Source: Endozoicomonas numazuensis (GTDB lineage: Bacteria; Pseudomonadota; Gammaproteobacteria; Pseudomonadales; Endozoicomonadaceae). Taken from it: DNA of 43,588 bases. Shown here piece after piece: positions 1 through 43,588 of the stretch. Under the pieces are notes generated by a model that worked only from the letters and a program-made list of their open reading frames with translations, had not been told where the DNA came from and ran no database searches. The stretch is from positions 999,482 through 1,043,069 of the forward strand of contig NZ_JOKH01000002.1 of NCBI RefSeq assembly GCF_000722635.1. Direction: 5' to 3'. A program made the position numbers and the translations under genes. Position 1 is the first letter of the stretch. Each line of letters opens with the position of its first letter.

Positions 1-300
1 AATCACAAACTGGCCCGGGCTGTGAACGACGCAGGTTTCGGAATGTTGCGCCAGTTCATTGAATACAAGGCCGAATTACGGCAGCGCGAAGTGGTCATTG
101 CTGACAGGTTCTTCCCGTCCAGCAAGACATGCAGTGGCTGTGGCCATAAAAATGATGCTGTGGTTCTTGGTGTCCAGTGGTGGGACTGCCCAAGCTGTAA
201 AGCCCACCATAACCGAGACTTCAACGCCTCAGTTAATTTAGATAGATATGGTCGAGACACGTTACAGCTCGACCTTAAACCCTACACAAGAGTGGCGTAA
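1..300 (+). CDS. tnpB: TnpB (IS200/IS605 OrfB) RNA-guided nuclease, C-terminal part only
   Basis: This is the last 99 codons of an IS200/IS605-family TnpB protein; the 5' part lies outside the window. TnpB proteins are RuvC-type nucleases guided by a transposon-derived RNA. Visible here are the zinc-ribbon pairs CSGCG and CPSC, followed by the RuvC-III motif with the catalytic Asp in HHNRDFNAS. The reading frame is open from base 1 and stops at 298-300. No TnpA is visible, so it cannot be told whether the element is autonomous. The family call is secure. Whether the upstream part is intact is unknown. Confidence 0.93.
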   Translation, partial: NHKLARAVNDAGFGMLRQFIEYKAELRQREVVIADRFFPSSKTCSGCGHKNDAVVLGVQWWDCPSCKAHHNRDFNASVNLDRYGRDTLQLDLKPYTRVA

Positions 301-366
301 GACATACTTCGGTATGCAGCCGTGTTGACGGTGTAGATAAACCCAGATAATCAGTGATTGTCGTAG
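301..366 (+). other. Probable transposon right end / omega-RNA 3' region
   Basis: Directly after the TnpB stop is a perfect hairpin (CATAC, loop TTCG, GTATG at 303-316). In IS200/IS605 elements the TnpB 3' end and the adjacent right end encode the guide RNA and carry subterminal hairpins. Coding similarity to cyclophilin resumes at about 367, so the right boundary probably falls near 355-405. The exact cleavage site was not determined. Confidence 0.4.
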
Positions 367-714
367 GTTTTTAGTAGCGGTTCCAGTGGGCGTAAACTTT
401 TCAAATACGGAGATCTGTTTAAACCGGAGGGCATCCAAAGGTCCCTTAAAAAGACGGGAATGTTATCACTGTTTGTTCCCGAACAATGCCGAAAGGGCAC
501 GTGCAAAAAGAACAGTGACCTTCCCTTCAGTTTTGTAATTCAAACCCACTGGAACTTCAAACCAACTTCTGATCTTGTAACCTTCGGATATGTTCACACT
601 GGAATGAATGTCATCAAAAAGATTGAAAACATTGATACTCTGGAAGGAAGCAGGCTCAGTAAAAGCGTATTTGTTACTGATAGCGGTCTTTTAAGAGATA
701 TCACTCGAGAATAA
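367..714 (+). pseudogene. Cyclophilin-type peptidyl-prolyl isomerase remnant (C-terminal part)
   Basis: The open frame from 367 to the stop at 714 encodes about 115 residues resembling the C-terminal two thirds of eukaryotic-type cyclophilins. GDLFKPEGI...KKTGMLSL lies where the family has the F-x-D-E-x-F ... H-T-G-x-G-x-L-S-M segment, and VTFGYVHTGMNVIKKIE matches the V-x-F-G-x-V-x-x-G-M-x-V-V-x-x-I segment. The N-terminal third with the catalytic Arg is absent; in its place is the TnpB element, and stops interrupt the frame at 334-366. The N-G-S-Q-F-F-I core is degenerate (NSDLPFSFVI). I read this as a gene broken by transposon insertion. A short translated relic starting at the ATG at 460 is possible but would lack the active site. 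Confidence 0.55.
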
Positions 715-790
715 TTGACCAGGTCACTCTGATCGCCAAGAATAACCTAGATTGAAGAGTTAGCAGCAACTGATTAGAAACAGCCTGTAA

Positions 791-1780
791 TTAAGGCAAA
801 TAGTTTTGTATCTCAGGGCGATCAACATTGAACCAGGGATGGGCTTTCAGGTAACCGGCAGGTGGTCTCTTACCCGGATCAATACTCAGAAGATTTAACA
901 ACAGGGTTTTGGCCTGAGGATCCGTGACATTACCCATAACTTTTCTAACGATTTCAAAATCGATCCAGCCAAGCAACTCGTTCTTATCCTCAAAGTAATA
1001 GGCTTGGACACCATCGTCCTCTTCCAGATACAAGGTCATGGGAAACTGGGTTTTATTGGCCAATTCAGGAAGGATGTCTTTACCGGTGAGTACGTGATAC
1101 ATCACACAACCGAAAGACCACATGTCAGAAGCAGGACTCCAGCCAGCACCGGTCCACTGATCAGGTGATCGATACTCAGGAGTATCACCGGCTTGATGAA
1201 AGATGTTCTCCTCCGTCAATTCCATTAACTCACCAAAATCACAGATGCGAGCTCTCAACTGAGCATCTACCAGGATATTCTGAGGTTTAATATCTCTGTG
1301 GATAAGATTTTGGTCGTGAAGATATTTAAGACCCTCTACAACCTGTTTAAGGAGCAATTTTTGTTTCTTCTTTCTAGATAATAAAGCCGCATCTTCATGA
1401 GAAGAGTTCAGCTTGGACCATCTGCCCAGATCAACACCGCCAAACTCCAGAATAATCGACTCACACCAACGTGCATCACCTGTGTGGCCAAGTTTGTTAA
1501 TGATATTGGGATGACTGAGGTGACCCAATGCTTCAGCTTCACGCTTTAGCACCTGCATGTATCGGGGTCCAAGAAGCGTGTCGTTATGAGCTCTTTTTTC
1601 GACCAGCAATTGTCTGGTTTCAGGATCTATTTTCAAGATGGCTCGACCACAGCCTCCACGACCCAGAATCAAACCAGATGAATCATTCGAGCCCGATGAG
1701 ACACCACTGGCCGCTGACAACCTACTGACAGAAAGAGGACTGATTGAATCCTTGCTTGAACTGATTTCACTGGCCAACAT
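791..1780 (-). CDS. Eukaryotic-like serine/threonine protein kinase
   Basis: A 329-residue protein with a complete Hanks-type kinase domain. It has the glycine-rich loop GRGGCG (about 40-45), the beta-3 Lys in VEKRAH (62), an alpha-C Glu in KREAEAL (about 81), the catalytic loop HRDIKPQN (161-168), DFG (181-183), PEYRSP in the activation-segment end (about 201) and the DMWSFGC helix-F motif. All catalytic residues are present, so it should be active. No transmembrane segment, PASTA or other sensory domain is visible, and the first 35 residues are Ser-rich, possibly a targeting or autophosphorylation tail. A strong ribosome site (GGGAGGGGGAG) precedes the ATG at 1780. It stands alone between the cyclophilin remnant and pgk. 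A cytosolic signalling kinase or an injected effector are both possible; its substrate is unknown. Confidence 0.9.
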   Translation of the reverse strand: MLASEISSSKDSISPLSVSRLSAASGVSSGSNDSSGLILGRGGCGRAILKIDPETRQLLVEKRAHNDTLLGPRYMQVLKREAEALGHLSHPNIINKLGHTGDARWCESIILEFGGVDLGRWSKLNSSHEDAALLSRKKKQKLLLKQVVEGLKYLHDQNLIHRDIKPQNILVDAQLRARICDFGELMELTEENIFHQAGDTPEYRSPDQWTGAGWSPASDMWSFGCVMYHVLTGKDILPELANKTQFPMTLYLEEDDGVQAYYFEDKNELLGWIDFEIVRKVMGNVTDPQAKTLLLNLLSIDPGKRPPAGYLKAHPWFNVDRPEIQNYLP

Positions 1781-2170
1781 AAGCTCCCCCTCCCAGTTTT
1801 TCAGAAATGATTGCTGAGAAACTTATCAATCATTCCTGCCAGACTCCACTCGACCATGGTCTGTCCGACTTTGGTATACCTTCCTTTCAGCTCTGTTGAT
1901 CAACGATTGTTCCATGAAACTCTTGTTGTTCTGCGTTCACTCCTGAAAACCCTATTGACTCACGTCATATTGCCCGAAAGGTACGTACCGACCGTCATAT
2001 TTTTGTGCTATTGTCCGTCCGAATTCTACCCTTCAGTACTGCTGTTTATTCAAAACGGCAGTCGAGCTTCGTTGAACTGTGCTCGGAAGCTGAATGAGAA
2101 CAGTGCTCAAACCTGAGTTCAGTTGAACTGAGCAATCCATTCTCTGTCAGCCTCCTATGGAGAGACTCTG

Positions 2171-3334
2171 ATGAACGTATTGAAAATGACCGACCTGGAT
2201 CTTGCTGGCAAACGTGTCCTGATCCGTGAAGACCTGAACGTTCCAGTCAAAGACGGCAAAGTCACCAGCGATGCCCGTATCCTTGCATCCCTGCCTACCA
2301 TCAAACGTGCTCTGGAAGCCGGTGCCAAAGTCATGGCTACGTCTCACCTGGGTCGTCCTACTGAAGGAGAGTATGATGAACAGTTCTCCCTGAAGCCCGT
2401 TGCTGATTACATCGGCAACCTGCTGGGCAAAGACGTTCGTCTGGTCAAGGACTGGGTTGACGGTGACTTTGAGGTTACCGAAGGTGAACTGGTCATTCTT
2501 GAAAACGTCCGTTTCAACAAGGGTGAAAAGAAAGACGACGAAGCACTGTCCAGAAAAATGGCGGCACTGTGCGATATTTATGTCATGGATGCTTTCGGTA
2601 CGGCTCACCGTGCTCAGGCCTCTACCCATGGTGTTGGTAAATTCGCCGAGATTGCCTGCGCCGGCCCTCTTCTCGCTGGTGAACTGGACGCTTTGGGCAA
2701 AGCACTGGGTAATCCTGAGCGCCCCATGTGCGCTATCGTGGGTGGCTCCAAGGTTTCCACCAAACTGACGGTTCTGGAGTCTCTGTCCGACATCTGCGAC
2801 CAGCTGATTGTAGGTGGCGGTATCGCTAATACCTTCCTGGCCGCCGCGGGTTACAATGTCGGCAAGTCCCTGTATGAAGCAGACCTGATTTCCAATGCCA
2901 AGGCACTGATGGAAAAGGTGGACGTGCCTATGCCTGTAGACGTCTTGTGCGGCAAGCAGTTTGACGAGAATGAGCCCGCTATCATCAAGCTGGTATCTGA
3001 AGTAGAAGACGATGACATGATCTTCGACGTTGGCCCTGAAACCCAGAAGCTGTTCAACGAAGTTCTGAAATCCTCCAAAACCGTTCTGTGGAATGGCCCG
3101 GTGGGCGTCTTTGAATTTGACCAGTTTGGTGAAGGCACTCGCTCACTGTCTCTGGCCATTGCAGAATCTAACGCCTTCTCTATCGCAGGCGGTGGTGACA
3201 CTCTGGCTGCCATCGACAAGTACGGCATTAAAGATCGTGTGTCTTATATTTCTACTGGCGGCGGTGCTTTCCTGGAGTTTGTTGAAGGCAAAAAACTGCC
3301 GGCTGTAGCTATGCTGGAAGAAGCCTGCAAATAG
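2171..3334 (+). CDS. pgk: Phosphoglycerate kinase
   Basis: 387 residues, the normal length for bacterial Pgk, which interconverts 1,3-bisphosphoglycerate plus ADP with 3-phosphoglycerate plus ATP in glycolysis and gluconeogenesis. Diagnostic stretches are the N-terminal substrate-binding [15 protein letters not shown] and SHLGRPTEG, the arginine segment ENVRFNKGE, the hinge segment NGPVGVFE and the nucleotide-binding GGGDTLAAI near the C terminus. A GGAGAG ribosome site ends 6 bases before the ATG. In many gammaproteobacteria pgk lies between gap/epd and fba; here neither neighbour is present and a hairpin follows directly, so it seems to be transcribed alone. Confidence 0.98.
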
Positions 3335-3361
3335 CCATAAGCCCAAACTAAATGCTCTTCG

Positions 3362-3391
3362 GGCAGTCAGATACCTTCTGACTGCCTTTCC
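3362..3391 (+). terminator. Probable terminator after pgk
   Basis: A perfect 9-bp stem (GGCAGTCAG / CTGACTGCC, 3362-3370 and 3378-3386) with a 7-base loop lies 27 bases after the pgk stop. The following T-tract is short (TTTCCT), so termination may be partial. Confidence 0.6.
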
Positions 3392-3456
3392 TACAACCTT
3401 GTCCAGCCTGAACTAAGCTCTGTAACTCATTATTCATTGAGTTGTGGAGAAGAATC

Positions 3457-4440
3457 TTGTCTCACCTTCGCTTTTTTGAACCACTGAAACCTATCTCGGA
3501 ATATAAAGCTATTTCTGGCTCATCCATTCTGGCGGGTATTTTCGGATGCCTGTTATTCCTCAGTACCCAAGCCAACGCAGACACTATAAAGGTGGCTGTC
3601 GCAGCAAACTTCCATCACGTACTGGAAAGCCTGAAAGAATCGTTCCAATCTCAGCACGGCCACACTCTGGATTTGCACTACGGGGCTTCAGGAGACCTGA
3701 AAAGCCAGATCAGTAACGACAATACCGCCCAACAATTTGACGTATTTCTTTCTGCTGATAACGTAAAAACGGCAGCACTGGAACAGGAAGGTAAGGTTTT
3801 AGAAAGCTCCCGAAAAATCTATGCACAGGGGTTGCTGGCATTCTGGCACGGTCAGGGGAGCTTCGTTAACCCTAACGAGATAAAAGCCTACATTACTGAA
3901 AACAGCCCTTCTGCTATTCACATCGCTGACCCTGAAGACGCCCCTTATGGCCATGCTGCTAAATCTGTTCTCCAACAATATGGCCTTTATCAATCACTCA
4001 AAGATCAGGAAAAGTTGATAGTCAGTGATCACGTCAGCGAAACATGGACAAATGTACAAAATTCTTCTGATGCGGGTTTTGTACCCGTTTCCCTTGTAAT
4101 AGAAACGGATGAAAATGGCCAAGTGATCTTTTTTCCTGTCGGTGTAACGATCGTCCCACAATCACTCTATACACCGTTGCTTCAAGAGCTGGTCATTTTA
4201 AAGGCTACCGAGCATGAAGCTGCAGCAAAAACTCTGGTCGACTATCTGCTTTCTGATGAAATTCAGCGCTTTATTGCGGCCAATGGCTATCAAAAAGCAC
4301 CTGTTGAAACAGAGGGCTCAGGCGACGTACCCAGCTCTTCAGCATCTGCCCATGATCACGAATCCTTCTTCATAGAAGTCATGGCTGTATTATGGCTAAT
4401 TAAGGCAGGGGTTCTGGCAATCAACGCCTTTATTCTTTAA
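3457..4440 (+). CDS. ModA-like molybdate/tungstate-type periplasmic binding protein with C-terminal membrane tail
   Basis: About 327 residues. After an N-terminal hydrophobic signal (SSILAGIFGCLLFL) and a likely cleavage after ANA, the mature protein begins DTIKVAVAANF, the typical ModA start, followed by YGASGDLKSQI and DVFLSADN, which match ligand-contacting segments of the family. I prefer the TTG at 3457 because GGAGAAG at 3446-3452 sits ahead of it; the TTG at 3442 is an alternative. Unusually, after a Ser-rich linker the last 25 or so residues form a hydrophobic helix (EVMAVLWLIKAGVLAINAFIL), suggesting membrane anchoring. No modB or modC permease or ATPase gene lies nearby. The ligand could be another oxyanion. 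Confidence 0.85.
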   Translation: MSHLRFFEPLKPISEYKAISGSSILAGIFGCLLFLSTQANADTIKVAVAANFHHVLESLKESFQSQHGHTLDLHYGASGDLKSQISNDNTAQQFDVFLSADNVKTAALEQEGKVLESSRKIYAQGLLAFWHGQGSFVNPNEIKAYITENSPSAIHIADPEDAPYGHAAKSVLQQYGLYQSLKDQEKLIVSDHVSETWTNVQNSSDAGFVPVSLVIETDENGQVIFFPVGVTIVPQSLYTPLLQELVILKATEHEAAAKTLVDYLLSDEIQRFIAANGYQKAPVETEGSGDVPSSSASAHDHESFFIEVMAVLWLIKAGVLAINAFIL

Positions 4441-4678
4441 GCCTGACTTAACATAAAACCAAGTTTAAATAATGTTAATTCATGTTCTGAATGTTTAGCG
4501 GTGCATAGTTCGACCATGGGATTTATAATAAGGGTCTTTGAATTGAAATTGCGATGTAACTGCTCAAATCGTAGTCAATGATTCAGATAGTCCTCTACAA
4601 ATGTGAAACCCAAAAGGTCTCGTCTTTGGCTATCACTACTTTTGTACTACGCAGCAGAAAAGCATTCAGGGAATATGT
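4441..4678 (+). other. AT-rich intergenic region with possible promoter
   Basis: No convincing gene is seen in these 238 bases. TATAAT at 4524-4529 could be a -10 element for the downstream NusG-type gene, but no clear -35 element is visible. AGGGAA at 4668-4673 is the likely ribosome site for the ATG at 4679. Confidence 0.3.
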
Positions 4679-5323
4679 ATGCAGAATGAAGAGTGCTTGC
4701 AAGAGGGATGGTACCTGCTCAAAACCAAGCCACGTCAGGAGCAGAGAGCCGAGGAAAACCTCGAAATTCAGGGATTTGATGTTTACTGCCCGTTCGTCAA
4801 AGTACGTAGCAAGGGCCTGTTAAAGGAAGAAGTTCTCTTTCCCAGCTATGTATTTCTCTATCTGGATCTCAAGGATCTGGATCGATACCACAAAATCCGC
4901 TCGACCCGGGGTGTGAATGAGATTGTTTACTTTAACCGCATCACCCGCCAGCTCCATAAAGACGGTCGCCTGAGCAAAAAACAGGAGCAGGATGTACAGG
5001 CTTTGTTACCCAAGCCTATCCCCAATGGTCATGAGGTGATCAAGGATATCCGGTTAATTGTCGAAACTCTCAATAGCAATGCTGAAGGCACAAGCACGGC
5101 CTCCGATAAAGTTGTCAGCTTCAACAGAGGGGATAAAGTGATCATGAACCATCCTCTCTATCAGGAGCTGGAGATGACCTTTATGGCAGACCTGGGTTCA
5201 AAGCGGGGCCTGATTCTGGTGCAATACATTAAGAAGCAGCGAAGCCCTGAAGGCGAGACAGTTTGTGAAGTCATTTCCCAGAAGGAAATGAAAGTCAGAC
5301 TTGAGGATCTGGAAAAAGCCTGA
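4679..5323 (+). CDS. NusG-family specialised elongation factor (RfaH-like)
   Basis: 214 residues with an N-terminal NGN domain (GWYLLKTKPRQEQRAEENLE, then FPSYVFLYLD and the IRSTRGVNEIV segment) and a C-terminal KOW-like region (FNRGDKVIMNHPLYQELE). The pattern W-Y-L-L-K-T-K-P-R-Q-E-x-R-A-x-x-N-L is that of RfaH-type paralogues rather than the housekeeping NusG, which normally lies beside secE and rplK. RfaH-type proteins bind RNA polymerase paused at an ops element and prevent termination across long operons for capsule, LPS or secreted toxins. Its stop overlaps the start of the next gene in TGATG, so the two are probably translationally coupled. An ops match occurs at 30879-30890. The direct target is inferred, not shown. 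Confidence 0.85.
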   Translation: MQNEECLQEGWYLLKTKPRQEQRAEENLEIQGFDVYCPFVKVRSKGLLKEEVLFPSYVFLYLDLKDLDRYHKIRSTRGVNEIVYFNRITRQLHKDGRLSKKQEQDVQALLPKPIPNGHEVIKDIRLIVETLNSNAEGTSTASDKVVSFNRGDKVIMNHPLYQELEMTFMADLGSKRGLILVQYIKKQRSPEGETVCEVISQKEMKVRLEDLEKA

Positions 5324-6360
5324 TGAGAGGCAAACCTGATTCTATGATGAAAAACAGCCTTGAGCCTAACGCTCGAACAGAGTCTCTTATGCTGAACCCC
5401 AAAAGCCTGAAGGAGCAGCTCCAACCTCTGGCATTTCCTCTGGAACACCAGGTCTCGACGACCTGCCAGAATGCCGACATCAAAGAATACCTGAGCTTCT
5501 ATGGTATCGATTTTGAAACCGGATCAGATGATGTTCGCCATTTTATGGGCTCGATCGACAGCTGTGACTACAGGATTTCCTGTCATCTGTTTGAGAAGAA
5601 AAATGCCAAAGGCACTTTTTTTCTGCTGCATGGTTACTATGACCATGTTGGGCTCTATGCTCGCATTATCCGCTTTCTTCTGGATCAGGGTTTTAATGTT
5701 CTGGCCTATGATCTGCCTGGTCATGGGCTTTCTAGCGGTAAGCCAGCCACTATCCCTGATTTTTCTGTCTATACCCTGATTCTTGAAGACCTACTGGTGC
5801 ATTGTGAAGGTCACTTACCCAAACCGTGGCATGCTTATGGCCAAAGTACAGGGTGTGCGATCCTTACAGACTGCCTCATCAATCGAGAAGCTCATCACAA
5901 GCCCAGCCCTTTCCAACAGGTTATCTTGTCTGCTCCTCTCGTCAGGCCCTGGATGTGGAATCTGGGGCGGTTGCAGCTGCAACTGGCAAAACTGTTTATT
6001 TCCAAGCTGCCTCGTAATTACACAGAAAACTCTCGGAAAAAATCTTTTCTAACGCTTTCACACAACGACCCGCTTTCACCCGACATCCTGCCCACACAAT
6101 GGGTTCTGGCCATGGATCGCTGGATCAGGCGTATAGAGTCCAGCAAAGTCAAATCACCTGTCAGCCCACTGATTGTGCAAGGTACTTTCGACCGGACTGT
6201 CGATGCCAAACACAATATTCCTGTGCTTGAAAAGCTCTATAGCAAGCCCAGCGTTTATTATCTTGAGGACGCCCGACACCATTTGCCTAATGAGCTGGAC
6301 GAAACCATTGAAGATTACCTCAGCTGGCTGACCAGCAAGCTGAATACCCAATCAGCTTGA
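5323..6360 (+). CDS. Alpha/beta hydrolase, lysophospholipase/monoacylglycerol lipase-like
   Basis: 345 residues. The fold is shown by the oxyanion segment FFLLHGYYDH (about 99-108), LAYDLPGHGLSSG (128-139), a nucleophile elbow GQSTGC with Ser near 175, a late strand with the acid residue in VQGTFDRTVD, and a C-terminal His in EDARHHLPNE. This is the serine aminopeptidase S33 / PldB-like group, which often cleaves lysophospholipids or monoglycerides; the substrate cannot be read from sequence. No signal peptide is evident. The first 70 residues before the fold are not recognised. The start overlaps the NusG-type gene by one base. The 3' end overlaps the convergent flavodoxin gene by 9 bases. 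Confidence 0.88.
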   Translation: MRGKPDSMMKNSLEPNARTESLMLNPKSLKEQLQPLAFPLEHQVSTTCQNADIKEYLSFYGIDFETGSDDVRHFMGSIDSCDYRISCHLFEKKNAKGTFFLLHGYYDHVGLYARIIRFLLDQGFNVLAYDLPGHGLSSGKPATIPDFSVYTLILEDLLVHCEGHLPKPWHAYGQSTGCAILTDCLINREAHHKPSPFQQVILSAPLVRPWMWNLGRLQLQLAKLFISKLPRNYTENSRKKSFLTLSHNDPLSPDILPTQWVLAMDRWIRRIESSKVKSPVSPLIVQGTFDRTVDAKHNIPVLEKLYSKPSVYYLEDARHHLPNELDETIEDYLSWLTSKLNTQSA

Positions 6361-6915
6361 GACCAGTTTTTCTGCCAGACTGGCAACACGAACTCCCAGT
6401 GCTTTACCCGTTTCATAATCAGCAACACTTAGCTCCCCCTGAACAGACTGGGTAATCAGACCACTGCTGGCCCCCAGTCTGTTGATATGCTCAGAACGCA
6501 GCGCATCAACCGCTACCCAGTGCATACCATGCTGAGCAGCCAGTGTCTGAATGTATTGAATAGTCGACATCTGTTCACCACTGGGACTACCCCCCACCGT
6601 AAATCCGGATGCTACTTTATCGAGCCACTCCCTTCTGTACCAAAGTTCACTGGTAGCGTCCGCAAAAGCCTTGAATTGTGCAGCCACACCACCCATGTAA
6701 GTAGGCGAACCAAACACAATGCCTCTGGATTCTGTTAACAAAGACATAACTTCATCATTTGTATAGCGACCTTCATGAATATCTTTGCCAGAGATTTTCA
6801 CGGATACCGCATGTGCGCCTGCTACAGAGTCAACCCCTTCTGCAATAGCCCCTGCAAGCTGCTCAGTAGAACCTGAAGCAGAATAATAAATAACAGCTAT
6901 TTGATTATTTTTCAC
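6352..6915 (-). CDS. WrbA-like flavodoxin / NAD(P)H:quinone oxidoreductase
   Basis: 187 residues with a flavodoxin-like fold. The FMN phosphate loop is YYSASGSTEQLA (about 10-21), GSPTYMGGVAAQ matches the second FMN-binding loop of WrbA-type proteins, and GGSPSGEQMSTI is the third. Enzymes of this group reduce quinones by two electrons with NAD(P)H and are linked to oxidative stress. It is downstream of the VOC gene on the same strand with a short gap, so the two are likely one operon, divergent from the cysteine-rich regulator. WrbA itself has longer conserved insertions, so I do not assign the symbol. Confidence 0.88.
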   Translation of the reverse strand: MKNNQIAVIYYSASGSTEQLAGAIAEGVDSVAGAHAVSVKISGKDIHEGRYTNDEVMSLLTESRGIVFGSPTYMGGVAAQFKAFADATSELWYRREWLDKVASGFTVGGSPSGEQMSTIQYIQTLAAQHGMHWVAVDALRSEHINRLGASSGLITQSVQGELSVADYETGKALGVRVASLAEKLVSS

Positions 6916-6929
6916 AACTCTGCCCTGAT

Positions 6930-7340
6930 TCAGTAATTATTTCTTTTAGCAACATCATCAGTTGTATATTCAATAAACTCCCATTCCATTCCGTTGCCAT
7001 CGTAGTAGTAATGGCGTCTGCGGAATTCTCCTTCTTCCTGAAATTCCGGGATCAACTCATACCCTTCTTCCTTGAGCCTTTGATCCAACTCATCGAGCTG
7101 ATCAACCACAAAGCCAATATGATTCACACCATAGTGGGTGTAGTTTGGCTTGCTGGCCTCACCTTCCGGGTATTCATTCAAAGCCATATAAGTTGTGTCA
7201 TTGCCAAAATGCACCCAGCGGCGACCCCGAAACTCTCCTCCTCCTCTCACCCGAAAGTCAGGAAAGGCAGCACCAAGAATGCGAGTGGCTTCATCAATTG
7301 AGGGGACAGTGACATTGGCATGCTCAAGATAAGCGTTCAT
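6930..7340 (-). CDS. VOC (glyoxalase/bleomycin-resistance fold) family protein
   Basis: 136 residues from the ATG at 7340, which has GGAGAAAGG just upstream; an in-frame TTG at 7352 would bury this ribosome site. The protein begins YLEHANVTVPSIDEA and contains GVNHIGFVVDQLDELDQRL and FRRRHYYYDGNGMEWEFIEY. These are the paired beta-alpha-beta-beta-beta modules of the vicinal-oxygen-chelate superfamily. Metal-ligand candidates are His6/His11-region residues and the Glu in EWEFIEY. Activity could be a lyase, dioxygenase or binding protein. It probably forms an operon with the flavodoxin gene and is likely controlled by the divergent regulator. Confidence 0.88.
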   Translation of the reverse strand: MNAYLEHANVTVPSIDEATRILGAAFPDFRVRGGGEFRGRRWVHFGNDTTYMALNEYPEGEASKPNYTHYGVNHIGFVVDQLDELDQRLKEEGYELIPEFQEEGEFRRRHYYYDGNGMEWEFIEYTTDDVAKRNNY

Positions 7341-7404
7341 ACCTTTCTCCAAATATATAAAGTTTTTTATTTACATATTTAGGCTATGGCAGACGCTTTG
7401 ATTT

Positions 7405-7422
7405 GTAAAGCATTTTGTTTAC
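7405..7422. promoter_or_regulatory. Candidate operator between VOC operon and regulator
   Basis: An inverted repeat GTAAA-(8 nt)-TTTAC sits in the 112-base divergent promoter region about 30 bases before the regulator start. It could be the operator for autoregulation and for the flavodoxin/VOC operon. It is short, so it may be chance. Confidence 0.3.
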
Positions 7423-7452
7423 TAATAAAAACAACCTCCTTATACTGAAGCC

Positions 7453-8082
7453 ATGAAAAGTAAAAAAGCCCAAAACAGAATTCTCCAACTCCTCAAGACT
7501 GAAGGCGCAAAAACAGCAGTAGAGTTGGGCAAAACGCTAGACATCACCAGCATGGGTGCCAGGCAACATCTCGAACGAATGGAGAAAGAAGGCCTGATAT
7601 CCAGTGAGGAAGTCAGTAAAGGGGTCGGTCGCCCCAAAAAACTCTGGCAGTTAACAGAAGAGGCTCAATCGCATTTTCCCGATCGTCATGATCAGCTCAC
7701 CGTGGATATGCTAATTTCTATCAAGGATGTGTTTGGTGATCAGGGTCTGGATCAGCTGATAGAGCACCGGTCAAAAGAAACGTCCCGGCAGTATCATGAA
7801 ACTCTCGACCGTCACATGGACCTGGAAGACAAGGTCAAAGCGTTGGTCAAAGTCCGCTCCAAAGAAGGGTACATGGCGGATTATGAAATCTCTGAGAATG
7901 GCTTCATCTTTTTTGAAAACCACTGCCCAATATGCTCAGCCGCTTCGGCTTGTCAGGGGTTTTGCCGATCAGAGTTGGAAATATTTGAAGAACTTTTTGC
8001 AGGAATGGCAAAGGTTGAGCGCCTGGAACATATACTCCAGGGCGCCCGGAGGTGTGCTTACTCGATTATTTCGATTTCCTGA
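7453..8082 (+). CDS. Winged-helix regulator with C-terminal cysteine cluster (SufR/COG2345-like)
   Basis: 209 residues. Residues 5-70 form a winged helix-turn-helix (ILQLLKTEGAKTAVELGKTL, then ITSMGARQHLERMEKEGLI and GVGRPKKLW). The C-terminal domain has Cys158, Cys161, Cys167, Cys171 and Cys201 in CPICSAASACQGFC ... GARRCAY, the signature of SufR-like regulators that bind an iron-sulfur cluster. Such proteins sense redox or iron-sulfur state. Divergence from a flavodoxin/VOC pair fits control of an oxidative or electrophile-stress operon. The 3' end overlaps convergent dsbI by 17 bases. The cluster in this protein is inferred from family resemblance. Confidence 0.88.
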   Translation: MKSKKAQNRILQLLKTEGAKTAVELGKTLDITSMGARQHLERMEKEGLISSEEVSKGVGRPKKLWQLTEEAQSHFPDRHDQLTVDMLISIKDVFGDQGLDQLIEHRSKETSRQYHETLDRHMDLEDKVKALVKVRSKEGYMADYEISENGFIFFENHCPICSAASACQGFCRSELEIFEELFAGMAKVERLEHILQGARRCAYSIISIS

Positions 8083-8620
8083 AGAGACTGATCAGACAAA
8101 GCATGTAAGCCACAACGTAAACACCAAAGATAAATGTCATCCAATGGGCCATGTTCAAACCCAAAAACAGCCAACCATCCTGCCCACAAAAACCGGAAGG
8201 CAGAAACATTTGAGGCCACCACTCATACAGAGGCAAATCAAACGGGAAAGTAGGCAGTGCCTTACAAGTCATGAACAGATCTTCGGATGAGTAGTACCCC
8301 AGCATTTTTATCGAGGCATCCAGACCATAGGCAGCACCGGCAATCCAGATGATGTAACCCACTCCTCTTACCAGCTTGTTTCGTGGTGCCACCAGCATGA
8401 CCAGAGCGGCCACACCAATCAGTAACACGGCCAGTCGCTGATAAACACAGAGCTCGCAGGGGTCCAGATACATCACATACTGAAAGTAAAAGGCCACTGA
8501 CTCGAGAAATACAGCCGTCAACAGCATGATCAGCCAGGTAGTTCTGGCATTCTGCCAGTCACGAATAGCCCCTAGAGGGTCCGTTCTTATATCAGTCCAA
8601 AGGTGGGATAGTTTCGTCAA
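8066..8620 (-). CDS. dsbI: DsbB-family quinone-dependent disulfide oxidase, DsbI type
   Basis: 184 residues from a TTG at 8620, chosen because a GGAG ribosome site lies about 10 bases ahead and because the longer reading frame to 8767 runs into the fold-back element. The N-terminal WTDIRTDPLGAIRDWQNART resembles DsbI rather than DsbB. There are four hydrophobic segments, a first periplasmic redox pair CELC and a second pair (MTCKAL ... SGFCGQDG). The protein passes electrons from its DsbA-like partner to quinones in the inner membrane. The partner gene dsbL lies upstream on the same strand. The convergent regulator overlaps its 3' end. Confidence 0.88.
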   Translation of the reverse strand: MTKLSHLWTDIRTDPLGAIRDWQNARTTWLIMLLTAVFLESVAFYFQYVMYLDPCELCVYQRLAVLLIGVAALVMLVAPRNKLVRGVGYIIWIAGAAYGLDASIKMLGYYSSEDLFMTCKALPTFPFDLPLYEWWPQMFLPSGFCGQDGWLFLGLNMAHWMTFIFGVYVVAYMLCLISLFRKSK

Positions 8621-8670
8621 AACAGTGCTTCTCCAAAAGCCTGTATATTGTTCTAAATGTATCTTGAACT

Positions 8671-8838
8671 CTAGGAGCCTGACCAAGAATAGACAACCCG
8701 GCCTAAAGCCCAGAAAGAACGGCCATCTTTTCCACTTAATTCGATTAAATAGGTCAACTATTCGCACGAATTGAGTGAAAAAGCTGCCTCGTTCTTCTGA
8801 ACTTTATGCTCGGACGCAATTCTCGGTCAGGCTCCTAG
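8671..8838. mobile_element. Fold-back MITE-like element between dsbL and dsbI
   Basis: The two ends are inverted repeats matching at 19 of 20 positions (CTAGGAGCCTGACC plus AAGAAT on the left, and its complement with one change at 8819-8838). The similarity continues imperfectly inward through most of the element; for example AAGAACGG-type and CACTYAATTCG blocks recur in complement. The whole 168 bases could fold into one long hairpin. No transposase gene is inside. TA or CTAG at the tips may be the target duplication. This is typical of a non-autonomous miniature inverted-repeat element. Confidence 0.72.
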
Positions 8839-8842
8839 TCAG

Positions 8843-8910
8843 AGTCCGTCAGCTAAAGATACTGTATGCACCGAATGAGTGTAAGACAGATTACAAGAAG
8901 CTGACGGAGT
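8843..8910. repeat. Inverted repeat downstream of dsbL
   Basis: AGTCCGTCAGCT at 8843-8854 and AGCTGACGGAGT at 8899-8910 are complementary at 11 of 12 positions, with a 44-base loop. It abuts the fold-back element and lies just past the dsbL stop, so it may be a second small element or an RNA hairpin in the dsbL-dsbI transcript. There is no T-tract to support a terminator. Confidence 0.5.
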
Positions 8911-8920
8911 TCAATCATGC

Positions 8921-9529
8921 TCACAGGGTCAGCAAGTAGTCTATCAGTGAATAGAACTGATCAAATGAACGAATACTGCTCATATTGACCAGATATTGGC
9001 CATTAACAACAAAACTGGGGACCGATGGCAAAGTTTCTTCATACATCTTCCAGTTCTTCAGCCGAGCCTGTACAACAGGGTCTTTTAATCGCTTCTGAAA
9101 TTCTTCCCTGCTCAGACCACTTTGAGACAGTGTTTTAAAAAACGCTTCTTCATTTTCCCACTCGCCCGGGTTACCTTTCTGAACGGCTTCAAATAATCCA
9201 TCTTTTACCAGCTCAGCATGGGCAGTGCCTTTTACAACGGCAAGGGCCTCGCTGGCTCGATCACCAAACTCTGCCACATAGGCAATATGCTTCTGTCTGA
9301 AGGAGACATCTTTCTTCTCCATTCGCTGCTTTACACTGTCGATCATTTCCTGATCCCAGCGATAGCAATTGTGGCAATAAACAGAAAAAACCTCGGCCAG
9401 AGTAGGCTGAGTGGATTTCTCAAAGGAAGCAGGTAAACGAGTAAAATCCTTTCCCTCTACAAAGTTTGTGGCAAAGACAGTCATAGGCATAGCCAGCAAT
9501 AACAAAATCAGGGCTAATGGTTTTTTCAC
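8921..9529 (-). CDS. dsbL: DsbA-family periplasmic thiol oxidase (DsbL-like), CHNC active site
   Basis: 202 residues from the GTG at 9529, which follows AGGAAA at a suitable distance and gives a clean signal peptide (KKPLALILLLLAMPMTVFA, then TNFVEG). The redox site is VYCHNCYRW near residue 42, and the cis-proline loop is SVPSFVV near residue 172; an alpha-helical insert lies between, as in DsbA. It oxidises thiols of exported proteins and is recharged by the DsbB-type protein encoded downstream. CHNC differs from CPHC of DsbA and CPFC of DsbL. The name rests on pairing with a DsbI-like gene; a DsbA paralogue is equally possible. It is divergent from nfo. Confidence 0.82.
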   Translation of the reverse strand: MKKPLALILLLLAMPMTVFATNFVEGKDFTRLPASFEKSTQPTLAEVFSVYCHNCYRWDQEMIDSVKQRMEKKDVSFRQKHIAYVAEFGDRASEALAVVKGTAHAELVKDGLFEAVQKGNPGEWENEEAFFKTLSQSGLSREEFQKRLKDPVVQARLKNWKMYEETLPSVPSFVVNGQYLVNMSSIRSFDQFYSLIDYLLTL

Positions 9530-9675
9530 GAAGAGATTTCCTGTGCACTCAAAACTACCTGCGATCGACATCTCCCTGAGGTAAAATTGACCTTTCAACC
9601 CAGGCGATTGATTCACATATTCATCACCCATCCTCCATCAGTTTTCTCGATGGCTGTATAAGGACTTAGACCTAA

Positions 9676-10515
9676 ATGAAATACATTGGCGCTCACGTGA
9701 GCGCAGCCGGCGGTGTAGAAAATGCGCCCCTGAATGCCCACAAGTTGGGTGCCACCGCTTTTGCGCTATTCACTAAAAATCAAAGACAGTGGAAAGCGAA
9801 GCCTCTAACCCAGAAAAGCATTAACCTTTTCAGGGAGCGCTGTGAAAAATACGGGTATAAGCCTGAGCAGATTCTTCCTCACGACAGCTACCTGATCAAT
9901 CTGGGACATCCGGAACAGGAAGCCCTGCAGAAATCCCGTGACGCCTTCGTTGAGGAGATGCAGCGTTGCATGCAACTGGGCCTGGATAGACTTAACTTCC
10001 ACCCGGGAAGTCACTTGAGAAAAATGGATATTTCAGAATGTCTGTCCTGCATTGCAGAATCGATCAACCTGGTTCTGGATCAAAGTGAAGGCGTTATTGC
10101 TGTTATCGAAAATACCGCTGGGCAGGGCAGTAATCTGGGCTGGCGCTTCGAAGAACTGGCAGAAATTATTGATCAGGTTGAAGACAAGCATCGAGTAGGG
10201 GTTTGCCTGGATACCTGCCACACTTTTGCCGCCGGATATGACTTGAGAACACAGGAAAGCTGTCAGAAAACCTTCACAGAATTTGAAAGCACAGTCGGCT
10301 TCCAATACCTGAAAGGTATGCACCTGAATGACTCCAAGTGTGAGCTGGGATCAAGAAAAGATCGGCATCATAGCTTGGGTCAAGGTGAAATTGGCTGGGA
10401 AGTTTTCCGTTATATCATGAAAGATGAGCGCTTCAATGGCATTCCCATGGTGTTGGAAACCATCGATGAAACAATCTGGCCGGACGAGATTGAAGCTTTG
10501 AAAATGATGCAGTAA
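9676..10515 (+). CDS. nfo: Endonuclease IV (AP endonuclease)
   Basis: 279 residues, full length for the E. coli Nfo type. Start [18 protein letters not shown] and the metal-binding motifs are present: [51 protein letters not shown] and the C-terminal LETIDE. It cleaves DNA at abasic sites in base-excision repair with a trinuclear zinc centre. AAGGA lies about 11 bases before the ATG. The gene is divergent from dsbL and converges on serA. Confidence 0.97.
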
Positions 10516-10519
10516 AAAC

Positions 10520-10549
10520 ATACTGGCCGGACTGATGCCCGGCCAGTAT
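10520..10549 (-). terminator. Strong hairpin between nfo and serA
   Basis: An 11-bp perfect stem (ATACTGGCCGG / CCGGCCAGTAT) with an 8-base loop. Read on the minus strand it is followed by GTTTTTAC, so it is a good intrinsic terminator for serA. It may also stop nfo transcripts less efficiently. Confidence 0.8.
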
Positions 10550-10554
10550 CAGGA

Positions 10555-11784
10555 TCAGTAAAGAATCCGGCAGCGAATAGTACCGTCAATTTCTTTAAGC
10601 TTCTCCAATGCAATCTCACTGTGATCGGCATCGACGTCAATGACCACATAACCTACAGACTCATTGGTTTGCAGGAACTGGCCGCTGATATTGATATTGT
10701 TTTCAGAAAAAACTCTGTTAACCGACCCCAGAACTCCCGGAATATTCTGGTGAATATGAAGGATACGATGCTTGTCTGGATGACCTGGCAAAGAGACTTC
10801 AGGAAAATTAACAGACGACAACGTAGTACCATTGTCGCTATACATGATGAACTTCTCGGCAACTTCACGACCGATATTTTCCTGAGCTTCCTGAGTACTT
10901 CCTCCCACATGCGGGGTCAGAATTACATTATCCAGGCCGCGCAGAGGGCTGATAAACTCATCGTTGTTCGAGCGAGGCTCTTCCGGGAAAACATCAATAG
11001 CAGCCCCCAGCAACTTGCCGGTTTCAATCATGGAAGCCAGGGATTGAATTTCGACAACCGTTCCGCGAGAAGCATTGATCAGAACACTGCCTTGTTTCAT
11101 AGCTGCAAACTGTTCTTCACCAAACATCCATTTAGTTGCGGGTGTTTCCGGCACATGCAGACTGACCACGTCAGACATGGCTAGCAGATCATTCAGGCTG
11201 CCCACTTGCTTGGCATTACCTATGGAGAGCTTGGTCACCACATCGTAATAATAGACGTCCATCCCCAAGGATTCTGCTAGAACACTCAGCTGACTGCCAA
11301 TGCTGCCATAACCTACAATACCCAGCTTTTTACCACGAATTTCATAGGAGTTGGCTGCACTCTTCTGCCAGCCACCACGGTGGGCTACCGCATTCTTTTC
11401 AGGAACCCCCCGCAGCAAGAGAATCGCTTCAGCCAGAACCAGCTCAGCAACTGAGCGAGTATTGGAATAAGGCGCATTAAAAACCGGAATACCCCGAGAA
11501 GTCGCTGCAATCAGTTCAACCTGGTTGGTACCGATACAAAAACAACCTACTGCAATGAGCTTTTCAGCCGCAGCGAAAATATCTTCTGTCAGTTGGGTTC
11601 GGGATCGAATGCCTACAAAGTGCGCTTCGGAAATCCGACGCTTCAGCTCGTCTTCCGGTAGGGACTTGGACACATAATCAATGTTGGTGTAACCGGAAGC
11701 TTCAAGCACTTCCACAGCAGACTGATGAACCCCCTCCAGAAGAAGGAATCGAATCTTACTCTTGTCCAGGGAAATAGAAGGCAT
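10555..11784 (-). CDS. serA: D-3-phosphoglycerate dehydrogenase
   Basis: 409 residues, as in E. coli SerA. It catalyses the first step of serine synthesis, oxidising 3-phosphoglycerate with NAD. Visible are the N-terminal substrate domain (GIRSRTQLTEDIF), a Rossmann NAD loop LGIVGYGSIGSQLS, the catalytic Arg in LINASRGTVVE, the Glu in DVFPEEP and the His in LTPHVGGST, followed by a C-terminal ACT domain (RILHIHQNIPGVLGSVNRVF) that binds serine for feedback inhibition. The ribosome site is weak, and the leader contains a strong hairpin at 11817-11854. Confidence 0.97.
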   Translation of the reverse strand: MPSISLDKSKIRFLLLEGVHQSAVEVLEASGYTNIDYVSKSLPEDELKRRISEAHFVGIRSRTQLTEDIFAAAEKLIAVGCFCIGTNQVELIAATSRGIPVFNAPYSNTRSVAELVLAEAILLLRGVPEKNAVAHRGGWQKSAANSYEIRGKKLGIVGYGSIGSQLSVLAESLGMDVYYYDVVTKLSIGNAKQVGSLNDLLAMSDVVSLHVPETPATKWMFGEEQFAAMKQGSVLINASRGTVVEIQSLASMIETGKLLGAAIDVFPEEPRSNNDEFISPLRGLDNVILTPHVGGSTQEAQENIGREVAEKFIMYSDNGTTLSSVNFPEVSLPGHPDKHRILHIHQNIPGVLGSVNRVFSENNINISGQFLQTNESVGYVVIDVDADHSEIALEKLKEIDGTIRCRILY

Positions 11785-12229
11785 AACAATAGCTCAGATG
11801 TCTTATTATCTACCGTGAAAAGTATTTAACCCAAAAGGAGGCAAAATACTTTTCCTGGCTTGGCTTGCTGAACAATCTTTTATCAACTGACTCGGATTGT
11901 TTCTCTCGCTCAAGGCCGACTTGCTCATGTAGCTCTCATGAGCTTCCATGACTTTTCTGCCGTACTGCATAGCTGGCAAAGTTGTTTTTTTTATTCACCA
12001 TGAAGGCTCTTCACATCGATGCCTGAAAGAAACACCACCCATGGCTGAATACAACCGGAGTCACTCTATAGCGCTGGAATAGTTATAGTAGCTAGTTTTA
12101 TAACCTACCGGGCTGGGGATAATAGCATACAAAAAAGAAACACCCTTACCTTAAACGGATAAACCCTGTATTTATTGTCTAATGACCACTACAGGGCTTA
12201 AACCTCGGGAATAGAGCAGTTATGATGTG
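11785..12229. other. 445-base gene-free region upstream of serA
   Basis: No coding sequence is convincing here. It holds the serA leader hairpin, a perfect 7-bp hairpin (GCTCATG / CATGAGC, 11923-11943) and a T8 run at 11985-11992 that follows a weak stem on the plus strand. A further inverted repeat CCCTGTA / TACAGGG lies near 12167-12196. A small RNA on the plus strand ending near 11992 is conceivable but has no clear promoter. Confidence 0.4.
11817..11854 (-). promoter_or_regulatory. Hairpin in serA leader with anti-Shine-Dalgarno-like loop
   Basis: GAAAAGTATTT and AAATACTTTTC form a perfect 11-bp stem around a 16-base loop. On the serA strand the loop reads GCCTCCTTTTGGG, which contains CCTCCTT, the same as the 3' end of 16S rRNA. 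It ends about 33 bases before the serA start. It may act in mRNA stability or translation, or be a protein-binding palindrome. Confidence 0.45.
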
Positions 12230-12233
12230 TCAG
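12220..12233 (+). repeat. 14-base direct repeat, copy 1
   Basis: TTATGATGTGTCAG occurs here, overlapping the last bases of the DUF4404-like gene, and again at 12579-12592. Confidence 0.5.
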
Positions 12234-12490
12234 ACACCTATACTCGATAGCGTCGTCAGAATCTGTTTGATAGCTTGAGACAGCGCAGGATGCTCTTCAG
12301 AAAACTTGATCGCTTCCTGCTCAAGCTGCTCATTATAATCTTGCAGGGGAATGTCGCCCTCTGCCTGAGCCAGAGCCAGTTGCAGCTCATCAGTAATCTG
12401 CTTGAGACTACCTGCAGTACAATCATCCACAGGCTGACCTTCAAGCAGGTCATGCAGGTTCTGGATATTGATGTGGAGTTCTTCGGACAT
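12230..12490 (-). CDS. Small helical protein, DUF4404-like
   Basis: 86 residues, acidic, predicted all-helical (NIQNLHDLLEGQPVDDCTAG, LKQITDELQLALAQAE, ALSQAIKQILTTLSSIGV). Length and the pattern of an N-terminal L-x-x-L-x-x-x-L segment and a C-terminal hydrophobic helix resemble the DUF4404 family of proteobacterial proteins of unknown function; this match is from memory. AGGAGC precedes the ATG at 12490. It is divergent from the FAH-family gene. Confidence 0.7.
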   Translation of the reverse strand: MSEELHINIQNLHDLLEGQPVDDCTAGSLKQITDELQLALAQAEGDIPLQDYNEQLEQEAIKFSEEHPALSQAIKQILTTLSSIGV

Positions 12491-12578
12491 GGCGTGCTCC
12501 TGTGGTCAAGTAAGTCTGGAAGACGAATGTCTGTACTGTGAATGATAGCTGCAGCAGGAGCACCCGGCTGATAAATAC

Positions 12579-12592
12579 TTATGATGTGTCAG
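12579..12592 (+). repeat. 14-base direct repeat, copy 2
   Basis: Second copy of TTATGATGTGTCAG, in the region before the FAH-family gene. Confidence 0.5.
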
Positions 12593-12642
12593 GCCATGAG
12601 CAAAATACAAATACAAGAAAAAACAATCAAGAAGGAAGCCTT

Positions 12643-13305
12643 ATGAAGTACAGGCACCATTGGCTAAGTGGCGACCGTATTGATCTGCCTACGGGAAAAG
12701 TCGTTTGCGTTGGTCGTAACTATGCTGAGCACATCAGGGAACTGAATAACCCTCTGCCCGATGACCCGGTTTTGTTTATCAAACCTTCAACATCACTGGC
12801 CTCACTGGAAACCCCCTTTGCTATTCCTGCTAACCGTGGTGAAGTTCATTATGAGACAGAAATTGCAATCCTGATTGATAGTCGTCTCCAGAATGCCAGC
12901 GAAAGTGAAAGCATCTGTGCAATCAAAGCTATGGGCCTGGCGCTTGATCTGACACTTCGTGATGTCCAGTCTCGCCTGAAAGCCAAGGGATTACCCTGGG
13001 AAGTAGCCAAAGCATTTGATGGCAGCTGCCCGGTTTCCGGCTTTATTGCAAAAGAGCACTTGCCTGACTTTGATGACATTCAGTTCAGTCTTAAAGTCAA
13101 TGGTAAAACCCGTCAGGAAGACACTTCAGCCCATATGCTGACTTCTATCCCTGGCCTGATCAATTACATAAGCCGCCACTTTACATTGGAACCAGGAGAC
13201 ATAGTTCTCACTGGCACACCCGCTGGAGTAGGTCCCGTTAAGCAAGGAGATCAGCTGGAACTCTCTATTTCTGACCGATTTACTCTGACCACATCCTGTC
13301 TATAA
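12643..13305 (+). CDS. Fumarylacetoacetate hydrolase family protein (YcgM/oxaloacetate tautomerase/acylpyruvase-like)
   Basis: 220 residues from the ATG at 12643, preceded by AAGGA. It has the FAH-family core: KVVCVGRNYAEHI, the metal-binding VHYETEIAILI (about 68), a later Asp in ALDLTLRDVQ and the C-terminal EPGDIVLTGTPAGVGPV. The short single-domain form fits FAHD1-type enzymes such as E. coli YcgM, which act on acylpyruvates or oxaloacetate. The upstream in-frame extension to 12538 has no ribosome site. The gene stands before the response regulator on the same strand, 69 bases away. Confidence 0.92.
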   Translation: MKYRHHWLSGDRIDLPTGKVVCVGRNYAEHIRELNNPLPDDPVLFIKPSTSLASLETPFAIPANRGEVHYETEIAILIDSRLQNASESESICAIKAMGLALDLTLRDVQSRLKAKGLPWEVAKAFDGSCPVSGFIAKEHLPDFDDIQFSLKVNGKTRQEDTSAHMLTSIPGLINYISRHFTLEPGDIVLTGTPAGVGPVKQGDQLELSISDRFTLTTSCL

Positions 13306-13374
13306 CTCTAAAGAACTCAGTATTTCTTCAGATATTGATAGTAGAGAAATCAGACCACAGGCAAGGGACAGCCA

Positions 13375-13767
13375 GTGTTAGCCAAGGAAGCTTACAACCT
13401 TCATATTCTGGTCGTTGAAGACAACAAAGTTAATCAGATGGTAGCCAGAAAGCTGCTGGAAAAGCTGGGATGTACCTGCAAGGTCGCCGAAAACGGTCTG
13501 GAAGCACTGGAAGTCCTGGAGACCTCCGAAGCCTTCGACCTGATTCTTATGGACTGTATGATGCCTGTCATGGATGGCCTGGAAGCCACTGAAAAAATCA
13601 GGGCTTCTGGTCAGAGTTATGCCAGTATTCCTATTGTCGCTTTCACCGCCAACGCCATGGAGTCCGATCAAATCGCCTGTAAGTCTGCTGGTATGAACGA
13701 CTTTCTGGTCAAGCCGGTTACCCTGACTCTCTTATCAGAAAAACTGGCTCTCTGGATCAGGGATTAA
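13375..13767 (+). CDS. Single-domain response regulator (CheY-like receiver)
   Basis: 130 residues forming only a receiver domain: the acidic pair in ILVVEDNKVNQ, phospho-acceptor Asp in DLILMDCMMPVMDG (about 55), Thr in IVAFTANAM and Lys in DFLVKPV. This sequence style (EDNKVNQMVARKLLEKLG) is that of receiver domains in hybrid histidine kinases, so the gene may be a free-standing receiver of a phosphorelay. The GTG start has AAGGGA ahead. No kinase lies nearby. It ends 10 bases from the convergent thioesterase. Confidence 0.93.
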   Translation: MLAKEAYNLHILVVEDNKVNQMVARKLLEKLGCTCKVAENGLEALEVLETSEAFDLILMDCMMPVMDGLEATEKIRASGQSYASIPIVAFTANAMESDQIACKSAGMNDFLVKPVTLTLLSEKLALWIRD

Positions 13768-13777
13768 AACGTCCTCC

Positions 13778-14176
13778 CTAATATTCGGCGCTCTGAATAC
13801 GACGCGTTCTGCCTTGTGGGTCTATTGCCACAAAAACCATACTGGTTTCAGTCAGCTTGGCACTGCCCTGTTTATCTTCTACCCAGGCCTCTACGACCAC
13901 TCGAATTGACGTTTTACCTACTTCTGTCACCCGGGTAAACAATGAAAGGATATCGCCCACTTTCACGGGGCGCATAAAACTCATACTGCCAATACTGACA
14001 GTAACTACACGACCTCGGGCAATCTTTCTGGCCATAATTTCTCCAGCCTGATCAACCTGCATGGCAACCCAGCCACCAAAAACATCACCTGTCGTATTAA
14101 CTGACTGATAATCAGCCAGTACTTTCAGAGTCAGTTCGCCCTGAGGCCCGGGAGCGAGATCATTATCCAGTTCCAT
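13778..14176 (-). CDS. Acyl-CoA thioesterase, YciA-like hot-dog fold
   Basis: 132 residues from the ATG at 14176, with GGAGAG close ahead; a GTG at 14191 would bury that site. The hot-dog domain has TTGDVFGGWVAMQVDQAGEIMA with the catalytic Asp/Gly region, then VVTVSIGSMSFMRPVKVGDIL and TSMVFVAIDPQGRTRRI. These match YciA/YkhA acyl-CoA hydrolases, which release free CoA from a broad range of acyl-CoAs in the cytoplasm. Confidence 0.92.
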   Translation of the reverse strand: MELDNDLAPGPQGELTLKVLADYQSVNTTGDVFGGWVAMQVDQAGEIMARKIARGRVVTVSIGSMSFMRPVKVGDILSLFTRVTEVGKTSIRVVVEAWVEDKQGSAKLTETSMVFVAIDPQGRTRRIQSAEY

Positions 14177-14251
14177 ATTGCTCTCCAGCACTTATTGTTT
14201 TTATTGTTCTGCCTTTCAGGAGCCTGATATTCAATCAGACGTCTGGTATTT

Positions 14252-15634
14252 CTAACCGTATAGTTTTTCCGGAAGCCATGTAGCCAATTCCGGCCAGACT
14301 GCTAATGCACACAGTAAAAGCAGCTGAATCATCACAAAAGGCACAACGCCTTTATAAATATCTGTTGTCCTGACTTCAGGAGGAGCGACGCCTCTGAGAT
14401 AAAAAAGCGCAAATCCAAAGGGTGGAGTCAGAAAAGATGTCTGCAAATTCACTGCAATCATGATGCCAAGCCAGACAGGATCGAGCCCCATAGCCAGTAG
14501 AACCGGCCCTACCATAGGAACAATCACAAACGTAATTTCAATAAAGTCCAGAATAAATCCCAGTAGGAACATCACAAGCATAACCACCAGCACGGCCGTA
14601 AATGTCCCGCCTGGCATGCTCGTGAAGAGTTCATGAATCAGCTCTTCTCCACCAAAACCTCTAAAGACCAGCGAGAAAACTGAAGCCCCGATTAAAATCA
14701 AAAACACCATACAGGTGACTTTTGTCGTATTAGAAAGGGTTTCTGACAACGTTTCGATATTAAGCTGTCGCTTAACTGCTGCCAGCAATAAAGCACCAAT
14801 AGCCCCTACACCCGCAGCTTCTGTTGGTGTTGCAGCCCCTGCCAGAATCGATCCCAGAACCGCACCAATCAAGAGTAAAGGAGGTAACAAATTCATAAGC
14901 AGAGAGCCGTGGTCGCCCTCATCATAGGCCTGGATATCTTCATCGGACAGACCCGGTGCAGCCTCAGGGTTTCTCCAGGCTACGATCATCAGGTAAATGG
15001 AGTAAGCCGCTACCAACATCAGACCGGGAATAATTGCCCCCACAAAAAGGTCACCCACTGAAACCGTTTTTGGTGAGAATATGCCCATTTTCAGCTGAGC
15101 CTGTTGGTATGCAGTAGATAAAACATCACCCAGCAAAACCAGAGCAATAGATGGCGGAATAATTTGTCCCAGACTTCCGGTTGCACAGATGGTTCCAGTG
15201 GCCAGAGAAGTGGAATAACCTCGTTTCAGCATGGTCGGTAAAGACAGCAGCCCCATGGTCACAACCGTTGCTCCGACAATACCAGTACTCGCCGCCAGTA
15301 ACATACCCACAAGTGTGACAGAAAGTCCGAGGCCACCTCTCATCTTGCCAAACAGACGAGTCATACTCTCCAAAAGGCCTTCGGCAACCCTGGACTTTTC
15401 CAGCATGCAACCCATGAAGACAAACAGAGGCACAGCCATCAGTGTCTGATTGGTGACGATACCAAACAAGCGGCTGGGTAATGCATTGAGAAAAGAAGGG
15501 TCAAAGAATCCGGTCAGTGCACCCACGCTGGCAAAAGCTAACGCCGTACCTGCAAGAGAAAAAGCTACAGGATAGCCTGCCAGCAAAACCAGGCAGACGG
15601 TCACAAACATAAAAATCGGGATGTACTCAGCCAT
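14252..15634 (-). CDS. dctM: TRAP transporter large permease (DctM type)
   Basis: 460 residues with about 12 to 13 hydrophobic segments; typical family length is 430 to 460. Diagnostic stretches are AVPLFVFMGCMLEKS, TGIVGATVVTMGLLSLP, ICATGSLGQIIPPS, TPTEAAGVGAIGALLLA and LQTSFLTPPFGFALFYLRG. With DctQ it forms a sodium-driven uptake system for a carboxylate or similar solute delivered by a periplasmic DctP. The start overlaps dctQ by 8 bases. The binding protein gene is not in the expected place. Confidence 0.94.
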   Translation of the reverse strand: MAEYIPIFMFVTVCLVLLAGYPVAFSLAGTALAFASVGALTGFFDPSFLNALPSRLFGIVTNQTLMAVPLFVFMGCMLEKSRVAEGLLESMTRLFGKMRGGLGLSVTLVGMLLAASTGIVGATVVTMGLLSLPTMLKRGYSTSLATGTICATGSLGQIIPPSIALVLLGDVLSTAYQQAQLKMGIFSPKTVSVGDLFVGAIIPGLMLVAAYSIYLMIVAWRNPEAAPGLSDEDIQAYDEGDHGSLLMNLLPPLLLIGAVLGSILAGAATPTEAAGVGAIGALLLAAVKRQLNIETLSETLSNTTKVTCMVFLILIGASVFSLVFRGFGGEELIHELFTSMPGGTFTAVLVVMLVMFLLGFILDFIEITFVIVPMVGPVLLAMGLDPVWLGIMIAVNLQTSFLTPPFGFALFYLRGVAPPEVRTTDIYKGVVPFVMIQLLLLCALAVWPELATWLPEKLYG

Positions 15635-16163
15635 TTTCCGGGGACTCCTTTCCAGACAGAATGAGTACTGATCTCAAAAACTCTGCCACCCCCTGCAACA
15701 GCATAGTGGCGACAAACACCAGTATCAGACTTTTCAAAAGATACACCAGCGGTAGTCCGCCTGGATCTGATGATGTTTCCATAATCTCCCAGGATCGGGA
15801 AACATAATCAAAGCTCATCACACCAATAAACAGGCAGACTGGAAACAGCAGAAACAGAGTACCCAGGCAATTTACCCACGCTCGCTGTCTGATATTCATG
15901 CGATTGTAAAGAACATCCACCCTGACATGGCTGCCCTGCTTAAGCGTGTAGCTGCTGGCCCCAAGAAAAATCAGCGCATGGAAATACATCGCCAGCTCCT
16001 GAAGCGCAATAGAGCCGGAGTTAAACCAGTAGCGAAGAAGAACTACGAGACAAACACTGACGACCAGCAGGAGGTTAACTCCACTCAGAAGACGCCCTAA
16101 TTTCTCTGTTAATCCGTCAATACCGGCGACTGCTGTTATTATCATTTTCCAGCCGGTGGTCAT
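15627..16163 (-). CDS. dctQ: TRAP transporter small permease (DctQ type)
   Basis: 178 residues with four hydrophobic helices (VNLLLVVSVCLVVLLRYWF, the EL...MYFHALIFLGASSYTL segment, GTLFLLFPVCLFIGVM, LILVFVATMLLQGV) and the family motif GSHVRVDVLYNRM. It couples to DctM, whose gene overlaps its 3' end. AGGAT precedes the ATG. A terminator-like hairpin precedes the gene (16211-16227). Confidence 0.92.
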   Translation of the reverse strand: MTTGWKMIITAVAGIDGLTEKLGRLLSGVNLLLVVSVCLVVLLRYWFNSGSIALQELAMYFHALIFLGASSYTLKQGSHVRVDVLYNRMNIRQRAWVNCLGTLFLLFPVCLFIGVMSFDYVSRSWEIMETSSDPGGLPLVYLLKSLILVFVATMLLQGVAEFLRSVLILSGKESPENG

Positions 16164-16210
16164 TTCTATCCTGCCTGTTATATCGTTTTATTATTTTGTT
16201 GCGAAAAATC

Positions 16211-16227
16211 TTGCCATTTTTTGGCAA
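16211..16227 (-). terminator. Terminator-like hairpin in front of dctQ
   Basis: TTGCCA / TGGCAA with a 5-base loop; on the minus strand it is followed by GATTTTTCGC. It lies 48 bases before the dctQ start, where it could act as a leader attenuator. Confidence 0.35.
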
Positions 16228-16383
16228 AAGATCTTTTCTTCAGAGGCTGTAGTGATGAATTATAACGACAGCTTGAAAACAGTTATACCCTGTTCTGATA
16301 ATTCATCAGCTATCTTCAAACAGCCGATGAGCGGAAAACAAAGTATCCCATTACAGATATTACGGATAAACAGCTTTCATTGT

Positions 16384-16401
16384 CGTTCATATAATTGTCA
16401 T
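16384..16401 (+). promoter_or_regulatory. Pho box for pstS
   Basis: CGTTCAT-ATAA-TTGTCAT gives two 7-base PhoB half-sites 11 bases apart, with a third weaker one (CTTTCAT, 16374-16380) ahead. TATAGT at 16412-16417 is placed 10 bases after the box, as expected for a PhoB-activated -10. Confidence 0.78.
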
Positions 16402-16487
16402 ATTTCCGCCTTATAGTTTTTGCCAGTAGACAAATGCCTATAGCAGCACAAAAAATAGCTAAAAGAATCCCTTCAGGAGATACATGG

Positions 16488-17453
16488 ATGAAGCTTAAAG
16501 CTCTAATAACAACAATCGCTCTTGCTACTGGAATGCAGGCTGCCTCTGCCAGTCAGATTGACGCAGAGATCCCAACCTACAAGAAAGCCAGTGGCGTTTC
16601 AGGAAACCTGTCCAGTGTCGGTTCTGACACTCTAGCCAACCTGATGACGCTCTGGGCAGAAGATTTCAAGCGTGAATACCCTAACGTGAATGTTCAGATT
16701 CAGGCGGCAGGTTCTTCAACTGCACCACCTGCTCTGACTGAAGGAACATCTAACATCGGCCCCATGAGCCGCAAGATGAAAGACAAGGAACTGGAAGCTT
16801 TTGAGAAAAAGCATGGCTACAAGCCTACCCCTGTTCCTGTTGCCATTGACGCACTGGCTGTATTCGTTAACAAGGATAACCCTATTAAGGGTTTGACCAT
16901 GGCTGACGTTGACGCAATTTTTTCTTCCACTCGTAAGTGCGGTGGCGACCAGAGCATCAACACTTGGGGCGGCACTGGCCTGGACGGAGCCTGGAAAAAC
17001 CGTTCAATCCAGCTGTACGGTCGTAACTCTGTTTCCGGCACCTACGGTTACTTCAAGAAAAAAGCTCTGTGTAAAGGCGACTTTCGTAACAATGTAAATG
17101 AACAGCCCGGTTCTGCCTCTGTCGTTCAGTCTGTCAGTGCTTCCGTCAATGGTATTGGCTATTCTGGCATCGGTTACAAGACTTCCAGCGTTCGCACCGT
17201 ACCTCTGGCCAAAAAGTCAGGTCAGCCATTTGTTGAAGCAACCCCAGCCAATGCTGTGAACAACACATACCCACTGGCTCGCTTCCTGTTCGTGTACGTA
17301 AACAAACAACCCAATAAGAAACTGCCTCCTCTGGAAGCTGAATTCCTGAAGATGGTTCTATCTCAGCAAGGTCAGGAAGTGGTTGTTAAAGACGGTTATA
17401 TCCCACTGCCTTCCAAGGTTGTTGATAAGTATCTGTCAGAACTCGATCTGTAA
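16488..17453 (+). CDS. pstS: Phosphate ABC transporter periplasmic binding protein
   Basis: 321 residues from the ATG at 16488, which follows AGGAGA by 7 bases. A signal peptide ([19 protein letters not shown]) precedes a mature protein with phosphate-binding segments [33 protein letters not shown] and [13 protein letters not shown]. It captures inorganic phosphate for PstC/PstA/PstB. It is separated from pstCAB by two unrelated genes and 3.1 kb, has its own Pho box and ends in a strong terminator. It is of the longer PstS type common in marine gammaproteobacteria. Confidence 0.96.
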
Positions 17454-17476
17454 GTACAGATTCAAGAGTCGATCGC

Positions 17477-17503
17477 ACGGGGCCATTTGGCCCCGTTTTT
17501 TTA
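17477..17503 (+). terminator. Intrinsic terminator of pstS
   Basis: ACGGGGCC-ATTT-GGCCCCGT forms an 8-bp GC-rich stem followed by seven T residues. The T-tract contains the stop codon of the convergent gene at 17501. Confidence 0.93.
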
Positions 17504-18550
17504 TTTCTGATCCGGCCCCAACCTCTGCCTGAGATTCCTCGCAAAGTACCACCAGAGATCAAACGGTAATACATTGATTAAATGAGCAGCCAGATGCTCT
17601 GGTAAATGATCCGTTTGTTGCTGTGTGGCAGCAGTAAGCTGCGACAAAAAATGACTGACTCCATTTTGAATAGAAACCTGACTCTGCTCAGAACCACCAG
17701 CCATTGAGAGAGCATCTAACAACGATTCAGAAAGCTCGTCGGTTAGAATCTGTTGTCCCTGAATCAACCGAGGTGCCATAGCCTCAATCTCTGAGTTAGA
17801 AGCACGCTCCAGAATATAAAGAAAATTCACCAACTGTTGAAAGGAAAAAAACTCAACCAGTTCATGGGTATACTGCTCAAATACCAGGTCATTTATAGTT
17901 TGATCAAGGCTGGCCGTGGGTTCACTAAAGTGAATCACAAAACCTAATGTCACCAGATAAGCCTGAATGTAGTCCGCTTCTTGTTCGACATGATATTCAT
18001 CCATGGAAAAGTCAAAATCATTGGTTTGTGCATACAGTAGAAATGCCACCAGCAGCCTGGATAACATTCCATCAGCACTACTTTCTGTACTAATCATCAG
18101 AGACAAACGCTTCAAGGCAGACTTTCCCAGCAAGCTGAACAGTAACTCTTGCTTGAGACGCTCCTGCTCCGCTTTCATCGCTCGATATTTTCTTTTTTCT
18201 TCTTCTGTGGAAAAAAAATGTTCTTCCGGAGGCTCGTCGTCCCCACCCGTCAGCCCTAATGACTTTCGAGCCTGAGTTGGGCTGAATGTGCTGCGCCACC
18301 TTAGTGCTGAGGGCCTACTCCCACCCTCAGGCTCACGACTGCCCGATCGACTTGATGAACTGTTAGGAACACTATTTGGCCATTGATGAATTAATGTACT
18401 GTTTTGAAAACTATCCGATGCGCTGAAGGAAAAAGCATTAAGAGACAAAGCCCATTGAGACATCCATATATCTGCAGAAACCAATCCACAATAAAAAATG
18501 CCACATAGACAAGAAGCCCGACGGAACACTCTGGTTAAGAGATTTTCCAA
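17501..18550 (-). CDS. Unknown exported or membrane-anchored protein
   Basis: 349 residues with no domain I recognise. The N terminus (VFRRASCLCGIFYCGLVSA) looks like a signal peptide, with cysteines that could also suggest a lipoprotein, though no clean lipobox is seen. Residues 40-100 are Ser/Pro/Arg-rich and probably disordered. Then comes a charged helix (STEEEKRKYRAMKAEQERLK) and a long helical, Glu-rich and Leu-rich region with many hydrophobic heptads to the end. No catalytic motif stands out. It sits between pstS and the transporter gene with no operon partner. It may be a lineage-specific surface or secreted protein. Confidence 0.7.
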   Translation of the reverse strand: MENLLTRVFRRASCLCGIFYCGLVSADIWMSQWALSLNAFSFSASDSFQNSTLIHQWPNSVPNSSSSRSGSREPEGGSRPSALRWRSTFSPTQARKSLGLTGGDDEPPEEHFFSTEEEKRKYRAMKAEQERLKQELLFSLLGKSALKRLSLMISTESSADGMLSRLLVAFLLYAQTNDFDFSMDEYHVEQEADYIQAYLVTLGFVIHFSEPTASLDQTINDLVFEQYTHELVEFFSFQQLVNFLYILERASNSEIEAMAPRLIQGQQILTDELSESLLDALSMAGGSEQSQVSIQNGVSHFLSQLTAATQQQTDHLPEHLAAHLINVLPFDLWWYFARNLRQRLGPDQK

Positions 18551-18687
18551 TGCACTACCCCATTAATTTAAAATTAACGCTCCACAGTCGTGGTAGTGTA
18601 GATCAGCTATCAGGCCGTTCTTTTTCACTTGAAATTTATTCGAGATAGCAGAGTGAAATCTGAGAAGACTTTCTTTTTGCCTTTACT

Positions 18688-18732
18688 CTTCACAGTAAAA
18701 CGCTCTTTGTTAAGTAGATTTTCACTGTGAAG
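18688..18732. repeat. Inverted repeat downstream of the YuiF-type gene
   Basis: CTTCACAGT-AAAA and TTTTCACTGTGAAG are complementary with one bulged base. It lies just after the stop of the minus-strand transporter gene. There is no T-tract on the minus strand, so it is more likely an mRNA 3' hairpin than a classical terminator. Confidence 0.5.
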
Positions 18733-18761
18733 ATGGCACAATTTTTTTCCGCAAAATGCAT

Positions 18762-20084
18762 TCAGAGAATCATGGCGGCAATCCAGCCAAAAATAATCAT
18801 CGGAATGTTGTAGTGCAGAAAGGTTGGAATAACAGAGTCCCAAATATGATCATGTTGATCATCCACATTCAGACCTGCAGTAGGACCAATGGTAGATTCA
18901 GAAACCGGGGAGCCAGCATCACCCACCGCACCTGAAGCCCCCACAAGACAAGCAATGGCCAGCGATGTAAAACCAAGCTCCATACCCAGCGGCACATAAA
19001 GAGTGGCAATGATCGGTACCGTTGAAAATGAAGAACCGATCCCCATCGTAATCAGCAGCCCAACCAAAAGCATAAGAATAGCGGCAAGCCCTTGACTGCC
19101 TCCTACAATAGTCTGTATCTGAGCCACCAGTTCGGGAATATCGCCTGTAGATCGGAGTACTTCAGCAAAGCCTGCGGCAGATATCATGATAAAGCCAAAA
19201 ACGGCCATCATTCTCAGACCTTCATTGAATACTTCATCGGCTTCCCGCCAGCAGACCACTCTCCCCACCACCATGGTAATAAAGCCAAGTGCAGCACCCA
19301 GCACCATTGACCCCGTCATTAGCTGGCTGACCAGCACAAGAACAATGGCAATCAGAGAGGTAATGATGGCGGATTTGCTCAACTGAATATCTTGCTCATG
19401 AATCAGCAGTGTTTCTTCTACCCGATACTTTCTTGGCTTCCTGTAGCTGAAAAAAACAGCTATCAGTAATCCCAGAAACATACCAAATACAGGTATAGCC
19501 ATGGCTAACGGCATCTGACTCATTTCAATATCCAGGCCATTGGCCAGAAGATTGCCACCTAGAATCTGATGCAGATACATACTGCCAAAGCCAATAGGTA
19601 AAAGCATGTATGTAGCTGTAAGACCGAAAGTGAGAAGGCAGGCTACCTGACGACGATCGATCTCCATAGCGCTGAATACCGACAACAGAGGTGGGATCAG
19701 TATAGGAATAAAAGCGATATGGATAGGCACCAGGTTTTGAGAAGAAAATGCCATCAGCACAATTGCCAGAAACAAACTGTATTTCAGTTTTAAATTATTA
19801 TGCGAGCTGTTGCTGCTTTTTACTTTACGGATGATCTTACCCGCCATCCATTCAGGTATCCCTGAACGAGCAATCGCTACGGCAAAAGCCCCTAACATAG
19901 CGTAACTGATGGCAATGCCGACACCACCACCCAAACCTCTGGAAAATGCCTCCAGAGTCTGGATGATATCCAGTCCTCCAATCACTCCTCCGGCCATGGC
20001 ACCCACAAAGAGTGCGAGAACCACATTGACGCGTAACAAACTCAACGCGAGCATGACGACAACCGCCAGAATCACTGCGTTCAT
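18762..20084 (-). CDS. YuiF-type histidine transporter (Na+/H+ antiporter-like, NhaC superfamily)
   Basis: 440 residues from the ATG at 20084 with GGGAA ahead; the frame extends further upstream but without a better start. About 11 to 12 hydrophobic segments are visible. Motifs of the COG2056/YuiF group are FSRGLGGGVGIAISYAMLGA, LVPIHIAFIPILIPPLL, SMYLHQILGGNLL and GASGAVGDAGSPVSEST. The family was annotated as Na+/H+ antiporter, but comparative genomics of T-boxes and attenuators assigned YuiF orthologues to histidine uptake. The His-rich leader found 173 bases upstream supports that substrate independently. Confidence 0.85.
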   Translation of the reverse strand: MNAVILAVVVMLALSLLRVNVVLALFVGAMAGGVIGGLDIIQTLEAFSRGLGGGVGIAISYAMLGAFAVAIARSGIPEWMAGKIIRKVKSSNSSHNNLKLKYSLFLAIVLMAFSSQNLVPIHIAFIPILIPPLLSVFSAMEIDRRQVACLLTFGLTATYMLLPIGFGSMYLHQILGGNLLANGLDIEMSQMPLAMAIPVFGMFLGLLIAVFFSYRKPRKYRVEETLLIHEQDIQLSKSAIITSLIAIVLVLVSQLMTGSMVLGAALGFITMVVGRVVCWREADEVFNEGLRMMAVFGFIMISAAGFAEVLRSTGDIPELVAQIQTIVGGSQGLAAILMLLVGLLITMGIGSSFSTVPIIATLYVPLGMELGFTSLAIACLVGASGAVGDAGSPVSESTIGPTAGLNVDDQHDHIWDSVIPTFLHYNIPMIIFGWIAAMIL

Positions 20085-20224
20085 AAAATTCCCAAATTGT
20101 ATTCTATCGTTTTTACCGCCAGCCACTATCAACAATGGATCATGGGCTATAACGGTACAAGATGATTGTAGTTAATAGATTTATTTTTCCTGCAAATCGA
20201 GAACAGGCTAAACAAGTATTAAAG

Positions 20225-20257
20225 CAGAGATAAATCCCTGAAAAAGCAATCAGGAAT
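20225..20257 (-). promoter_or_regulatory. Candidate histidine attenuator: two mutually exclusive hairpins
   Basis: On the minus strand, ATTCCTGA (20250-20257) can pair with TCAGGGAT (20234-20241), an 8-bp stem starting at the leader stop codon. The same CAGGGA (20235-20240) can instead pair with TCTCTG (20225-20230) around a 4-base loop, followed by CTTTAATACTTGTTT. A ribosome at the leader stop would cover the first segment and favour the second, terminator-like hairpin. A ribosome stalled on the His codons would favour the first. The terminator stem is short and its U-tract weak. Confidence 0.5.
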
Positions 20258-20364
20258 CAATGATGGGAGTGATGATGAGGATGCAGAGGGGCAACAGCAA
20301 TTTGGGACGGCAGTATGAGCGATGGATTACTCATCGTCGATAATATCGATATTTTTGATTGCAT
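20257..20364 (-). CDS. Histidine-rich leader peptide upstream of YuiF-type transporter
   Basis: A 35-codon frame from the ATG at 20364 (GGAAG 8 bases ahead) or 25 codons from the ATG at 20334. It ends LHPHHHSHH and stop, giving six His in the last eight codons. The peptide has no other feature. It ends 173 bases before the YuiF-type gene on the same strand and is followed by alternative hairpins. This is the arrangement of amino-acid leader peptides such as HisL. Too short for standard gene finders. Confidence 0.6.
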   Translation of the reverse strand: MQSKISILSTMSNPSLILPSQIAVAPLHPHHHSHH

Positions 20365-20570
20365 TATTACAGCTTCCGGATGGACTCAACTATCAGAGCC
20401 AAAAATTTTATCAAACTGCATTGAAAAAGCGAGCCAGAGTATTTACATCTTTTCGCGCTTCCTACTAAATACAGCTAGGCTAAACAGCCATGTATCACTT
20501 AATGAACTCATCACGCCAGAAGATTAAATCATTTAAATAGGAATTTGCTGTTACCTGTTTTTTTTCAGTT
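20365..20570. other. Intergenic region between His leader and pst promoter
   Basis: About 200 bases holding the divergent promoters of the histidine leader (minus) and pstC (plus). A 70-codon plus-strand frame at 20315-20527 overlaps the His leader and has no clear ribosome site, so I do not call it a gene. Confidence 0.4.
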
Positions 20571-20588
20571 CTGTCATATTTCTGTAAC
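20571..20588 (+). promoter_or_regulatory. Pho box for pstCAB-phoU
   Basis: CTGTCAT-ATTT-CTGTAAC is a near-consensus PhoB site: the first half is perfect and the second matches five of seven positions at the standard 11-base spacing. It lies 44 bases before the pstC start. Confidence 0.87.
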
Positions 20589-20632
20589 ACATACATTTTA
20601 AGGTACGCTCAAGAATCTCTGCGACCAGTGCC

Positions 20633-22906
20633 ATGTACCAACCAATAATAGAAGACAGCCCTGGTGTCGATTACAACACCCCGGCTCATAAACGTTATCA
20701 GTCACTTCGCTTTCTCAAAGATTACCTGACCCGTTGGGGTGTAGCTGTAGGTGGTCTCGGTGTTATTGCTGCTATTCTGCTGATTTTTATCTACCTTCTT
20801 TACGAAGTTGCACCTTTATTTAAAAGTGCTGAAATAGAACAAACCAGTACCTGGGCACAAACGATTACCGAGAAACAGCGTCCACTCTATCAAAGTATGG
20901 AAGAACAAGCTGAGCTGGCTTTTTCCATCACAACCGATGGTGCTCTGACTTTTTCTTCAACCCGAACCGGAGAGCAGAAATATCGTTATTCCCTGCCCCT
21001 TCCTGCCGGGAGTTCTGTTACTACCATTACCAGCGACCCATCGGATGGAAATCTGCTTGCGGCGGGTCTGAGCAATGGCCAGGTCATTATCTTCAAGCAC
21101 GCTTATCGTATTACCTGGCCTGATGATAAAAGACTGATAACACCTAAGGTGACTTACCCCTATGGTGAGTCAGCCATTGACCTGGTGCCAGATAGTCAGC
21201 CAGTTTCACACCTGAGCATCAGTGACACTGAAGACCAGCTGCTGATCACCGGGCTGGGTGACAATCGGTTGAACATGACTGCTTTTACCAAGGAAGCAGA
21301 TTTCCTGACTGAAGAAGTCACTCTGGAGGAAGAGAGTGTCACCCTGCCTGAAGTGGATGGACGCATTCGAGACGTTCTGATCGCGCCCGATCAACACTGG
21401 CTCTATGTACAATCAGGGTCAGAGAGTCTGACTCTGATTGATATTAGTAACATTAATCAGCCTCATGTAATGTCAGAAACCGACCTGACCACCAGCTCCG
21501 CAAAAGTTACGACCATGACTTTCCTGCTCGGAGGCGCGTCTCTAATGATCGGCGATGACACTGGCATGATCAGTCAATGGTTCATGGTTAGAAACGAACA
21601 AAATGAATGGTCTCTGCAAAGAATTCGTGAGTTCGAGCTGGCTGGAGAACCCATCACCCAGATCGTACCCGAACATCGCCGCAAGGGCTTTCTGGCTGCA
21701 GATGACAAGGGTAATGTTGGTATTTTCTACACTACTGCCAACAGGACGCTACTGACTGAAAGACTGACCGATGGGCCTGTTGAACAACTGGTCATTTCTC
21801 CTCGCAGTAATTACATGCTGATCAGTAGCAATGGCTCTACCGAGTTCTGGAGTGTTGAAAATGAGCACCCGGAAGTCTCCATGTCTGCACTCTGGGGCGA
21901 GGTCTGGTATGAAGGCTATGAGCAGCCAGAGTATATTTGGCAGTCATCCGCTTCAAACAATGATTTTGAGCCAAAGCTTAGCCTGACCCCTCTGGCCTTT
22001 GGTACTCTCAAGGCAGCCTTTTACGCCATGCTGCTGGCGACACCTCTGGCGATTGCCGGAGCCATTTATACGGCCTACTTCATGGCTCCCGCCATGCGTC
22101 GCAAGGTAAAGCCTGTTATTGAATTAATGGAAGCACTGCCCACCGTAATTCTGGGTTTCCTGGCCGGCCTTTGGTTGGCGCCTTTGATCGAGAGCAGCCT
22201 GGCAGGAATATTTGCTCTATTGTTGATTGTTCCCATAGGCATACTGTTGTTTGCTTTTGCCTGGGACTCAATGCCCAGCAGAATTCGCCATGCTATCCCT
22301 GAAGGCTGGCAAGCAGCCCTGCTGATCCCTGTTGTCCTGATCAGTGCCGCTATTGCCATGAATCTCAATGGTACGATTGAGGCCACTCTCTTTAACGGTG
22401 ACCTGAGAGCCTGGCTAACTTCAGAACTTGGTATACCTTATGACCAACGTAATGCTCTGGTTGTGGGTCTGGCTATGGGATTTGCGGTTATACCCACTAT
22501 TTTCTCTATCGCAGAAGACGCCATTTTCAGTGTCCCCAAGCATCTAAGCTATGGCTCTCTGGCACTGGGAGCGACCCCTTGGCAGACACTGATGCGAGTT
22601 GTGTTGCTGACAGCAAGCCCAGGTATTTTCTCTGCCGTAATGATCGGAATGGGCCGTGCTGTAGGTGAAACCATGATTGTACTTATGGCCACCGGTAATA
22701 CCCCCATCATGGATGCCAATATTTTTGAAGGTATGAGAACCCTGGCAGCCAACATTGCTGTCGAAATGCCGGAGTCAGAAGTAGGCAGCAGCCACTATCG
22801 AATTCTGTTCCTTGCCGCACTGGTGCTGTTTTTGTTCACCTTTGTTGTTAACACCGCTGCCGAGATAGTTCGTCATCGACTGCGCAAGAAGTACAGTTCG
22901 CTTTAA
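20633..22906 (+). CDS. pstC: Phosphate ABC transporter permease, long form
   Basis: 757 residues, about twice the E. coli PstC length; long forms occur in Pseudomonas and Vibrio. After one membrane helix (VAVGGLGVIAAILLIFIYLL) a periplasmic-type region of about 390 residues shows repeated strand patterns like a beta-propeller (GALTFSSTRTGEQKYRYSL, LLAAGLSNGQVIIFKHAY). The permease core follows: ALPTVILGFLAGLWLAPL, then SLALGATPWQTLMRVVLLTA, the EAA-type loop that contacts PstB, and MGRAVGETMIVLMATGN. No clear ribosome site precedes the ATG. It is the first gene of the pstC-pstA-pstB-phoU set, behind a Pho box. Confidence 0.95.
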   Translation: MYQPIIEDSPGVDYNTPAHKRYQSLRFLKDYLTRWGVAVGGLGVIAAILLIFIYLLYEVAPLFKSAEIEQTSTWAQTITEKQRPLYQSMEEQAELAFSITTDGALTFSSTRTGEQKYRYSLPLPAGSSVTTITSDPSDGNLLAAGLSNGQVIIFKHAYRITWPDDKRLITPKVTYPYGESAIDLVPDSQPVSHLSISDTEDQLLITGLGDNRLNMTAFTKEADFLTEEVTLEEESVTLPEVDGRIRDVLIAPDQHWLYVQSGSESLTLIDISNINQPHVMSETDLTTSSAKVTTMTFLLGGASLMIGDDTGMISQWFMVRNEQNEWSLQRIREFELAGEPITQIVPEHRRKGFLAADDKGNVGIFYTTANRTLLTERLTDGPVEQLVISPRSNYMLISSNGSTEFWSVENEHPEVSMSALWGEVWYEGYEQPEYIWQSSASNNDFEPKLSLTPLAFGTLKAAFYAMLLATPLAIAGAIYTAYFMAPAMRRKVKPVIELMEALPTVILGFLAGLWLAPLIESSLAGIFALLLIVPIGILLFAFAWDSMPSRIRHAIPEGWQAALLIPVVLISAAIAMNLNGTIEATLFNGDLRAWLTSELGIPYDQRNALVVGLAMGFAVIPTIFSIAEDAIFSVPKHLSYGSLALGATPWQTLMRVVLLTASPGIFSAVMIGMGRAVGETMIVLMATGNTPIMDANIFEGMRTLAANIAVEMPESEVGSSHYRILFLAALVLFLFTFVVNTAAEIVRHRLRKKYSSL

Positions 22907-22921
22907 GGAAGGAGCCAGAAT

Positions 22922-24586
22922 ATGAACAATAAAATAAGTAACTGGTACAAAACTGGCTCTCCCTGGGTTTGGCTGAATGCCGGAGCTGTAGCCATCAGCG
23001 TTATCCTTGTCGTTGGTCTTTTGAGCTTGATTGCTATACGAGGCCTGGGGCACTTCTGGCCGGGGCAAATTCTGGTAGCAGACTATGCCCCACCGAATCA
23101 GGAAAGCAGACTGATCGCCGGGGAAATTTCAGATACCGAATCAGTCTCTGCATCCCGACTGGAAGCTGCAGGCCTGCCGGTTCCGAAAGGTATGGAAACA
23201 CTTACCCGTGATCTTCTGAAAGTGGGTAACAGAGATGTTTCAGGCTCAGATTTTGCCTGGGTCATAGACCTCTGGCTGGAGAACCGCCGTTATCCCGAAA
23301 ACATTGTCGCCCTGGAGCGACGTGAGTGGGGTAACTTCTACGGTTATCTGACCAGCATCAAACAGAATGGAAACATTGTTACTGAAGGCGATGCTGTATG
23401 GCCCGAGTTCCAGAAAAGACTGGATAGAGCTCTGTCTATTTACGATGAAATCTACGCCATTGAAAAGCACGAAATAGGTTCTGTTAATTCCAGGCTTGAG
23501 CGCCTGCGTCTGGAACAACGAGGCCTCGAACTGAACGAAACAGCGACCCCTCAGGCACTGGCCGACATAGAGGCTCAGCGCAAGGTATACCAGGCTGAAT
23601 ATAAGGTTATGGAAGCCAAACTGGGTGATCTTTATGTTGCTTTCAACCGAGATAGTCTGGTTGCCACGACCGTTGATGGCATAGAGATTGAGCAGTCTTT
23701 TGGTAAAATAGTCCGGGCGTATAAGCCTAACGCTATGACACTGCCTCAAAAGATGCTCTTCTATCTCGACAAGGTGGCCGAATTTATTACCGACGACCCC
23801 AGAGAAGCGAACACTGAAGGGGGAGTCTTTCCAGCCATTTTTGGTACCGTCATGATGGTTATTCTTATGTCCATCATTGTGACGCCTTTTGGTGTAATTG
23901 CTGCCGTTTATCTCCGTGAATATGCCAACCAGGGCTGGTTAACCCGAACCATTCGGGTTGCTGTAAATAACCTGGCAGGTGTTCCTTCCATTGTTTACGG
24001 TGTATTCGGTCTCGGTTTCTTTATTTATTTTGCCGGTAGCCAGATCGACCAAGTGTTCTTTCAGGAAGCGCTCCCAGCACCCACTTTCGGTACTCCGGGG
24101 TTACTCTGGGCATCCATTACCCTGGCCTTATTAACACTGCCAGTTGTTATTGTTGCAACTGAAGAAGGCCTGTCACGAATTCCCAGCTCTGTCCGCGAAG
24201 GCAGTCTGGCTCTGGGAGCTACCAAAGCAGAAACTCTCTGGCGAGTGGTTCTGCCTATGGCCAGCCCTGCCATGATGACAGGATTGATTCTTGCTGTTGC
24301 CCGTGCCGCCGGTGAGGTAGCACCTCTCATGCTGGTAGGTGTTGTGAAGCTGGCTCCCAGTTTGCCCCTGGATGGAAACTATCCATTCTTGCATCTGGAT
24401 CAGAAATTCATGCACCTGGGCTTCCATATTTACGATGTGGGCTTCCAGAGTCCAAACGTAGAAGCGGCTCGACCTTTGGTTTATGCCACAGCGCTTTTAC
24501 TGGTTGTTGTTATTGCTGTGCTTAACCTGTCAGCAGTCGCTATTCGCAACCACTTGCGTGAAAAATACAAGAGCCTTGAGGCTTAA
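22922..24586 (+). CDS. pstA: Phosphate ABC transporter permease, long form
   Basis: 554 residues, again a long form. A first helix (GAVAISVILVVGLLSLIAI) is followed by a soluble insert of about 250 residues with a coiled-coil-like part (SRLERLRLEQRGLELNE). The permease core has IVTPFGVIAAVYLREYANQG, VNNLAGVPSIVYGVFGLGFF and the EAA-type SLALGATKAETLWRVVLPMA. It starts 16 bases after the pstC stop with AAGGAAGGAG ahead, so it belongs to the same operon. It forms the channel with PstC. Confidence 0.95.
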   Translation: MNNKISNWYKTGSPWVWLNAGAVAISVILVVGLLSLIAIRGLGHFWPGQILVADYAPPNQESRLIAGEISDTESVSASRLEAAGLPVPKGMETLTRDLLKVGNRDVSGSDFAWVIDLWLENRRYPENIVALERREWGNFYGYLTSIKQNGNIVTEGDAVWPEFQKRLDRALSIYDEIYAIEKHEIGSVNSRLERLRLEQRGLELNETATPQALADIEAQRKVYQAEYKVMEAKLGDLYVAFNRDSLVATTVDGIEIEQSFGKIVRAYKPNAMTLPQKMLFYLDKVAEFITDDPREANTEGGVFPAIFGTVMMVILMSIIVTPFGVIAAVYLREYANQGWLTRTIRVAVNNLAGVPSIVYGVFGLGFFIYFAGSQIDQVFFQEALPAPTFGTPGLLWASITLALLTLPVVIVATEEGLSRIPSSVREGSLALGATKAETLWRVVLPMASPAMMTGLILAVARAAGEVAPLMLVGVVKLAPSLPLDGNYPFLHLDQKFMHLGFHIYDVGFQSPNVEAARPLVYATALLLVVVIAVLNLSAVAIRNHLREKYKSLEA

Positions 24587-24793
24587 GATTAATACGGTGC
24601 AGACTCAGAGAAATAAAGCTGTAACAACACTGAATCATGATCAGTTCCATGGTGGAACCGTCAGATTCAGCAGAAATGACTCAGTGACTGATAAAGAAAA
24701 AAACACGAGTCAGAAAAAAACAGCCTTGAGCGGTAAAAAAAAAGTTTCCCTGAGTGTGCCAGGAAGGTTTAATTACGTATTAAAGGTAACATC
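24587..24793 (+). promoter_or_regulatory. pstA-pstB spacer with hairpin and weak Pho-box-like site
   Basis: This 207-base gap is long for an operon. It contains a perfect hairpin GTTCCA-TGG-TGGAAC (24644-24658) and CTGTAAC-AACA-CTGAATC (24619-24636), a poor match to the PhoB consensus. Several A-runs follow. It may hold an internal promoter or processing site. Confidence 0.3.
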
Positions 24794-25693
24794 ATGCTGG
24801 ATGAGGCACTGGACTTGAATACTCCTACCCGGACAGAGAATGAACAGAGGAGAGCGGCTCCCGAAGAGACCAGCTCAACACCGGCGTTTAATCTCGATAG
24901 TCTGGGACGCAGTCGTCGCAAACTTAGTCTTGAGCAGGAAGAAAGCTGCCTCGACGTCAGAAATTTAAACCTGTTTTATAGTGAGAAGCAGGCGCTGCAC
25001 GATATATCGCTGATGATTCCCAAACGCAGGGTAACGGCTTTCATTGGCCCATCAGGCTGTGGTAAATCAACGCTGTTACGCAGCATGAACAGAATGAACG
25101 ACTTGGTTGAAGGCTGCCGTGTAGAAGGCGAAATTCAACTGGATGACCAGAATATTTATCAGAAAGGGGTCAACGTTGCTGACCTTCGTCGCCGGATTGG
25201 CATGGTATTCCAGAAGCCGAACCCTTTCCCAAAAAGTATTTATGAAAACGTTGCTTACGGGCTGCGTATTCAGGGAATAAACAAGAAACGTGTACTGGAT
25301 GAAGTGGTAGAGTGGGCTCTACGCAGTGCAGCCCTCTGGGATGAAGTCAAAGACCGACTGCATGAAAGTGCTCTGGGCATGTCCGGCGGTCAGCAGCAAC
25401 GTCTGGTCATTGCGAGGACCATTGCCGTTGAGCCTGAAGTTCTCCTGTTGGACGAACCGGCTTCCGCTCTGGACCCCATTTCGACTCTAAAAATTGAAGA
25501 ACTTATTAACAAGCTCAAGTCCAAGTTCACCATTGTCATTGTTACCCACAACATGCAACAGGCTGCTCGTGTCTCAGACTACACAGCGTTTATGTATATG
25601 GGTAAGCTTATTGAATTCGGTGATACAGATACGCTGTTCACGAACCCACAACAAAAACAAACTGAAGATTATATAACCGGCCGTTACGGCTGA
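24794..25693 (+). CDS. pstB: Phosphate ABC transporter ATP-binding protein
   Basis: 299 residues. The ABC domain has Walker [10 protein letters not shown] (about residue 93), Q-loop [11 protein letters not shown], signature [13 protein letters not shown], Walker [13 protein letters not shown] and the H-loop [14 protein letters not shown], all typical of PstB. The first 50 residues are an extra polar N-terminal extension beyond the usual PstB start. AAGGT precedes the ATG. It powers phosphate import and, with PhoU, contributes to Pho signalling. Confidence 0.96.
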
Positions 25694-25727
25694 ATGCCCA
25701 TAGCCAATAAAAGCACCTGGAAAACCC

Positions 25728-26453
25728 ATGGATACCAAAAGCGAACTTCTTAGCCATCATATTTCCCAGCAATTTAACCATGAGCTGGAGGAATTACGAA
25801 ACAATCTCCTCTCCATGGGGGGGCAGGTTGAAAAGCAGGTATCCGATGCTATAAACGCGCTGATCAGTGCTGACAGTGAAGGGGCTGCTGTGGTCTGTGA
25901 AAAAGACACAGAGATCAACTTCATGGAACTGGCTATTGATGAGGAATGCTCTCGCATTCTGGCCAGACGTCAGCCTGCAGCCAGTGATCTCCGCCTGGTA
26001 ATTTCCTGCTCCAAGGCTGCTACTGACCTGGAAAGGATTGGCGACGAGGCCGCTAAAATAGCCCGATTTGCTATCAGTCTCAGTGAGCAGGGAGAAGCTC
26101 CCAAAGGCTATATCGAAACCCGTCATATTGGTAATCATGTACGACAGATGGTTCAGGATGCACTGAATGCTTTTGCCCGTTTTGACGCCGATTTGGCTCT
26201 GGCTGTTGCCAAGGAAGATAAAACTGTAGACCGTGAGTACAAGAGTGCAACACGGGAATTGGTTACTTATATGATGGAAGATCCGAGATCCATTACCCGG
26301 GTTCTGAATATCATGTGGGTATTGAGATCCCTTGAGCGAATTGGCGATCATGCCCGTAATCTGGCGGAATATGTTATCTACCTGGTAAAAGGTACTGATG
26401 TACGACACATTGGTATTAAAAGAATTCAGGAAGAAGTTTTTGACAAGGTTTGA
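25728..26453 (+). CDS. phoU: Phosphate signalling protein PhoU
   Basis: 241 residues with the two PhoU repeats. The first has MGGQVEKQVSDAINAL and DLRLVISCSKAATDLERIGDEA; the second has HVRQMVQDALNAFARFD and ITRVLNIMWVLRSLERIGDHARNLAE. The E-R-I-G-D-E/H-A metal-binding motifs are intact. PhoU represses the PhoR-PhoB response through the Pst complex when phosphate is plentiful. It follows pstB by 34 bases and directly abuts the convergent unknown gene. PhoB and PhoR are not in the window. Confidence 0.97.
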   Translation: MDTKSELLSHHISQQFNHELEELRNNLLSMGGQVEKQVSDAINALISADSEGAAVVCEKDTEINFMELAIDEECSRILARRQPAASDLRLVISCSKAATDLERIGDEAAKIARFAISLSEQGEAPKGYIETRHIGNHVRQMVQDALNAFARFDADLALAVAKEDKTVDREYKSATRELVTYMMEDPRSITRVLNIMWVLRSLERIGDHARNLAEYVIYLVKGTDVRHIGIKRIQEEVFDKV

Positions 26454-27275
26454 TCAGGGAATTCTCAGCATTGCATTGAATACAGGCCCGAGCCGCTCCG
26501 GATTCGGGTCCTTCATGCAAGCAAATTGACGTGTAATTTCATCCGCCCGATCCGGTGCTACTTTTTCTGCAAGCAATCTCACCAGCACAGGTGTCATGAC
26601 CATACATTCGTTGGCCGTATGACTCAAAGCATTAGAGAGACTTAAATCTGTCAATCTCATTTTCGGGCTGAAGTCTCTTTTATAATAAGCGACCAGCTGA
26701 ACAGCAAATAAATCCTGCATTGCACCTTCGGTACTGGAAAGCTCTCTTGCCAGCACATTAGCTACACCTTGATTTAATGCAATTCTGTTCAGAAGATCCT
26801 CCAACGTATGTCCTATGTCTTCTGTACCATAGGCATTGCCTGTTTTTTCCAAACAAATCATATGAACATAACGCATCACTTCGGATAACTTGTGGATGCG
26901 ATGCCCAGCATCCCCAACACACATAGCATGAATACACTCATTAAGCGCTTTTGTGGCTCTGAGCTCAACTTCTTCTATAGATAAGGGATTAACTGTAGTC
27001 TCTATGGATTTGGGTTTTAGCTGAATGTTTGGTTTTCTCTTTTCATCCAGACGAAAACTGACATATTGATTTGGTTCTCTTTCATGGGCTTGCCTATCTA
27101 AAATATTTTTTTCTTTTCTGGAACGAGTAAGCGCATGCTTATGTTCAAAGATTGGTGTTGTACCTTTTCTCTTTTTGACCAGCATACCTCTAAAACTTGC
27201 CCAGTCTTTTTTTAACCCATCTACAGTGAAATGAGTTCGAGCAAAAGTTTTAATGGCTCTGGTAACAGCACTCAT
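26454..27275 (-). CDS. Unknown protein, tandem paralogue B
   Basis: 273 residues of unknown function. The start (VTRAIKTFARTHFTVDGLKKDW) resembles that of the upstream neighbour (GVKSFVSDHISLAGFKKSC) and both share a central L-E/A-K-x-x-x-x-x-G-x-E-D-I/M-G-x-x-x-x-D-L segment and a related C-terminal part, so the two are distant paralogues. Middle residues 35-95 are basic and polar. No signal peptide, membrane helix or catalytic motif is visible. It lies 9 bases after gene A, almost certainly one transcript. The stop codon abuts that of phoU. Confidence 0.72.
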   Translation of the reverse strand: MSAVTRAIKTFARTHFTVDGLKKDWASFRGMLVKKRKGTTPIFEHKHALTRSRKEKNILDRQAHEREPNQYVSFRLDEKRKPNIQLKPKSIETTVNPLSIEEVELRATKALNECIHAMCVGDAGHRIHKLSEVMRYVHMICLEKTGNAYGTEDIGHTLEDLLNRIALNQGVANVLARELSSTEGAMQDLFAVQLVAYYKRDFSPKMRLTDLSLSNALSHTANECMVMTPVLVRLLAEKVAPDRADEITRQFACMKDPNPERLGPVFNAMLRIP

Positions 27276-27284
27276 AGGCTTGAC

Positions 27285-28103
27285 TCAATCTTTCATATGA
27301 AGTCTATTGAAAACAGTCTGCCCTATAGGCAAGAGCTCTTTTTCACTAGCAGATACTCCATTAATCTGTTTTTGTAATGCCTGTTTTTCATCGGGAAGTA
27401 AACTGCCCGTCATTTCATAATAAAGCTCTAAAGTATTATGCAAGAAATTACAGCCTCTAACACCCAAACAATTTATAGCAAGAGGTTGAGCTTCAACCTC
27501 ACTCCCTTTTTTAGCACGGACTTTAATCACATTCAGTTGAGCCGAAGCGCGAATAAATTTATAAAAAAATCCTTTTTCGCTTAATAGAGTTTTTATTTTC
27601 TCCTGATCATCCGCAGTCAGCTCAACCTCATCAAAAAGATCGCGCGTTGCCTGACCCATATCTTCTGGCCCAGGCTTGCACCCTTTTGCTATGTAAAGGG
27701 CTTTAAATACTGAGGAGTGCAACTCCAGAAGATTCTTCATTAATTCATTCGTTAATGTTTTGGCTTCTTCAGAGGAAAGATCCTGAATACCAGCTCCTCT
27801 TTCTACCAGTTTTTCCAGAAAGCTGGTCATTTGCGACCTCGCCTTCTCTTCATGTTTTTCAAGGTGCCAGTTATACAGTTTGACAGCCACACTCCAGGGT
27901 GATGCTTTTCTTTTATGAACAGACTTGTTAAATGACAACTCGGTATTGGGCGACCTAGCTACTTTGTCCAAAGCTGTAGTCAAAGCTTCAAGAACATAAA
28001 CCAGCTTACCAAAAACAGCGCCATATAATTTTTCACAGCTTTTTTTAAAGCCAGCAAGACTTATATGATCCGAAACAAAAGATTTAACCCCTTCAAAACT
28101 CAC
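27285..28103 (-). CDS. Unknown protein, tandem paralogue A
   Basis: 272 residues, predicted mostly helical, with no recognised domain. GTG start at 28103, supported by a strong GGAGGTG 6 bases ahead. Shared with gene B are the N-terminal VKSFVSDHISLAGFKK pattern and the GPEDMGQATRDLFDEVEL segment. A helical, Lys-rich stretch (KLYNWHLEKHEEKARSQ) lies in the middle. It is divergent from the secretion ABC transporter gene. Effector-like or immunity-like roles are only guesses. Confidence 0.72.
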   Translation of the reverse strand: MSFEGVKSFVSDHISLAGFKKSCEKLYGAVFGKLVYVLEALTTALDKVARSPNTELSFNKSVHKRKASPWSVAVKLYNWHLEKHEEKARSQMTSFLEKLVERGAGIQDLSSEEAKTLTNELMKNLLELHSSVFKALYIAKGCKPGPEDMGQATRDLFDEVELTADDQEKIKTLLSEKGFFYKFIRASAQLNVIKVRAKKGSEVEAQPLAINCLGVRGCNFLHNTLELYYEMTGSLLPDEKQALQKQINGVSASEKELLPIGQTVFNRLHMKD

Positions 28104-28307
28104 TCAACACCTCCATGTCAAAAAAGCATCATATTGCCTACCCAATGTAATTTTATAAAATCAAGCGACAGATATCAGACACTCTTTAATTGCTTTCTTA
28201 TTAATCATTTAAGACCAGTAAACTGCGCTAATCTTATTTTCATAAACCTTTCTACAGAATAAGCAGTAACTCTGTATTTTTATTTTTTTGTTTCAGTGGC
28301 AGGGACC

Positions 28308-30485
28308 ATGAATTACAGTGCAGCTGCAGACGATGCGACAGAAGAGTGGGGGATACCCGAGAGTGACCAGCAGGAATTTGACCCATTGCTGGAATGTCTC
28401 AGTATTTTAACCAAACATTATGGCAAGCCTTTTTCCCACGACTCTCTTCGTGCTGGATTACCGCTTGAAAATGGCAAGCTTACCGCAGATCTATTCTCCC
28501 GGGCTGCCGAGAGAGCAGGCCTTGCCTCTAAAACCCATAAAAGAGAATTGAAAGATATTTCTCCTTTGGTTACCCCCACGGTTATCTTTCTCAAACAACG
28601 TAAAGCCTGCATTCTGATTGATATTGATCATGAAGAAGGCAAAGCTCGTGTGATTCTTCCTGAAGCAGGAGATGGTGTTAAGCGAATCAACATCTCTGAC
28701 CTGGAAGAACACTATACCGGATATACTATCTATGTCCGGGAAAAGCATCGTTATGACAAACGGACTCCAACAACCCTCAATATTCGCTCAAGACACTGGT
28801 TCTGGGGCACTATTCTGGGCTCCTGGAGAATCTACCGTGATGTTTTACTGGCTTCTTTGTTGATTAATATTTTTGTGGTTGCCAGTCCACTGTTTGTTAT
28901 GAACGTTTATGACAGAGTGGTTCCCAATCAGGCTTTTGACACACTCTGGGTATTAGCTATCGGAGCCATTATTGTCTTCAGTTTTGACTTCATTCTGAAA
29001 ATGATTCGAAGTTATTTTATTGATCTTGCTGGTAAAAAATCAGACATATTGCTCTCTTCCAGAATTATGGAGCGTGTGCTGGGGCTTAGTATGTCAGCCA
29101 AGCCGGTTTCGGTGGGTTCTTTTGCCAAGAGCCTTCAGGAGTTTGAGAGTATCAGGGAATTTATCACTTCATCGACGATTATTGCCCTGGTTGATCTGCC
29201 TTTCACCCTGATCATTTTGATGGTTATTTTTATTCTGGGTGGCCCACTGGCTTACATTCCTCTTTTCTGTATGGCACTGATCGCTGCCTACAGTTTTGCT
29301 ATTCAGGGGCCTCTTAAACGCTCGGTTGAAAAGACCCTTCGCTCCAATTCACAGAAAAATGCCACCCTGATTGAAAGCCTTTCAGGCATGGAAGCGCTGA
29401 AGATTGCCCAGGCAGAGAGTGAAATTCAGTACAAATGGGAAAAAGCGGTTGGCCACATAGCCACCTGGAGTATCAAAACCAAGTTACTGAGTTCATCTGC
29501 CTCTACCATCAGCGCCTATGTTCAGCAGATGTGTAACATCGCTCTGGTGGCCTATGGTGTCTTCCTGATTTCTGAAGGCGACCTCAGCATGGGCGGCCTG
29601 ATTGCCACGGTTATGCTGTCAGGTCGTTGCCTGGCCCCCATGGCTCAGGTAGCTGGCCTTGCTACTCGCTACAATCAAGCAAAATCAGCACTCGATGGGC
29701 TTAACCAGATCATGGACATGCCCGTTGAGCGTCCAGCAGACCGTGATTATGTCCACCGCCCTGAGTTGACTGGCAGCATTGAGTTTGACGGGGTTAATTT
29801 CACCTACCCTGGCCAGGAAATTCAGGCTCTCAGAAACATCAATCTGAGAATCAATTCAGGTGAGAAAGTTGCCATCATCGGCCGCATTGGTTCTGGAAAA
29901 ACGACCATTGAGAAACTGATTCTTGGTCTCTATGAACCTGATGAAGGAGCCATCAGAGTCGATGGCATTGACCTTCGACAAATTAATCCTTCGGATTTAC
30001 GCAGCAGTATTGGCTGTGTTTCTCAGGATATCACCCTGTTCTATGGCAGCATCAAGGAGAACATCACTCTGGGTGCCAGCTTTGTCGAAGATACTGCACT
30101 GCTGAAAGCTGCTGAACTTTCAGGCGTTACCGAGTTCGCTAACAAACACCCTAACGGTTTGGACATGATCGTGGGCGAAAGAGGCCAGAACCTTTCAGGA
30201 GGCCAACGTCAAAGTATCGCTTTGGCCAGAGCTTTACTGATGGATCCACCCATATTGATTCTGGATGAGCCTTCCAGCTCAATGGATAACACCACAGAAT
30301 TGAGAGTAAAAGAGCAACTTAAAAAGCAGTGCAAGGATAAAACCATTGTTCTGGTCACTCATAAAGCCTCCATGCTGGAGTTGGTTGATCGCTTGATCGT
30401 GGTTGATAACGGAAAAATTGTCGCGGACGGACCCAAGGATCAGGTCCACGCTGCTCTTAAACAGGGCAAATTAAAAATCGAATAA
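28308..30485 (+). CDS. Type I secretion ABC transporter with degenerate C39 domain (LapB/HlyB type)
   Basis: 725 residues from the ATG at 28308 (AGGGA close ahead; a GTG at 28296 is possible). Residues 20-145 form a C39-peptidase-like domain without the catalytic Cys arrangement, as in HlyB and LapB, which bind substrates but do not cleave them. A six-helix exporter domain follows (LLASLLINIFVVASPLFVMN ...). The nucleotide domain has Walker A GRIGSGKTT, signature LSGGQRQSIALARALL, Walker B ILILDEPSSSMD and H-loop LVTHKAS. It energises one-step secretion through both membranes. The HlyD-type and adhesin genes follow. No TolC-type gene is present. Confidence 0.95.
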   Translation: MNYSAAADDATEEWGIPESDQQEFDPLLECLSILTKHYGKPFSHDSLRAGLPLENGKLTADLFSRAAERAGLASKTHKRELKDISPLVTPTVIFLKQRKACILIDIDHEEGKARVILPEAGDGVKRINISDLEEHYTGYTIYVREKHRYDKRTPTTLNIRSRHWFWGTILGSWRIYRDVLLASLLINIFVVASPLFVMNVYDRVVPNQAFDTLWVLAIGAIIVFSFDFILKMIRSYFIDLAGKKSDILLSSRIMERVLGLSMSAKPVSVGSFAKSLQEFESIREFITSSTIIALVDLPFTLIILMVIFILGGPLAYIPLFCMALIAAYSFAIQGPLKRSVEKTLRSNSQKNATLIESLSGMEALKIAQAESEIQYKWEKAVGHIATWSIKTKLLSSSASTISAYVQQMCNIALVAYGVFLISEGDLSMGGLIATVMLSGRCLAPMAQVAGLATRYNQAKSALDGLNQIMDMPVERPADRDYVHRPELTGSIEFDGVNFTYPGQEIQALRNINLRINSGEKVAIIGRIGSGKTTIEKLILGLYEPDEGAIRVDGIDLRQINPSDLRSSIGCVSQDITLFYGSIKENITLGASFVEDTALLKAAELSGVTEFANKHPNGLDMIVGERGQNLSGGQRQSIALARALLMDPPILILDEPSSSMDNTTELRVKEQLKKQCKDKTIVLVTHKASMLELVDRLIVVDNGKIVADGPKDQVHAALKQGKLKIE

Positions 30486-30523
30486 CCTGGCTGAGATTGA
30501 TAGAACCTATTCATAGAATAAAG

Positions 30524-30541
30524 CTGTCATCCAACTGCCAA
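30524..30541 (+). promoter_or_regulatory. Candidate Pho box between the two secretion genes
   Basis: CTGTCAT-CCAA-CTGCCAA: the first half-site is perfect, the second matches five of seven, and spacing is standard. It lies in the 87-base gap before the HlyD-type gene. No convincing -10 is seen at the expected distance. Confidence 0.4.
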
Positions 30542-30572
30542 CGATACAGAATGAATTGAACAGGATCGTGCA

Positions 30573-32123
30573 ATGAGTGAGTACAAGGACGATAAAACAC
30601 CTTCTGAGACACCTGAAGAGCAGCCTCAAAACCCTTCGGATTATGACAGCCCGGTGCCCGACAATTCTGATGAACCAGCAGATGAATCAGCAAATGAAAA
30701 AGCCCTGACAGGTGAACAGGTGCTAGATGATCCGGAAGAGCTCGACAGACAGCTCCAGGACGCCGAAAACGAAAAAGACCTTAAGAGTAACACCTCTCCT
30801 CTGGAAGAAAATATCAGCCCGGAAGACCTTGAGTATATGTCTGACACCAGCGCTGCTGTGCTGATGAAAACGCCCAGAGGCGGTAGGCTGCTGATTTACA
30901 CCATGTTATTAGCCATAGGCTCTGCCATCATCTGGGCCAGTGTAGCTCCGCTGGATGAAATCACTCGAGGCATGGGAAAAGTCATTCCTTCTACTCATCT
31001 TCAGGTCATTCAAAATCTGGAAGGTGGTATTTTGGAAGAGCTTTTTGTCAGAGAAGGTGAGCTGGTCAAGGAAGGACAACCTCTTCTGCAACTGGATGAC
31101 ACCCGCTTCAAATCCACTTTCAGGGAAAGCGCTGTTGAGTATTACAGTGAACTGGCCAAAGCAGCCAGATTAAAAGCTGAACTTTCTGGCACTCCCTTAA
31201 AATTCCCTCCTGAATTAAGTGATCATCAATCCTATGTTGATCGAGAAGTCCAGATTTTTCAGAGACGGGAAGCAGGCCTTAAAGCTGAGCTTGATATATC
31301 GAACAAGCAAGCTTCTCAAGCCAAGCATGAACTGGCGGCTTCCGAAGCACAGCTGGAGTTCTTGGCCACCAGTCTGGAGCTGGGTGAAGAGGAATTGGAA
31401 CTGACTACACCATTGGCCGAGCAGGGTGTCGTTTCTCATGTTGAAATGATTCAGCTCAAGCAGAGAGTCAATGACTTGGCCTCCGAGAAAAGAATGACAG
31501 AGCTCTCTATTCCGAAACTCAACGCTGCTTATCAGGAGGCCCTCGCACGTAAGCGAGAGCTCACTATCAAATTCCGTGAAGAAGTCGTTCAGGAATTGAA
31601 AGATGCTGAAGTCCGCCTTGATCAACTTTCTGAAACCCAGACCAATCTGGAAGATCAGGTTGTCAGAACATTACTTCGCTCCCCTGTGGAAGGCATTGTC
31701 AAAAAGATCAATGTGAAGACTGTAGGTGGGGTTGTTCAGCCAGGGATGGATGTCATGGAAATTGTCCCTGTAGAGGACACCTTATTGGTTGAAGCTCAGA
31801 TTGCTCCCAAAGATATTGGATTCCTCAGAGAGGGCATGAAATCAGTAGTCAAGCTGACCGCTTATGACTTCGCCGTTTATGGTGGGCTTGAAGGCCTGGT
31901 AGAACATATCAGTGCAGATACTATCAAAGACGAAAAAGGTGAAAGTTTTTACATCGTTCGCATCAGAACCCATGAGAACCAACTGGGTAGCCCTGAACAG
32001 CCACTGGAAATTATCCCGGGAATGAAAGCCAACATAGATATCATCACCGGGGAAAAAACCCTGATGGAATATCTGATGAAGCCCATTCTAAGAGCCAGAC
32101 AAAACGCCCTGACCGAACGATGA
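30573..32123 (+). CDS. Type I secretion periplasmic adaptor (HlyD/LapC type)
   Basis: 516 residues. An unusually long acidic, Pro/Glu/Asp-rich cytoplasmic tail of about 100 residues precedes a single membrane helix (LLIYTMLLAIGSAIIWASVA, about 107-126). Then come the HlyD features: VIQNLEGGILEELFVREGE (lipoyl half), a long coiled coil (about 200-340), the returning lipoyl half RSPVEGIVKKINVKTVGGVV and the beta-barrel GMDVMEIVP ... IAPKDIGFLREGM. It links the ABC exporter to a TolC-type outer-membrane channel. The long acidic N-tail may help substrate recruitment. It contains an ops-like sequence. Confidence 0.94.
   Translation: MSEYKDDKTPSETPEEQPQNPSDYDSPVPDNSDEPADESANEKALTGEQVLDDPEELDRQLQDAENEKDLKSNTSPLEENISPEDLEYMSDTSAAVLMKTPRGGRLLIYTMLLAIGSAIIWASVAPLDEITRGMGKVIPSTHLQVIQNLEGGILEELFVREGELVKEGQPLLQLDDTRFKSTFRESAVEYYSELAKAARLKAELSGTPLKFPPELSDHQSYVDREVQIFQRREAGLKAELDISNKQASQAKHELAASEAQLEFLATSLELGEEELELTTPLAEQGVVSHVEMIQLKQRVNDLASEKRMTELSIPKLNAAYQEALARKRELTIKFREEVVQELKDAEVRLDQLSETQTNLEDQVVRTLLRSPVEGIVKKINVKTVGGVVQPGMDVMEIVPVEDTLLVEAQIAPKDIGFLREGMKSVVKLTAYDFAVYGGLEGLVEHISADTIKDEKGESFYIVRIRTHENQLGSPEQPLEIIPGMKANIDIITGEKTLMEYLMKPILRARQNALTER
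30879..30890 (+). promoter_or_regulatory. ops-like element (RfaH recruitment) inside the HlyD-type gene
   Basis: GGCGGTAGGCTG matches the ops consensus GGCGGTAGNNTG at every defined position. It encodes Gly-Gly-Arg-Leu just before the membrane helix. Classical ops elements lie in untranslated leaders, so this coding position is unusual and chance is possible. Confidence 0.4.
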
Positions 32124-32416
32124 GAGCTTGTCAAAATCCATCTGGGTATTATTTTTTTAGAATATTTAAGAATTAAAATTAAATATTTAAATTACCTTAT
32201 GAAATAAATCATCTAACCACATGATTTTATTTCATTTTCTTATATATCTTTCTCCTCCTCTCTGCATAGCTTATGACTAAGCTTTCTAATAGATGTGCTT
32301 TTTTATCAAGTAATGGTGTGAGAAGGAGTTCTCCCCTACCTGTAACCTGACGTCCCCCTGCTCAGGCTTTCACTACTGAACTCCTCTTTGCACAACAAGG
32401 AAGTGGGCAAGGGAAT
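32124..32416 (+). promoter_or_regulatory. AT-rich leader of the adhesin gene with palindromes
   Basis: This stretch of about 290 bases is much richer in A and T than its neighbours. It holds AATATTTAA / TTAAATATT (32161-32169, 32179-32187), AAATAAATCAT / ATGATTTTATTT (32202-32212, 32221-32232, one bulge) and a small hairpin GAGAA-GGAG-TTCTC (32320-32333). It is likely a regulated promoter region, possibly silenced by an H-NS-type protein. No gene is seen. Confidence 0.5.
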
Positions 32417-35400
32417 ATGCATTCAGACTCTGATGGTTCCAGGCCAGTCATCGGCCATATTCAGGAAACCGATGGCTCCGTAGTCGTCATCACTCCCGAT
32501 GGCAGCAAGCGCATTCTTCAGGAAGGAGATCCACTCTATCTCAATGACAGGGTGATTTCAGAGTCCAGTGGTTTAACCTCTATTCGCCTTCTTAATAATG
32601 AAGTCATTCAACTGGGTGGCCAGTCGCAGCTTGTAATGCAGCGGAGTATGCTCCAGGCAACCCCTACTGACATCCCTGAGCCATCCGAAGTCGAACAGAT
32701 TCAGACTGCCATTGCTGATGGAGCAGACCCTGTTGAAGTATCTGAACCATCCTCAGCTGGGGATAGTGATAATCCCTCACGGGATCAATCTCCAGATGTG
32801 ATCAGTAATTCTCTTGGAAAAGCCGCCATTCTGGAAAGAGACGCTCAGGAAAAGGAACAACAAGACCAATCAGTATCTGAGCAGTTATCAGAGTCTTCTG
32901 AAGAACTTAAATCACAGATTGCACAAGAAGAAGATGAAGAGATAAAAAGTGCTCTGGCTGTCAATTATGCGCCCACTGCTCATAACATGACCATGGGGAG
33001 CAGTGAGAACGGAACAGAACTGGAGGGTAAGCTCCATGTTTACGACGCCAATACTGGCGAAGTCTTAACCTACAGTCTGGTGACATCCCCCTCCTCCGGA
33101 CAACTGTTTCTTAACAATGATGGCAGCTTCCGCTTCCTCACAGGCAGTGATTTCGAATACCTTGCTGCAGGTGAACAATCAGTCGTTACTTTTATCTTTG
33201 AAGTCACAGACAGTCGTGGTGCCCGCTCTCAAGCTTCCGTTGATATCACCATCAAAGGTGTGAATGATACACCGGAAGTGGCCGGACCGATCTCGGCCGA
33301 TATTATTCAAAATGATGATGAGACCATCATTGACCTGCTCTCCCGCTCTTCTGATAAGGATCTTTCAGACACTCTCTCTGTCACTCAATTACGTCTCACC
33401 GAAGGTAATGAAGCGGGTGTCAGTATAGGTCTGGACAGCAACAGTCTGAGCATTGACCCTGAAACCTACAACTATCTGGCTGAAGGCGAATCAGAAACTC
33501 TGACCTACGAATACCAGGTAACGGGTTCCCAGGGAGAGTCCGTTCCTCAATCCGTGACCATCACCCTCTCCGGAACCAATGATCAGCCCCAGGTCAGGGA
33601 AGCGATAATCAAGACCTCTGACCAGAACAGCAATGACTTTAATGTTGATTTGTTAGCAGGTGTATTTGACATAGATGCCACAGATACCCTCAATGTTGTT
33701 TCTCTGAGGCTCACTGCTGGAGACCCTGCTGGTATCACTATTGCTGATGATGGCAACAGTCTTTCGGTAGATACTTCTGCCTACGAGCACTTGGCAGAAG
33801 GTGAATCTGACGAGATTGAATACAGCTATGAAATCGATGATGGTCACGGAGGGGTTGTCAGTCAGAGTGCATCTATTTCTATTGAGGGCGTGAATGATAA
33901 TCCGGAAGACCTTGATCTCGACGGGACCCAAATTGATGAAAACCACGATGGTGCTGTCGTAGGCTCTTTATCCACCACAGACAAAAATCTTTCTGACACT
34001 CACAGTTACAGCGTCGATGACAATCGATTTGAAGTGGTTGATGGTGATCTCAAACTAAAAGATGACGTCGCTCTGAATTATGAAACAGAAGGGTCCATTG
34101 ATGTCGAGGTAACAACAACCGACGTTCATGGCGCCGCCTATTCAGAGAGTTTTACCGTTAAAGTCAACGACATCAACGAAGCGCCGGTCTCCTCAGACAG
34201 TTCTGCCACTATTGATGAAGATTCTCTCTATCGTTTCTCTCTGAACGACTTTCCTTATAACGATGAAGATAACGGCGATCAACTTGAAACCGTTGTCATT
34301 GAATCACTACCAGCCAACGGATCGCTTGAGCTCAATGGTACTCCGATATCTGAAGGTGACGCCATTAGCCGGCCGGATATTTCTGCTGGCTTGCTGACCT
34401 TCCTTCCTGAATCTAATGAAAGCTCAGAAAACTACACCCACTTTAACTTTCGGGTAAATGATGGTGAGCTGTCTTCTGATATTCAAACGTTTACCTTCGA
34501 TGTTACCCCTATTGCAGACACCCCCTCGTTCAGCCTTAATGCTTCTGAAGTCATTTCATCATCAAGCTTTGATTACGAAATCAGCATTCAGGAAGATACC
34601 CCCATACCTCTGAATCTCAGCAGTGCTCTTACTGATACTGATGGCTCGGAAACCTACCAGTTAATTCTTTCTGGGGCACCAGCCGGAAGCATTCTTACCG
34701 ATGGTAACCAGAGTATCACTGCGAATGGCAGCGACATTGATATCAGTAGCTGGCAACAAGATACTCTGAGACTAACGCCTTCAGAAAACAGCCATTTAGA
34801 CTTCACTCTGACTTTCACAGCCACTGCTTCTGAATCTGCCAACAATGATCAATCCATAATCAGCAAAACGCTCCATGTTGACCTGAGTGGGACTGTCACA
34901 GAAGACGACGCAGTTACATTAACTACCAGTGGCAATCTGACCGTTACCGATATTGATGACAACGAATCAGAATTCCAAGCGGATACGCTTTCAGGAAATC
35001 ATGGACAGTTATCAATAGTTGCTGATGGTAGATGGACCTATAGCGCAGATAACAACCAAAGCGCCATTCAGGAACTGGGTCAGGGCGATTCACTGACTGA
35101 CAGCTTTACCATTCTGACAGCTGATGGCACAGAACATACGGTATCAGCAACTATTCGAGGTACCAATGATGCCCCCGTTGTCACTGCGGGAGGTACCCTC
35201 ACTTACACAGAAAATGATGGTGCACAGGCAGTAGACGCTCACATCACTCTGGCCGATATAGATTCAGTCACCATTGATAGCGCCACAATCAGCATTAGCA
35301 GTAACTTCAGTGCAGCTGAAGACAGCCTGGCCTTTACGGATCATAACGGTATTTCAGGACACTGGGATTCATTAACCGGCTCAATCACTCTTTCAGGTAC

Positions 35401-38400
35401 TGCAACCGTTGCCCAATACCAGGAAGCACTGAGAACAGTCACCTACTCCAACAGTTCTGAGTCACCCAGCACCGCAGATCGTACCATCAGCTTCAGTGTT
35501 GATGACGGCCATGACAGCAGCAATATAGCCACTAGCACCATTACGGTTACTGCTGTAAATGATGCTCCGGATACAGAAGATATCCTGGTCACATCAGACG
35601 AAGATGCACCTTATATCTTTACTACTTCTGATTTCACATTCTCAGACCCGGATGCCAGACAAACACTGCAAAGCATAAAGATCACCCAGTTACCCTCAGC
35701 AGGTGAACTGCTCTACAACGGATCGGCCGTCACTGCAGATATGGAAGTGACAAAAAATGATCTGCTGGCCGGTCGCTTACGATTTGAACCAGCTGAAAAC
35801 GAAAATGGCAACTTGTATGCTTCATTCGAATTTCAGGTCAGTGATGGCGAACTCTTCTCATCTTCAGCAACTTTCGATTTCAGCATTATACCGGTCAATG
35901 ATGACCCAACGGTGAGCGCTGCCATTGCCGAAAGCTTTGTCGAAGACTCAGCTTCAGTCGACATCAACCTGCTTGATTATGCCGCAGATGTTGATACAGG
36001 CGATACTCTCTCTGTTACACAGGTCACTTTATCCTCTGGTAATGATTCTGGCATCACCATCAACGGCAACACACTGACCGTCGACCCTGATGCCTATGAC
36101 TATCTTCCAGACGGGGTCACTGAAACTATTGTCTACAGCTATGACATTGAAGACGGCAATGGAGGTTCAGTTTCCCAGACAGCCACTCTGGTCATCACCG
36201 GCACAAACGACAGCGCACAAATAACAGGTCTTGATACTGCAACTGTTACTGAAGGCAGTCATGCCAACACTCTGACGACATCAGGCTCTCTCACTGCTTC
36301 TGATGCAGATCAGGGGGAATCACAGTTTGAACCTGAAACACTGACCGGGAATTATGGTGATCTGGTCATAGGTGCAAACGGTCAGTGGACTTACACAGCT
36401 GACAACACTCTTCTGGCTATTCAAGGTCTGGATGACGGCGATACGTTGAGTGAAACCTTCACGGTAACCACAGCAGGCGGTGATACTCACAACATTGATA
36501 TGACTATCGCTGGCACCAACGATGCTCCGGTCATTGGTGCGGGAATGAGCGATCAGACTGCAACCGAAGAACAGGCCTTCAGTTATCAGCTTCCTTCAGA
36601 AGCTTTTTCCGATATAGACGGCGACAGCCTGACTTACTCCGCCACATTGAATGACGGCAGTCCTTTACCTTCATGGGTAACGTTTAATCCTTCAACGGGT
36701 ACCTTCTCCGGAACACCAGATGATCCGGACCTTGGACAGATCATCGTTAAAGTCACCGCCAGCGATGGAGACCTCAGTACTTCAGGCCAATTCAAGATAA
36801 ACGTTGCGGCTGTCAATGATCCACCCGAGCTTCAGTCATCGCCTCTGGTTGACGACATCATCACAGCCCTGGACTTTAATACCGGTGCGGGTCTGTTAGC
36901 CAATGATCTGTCTACTGAAGGCAATGATGCCAGCTTTTCCGGCAGCGTAAACTGGGTCTCAGGACATGACAACACCGGCAGTGCGTTCAATATGGATGGC
37001 TCAGAGGGTCATGCTGAACTGCAGGGCTTGAGTACAGGTGGTGCCATGACCATCTCTGCCTGGGTTCAATTCGACAGTTTTGATGAGTACTGGTCCAGAA
37101 TTCTGGATTTTGGTAACGGACAAAGTGACAACAATATTGTACTGGGTCATACCGGCAGTAATAGTGGTATCGGATTTCATATTTATTCTGGTGGCGCTGA
37201 TGATCCGAAAGGCACACTTGAGATCAATAACTTTTTCACCGCAGGTGAATGGGTTCACATCACTGCCACCGTTGAAGCCGATGGCACCATGTCCATCTAC
37301 AGAAACGGTGAACTGGCTGGACAAGCTGATGGTGTGGTTCCAGAGGAAATGGTACGTACTGGAAACTTCCTGGGCAAGAGTCACTGGCCAGAAGACGGTT
37401 ATCTGGACGGTAGCATTGATGAACTGGTTATTGCCAACGGAGCGGTTAGTGCAGATCAAGCCAAGGCCATTTATCAGGCTGACACAGTCAACAACTTACT
37501 GTCCGACAGCTTTCATGTAGAAGAACACAGCATCTCTGGTACTGAGATTGGTACTGTCAGTGCTACCGACGTAGATAATCCAAACCTGAGTTATTCACTG
37601 ACTGACGACGCAAGTGGACGCTTTACTATTGATTCCGATACAGGAATGATCACCGTTGCCACTTCTGACAGCACCCTTCTAGATCATGAAACCGCTGGCA
37701 GTCATAACATATCGGTTCAGGTCAGCGATGGATCTCTTACAGATACTCGTACCTATACCATCTATCTGACTGACACCAATGACACCCCTGATGCTCAGGA
37801 TGAAACCGTATCAACATTGGAAGACAGCAGTTACACCTTCACCAGCAGTGACTTCAACTTTAGTGATGCCGATCAAGATGACTCTCTCAGCCAGATCCGC
37901 ATTGAAAACCTGCCAGAAAACGGTGAGCTATTGCTGAACGGCGTATCTGTTTCACAGGCTGACACTGTTTCAAAGGAAGATATAGAATCAGGTCTTCTCA
38001 CTTTCAAGCCTGCTCTGAATGCCAACGGTGATGGCTATGACAGCTTTAGCTTTTCCGTTGCAGACCAGCAGAATGTCTTCTCTCTGTCCAAGAATGTAAT
38101 GACGGTAGACGTCACTGCGGTCAATGATACTCCGGTTGTCAGCGCAGGCATTAGCCATACGGTTAACGAAGATCAAACCATCACTCTGACAGAAGCTCAA
38201 CTTCTGGTTAACGCTTCAGACATAGATGGAGACACCCTATCTGTCAGTAATGTCAGAGTTGATAATGGCAGCGTTGGTGTCACAGATAATGGCAACGGAA
38301 CCTGGACGATCACCCCTGTTGTTCATTGGTCAGGTACCAGTCAGTTGTCATTTGATATTTCTGATGGAAACGAATCCGTTACGAATACCTTATCACTTGC

Positions 38401-41400
38401 CATTACACCGGATGCAGATGCGCCCTCACTCCTTTTCAACAACAGTGCCCAAAATGCCACTGTTAGCGCTAATGAAGACACCAGTATTGCCCTGAATCTT
38501 GCGGCTGATCTGACAGATACAGACGGTTCTGAAACCCTGGATGTGCTCATTGAAGGTCTGCCCACCGGAGCAGAGATCACTGACGGTTCCGAGATAGTCA
38601 CGTCCACCGGCGGTCCAATCAATATTTCCAGCTGGAACCTTGCCAACTTGTCGGTTACGCCCATTGATCATCATGAAACGGACTTCTCGATCAGTGTCAC
38701 AGCTACAGCAACAGAGCTGTCAGGTGGGAGTACTTCTTCTACAACCCGCGAGATCCTGATTGATATCCAGCCTCAAAATGATTCAGCGATCATCACCGGT
38801 ATCCACACGGGCTCAGTCACTGAAGATGACTTCAGTACTTATGGCCCATTGGGCCAGAGGGAATTGATCGCTGCAGGCGACCTGGATATACAGGAACATG
38901 ACGCAGGCGAAGCTGCCTTTCAGGCAGAAACAGTATCAGGCTCTTATGGTGATTTAACCATCAACAGTAATGGTCAGTGGGAATACATCGCAGATTCACG
39001 ACAATCTGAAATTCAAGCGTTAGGGGTCACAGAAACACTACAGGATACTCTCACCGTTCAATCCTTGGACGGCACCACTCATGACATCACCATTACGATT
39101 CAGGGTGCCAATGATCAGGGTGACGGAGCACCTTTATTTCTAGGCTCGCTGGCTGAAGATAACACTCTGGTCATTAACGAATCATCCATACTGAATGCCG
39201 TTTCTGATATTGATGGCGATACGCTCACGGTCACTGCTATTCAACTGCCCGTTGGAGGGCATTCCATCGTCAATAACAACGATGGCACATGGACTCTGAC
39301 ACCTGCACAAGACTTCAATGGCATGCTGGAAATGCTCTATGTGGTCAGTGATGGCACGTTGGGCTATGAAGTGAATAACCTTGTTCGGGTCAACATTACA
39401 TCGGTTGCTGATACTGCTGTTATCTCAGGTGATGATACAGCGTCTCTGACAGAAGATACTGTAGCCACACTCACTGCCAGCGGCTCCCTGAGTGTTATCG
39501 ATCCAGATGCAGGAGAAGCAGTATTTAGCAGTGAAACCATCAATGGCAATTATGGCGATCTCGCAATCGACAGTGATGGAAACTGGAGTTATTCAGCTGA
39601 TAACTCTCAGGCGCCTATTCAGCAGTTGGGTGATGGAGACAGTCTCTCCGAAACATTCACAGTACAAACTGCCGATGGCACCACAAAAGATATCACCATC
39701 ACTCTGAATGGCACCAATGATGCTCCAACCGTTTCCTCAGCCATTGATCTGGGCAACATTGATGAAGACACCAGCTTAACCATTACAGAAGCCCAACTGC
39801 TCGCGAATGCTTCAGATATAGACGGCGACAGCCTTTCAGTAAACAGTTTAGTCGTGGCTGACAGCAATCATGGATCAGTGACAGACAATGGTAATGGCAC
39901 CTGGACCTTCACACCCGCAGCCAACTTCAACGGCGATAATATTTCTTTTAACTTTATCGTCAGTGACGGTCACTCTGGAGGAGATAGCAACGGAACTGCT
40001 GTCGTTGATATTAATGCTTTAGCAGATAACCCTGTCATTTCTCCTGATACTAGCGAGACAACCATTAGCAGTTGGGGTTTTGAAGACACCGTTATAGGCT
40101 CAGACTGGCAGGATGTTAACGCATCACCAGAAGGGTGGAGCAGCGCAGCAGGACTCTTCGAATTTCAGCGCAATGGTGCTGACAGTAATACTGCTTTTGA
40201 AGGCAATCAATGGCTTGAACTGGATACAGATCAGACTCTTGATACCATCAGCTATCAAGCAGATACCAGTGACGGGCAACCCTTCCTCTTTGAGTTTGCT
40301 ACTAAAGAGCGCCGGGCTGATACAACCGATGACTTTGAAATTTACTGGAATGGGGAACAGATAGCCACAATAACTCCTACCGACCGCTGGACAGTACACC
40401 GCATTGAGCTTCCTCCAACAGGAGAAGACACAACCAGCCTTGAAATCAGGGAACTCTCCGGTGCAAATGACTTTGAAGGTTCATTGCTGGATGACTTAAA
40501 GGTTCTTAAAGTCGGTATTACTCCCAGTGACGACCCTGCTTATGATTTCAGTATCACCAGCCTCGAAGATACCGGTATTCCTCTGAACCTTGGCACAGTC
40601 ACCAGTGGTGGAACAGAGTCAATCACCACCCATTTGGCTGGTATTCCTACAGGCAGTGTACTGACAGATGGAACCCATACGGTAAATGCTGATGGCAGCA
40701 ATATTGATGTATCAACCTGGAACCTAAGCGCACTTTCCCTGACACCTCCTGCTCACAGCCATACTGACTTCACGATTACCATTGCCTCTACTGCGACTGA
40801 AGGGAATGGTGACTCTGCCAGCAGCAGTAGCAGTCTCAGAGTTGAACTCCTCGCTGAGAATGATTCACCTACAGCGATTAATCTTGATTCTCTCTCAGTG
40901 TCTGAGAACTCGGCAGGCGCTGTAGTTGGCAGTCTCAGCACATCGGATGCTGACTCGGATGACAGTCACAGTTATTCAGTCAACGATAATCGTTTTGAAA
41001 TCGTCAATGGCCAGCTCAAGCTCAAAGACGGTGTCAGCCTTGATTATGAAACAGAAGACAGTATTACTCTGAATGTCACTACTGAAGACACTGAAGGGGT
41101 GGCTTACACAGAAAACTTCACTCTGTCAGTAGCTGATACAAATGACGCTCCGGTTACTGCAGGTTCCACCAGCCACTCTGTAGATGAAGACAACAGTCTG
41201 ACAATCACTAAAGCGGAACTGCTGGCAAATACAACGGATGCAGATGGTGACAACTTATCAGTGAGCAATGTTCAGGTAACCAGTGGTCAGGTATCTGTAA
41301 CTGACAATGGCAACAATACCTGGACTTTAACACCTTCAGCTGAATGGTCAGGTAACGGTCAGCTGTCTTTCGATATTTCAGATGGCACCGTCACAGTGTC

Positions 41401-43588
41401 GGGTCAGGCTGATATGACAGTCACTGCAGTCGCAGATACTCCAGATATCTCGATTACAGGCACAACGGTTATCAGCTCCATGGACTTTAACGGCGGATTG
41501 GCTTCGGGCTGGACCTCCGAACACAGTACTGAAATCCACAACGATGGCGGACCTGTTGGCAACTCCAACAGTGGTACGAATGTAGCTGAGCTGGATGGAG
41601 AAGGCTCAGGCACTCCCGATGCCTATTACTACTCGGTTGATACCAGTCAGGGTCACGATCATCAGATCTCACTCTGGGTGAAACAGCGCGAAAGCTATGA
41701 TGGAACTGACGAAATAGAGATCGTCTGGAATGGACAGGTATTACAGACCATTGATCCAGGCACCAGCTGGCAAGAAGTCACTATTAATCTTCCCTATACT
41801 GATCAGGCATCAACTCAACTAGCTGTAAGGGAGGTGGCTGGACAGAATAATGGTGTAGGCCCACTTCTGGATCAGATCACCATCAGCCGATTGGGAGCCG
41901 ATGACAGTACAGACCCTGCCTACGACAAAATGATCTCCAGCCAGGAAGATACTCGAATTGCTCTGGATCTAGGCTCATCTCTGAATGACTCTGACGGTTC
42001 TGAGAGCCTTTCAGTCAGTCTGAGCGGCATTCCTTCAGGATTTGCACTGACTGATGGAACCAACAGCCTGACAACCGATGGAAGTACTGTTGATGCCTCC
42101 AGCTGGAATCTTTCCAATCTCACTATTACCCCAGTTGCCAACTACGACTCTGATTTCACCATTACTGTGACGTCTACTGCAACTGAAACCAGCAATAACG
42201 ATTCTGCCACTCACACCCAGACCATTCGTATTGATATGCAGCCTGTCAGTGACGCTGCAATCATTACTGGAGATGACAGTGGTTCTGTTACTGAAGACGC
42301 AGCCGCCACACTTTCGACATCAGGCAGCTTAAGCGTGTCTGATGTTGATGGCAGCGCATCCTTTGTTGCCGAAACGGTGAATGGAAGTTATGGCTCTCTA
42401 ACCATCAGTACCGATGGTAACTGGACTTATTCTTCTGATAACGACCAAAGCAGTATTCAATCTCTGGATGACGGTGAGCAGCTGACTGATTCCATCACAA
42501 TCAGCTCAAACGATGGGACAACCCACACCGTAGAGATCACAATTCAGGGCACCAATGATGCGCCATTACTCGCCAACGCCGTTACCGATCAATCAGTCAA
42601 TGAAGACTCATCTTTCAGCTTTACAGTCCCTGAGAATACGTTCTCGCATGGTGATGGAGATACTTTAACTTTCACGGCAACCCAGACTGATGGATCAGCT
42701 TTACCTGAGTGGTTGAACTTTAATACTTCAACGAGAGTTTTCTCAGGTACACCTGATAATGACGACGTCGCTACCCTTAACCTGAAAGTCACGGCTACCG
42801 ACGAAGACGGCGAAACAATTGATGCCAGTTTCAGCCTGATAGTCAACAACATAAACGATGCTCCGTCGCCTGTCTTTGCTGAAGACAATGGACTGGTGTC
42901 CATTGAAGCAGAGCATTTCAGCAGTCAGGTCAATCGGAGCGGCAACGCCTGGGCAGTAGAAAATGATGCTTCAGCATCCGGTGGCCAGCAAGTCAGTACT
43001 GCCAACAATGGTGCCGACGGCTTCGATACGGATTACACCGGCATAAGCTCTGAGCTGACCTACGATATTCAGTTTGAGAGTGCAGGCACCTATTACGTCT
43101 GGGTGAGAGGTGATGCACCTGATGGGAACAGTGACAGTGTTCATATTGGTTTGAATGGTGAAGCGGTGAGTACCGGCTCTCAAATTGGTTTCAATGACGG
43201 CAGCCATGACTGGGCTGGCGACAGAATAAACAGCGCTGGTCGCATTACTATTGAAGTCGATGCTCCCGGAACTCATCAGCTGAATCTATGGATGCGCGAA
43301 GATGGCACTGCAGTCGACAAAATTGTCATCAGTGATGATGTCGATTACGTACCTTCTGGTTCAGGCCCTGCCGAATCAGATTATGTCGGACTTTCAGATC
43401 AAACCGCTACAGAAGAAGCAGCTTTCAGTTACACACTGCCTGCTAATGCCTTCTCTGATGATGACGGCGACTCATTAACGTTCAGCACCAGCCTTGCCAA
43501 TGGTGACCCTCTGCCAGCCTGGTTGACATTTGATACTGGAACCCGAACCTTCAGTGGTATTCCTGACGACCCTGATGTGGGCAGTCTG
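32417..43588 (+). CDS. Giant LapA-like repetitive adhesin, 3' end beyond window
   Basis: The frame is open from the ATG at 32417 to the last base, 3724 codons, without a stop or frameshift. No other in-frame start exists after the upstream stop. Residues 9-115 form a LapA-type retention module (PVIGHIQETDGSVVVITPDG, FecR-like, ending IQTAIADGADPVEV then SSAG), which holds the adhesin in the outer-membrane pore until a LapG-type protease cuts. The rest is extracellular: cadherin-like, VCBS and Ig-like repeats rich in Asp/Asn with many calcium-type motifs (D-x-N-D-x-P), plus lectin or carbohydrate-binding-like modules. It is secreted by the type I system encoded just upstream. RTX repeats and the C-terminal secretion signal would lie outside the window. 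Confidence 0.93.
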   Translation, partial: MHSDSDGSRPVIGHIQETDGSVVVITPDGSKRILQEGDPLYLNDRVISESSGLTSIRLLNNEVIQLGGQSQLVMQRSMLQATPTDIPEPSEVEQIQTAIADGADPVEVSEPSSAGDSDNPSRDQSPDVISNSLGKAAILERDAQEKEQQDQSVSEQLSESSEELKSQIAQEEDEEIKSALAVNYAPTAHNMTMGSSENGTELEGKLHVYDANTGEVLTYSLVTSPSSGQLFLNNDGSFRFLTGSDFEYLAAGEQSVVTFIFEVTDSRGARSQASVDITIKGVNDTPEVAGPISADIIQNDDETIIDLLSRSSDKDLSDTLSVTQLRLTEGNEAGVSIGLDSNSLSIDPETYNYLAEGESETLTYEYQVTGSQGESVPQSVTITLSGTNDQPQVREAIIKTSDQNSNDFNVDLLAGVFDIDATDTLNVVSLRLTAGDPAGITIADDGNSLSVDTSAYEHLAEGESDEIEYSYEIDDGHGGVVSQSASISIEGVNDNPEDLDLDGTQIDENHDGAVVGSLSTTDKNLSDTHSYSVDDNRFEVVDGDLKLKDDVALNYETEGSIDVEVTTTDVHGAAYSESFTVKVNDINEAPVSSDSSATIDEDSLYRFSLNDFPYNDEDNGDQLETVVIESLPANGSLELNGTPISEGDAISRPDISAGLLTFLPESNESSENYTHFNFRVNDGELSSDIQTFTFDVTPIADTPSFSLNASEVISSSSFDYEISIQEDTPIPLNLSSALTDTDGSETYQLILSGAPAGSILTDGNQSITANGSDIDISSWQQDTLRLTPSENSHLDFTLTFTATASESANNDQSIISKTLHVDLSGTVTEDDAVTLTTSGNLTVTDIDDNESEFQADTLSGNHGQLSIVADGRWTYSADNNQSAIQELGQGDSLTDSFTILTADGTEHTVSATIRGTNDAPVVTAGGTLTYTENDGAQAVDAHITLADIDSVTIDSATISISSNFSAAEDSLAFTDHNGISGHWDSLTGSITLSGTATVAQYQEALRTVTYSNSSESPSTADRTISFSVDDGHDSSNIATSTITVTAVNDAPDTEDILVTSDEDAPYIFTTSDFTFSDPDARQTLQSIKITQLPSAGELLYNGSAVTADMEVTKNDLLAGRLRFEPAENENGNLYASFEFQVSDGELFSSSATFDFSIIPVNDDPTVSAAIAESFVEDSASVDINLLDYAADVDTGDTLSVTQVTLSSGNDSGITINGNTLTVDPDAYDYLPDGVTETIVYSYDIEDGNGGSVSQTATLVITGTNDSAQITGLDTATVTEGSHANTLTTSGSLTASDADQGESQFEPETLTGNYGDLVIGANGQWTYTADNTLLAIQGLDDGDTLSETFTVTTAGGDTHNIDMTIAGTNDAPVIGAGMSDQTATEEQAFSYQLPSEAFSDIDGDSLTYSATLNDGSPLPSWVTFNPSTGTFSGTPDDPDLGQIIVKVTASDGDLSTSGQFKINVAAVNDPPELQSSPLVDDIITALDFNTGAGLLANDLSTEGNDASFSGSVNWVSGHDNTGSAFNMDGSEGHAELQGLSTGGAMTISAWVQFDSFDEYWSRILDFGNGQSDNNIVLGHTGSNSGIGFHIYSGGADDPKGTLEINNFFTAGEWVHITATVEADGTMSIYRNGELAGQADGVVPEEMVRTGNFLGKSHWPEDGYLDGSIDELVIANGAVSADQAKAIYQADTVNNLLSDSFHVEEHSISGTEIGTVSATDVDNPNLSYSLTDDASGRFTIDSDTGMITVATSDSTLLDHETAGSHNISVQVSDGSLTDTRTYTIYLTDTNDTPDAQDETVSTLEDSSYTFTSSDFNFSDADQDDSLSQIRIENLPENGELLLNGVSVSQADTVSKEDIESGLLTFKPALNANGDGYDSFSFSVADQQNVFSLSKNVMTVDVTAVNDTPVVSAGISHTVNEDQTITLTEAQLLVNASDIDGDTLSVSNVRVDNGSVGVTDNGNGTWTITPVVHWSGTSQLSFDISDGNESVTNTLSLAITPDADAPSLLFNNSAQNATVSANEDTSIALNLAADLTDTDGSETLDVLIEGLPTGAEITDGSEIVTSTGGPINISSWNLANLSVTPIDHHETDFSISVTATATELSGGSTSSTTREILIDIQPQNDSAIITGIHTGSVTEDDFSTYGPLGQRELIAAGDLDIQEHDAGEAAFQAETVSGSYGDLTINSNGQWEYIADSRQSEIQALGVTETLQDTLTVQSLDGTTHDITITIQGANDQGDGAPLFLGSLAEDNTLVINESSILNAVSDIDGDTLTVTAIQLPVGGHSIVNNNDGTWTLTPAQDFNGMLEMLYVVSDGTLGYEVNNLVRVNITSVADTAVISGDDTASLTEDTVATLTASGSLSVIDPDAGEAVFSSETINGNYGDLAIDSDGNWSYSADNSQAPIQQLGDGDSLSETFTVQTADGTTKDITITLNGTNDAPTVSSAIDLGNIDEDTSLTITEAQLLANASDIDGDSLSVNSLVVADSNHGSVTDNGNGTWTFTPAANFNGDNISFNFIVSDGHSGGDSNGTAVVDINALADNPVISPDTSETTISSWGFEDTVIGSDWQDVNASPEGWSSAAGLFEFQRNGADSNTAFEGNQWLELDTDQTLDTISYQADTSDGQPFLFEFATKERRADTTDDFEIYWNGEQIATITPTDRWTVHRIELPPTGEDTTSLEIRELSGANDFEGSLLDDLKVLKVGITPSDDPAYDFSITSLEDTGIPLNLGTVTSGGTESITTHLAGIPTGSVLTDGTHTVNADGSNIDVSTWNLSALSLTPPAHSHTDFTITIASTATEGNGDSASSSSSLRVELLAENDSPTAINLDSLSVSENSAGAVVGSLSTSDADSDDSHSYSVNDNRFEIVNGQLKLKDGVSLDYETEDSITLNVTTEDTEGVAYTENFTLSVADTNDAPVTAGSTSHSVDEDNSLTITKAELLANTTDADGDNLSVSNVQVTSGQVSVTDNGNNTWTLTPSAEWSGNGQLSFDISDGTVTVSGQADMTVTAVADTPDISITGTTVISSMDFNGGLASGWTSEHSTEIHNDGGPVGNSNSGTNVAELDGEGSGTPDAYYYSVDTSQGHDHQISLWVKQRESYDGTDEIEIVWNGQVLQTIDPGTSWQEVTINLPYTDQASTQLAVREVAGQNNGVGPLLDQITISRLGADDSTDPAYDKMISSQEDTRIALDLGSSLNDSDGSESLSVSLSGIPSGFALTDGTNSLTTDGSTVDASSWNLSNLTITPVANYDSDFTITVTSTATETSNNDSATHTQTIRIDMQPVSDAAIITGDDSGSVTEDAAATLSTSGSLSVSDVDGSASFVAETVNGSYGSLTISTDGNWTYSSDNDQSSIQSLDDGEQLTDSITISSNDGTTHTVEITIQGTNDAPLLANAVTDQSVNEDSSFSFTVPENTFSHGDGDTLTFTATQTDGSALPEWLNFNTSTRVFSGTPDNDDVATLNLKVTATDEDGETIDASFSLIVNNINDAPSPVFAEDNGLVSIEAEHFSSQVNRSGNAWAVENDASASGGQQVSTANNGADGFDTDYTGISSELTYDIQFESAGTYYVWVRGDAPDGNSDSVHIGLNGEAVSTGSQIGFNDGSHDWAGDRINSAGRITIEVDAPGTHQLNLWMREDGTAVDKIVISDDVDYVPSGSGPAESDYVGLSDQTATEEAAFSYTLPANAFSDDDGDSLTFSTSLANGDPLPAWLTFDTGTRTFSGIPDDPDVGSL
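32441..32761 (+). other. LapA-type retention module with variant LapG site
   Basis: Residues 9-115 of the adhesin. IQTAIADGADPVEV aligns with the conserved end of LapA modules (I-Q-x-A-I-x-x-G-x-D-P-T-x-x). The LapG cleavage motif that follows in the family, T/P-A-A-G, is SSAG here (codons at 32750-32761). Confidence 0.7.
33895..34180 (+). repeat. Cadherin-like domain, copy 1
   Basis: IDENHDGAVVGSLSTTD to VKVNDINEAP; a cadherin fold with calcium-binding D-x-N-E-A-P end. Closely related to the domain at 40865-41155 (shared HSYSVDDNRFE, LKLKD and YETE). Confidence 0.75.
34510..34900 (+). repeat. SSWN-type adhesin repeat, copy 1
   Basis: A repeat of about 120 residues: EDTPIPLNLSSALTDTDGSE, a glycine/aspartate turn, ISSWQQDTLRLTP and a FTATASES strand. 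Three further copies are at 38410, 40505 and 41905. I do not know a family name. Confidence 0.7.
34893..35179 (+). repeat. VCBS repeat 1
   Basis: TSGNLTVTDIDDNES, GQLSIVADGRWTYSADN and ATIRGTNDAP are the three VCBS landmarks. Confidence 0.85.
35565..35905 (+). repeat. Cadherin-like (tandem-95 type) repeat
   Basis: SDEDAPYIFTTSDFTFSDPD, ITQLPSAGELLYNGSAV and FEFQVSDGELFSSSATF. A sister copy is at 37780-38125 and a more distant one at 34185-34510. Confidence 0.7.
36219..36533 (+). repeat. VCBS repeat 2
   Basis: TTSGSLTASDADQGES, YGDLVIGANGQWTYTADN and MTIAGTNDAP. Confidence 0.85.
36535..36830 (+). repeat. Putative Ig (He_PIG) domain, copy 1
   Basis: ATEEQAFSYQLPSEAFSD, LPSWVTFNPSTGTFSGTP and DGDLSTSGQFKINV. 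Copies recur at 42575-42870 and 43390 to the window end. Confidence 0.8.
36860..37490 (+). other. LamG/concanavalin-like lectin domain inside the adhesin
   Basis: Features of a jelly-roll lectin: ALDFNTGAG, GSAFNMDGSEGHAEL, MTISAWVQFDSFDEYWSRIL, GEWVHITATVEADGTMSIYR and LDGSIDELVIANGAVSADQA. Such domains bind glycans or proteins. It is not part of the repeat array. Confidence 0.78.
37780..38125 (+). repeat. Cadherin-like (tandem-95 type) repeat
   Basis: TLEDSSYTFTSSDFNFSDAD, IENLPENGELLLNGVSV and FSFSVADQQNVFS; sister of the repeat at 35565-35905. Confidence 0.7.
38130..38410 (+). repeat. NEDQ/DIDGD-type cadherin-like repeat, copy 1
   Basis: TLTEAQLLVNASDIDGDTLS, VTDNGNGTWTITP and LSFDISDG. 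Related copies are at 39120-39410, 39730-40030 and 41155-41440. Confidence 0.7.
38410..38775 (+). repeat. SSWN-type adhesin repeat, copy 2
   Basis: NEDTSIALNLAADLTDTDGS, ISSWNLANLSVTP and VTATATEL. Confidence 0.7.
38788..39118 (+). repeat. VCBS repeat 3
   Basis: AAGDLDIQEHDAGEAAF, YGDLTINSNGQWEYIADS and ITIQGANDQ; more divergent at its start. Confidence 0.8.
39418..39732 (+). repeat. VCBS repeat 4
   Basis: TASGSLSVIDPDAGEAVF, YGDLAIDSDGNWSYSADN and ITLNGTNDAP. Confidence 0.85.
40058..40516 (+). other. Jelly-roll / carbohydrate-binding-like module 1
   Basis: SSWGFEDTVIGSDWQDV, EGNQWLELDTDQ, FEIYWNGEQIATITP and LLDDLKVLKVG follow the pattern of lectin-like or DUF642-like beta-sandwich modules. 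A related copy lies at 41458-41900. Glycan binding is inferred. Confidence 0.6.
40505..40865 (+). repeat. SSWN-type adhesin repeat, copy 3
   Basis: LEDTGIPLNLGTVTSGGTES, STWNLSALSLTPPAHS and IASTATEG. Confidence 0.7.
40865..41155 (+). repeat. Cadherin-like domain, copy 2
   Basis: SVSENSAGAVVGSLSTSDAD, HSYSVNDNRFEIVNGQLKLK and SVADTNDAP; near-duplicate of the domain at 33895-34180. Confidence 0.75.
41458..41900 (+). other. Jelly-roll / carbohydrate-binding-like module 2
   Basis: SSMDFNGGLASGWTSE, NVAELDGEGSGTPDAYYY, EIEIVWNGQVLQTIDPG and LLDQITISRLG. It parallels module 1 (EIYWNGEQ / EIVWNGQV). Confidence 0.6.
41905..42250 (+). repeat. SSWN-type adhesin repeat, copy 4
   Basis: QEDTRIALDLGSSLNDSDGS, SSWNLSNLTITP and VTSTATET. 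Confidence 0.7.
42261..42570 (+). repeat. VCBS repeat 5
   Basis: STSGSLSVSDVDGSASFV, YGSLTISTDGNWTYSSDN and ITIQGTNDAP. Confidence 0.85.
42575..42870 (+). repeat. Putative Ig (He_PIG) domain, copy 2
   Basis: VNEDSSFSFTVPENTFSHGD, LPEWLNFNTSTRVFSGTP and FSLIVNNINDAP. Confidence 0.8.
42890..43360 (+). other. GH115 C-terminal-like / CBM-type carbohydrate-binding module
   Basis: Begins VSIEAEHFSSQVNRSGNAW and contains LTYDIQFESAGTYYVWVRG, HIGLNGEAVSTGSQIGF and GTHQLNLWMREDGTAVDKIV. This is the pattern of the sugar-binding module found at the C terminus of GH115 enzymes and related CBM6/35-like folds. In an adhesin it points to glycan attachment. Confidence 0.7.
43390..43588 (+). repeat. Putative Ig (He_PIG) domain, copy 3, cut by window end
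   Basis: ATEEAAFSYTLPANAFSDDD, LPAWLTFDTGTRTFSGIP; the end is outside the window. Confidence 0.8.

Follow-up and report, generated by a model that had tools for sequence, protein, structure and literature searches.

Upstream of a gene for a YuiF-type transporter in Endozoicomonas numazuensis lies a short open reading frame (ORF) that ends in a run of histidine codons. The locus raises the question of whether this ORF is a leader that ties the transporter to histidine and, if so, by which step expression would be turned down. We analysed it in a stretch of 43,588 nucleotides of E. numazuensis DNA (the window), together with related loci (numbers beginning with L) from Endozoicomonadaceae, a family of marine, largely animal-associated bacteria, and from outside that family.

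The original prediction held that a short minus-strand frame ends LHPHHHSHH-stop. This frame is present, with 35 codons (Table 1). It lies before the transporter gene as claimed; the distance, given earlier as 173 bases, is 172 nt from the end of the leader TGA to the yuiF ATG at 20084. When the 30-nt leader end was searched for with up to three mismatches, its sole match in the window was the leader itself, at 20257-20286 (shuffles 0.00). Written as DNA, HHHxHH-stop occurs once in the 6.3-Mb genome. HHxHH-stop was found at two further places in the genome (L130 and L132), in frames of 29 and 18 codons, and no ATG frame of 60 codons starts within 500 nt downstream of either. A looser His pattern matched 507 places, was not frame-bound, and was discarded as uninformative.

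Table 1. Features of the leader and transporter region (positions in the window)
Feature	Position	Strand	Remarks
Leader ORF, 35 codons, MQSKISILSTMSNPSLILPSQIAVAPLHPHHHSHH	20257..20364	minus	ATG 20364-20362, TGA 20259-20257; C-terminus LHPHHHSHH
His-rich codon run, 6 His in 8 codons, directly abutting the stop	20260..20283	minus	Single match in the window
GGAAG, likely RBS of leader ORF	20373..20377	minus	Anti-SD duplex -3.5 kcal/mol
TGATAAAAT, extended -10-like element, tentative	20405..20413	minus	Aligned with TGTTAGAAT and TGTTAAGAT in relatives L002 and L005
Hairpin 1, ATTCCTGA (20257-20250) with TCAGGGAT (20241-20234), beginning inside the leader stop codon	20234..20257	minus	-10.8 kcal/mol predicted
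Second stem, CAGGGA (20240-20235) with TCTCTG (20230-20225)	20225..20240	minus	Present; unsupported as a conserved element
Hairpin 2, CCTGT with GCAGG	20189..20207	minus	Predicted in five-sequence alignment; 5 pairs, no two-sided change
GGGAA, likely RBS of yuiF	20089..20093	minus	Could pair with leader end 20258-20253
yuiF-type transporter gene, 440 aa, presumed regulated gene	18762..20084	minus	Pfam PF03553 E 3.8e-67, PF13726 E 8.5e-30

Upstream of the leader, TGATAAAAT is the best-scoring promoter-like site (6.9); a site between the leader and yuiF scores 7.5, and in L002 and L005 the scoring picks sites other than those aligned with TGATAAAAT. A consensus promoter scan found no promoter-like site before the window's leader or before yuiF. 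Scoring with sigma-70 weights could not tell sites upstream of the leader apart from those downstream, and was set aside.

The domains of the transporter are Na_H_antiporter and Na_H_antiport_2 (Pfam); NCBIfam gave no match for the 440-aa protein. It is 53–58% identical to six loci from the order Bacillales (L061, L070, L086, L105, L117 and L129), the members compared. By its domains and its full-length similarity to these members, the window's transporter fits a YuiF-type histidine permease, histidine transport being its predicted function. The transporter was found in all 38 family genomes examined, and related loci in its alignment include Endozoicomonas acroporae, E. ascidiicola, Kistimonas asteriae and Parendozoicomonas. 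One locus near the top of the list (L054), 59% identical to the window's transporter, lies on a contig labelled as a Sulfurospirillum MAG; either a wrong label or gene transfer could account for this. On the 3′ side of yuiF, a long ORF on the same strand (17501-18550, minus) gave no Pfam or NCBIfam match at E 0.001.

We take 'Ca. Endonucleobacter' to be a member of Endozoicomonadaceae, the window's family. For this organism, a published study names yuiF a histidine permease and describes it as expressed through infection (PMC11521996). In Staphylococcus aureus the YuiF-type permease SAUSA300_0846 is the main histidine importer by uptake assay (PMC10817146), and a further source lists YuiF as a histidine permease, with HisR or T-box control in Firmicutes (PMC9413887). 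The window's genome contains both hisG and urocanase, so that it can probably make and degrade histidine. Its his operon has no frame with at least 3 His in 12 codons within 600 nt 5′ of hisG.

The distribution of the leader was determined in 38 species-level Endozoicomonadaceae genomes, with near-copies among them, taking the best transporter match per genome. An ORF with a His-rich end was found upstream of yuiF in 26 of the 38, representing six of eight genera, and the first base of its stop codon lies 131-306 nt before yuiF in all 26 loci. The proposed tie between a His-codon leader and the YuiF-type transporter thus holds in 26/38 family genomes, and takes a different form in two Pasteurellaceae. 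Close relatives had been singled out as the place to look for a His-rich frame; overall it is present there, and among the ten other genomes of the window's genus it is absent from two (L003 and L004). The leader observed in the window is confirmed as real and conserved. The 38 genomes together contain 12 HHHxHH-stop places, of which nine lie at yuiF by coordinates: eight in the window's genus (one per genome, the window's included) and one in genome G026. The three places away from yuiF are G035:C556, G021:C20 and G022:C381 (L163, L164 and L173).

Twelve family loci were scored as leaderless (L003, L004, L018, L022, L030, L031, L034, L035, L037, L038, L039 and L040). These include L018, with only 321 nt of contig upstream, and L034, where a frame ending VHHH-stop (4 His) has no start codon inside. 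Second transporter copies, present in four genomes (L036 and L041-L043), are also without a leader. 5′ of yuiF in L003 and L004, the end of an unrelated frame replaces the His leader and runs into the same TGA; the sequence is kept from the stop onward, yet some pairs of the hairpin at that place are broken. In L022 the leader ORF is missing, while CACCATTGATC, some 236 nt upstream of yuiF, and the stretch that follows are kept, as if the ORF had been excised immediately ahead of its last codons. Leaderless rows turn up throughout the main clades of the transporter tree. The leader label, which on this tree includes the two Pasteurellaceae, was not clustered beyond shuffles: it required 12 changes against a shuffled mean of 13.3, and 140 of 500 shuffles were as low. 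We read the leader as probably old and lost several times, a direction that the tree does not prove.

Chance was assessed by a residue control, in which ORFs of 12-60 codons that start with ATG and lie within 400 nt of yuiF were scored for at least six of one residue in their last 12 codons. His reached this count in 22 of 38 family loci, and every other residue in none. The control counts 24 leaders rather than the full 26, because in L015 and L019 the leader starts more than 400 nt away. With the threshold lowered to 4, no His-rich frame appeared on the antisense strand or in the next 400 nt upstream (37 loci). Outside the family we used 81 loci (75 genome-contig loci plus L044-L049; L050-L053 and L057, repeats of family genomes, were excluded), and of these, three loci reached 4 His, two reached 5 and none reached 6. 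In Parashewanella curva (L083) a 13-codon ORF with 5 His, MTHIFHHFHDQHQ, lies about 180 nt before yuiF and could be another independent leader or a chance occurrence.

The 26 leaders were then compared with one another. All have an in-frame ATG, with anti-SD energies from -1.3 to -6.4 kcal/mol, and when the start with the best anti-SD energy is taken, 25 are 34-50 codons long and the one in L010 has 15. Every leader ends in two His codons, followed by TGA in 23 and TAA in three. Two to seven more His stand before this terminal pair, and the residues that break up the run differ (P, S, L, R, Q, A, T, F, Y). The first two thirds of the peptide, judged by eye, are alike within clades only. Among leaders of one clade the His codons alternate between CAT and CAC. 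A comparison of leader ends over 360 codon pairs, which are not independent, gave 33 synonymous and 55 non-synonymous differences. Those touching His codons were 20 synonymous and 16 non-synonymous, with none at first positions; by inspection, the 16 trace to one change in L015 and one common to L021 and L024, counted repeatedly. These differences therefore indicate pressure to keep His, and not the rest of the peptide. At the level of sequence, the coding mark is confined to the His codons. The locus has one mark of an amino-acid leader-peptide attenuator, a short ORF with codons for the residue handled by the downstream gene.

RNA structure at the leader end was examined by single-strand folding, to which all hairpin energies given here refer. 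At -10.8 kcal/mol, the window's 32-nt stretch containing stem 1 is more stable than any other compared window of the locus. In 24 of 26 leader loci the 32-nt window from the stop codon has a predicted fold of -3.3 kcal/mol or lower, with differing sequences; in L012 and L014 this fold is worth only -0.3 kcal/mol. The predicted hairpin lies within about 10 nt of the leader stop in 24/26. The share of other windows of the same locus that are equally stable averaged 0.17 over the 26 loci and 0.16 over 14 clade representatives, compared with an expectation of 0.5. When the same 45 nt were shuffled for comparison, z was below -1.5 in seven of the 26 and at least -0.1 in eight (mean -0.98). In a five-sequence alignment of the nearest relatives, the three leader-bearing genomes keep all eight pairs of stem 1, and every one of the four broken cells belongs to the leaderless L003 or L004. 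The first stem of the original prediction thus stands in the leader-bearing sequences, and as a widespread hairpin, and fails in two relatives that lack the leader. The pair pattern, in these few sequences, suggests a link between hairpin 1 and the leader.

Searches for known histidine leaders gave a different picture in another family. Rfam returned nothing for the leader, either in the window at the gathering threshold or in 20050-20640 at E up to 10, where five weak matches fell below gathering scores. RF00514 (His_leader, the E. coli-type his operon attenuator) had no match in the seven of 26 leader loci submitted (L001, L008, L012, L013, L016, L026 and L028). The yuiF leaders of Haemophilus quentini (L090, MNIIRRHHHHHSTE) and Rodentibacter (L098, MNIIRRHHRHHLTE), by contrast, match RF00514 with 86 and 78.9 bits. 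Like RF00514, all of these leaders have a short ORF whose run of His codons stands upstream of a histidine gene, and in these two Pasteurellaceae the gene that follows belongs to the same family, yuiF. The Pasteurellaceae leaders have peptides of 14 codons that continue past the His run, and a 12-bp stem plus T-rich tail, whereas the endozoicomonad leaders are longer, end His-His-stop and are without such a stem. One gene family therefore stands under two unlike histidine leaders. With an intrinsic terminator in Pasteurellaceae and none in Endozoicomonadaceae, the pair offers a natural comparison of attenuation output steps, and shows that leaders of this kind can escape a covariance-model search.

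Vitreschak et al., in 2004, reportedly predicted histidine attenuators before yuiF orthologues and his genes in proteobacteria, which likewise amounts to histidine-dependent attenuation of a transporter gene in that group. We know of no Endozoicomonadaceae among those predictions. In the literature searched, no paper joined Endozoicomonas with 'leader peptide' or 'transcription attenuation', and among the titles listed for yuiF with histidine, for leader peptides with Rho and for histidine-transporter attenuators, none concerned the endozoicomonad leader. Histidine attenuation of yuiF was itself predicted earlier; the present analysis adds a conserved leader from another family, without an Rfam structure match, without an intrinsic terminator and ending His-His-stop. 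In tnaC, an untranslated stretch without an intrinsic terminator follows the leader stop. The endozoicomonad leader resembles tnaC and other Rho-linked leader ORFs in this respect, and in having a sensing end that abuts the stop. Two sources describe tnaC as responding to free tryptophan (PMC8429421, PMC3902921). The endozoicomonad leader differs from tnaC in having a codon run, and Rho is for it a candidate only.

The original prediction described a classical attenuator, with two mutually exclusive stems of which the second, CAGGGA:TCTCTG, would be the intrinsic terminator. Both stems can be drawn on the sequence, and stem 1 is stable. The second stem, however, is paired in only 80% of 30 cells (five close sequences), with no change on both sides, and no U-tract follows it. 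A terminator scan of the minus strand between the leader and yuiF found no terminator-like site, so that the caveat of a weak terminator, entered with the prediction, was right. Among the 26 leader loci, a stem of 5-6 bp with a T-rich tail occurs in five (L010, L011, L021, L024 and L033), and a stem longer than 6 bp followed by T in none, against 12 bp in both Pasteurellaceae leaders under the same scan. Alternative RNA structures with an intrinsic terminator are thus not found in the endozoicomonad leaders. Together with the missing RF00514 match in the window, this leaves the second stem without standing as a terminator, and makes classical attenuation at this locus decidedly improbable.

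We consider it likely instead that the ORF is a histidine-codon leader controlling a YuiF-type histidine transporter by attenuation, with a turning-down step other than an intrinsic terminator. For a run of His codons ahead of a gene of this kind, the best explanation is that it senses charged tRNA-His. The leader ties the Endozoicomonadaceae transporter to histidine from the regulatory side, independently of annotation, and probably allows the cell to turn on the transporter when histidine is short. We infer leader translation, ribosome stalling, a direction of control and an output step. When charged tRNA-His is scarce, the ribosome would slow or stall on the His codons abutting the stop and cover the RNA at and past it, and yuiF would be expressed. 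Because the His run abuts the stop, a ribosome held there would cover the 5′ arm of the hairpin. When histidine is plentiful, the ribosome would finish and leave, the hairpin at the stop could form, and yuiF would be turned down. Turning down would more likely occur by Rho-dependent termination in the untranslated stretch of 128-303 nt or, in some lineages and perhaps in the window's, by pairing of the leader end with the yuiF RBS.

The same end of the ORF could be read as an arrest peptide of the TnaC kind, in which the nascent C-terminus and free histidine stall the ribosome at the stop and induce yuiF when histidine is abundant. His-His stands directly before the stop in 26/26 leaders, the stop is TGA in 23/26, Leu precedes the first His of the run in 22/26 (counted by eye), and with urocanase in the genome histidine may serve as food. 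TnaC-type arrest peptides, however, keep key residues some 13 to 25 positions before their end. In the endozoicomonad leaders the residues at this distance, compared by eye, change from clade to clade and those interrupting the His run vary, and a simple codon sensor can do without all this; we regard arrest as unlikely. Starvation control of yuiF is the simpler reading. Were the ORF instead a small His-rich protein with a role of its own, such as metal binding, and tied to yuiF by neighbourhood only, a tail of 4 to 9 His could indeed bind metal. Against this, the N-terminal part is unlike between clades (by eye), the stop always begins at its limited distance before yuiF in the 26 loci, and the window's genome has no second HHHxHH-stop place, which together make an independent protein very improbable. 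A broader proposal, to which we give somewhat less than an even chance, is that a family-wide histidine leader evolved apart from RF00514 and acts via the ribosome at the leader end without an intrinsic terminator, either as a codon-starvation Rho switch or as a histidine-sensing arrest peptide at the stop.

Both candidate output steps of the preferred histidine-codon leader were examined. The duplex of the yuiF GGGAA with the leader end has a predicted energy of -12.6 kcal/mol and a shuffle fraction of 0.010; seven of 47 other windows in the locus are equally good. Pairing between leader end and yuiF RBS reached a shuffle fraction below 0.05 in seven of 26 loci (L001, L008, L009, L010, L011, L012 and L013). 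The consensus fold of clade L008-L011 draws it as a nearly invariant 10-pair helix, consistent in this clade only. Removing the RNA to 18 nt past the stop lowered the opening cost of the yuiF RBS by 8 kcal/mol in the window's locus and by at least 2 kcal/mol in seven of 26 loci, with little effect elsewhere. Because the window's relatives L002 and L005 lack the pairing, RBS occlusion was not taken as a family rule.

For Rho we compared base composition. C minus G was 0.036 in the 26 leader stretches, -0.010 in the 12 leaderless family loci and 0.026 in 77 outside loci (L090, L098, L048 and L049 left out); C exceeded G in 23/26, 5/12 and 53/77, respectively. Taken as a Rho sign, C-over-G and YC content gave no clear difference between leader stretches and outside loci; the C minus G values of the two are similar, and there is therefore no clear sign of Rho.

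Two short motifs were noted in passing. CCATAG occurs 33-102 nt before yuiF in nine of the 26 leader loci, from several genera (L005, L006, L007, L013, L026, L027, L028, L029 and L033), and in L028 it forms one arm of a predicted hairpin. On the plus strand of the window, CTGTCATATTTCTGTAAC at 20571-20588 resembles a Pho box; 44 nt beyond it begins a pair of divergent genes, 20633-22906 and 22922-24586, whose products have BPD_transp_1 domains and which are likely pstC and pstA.
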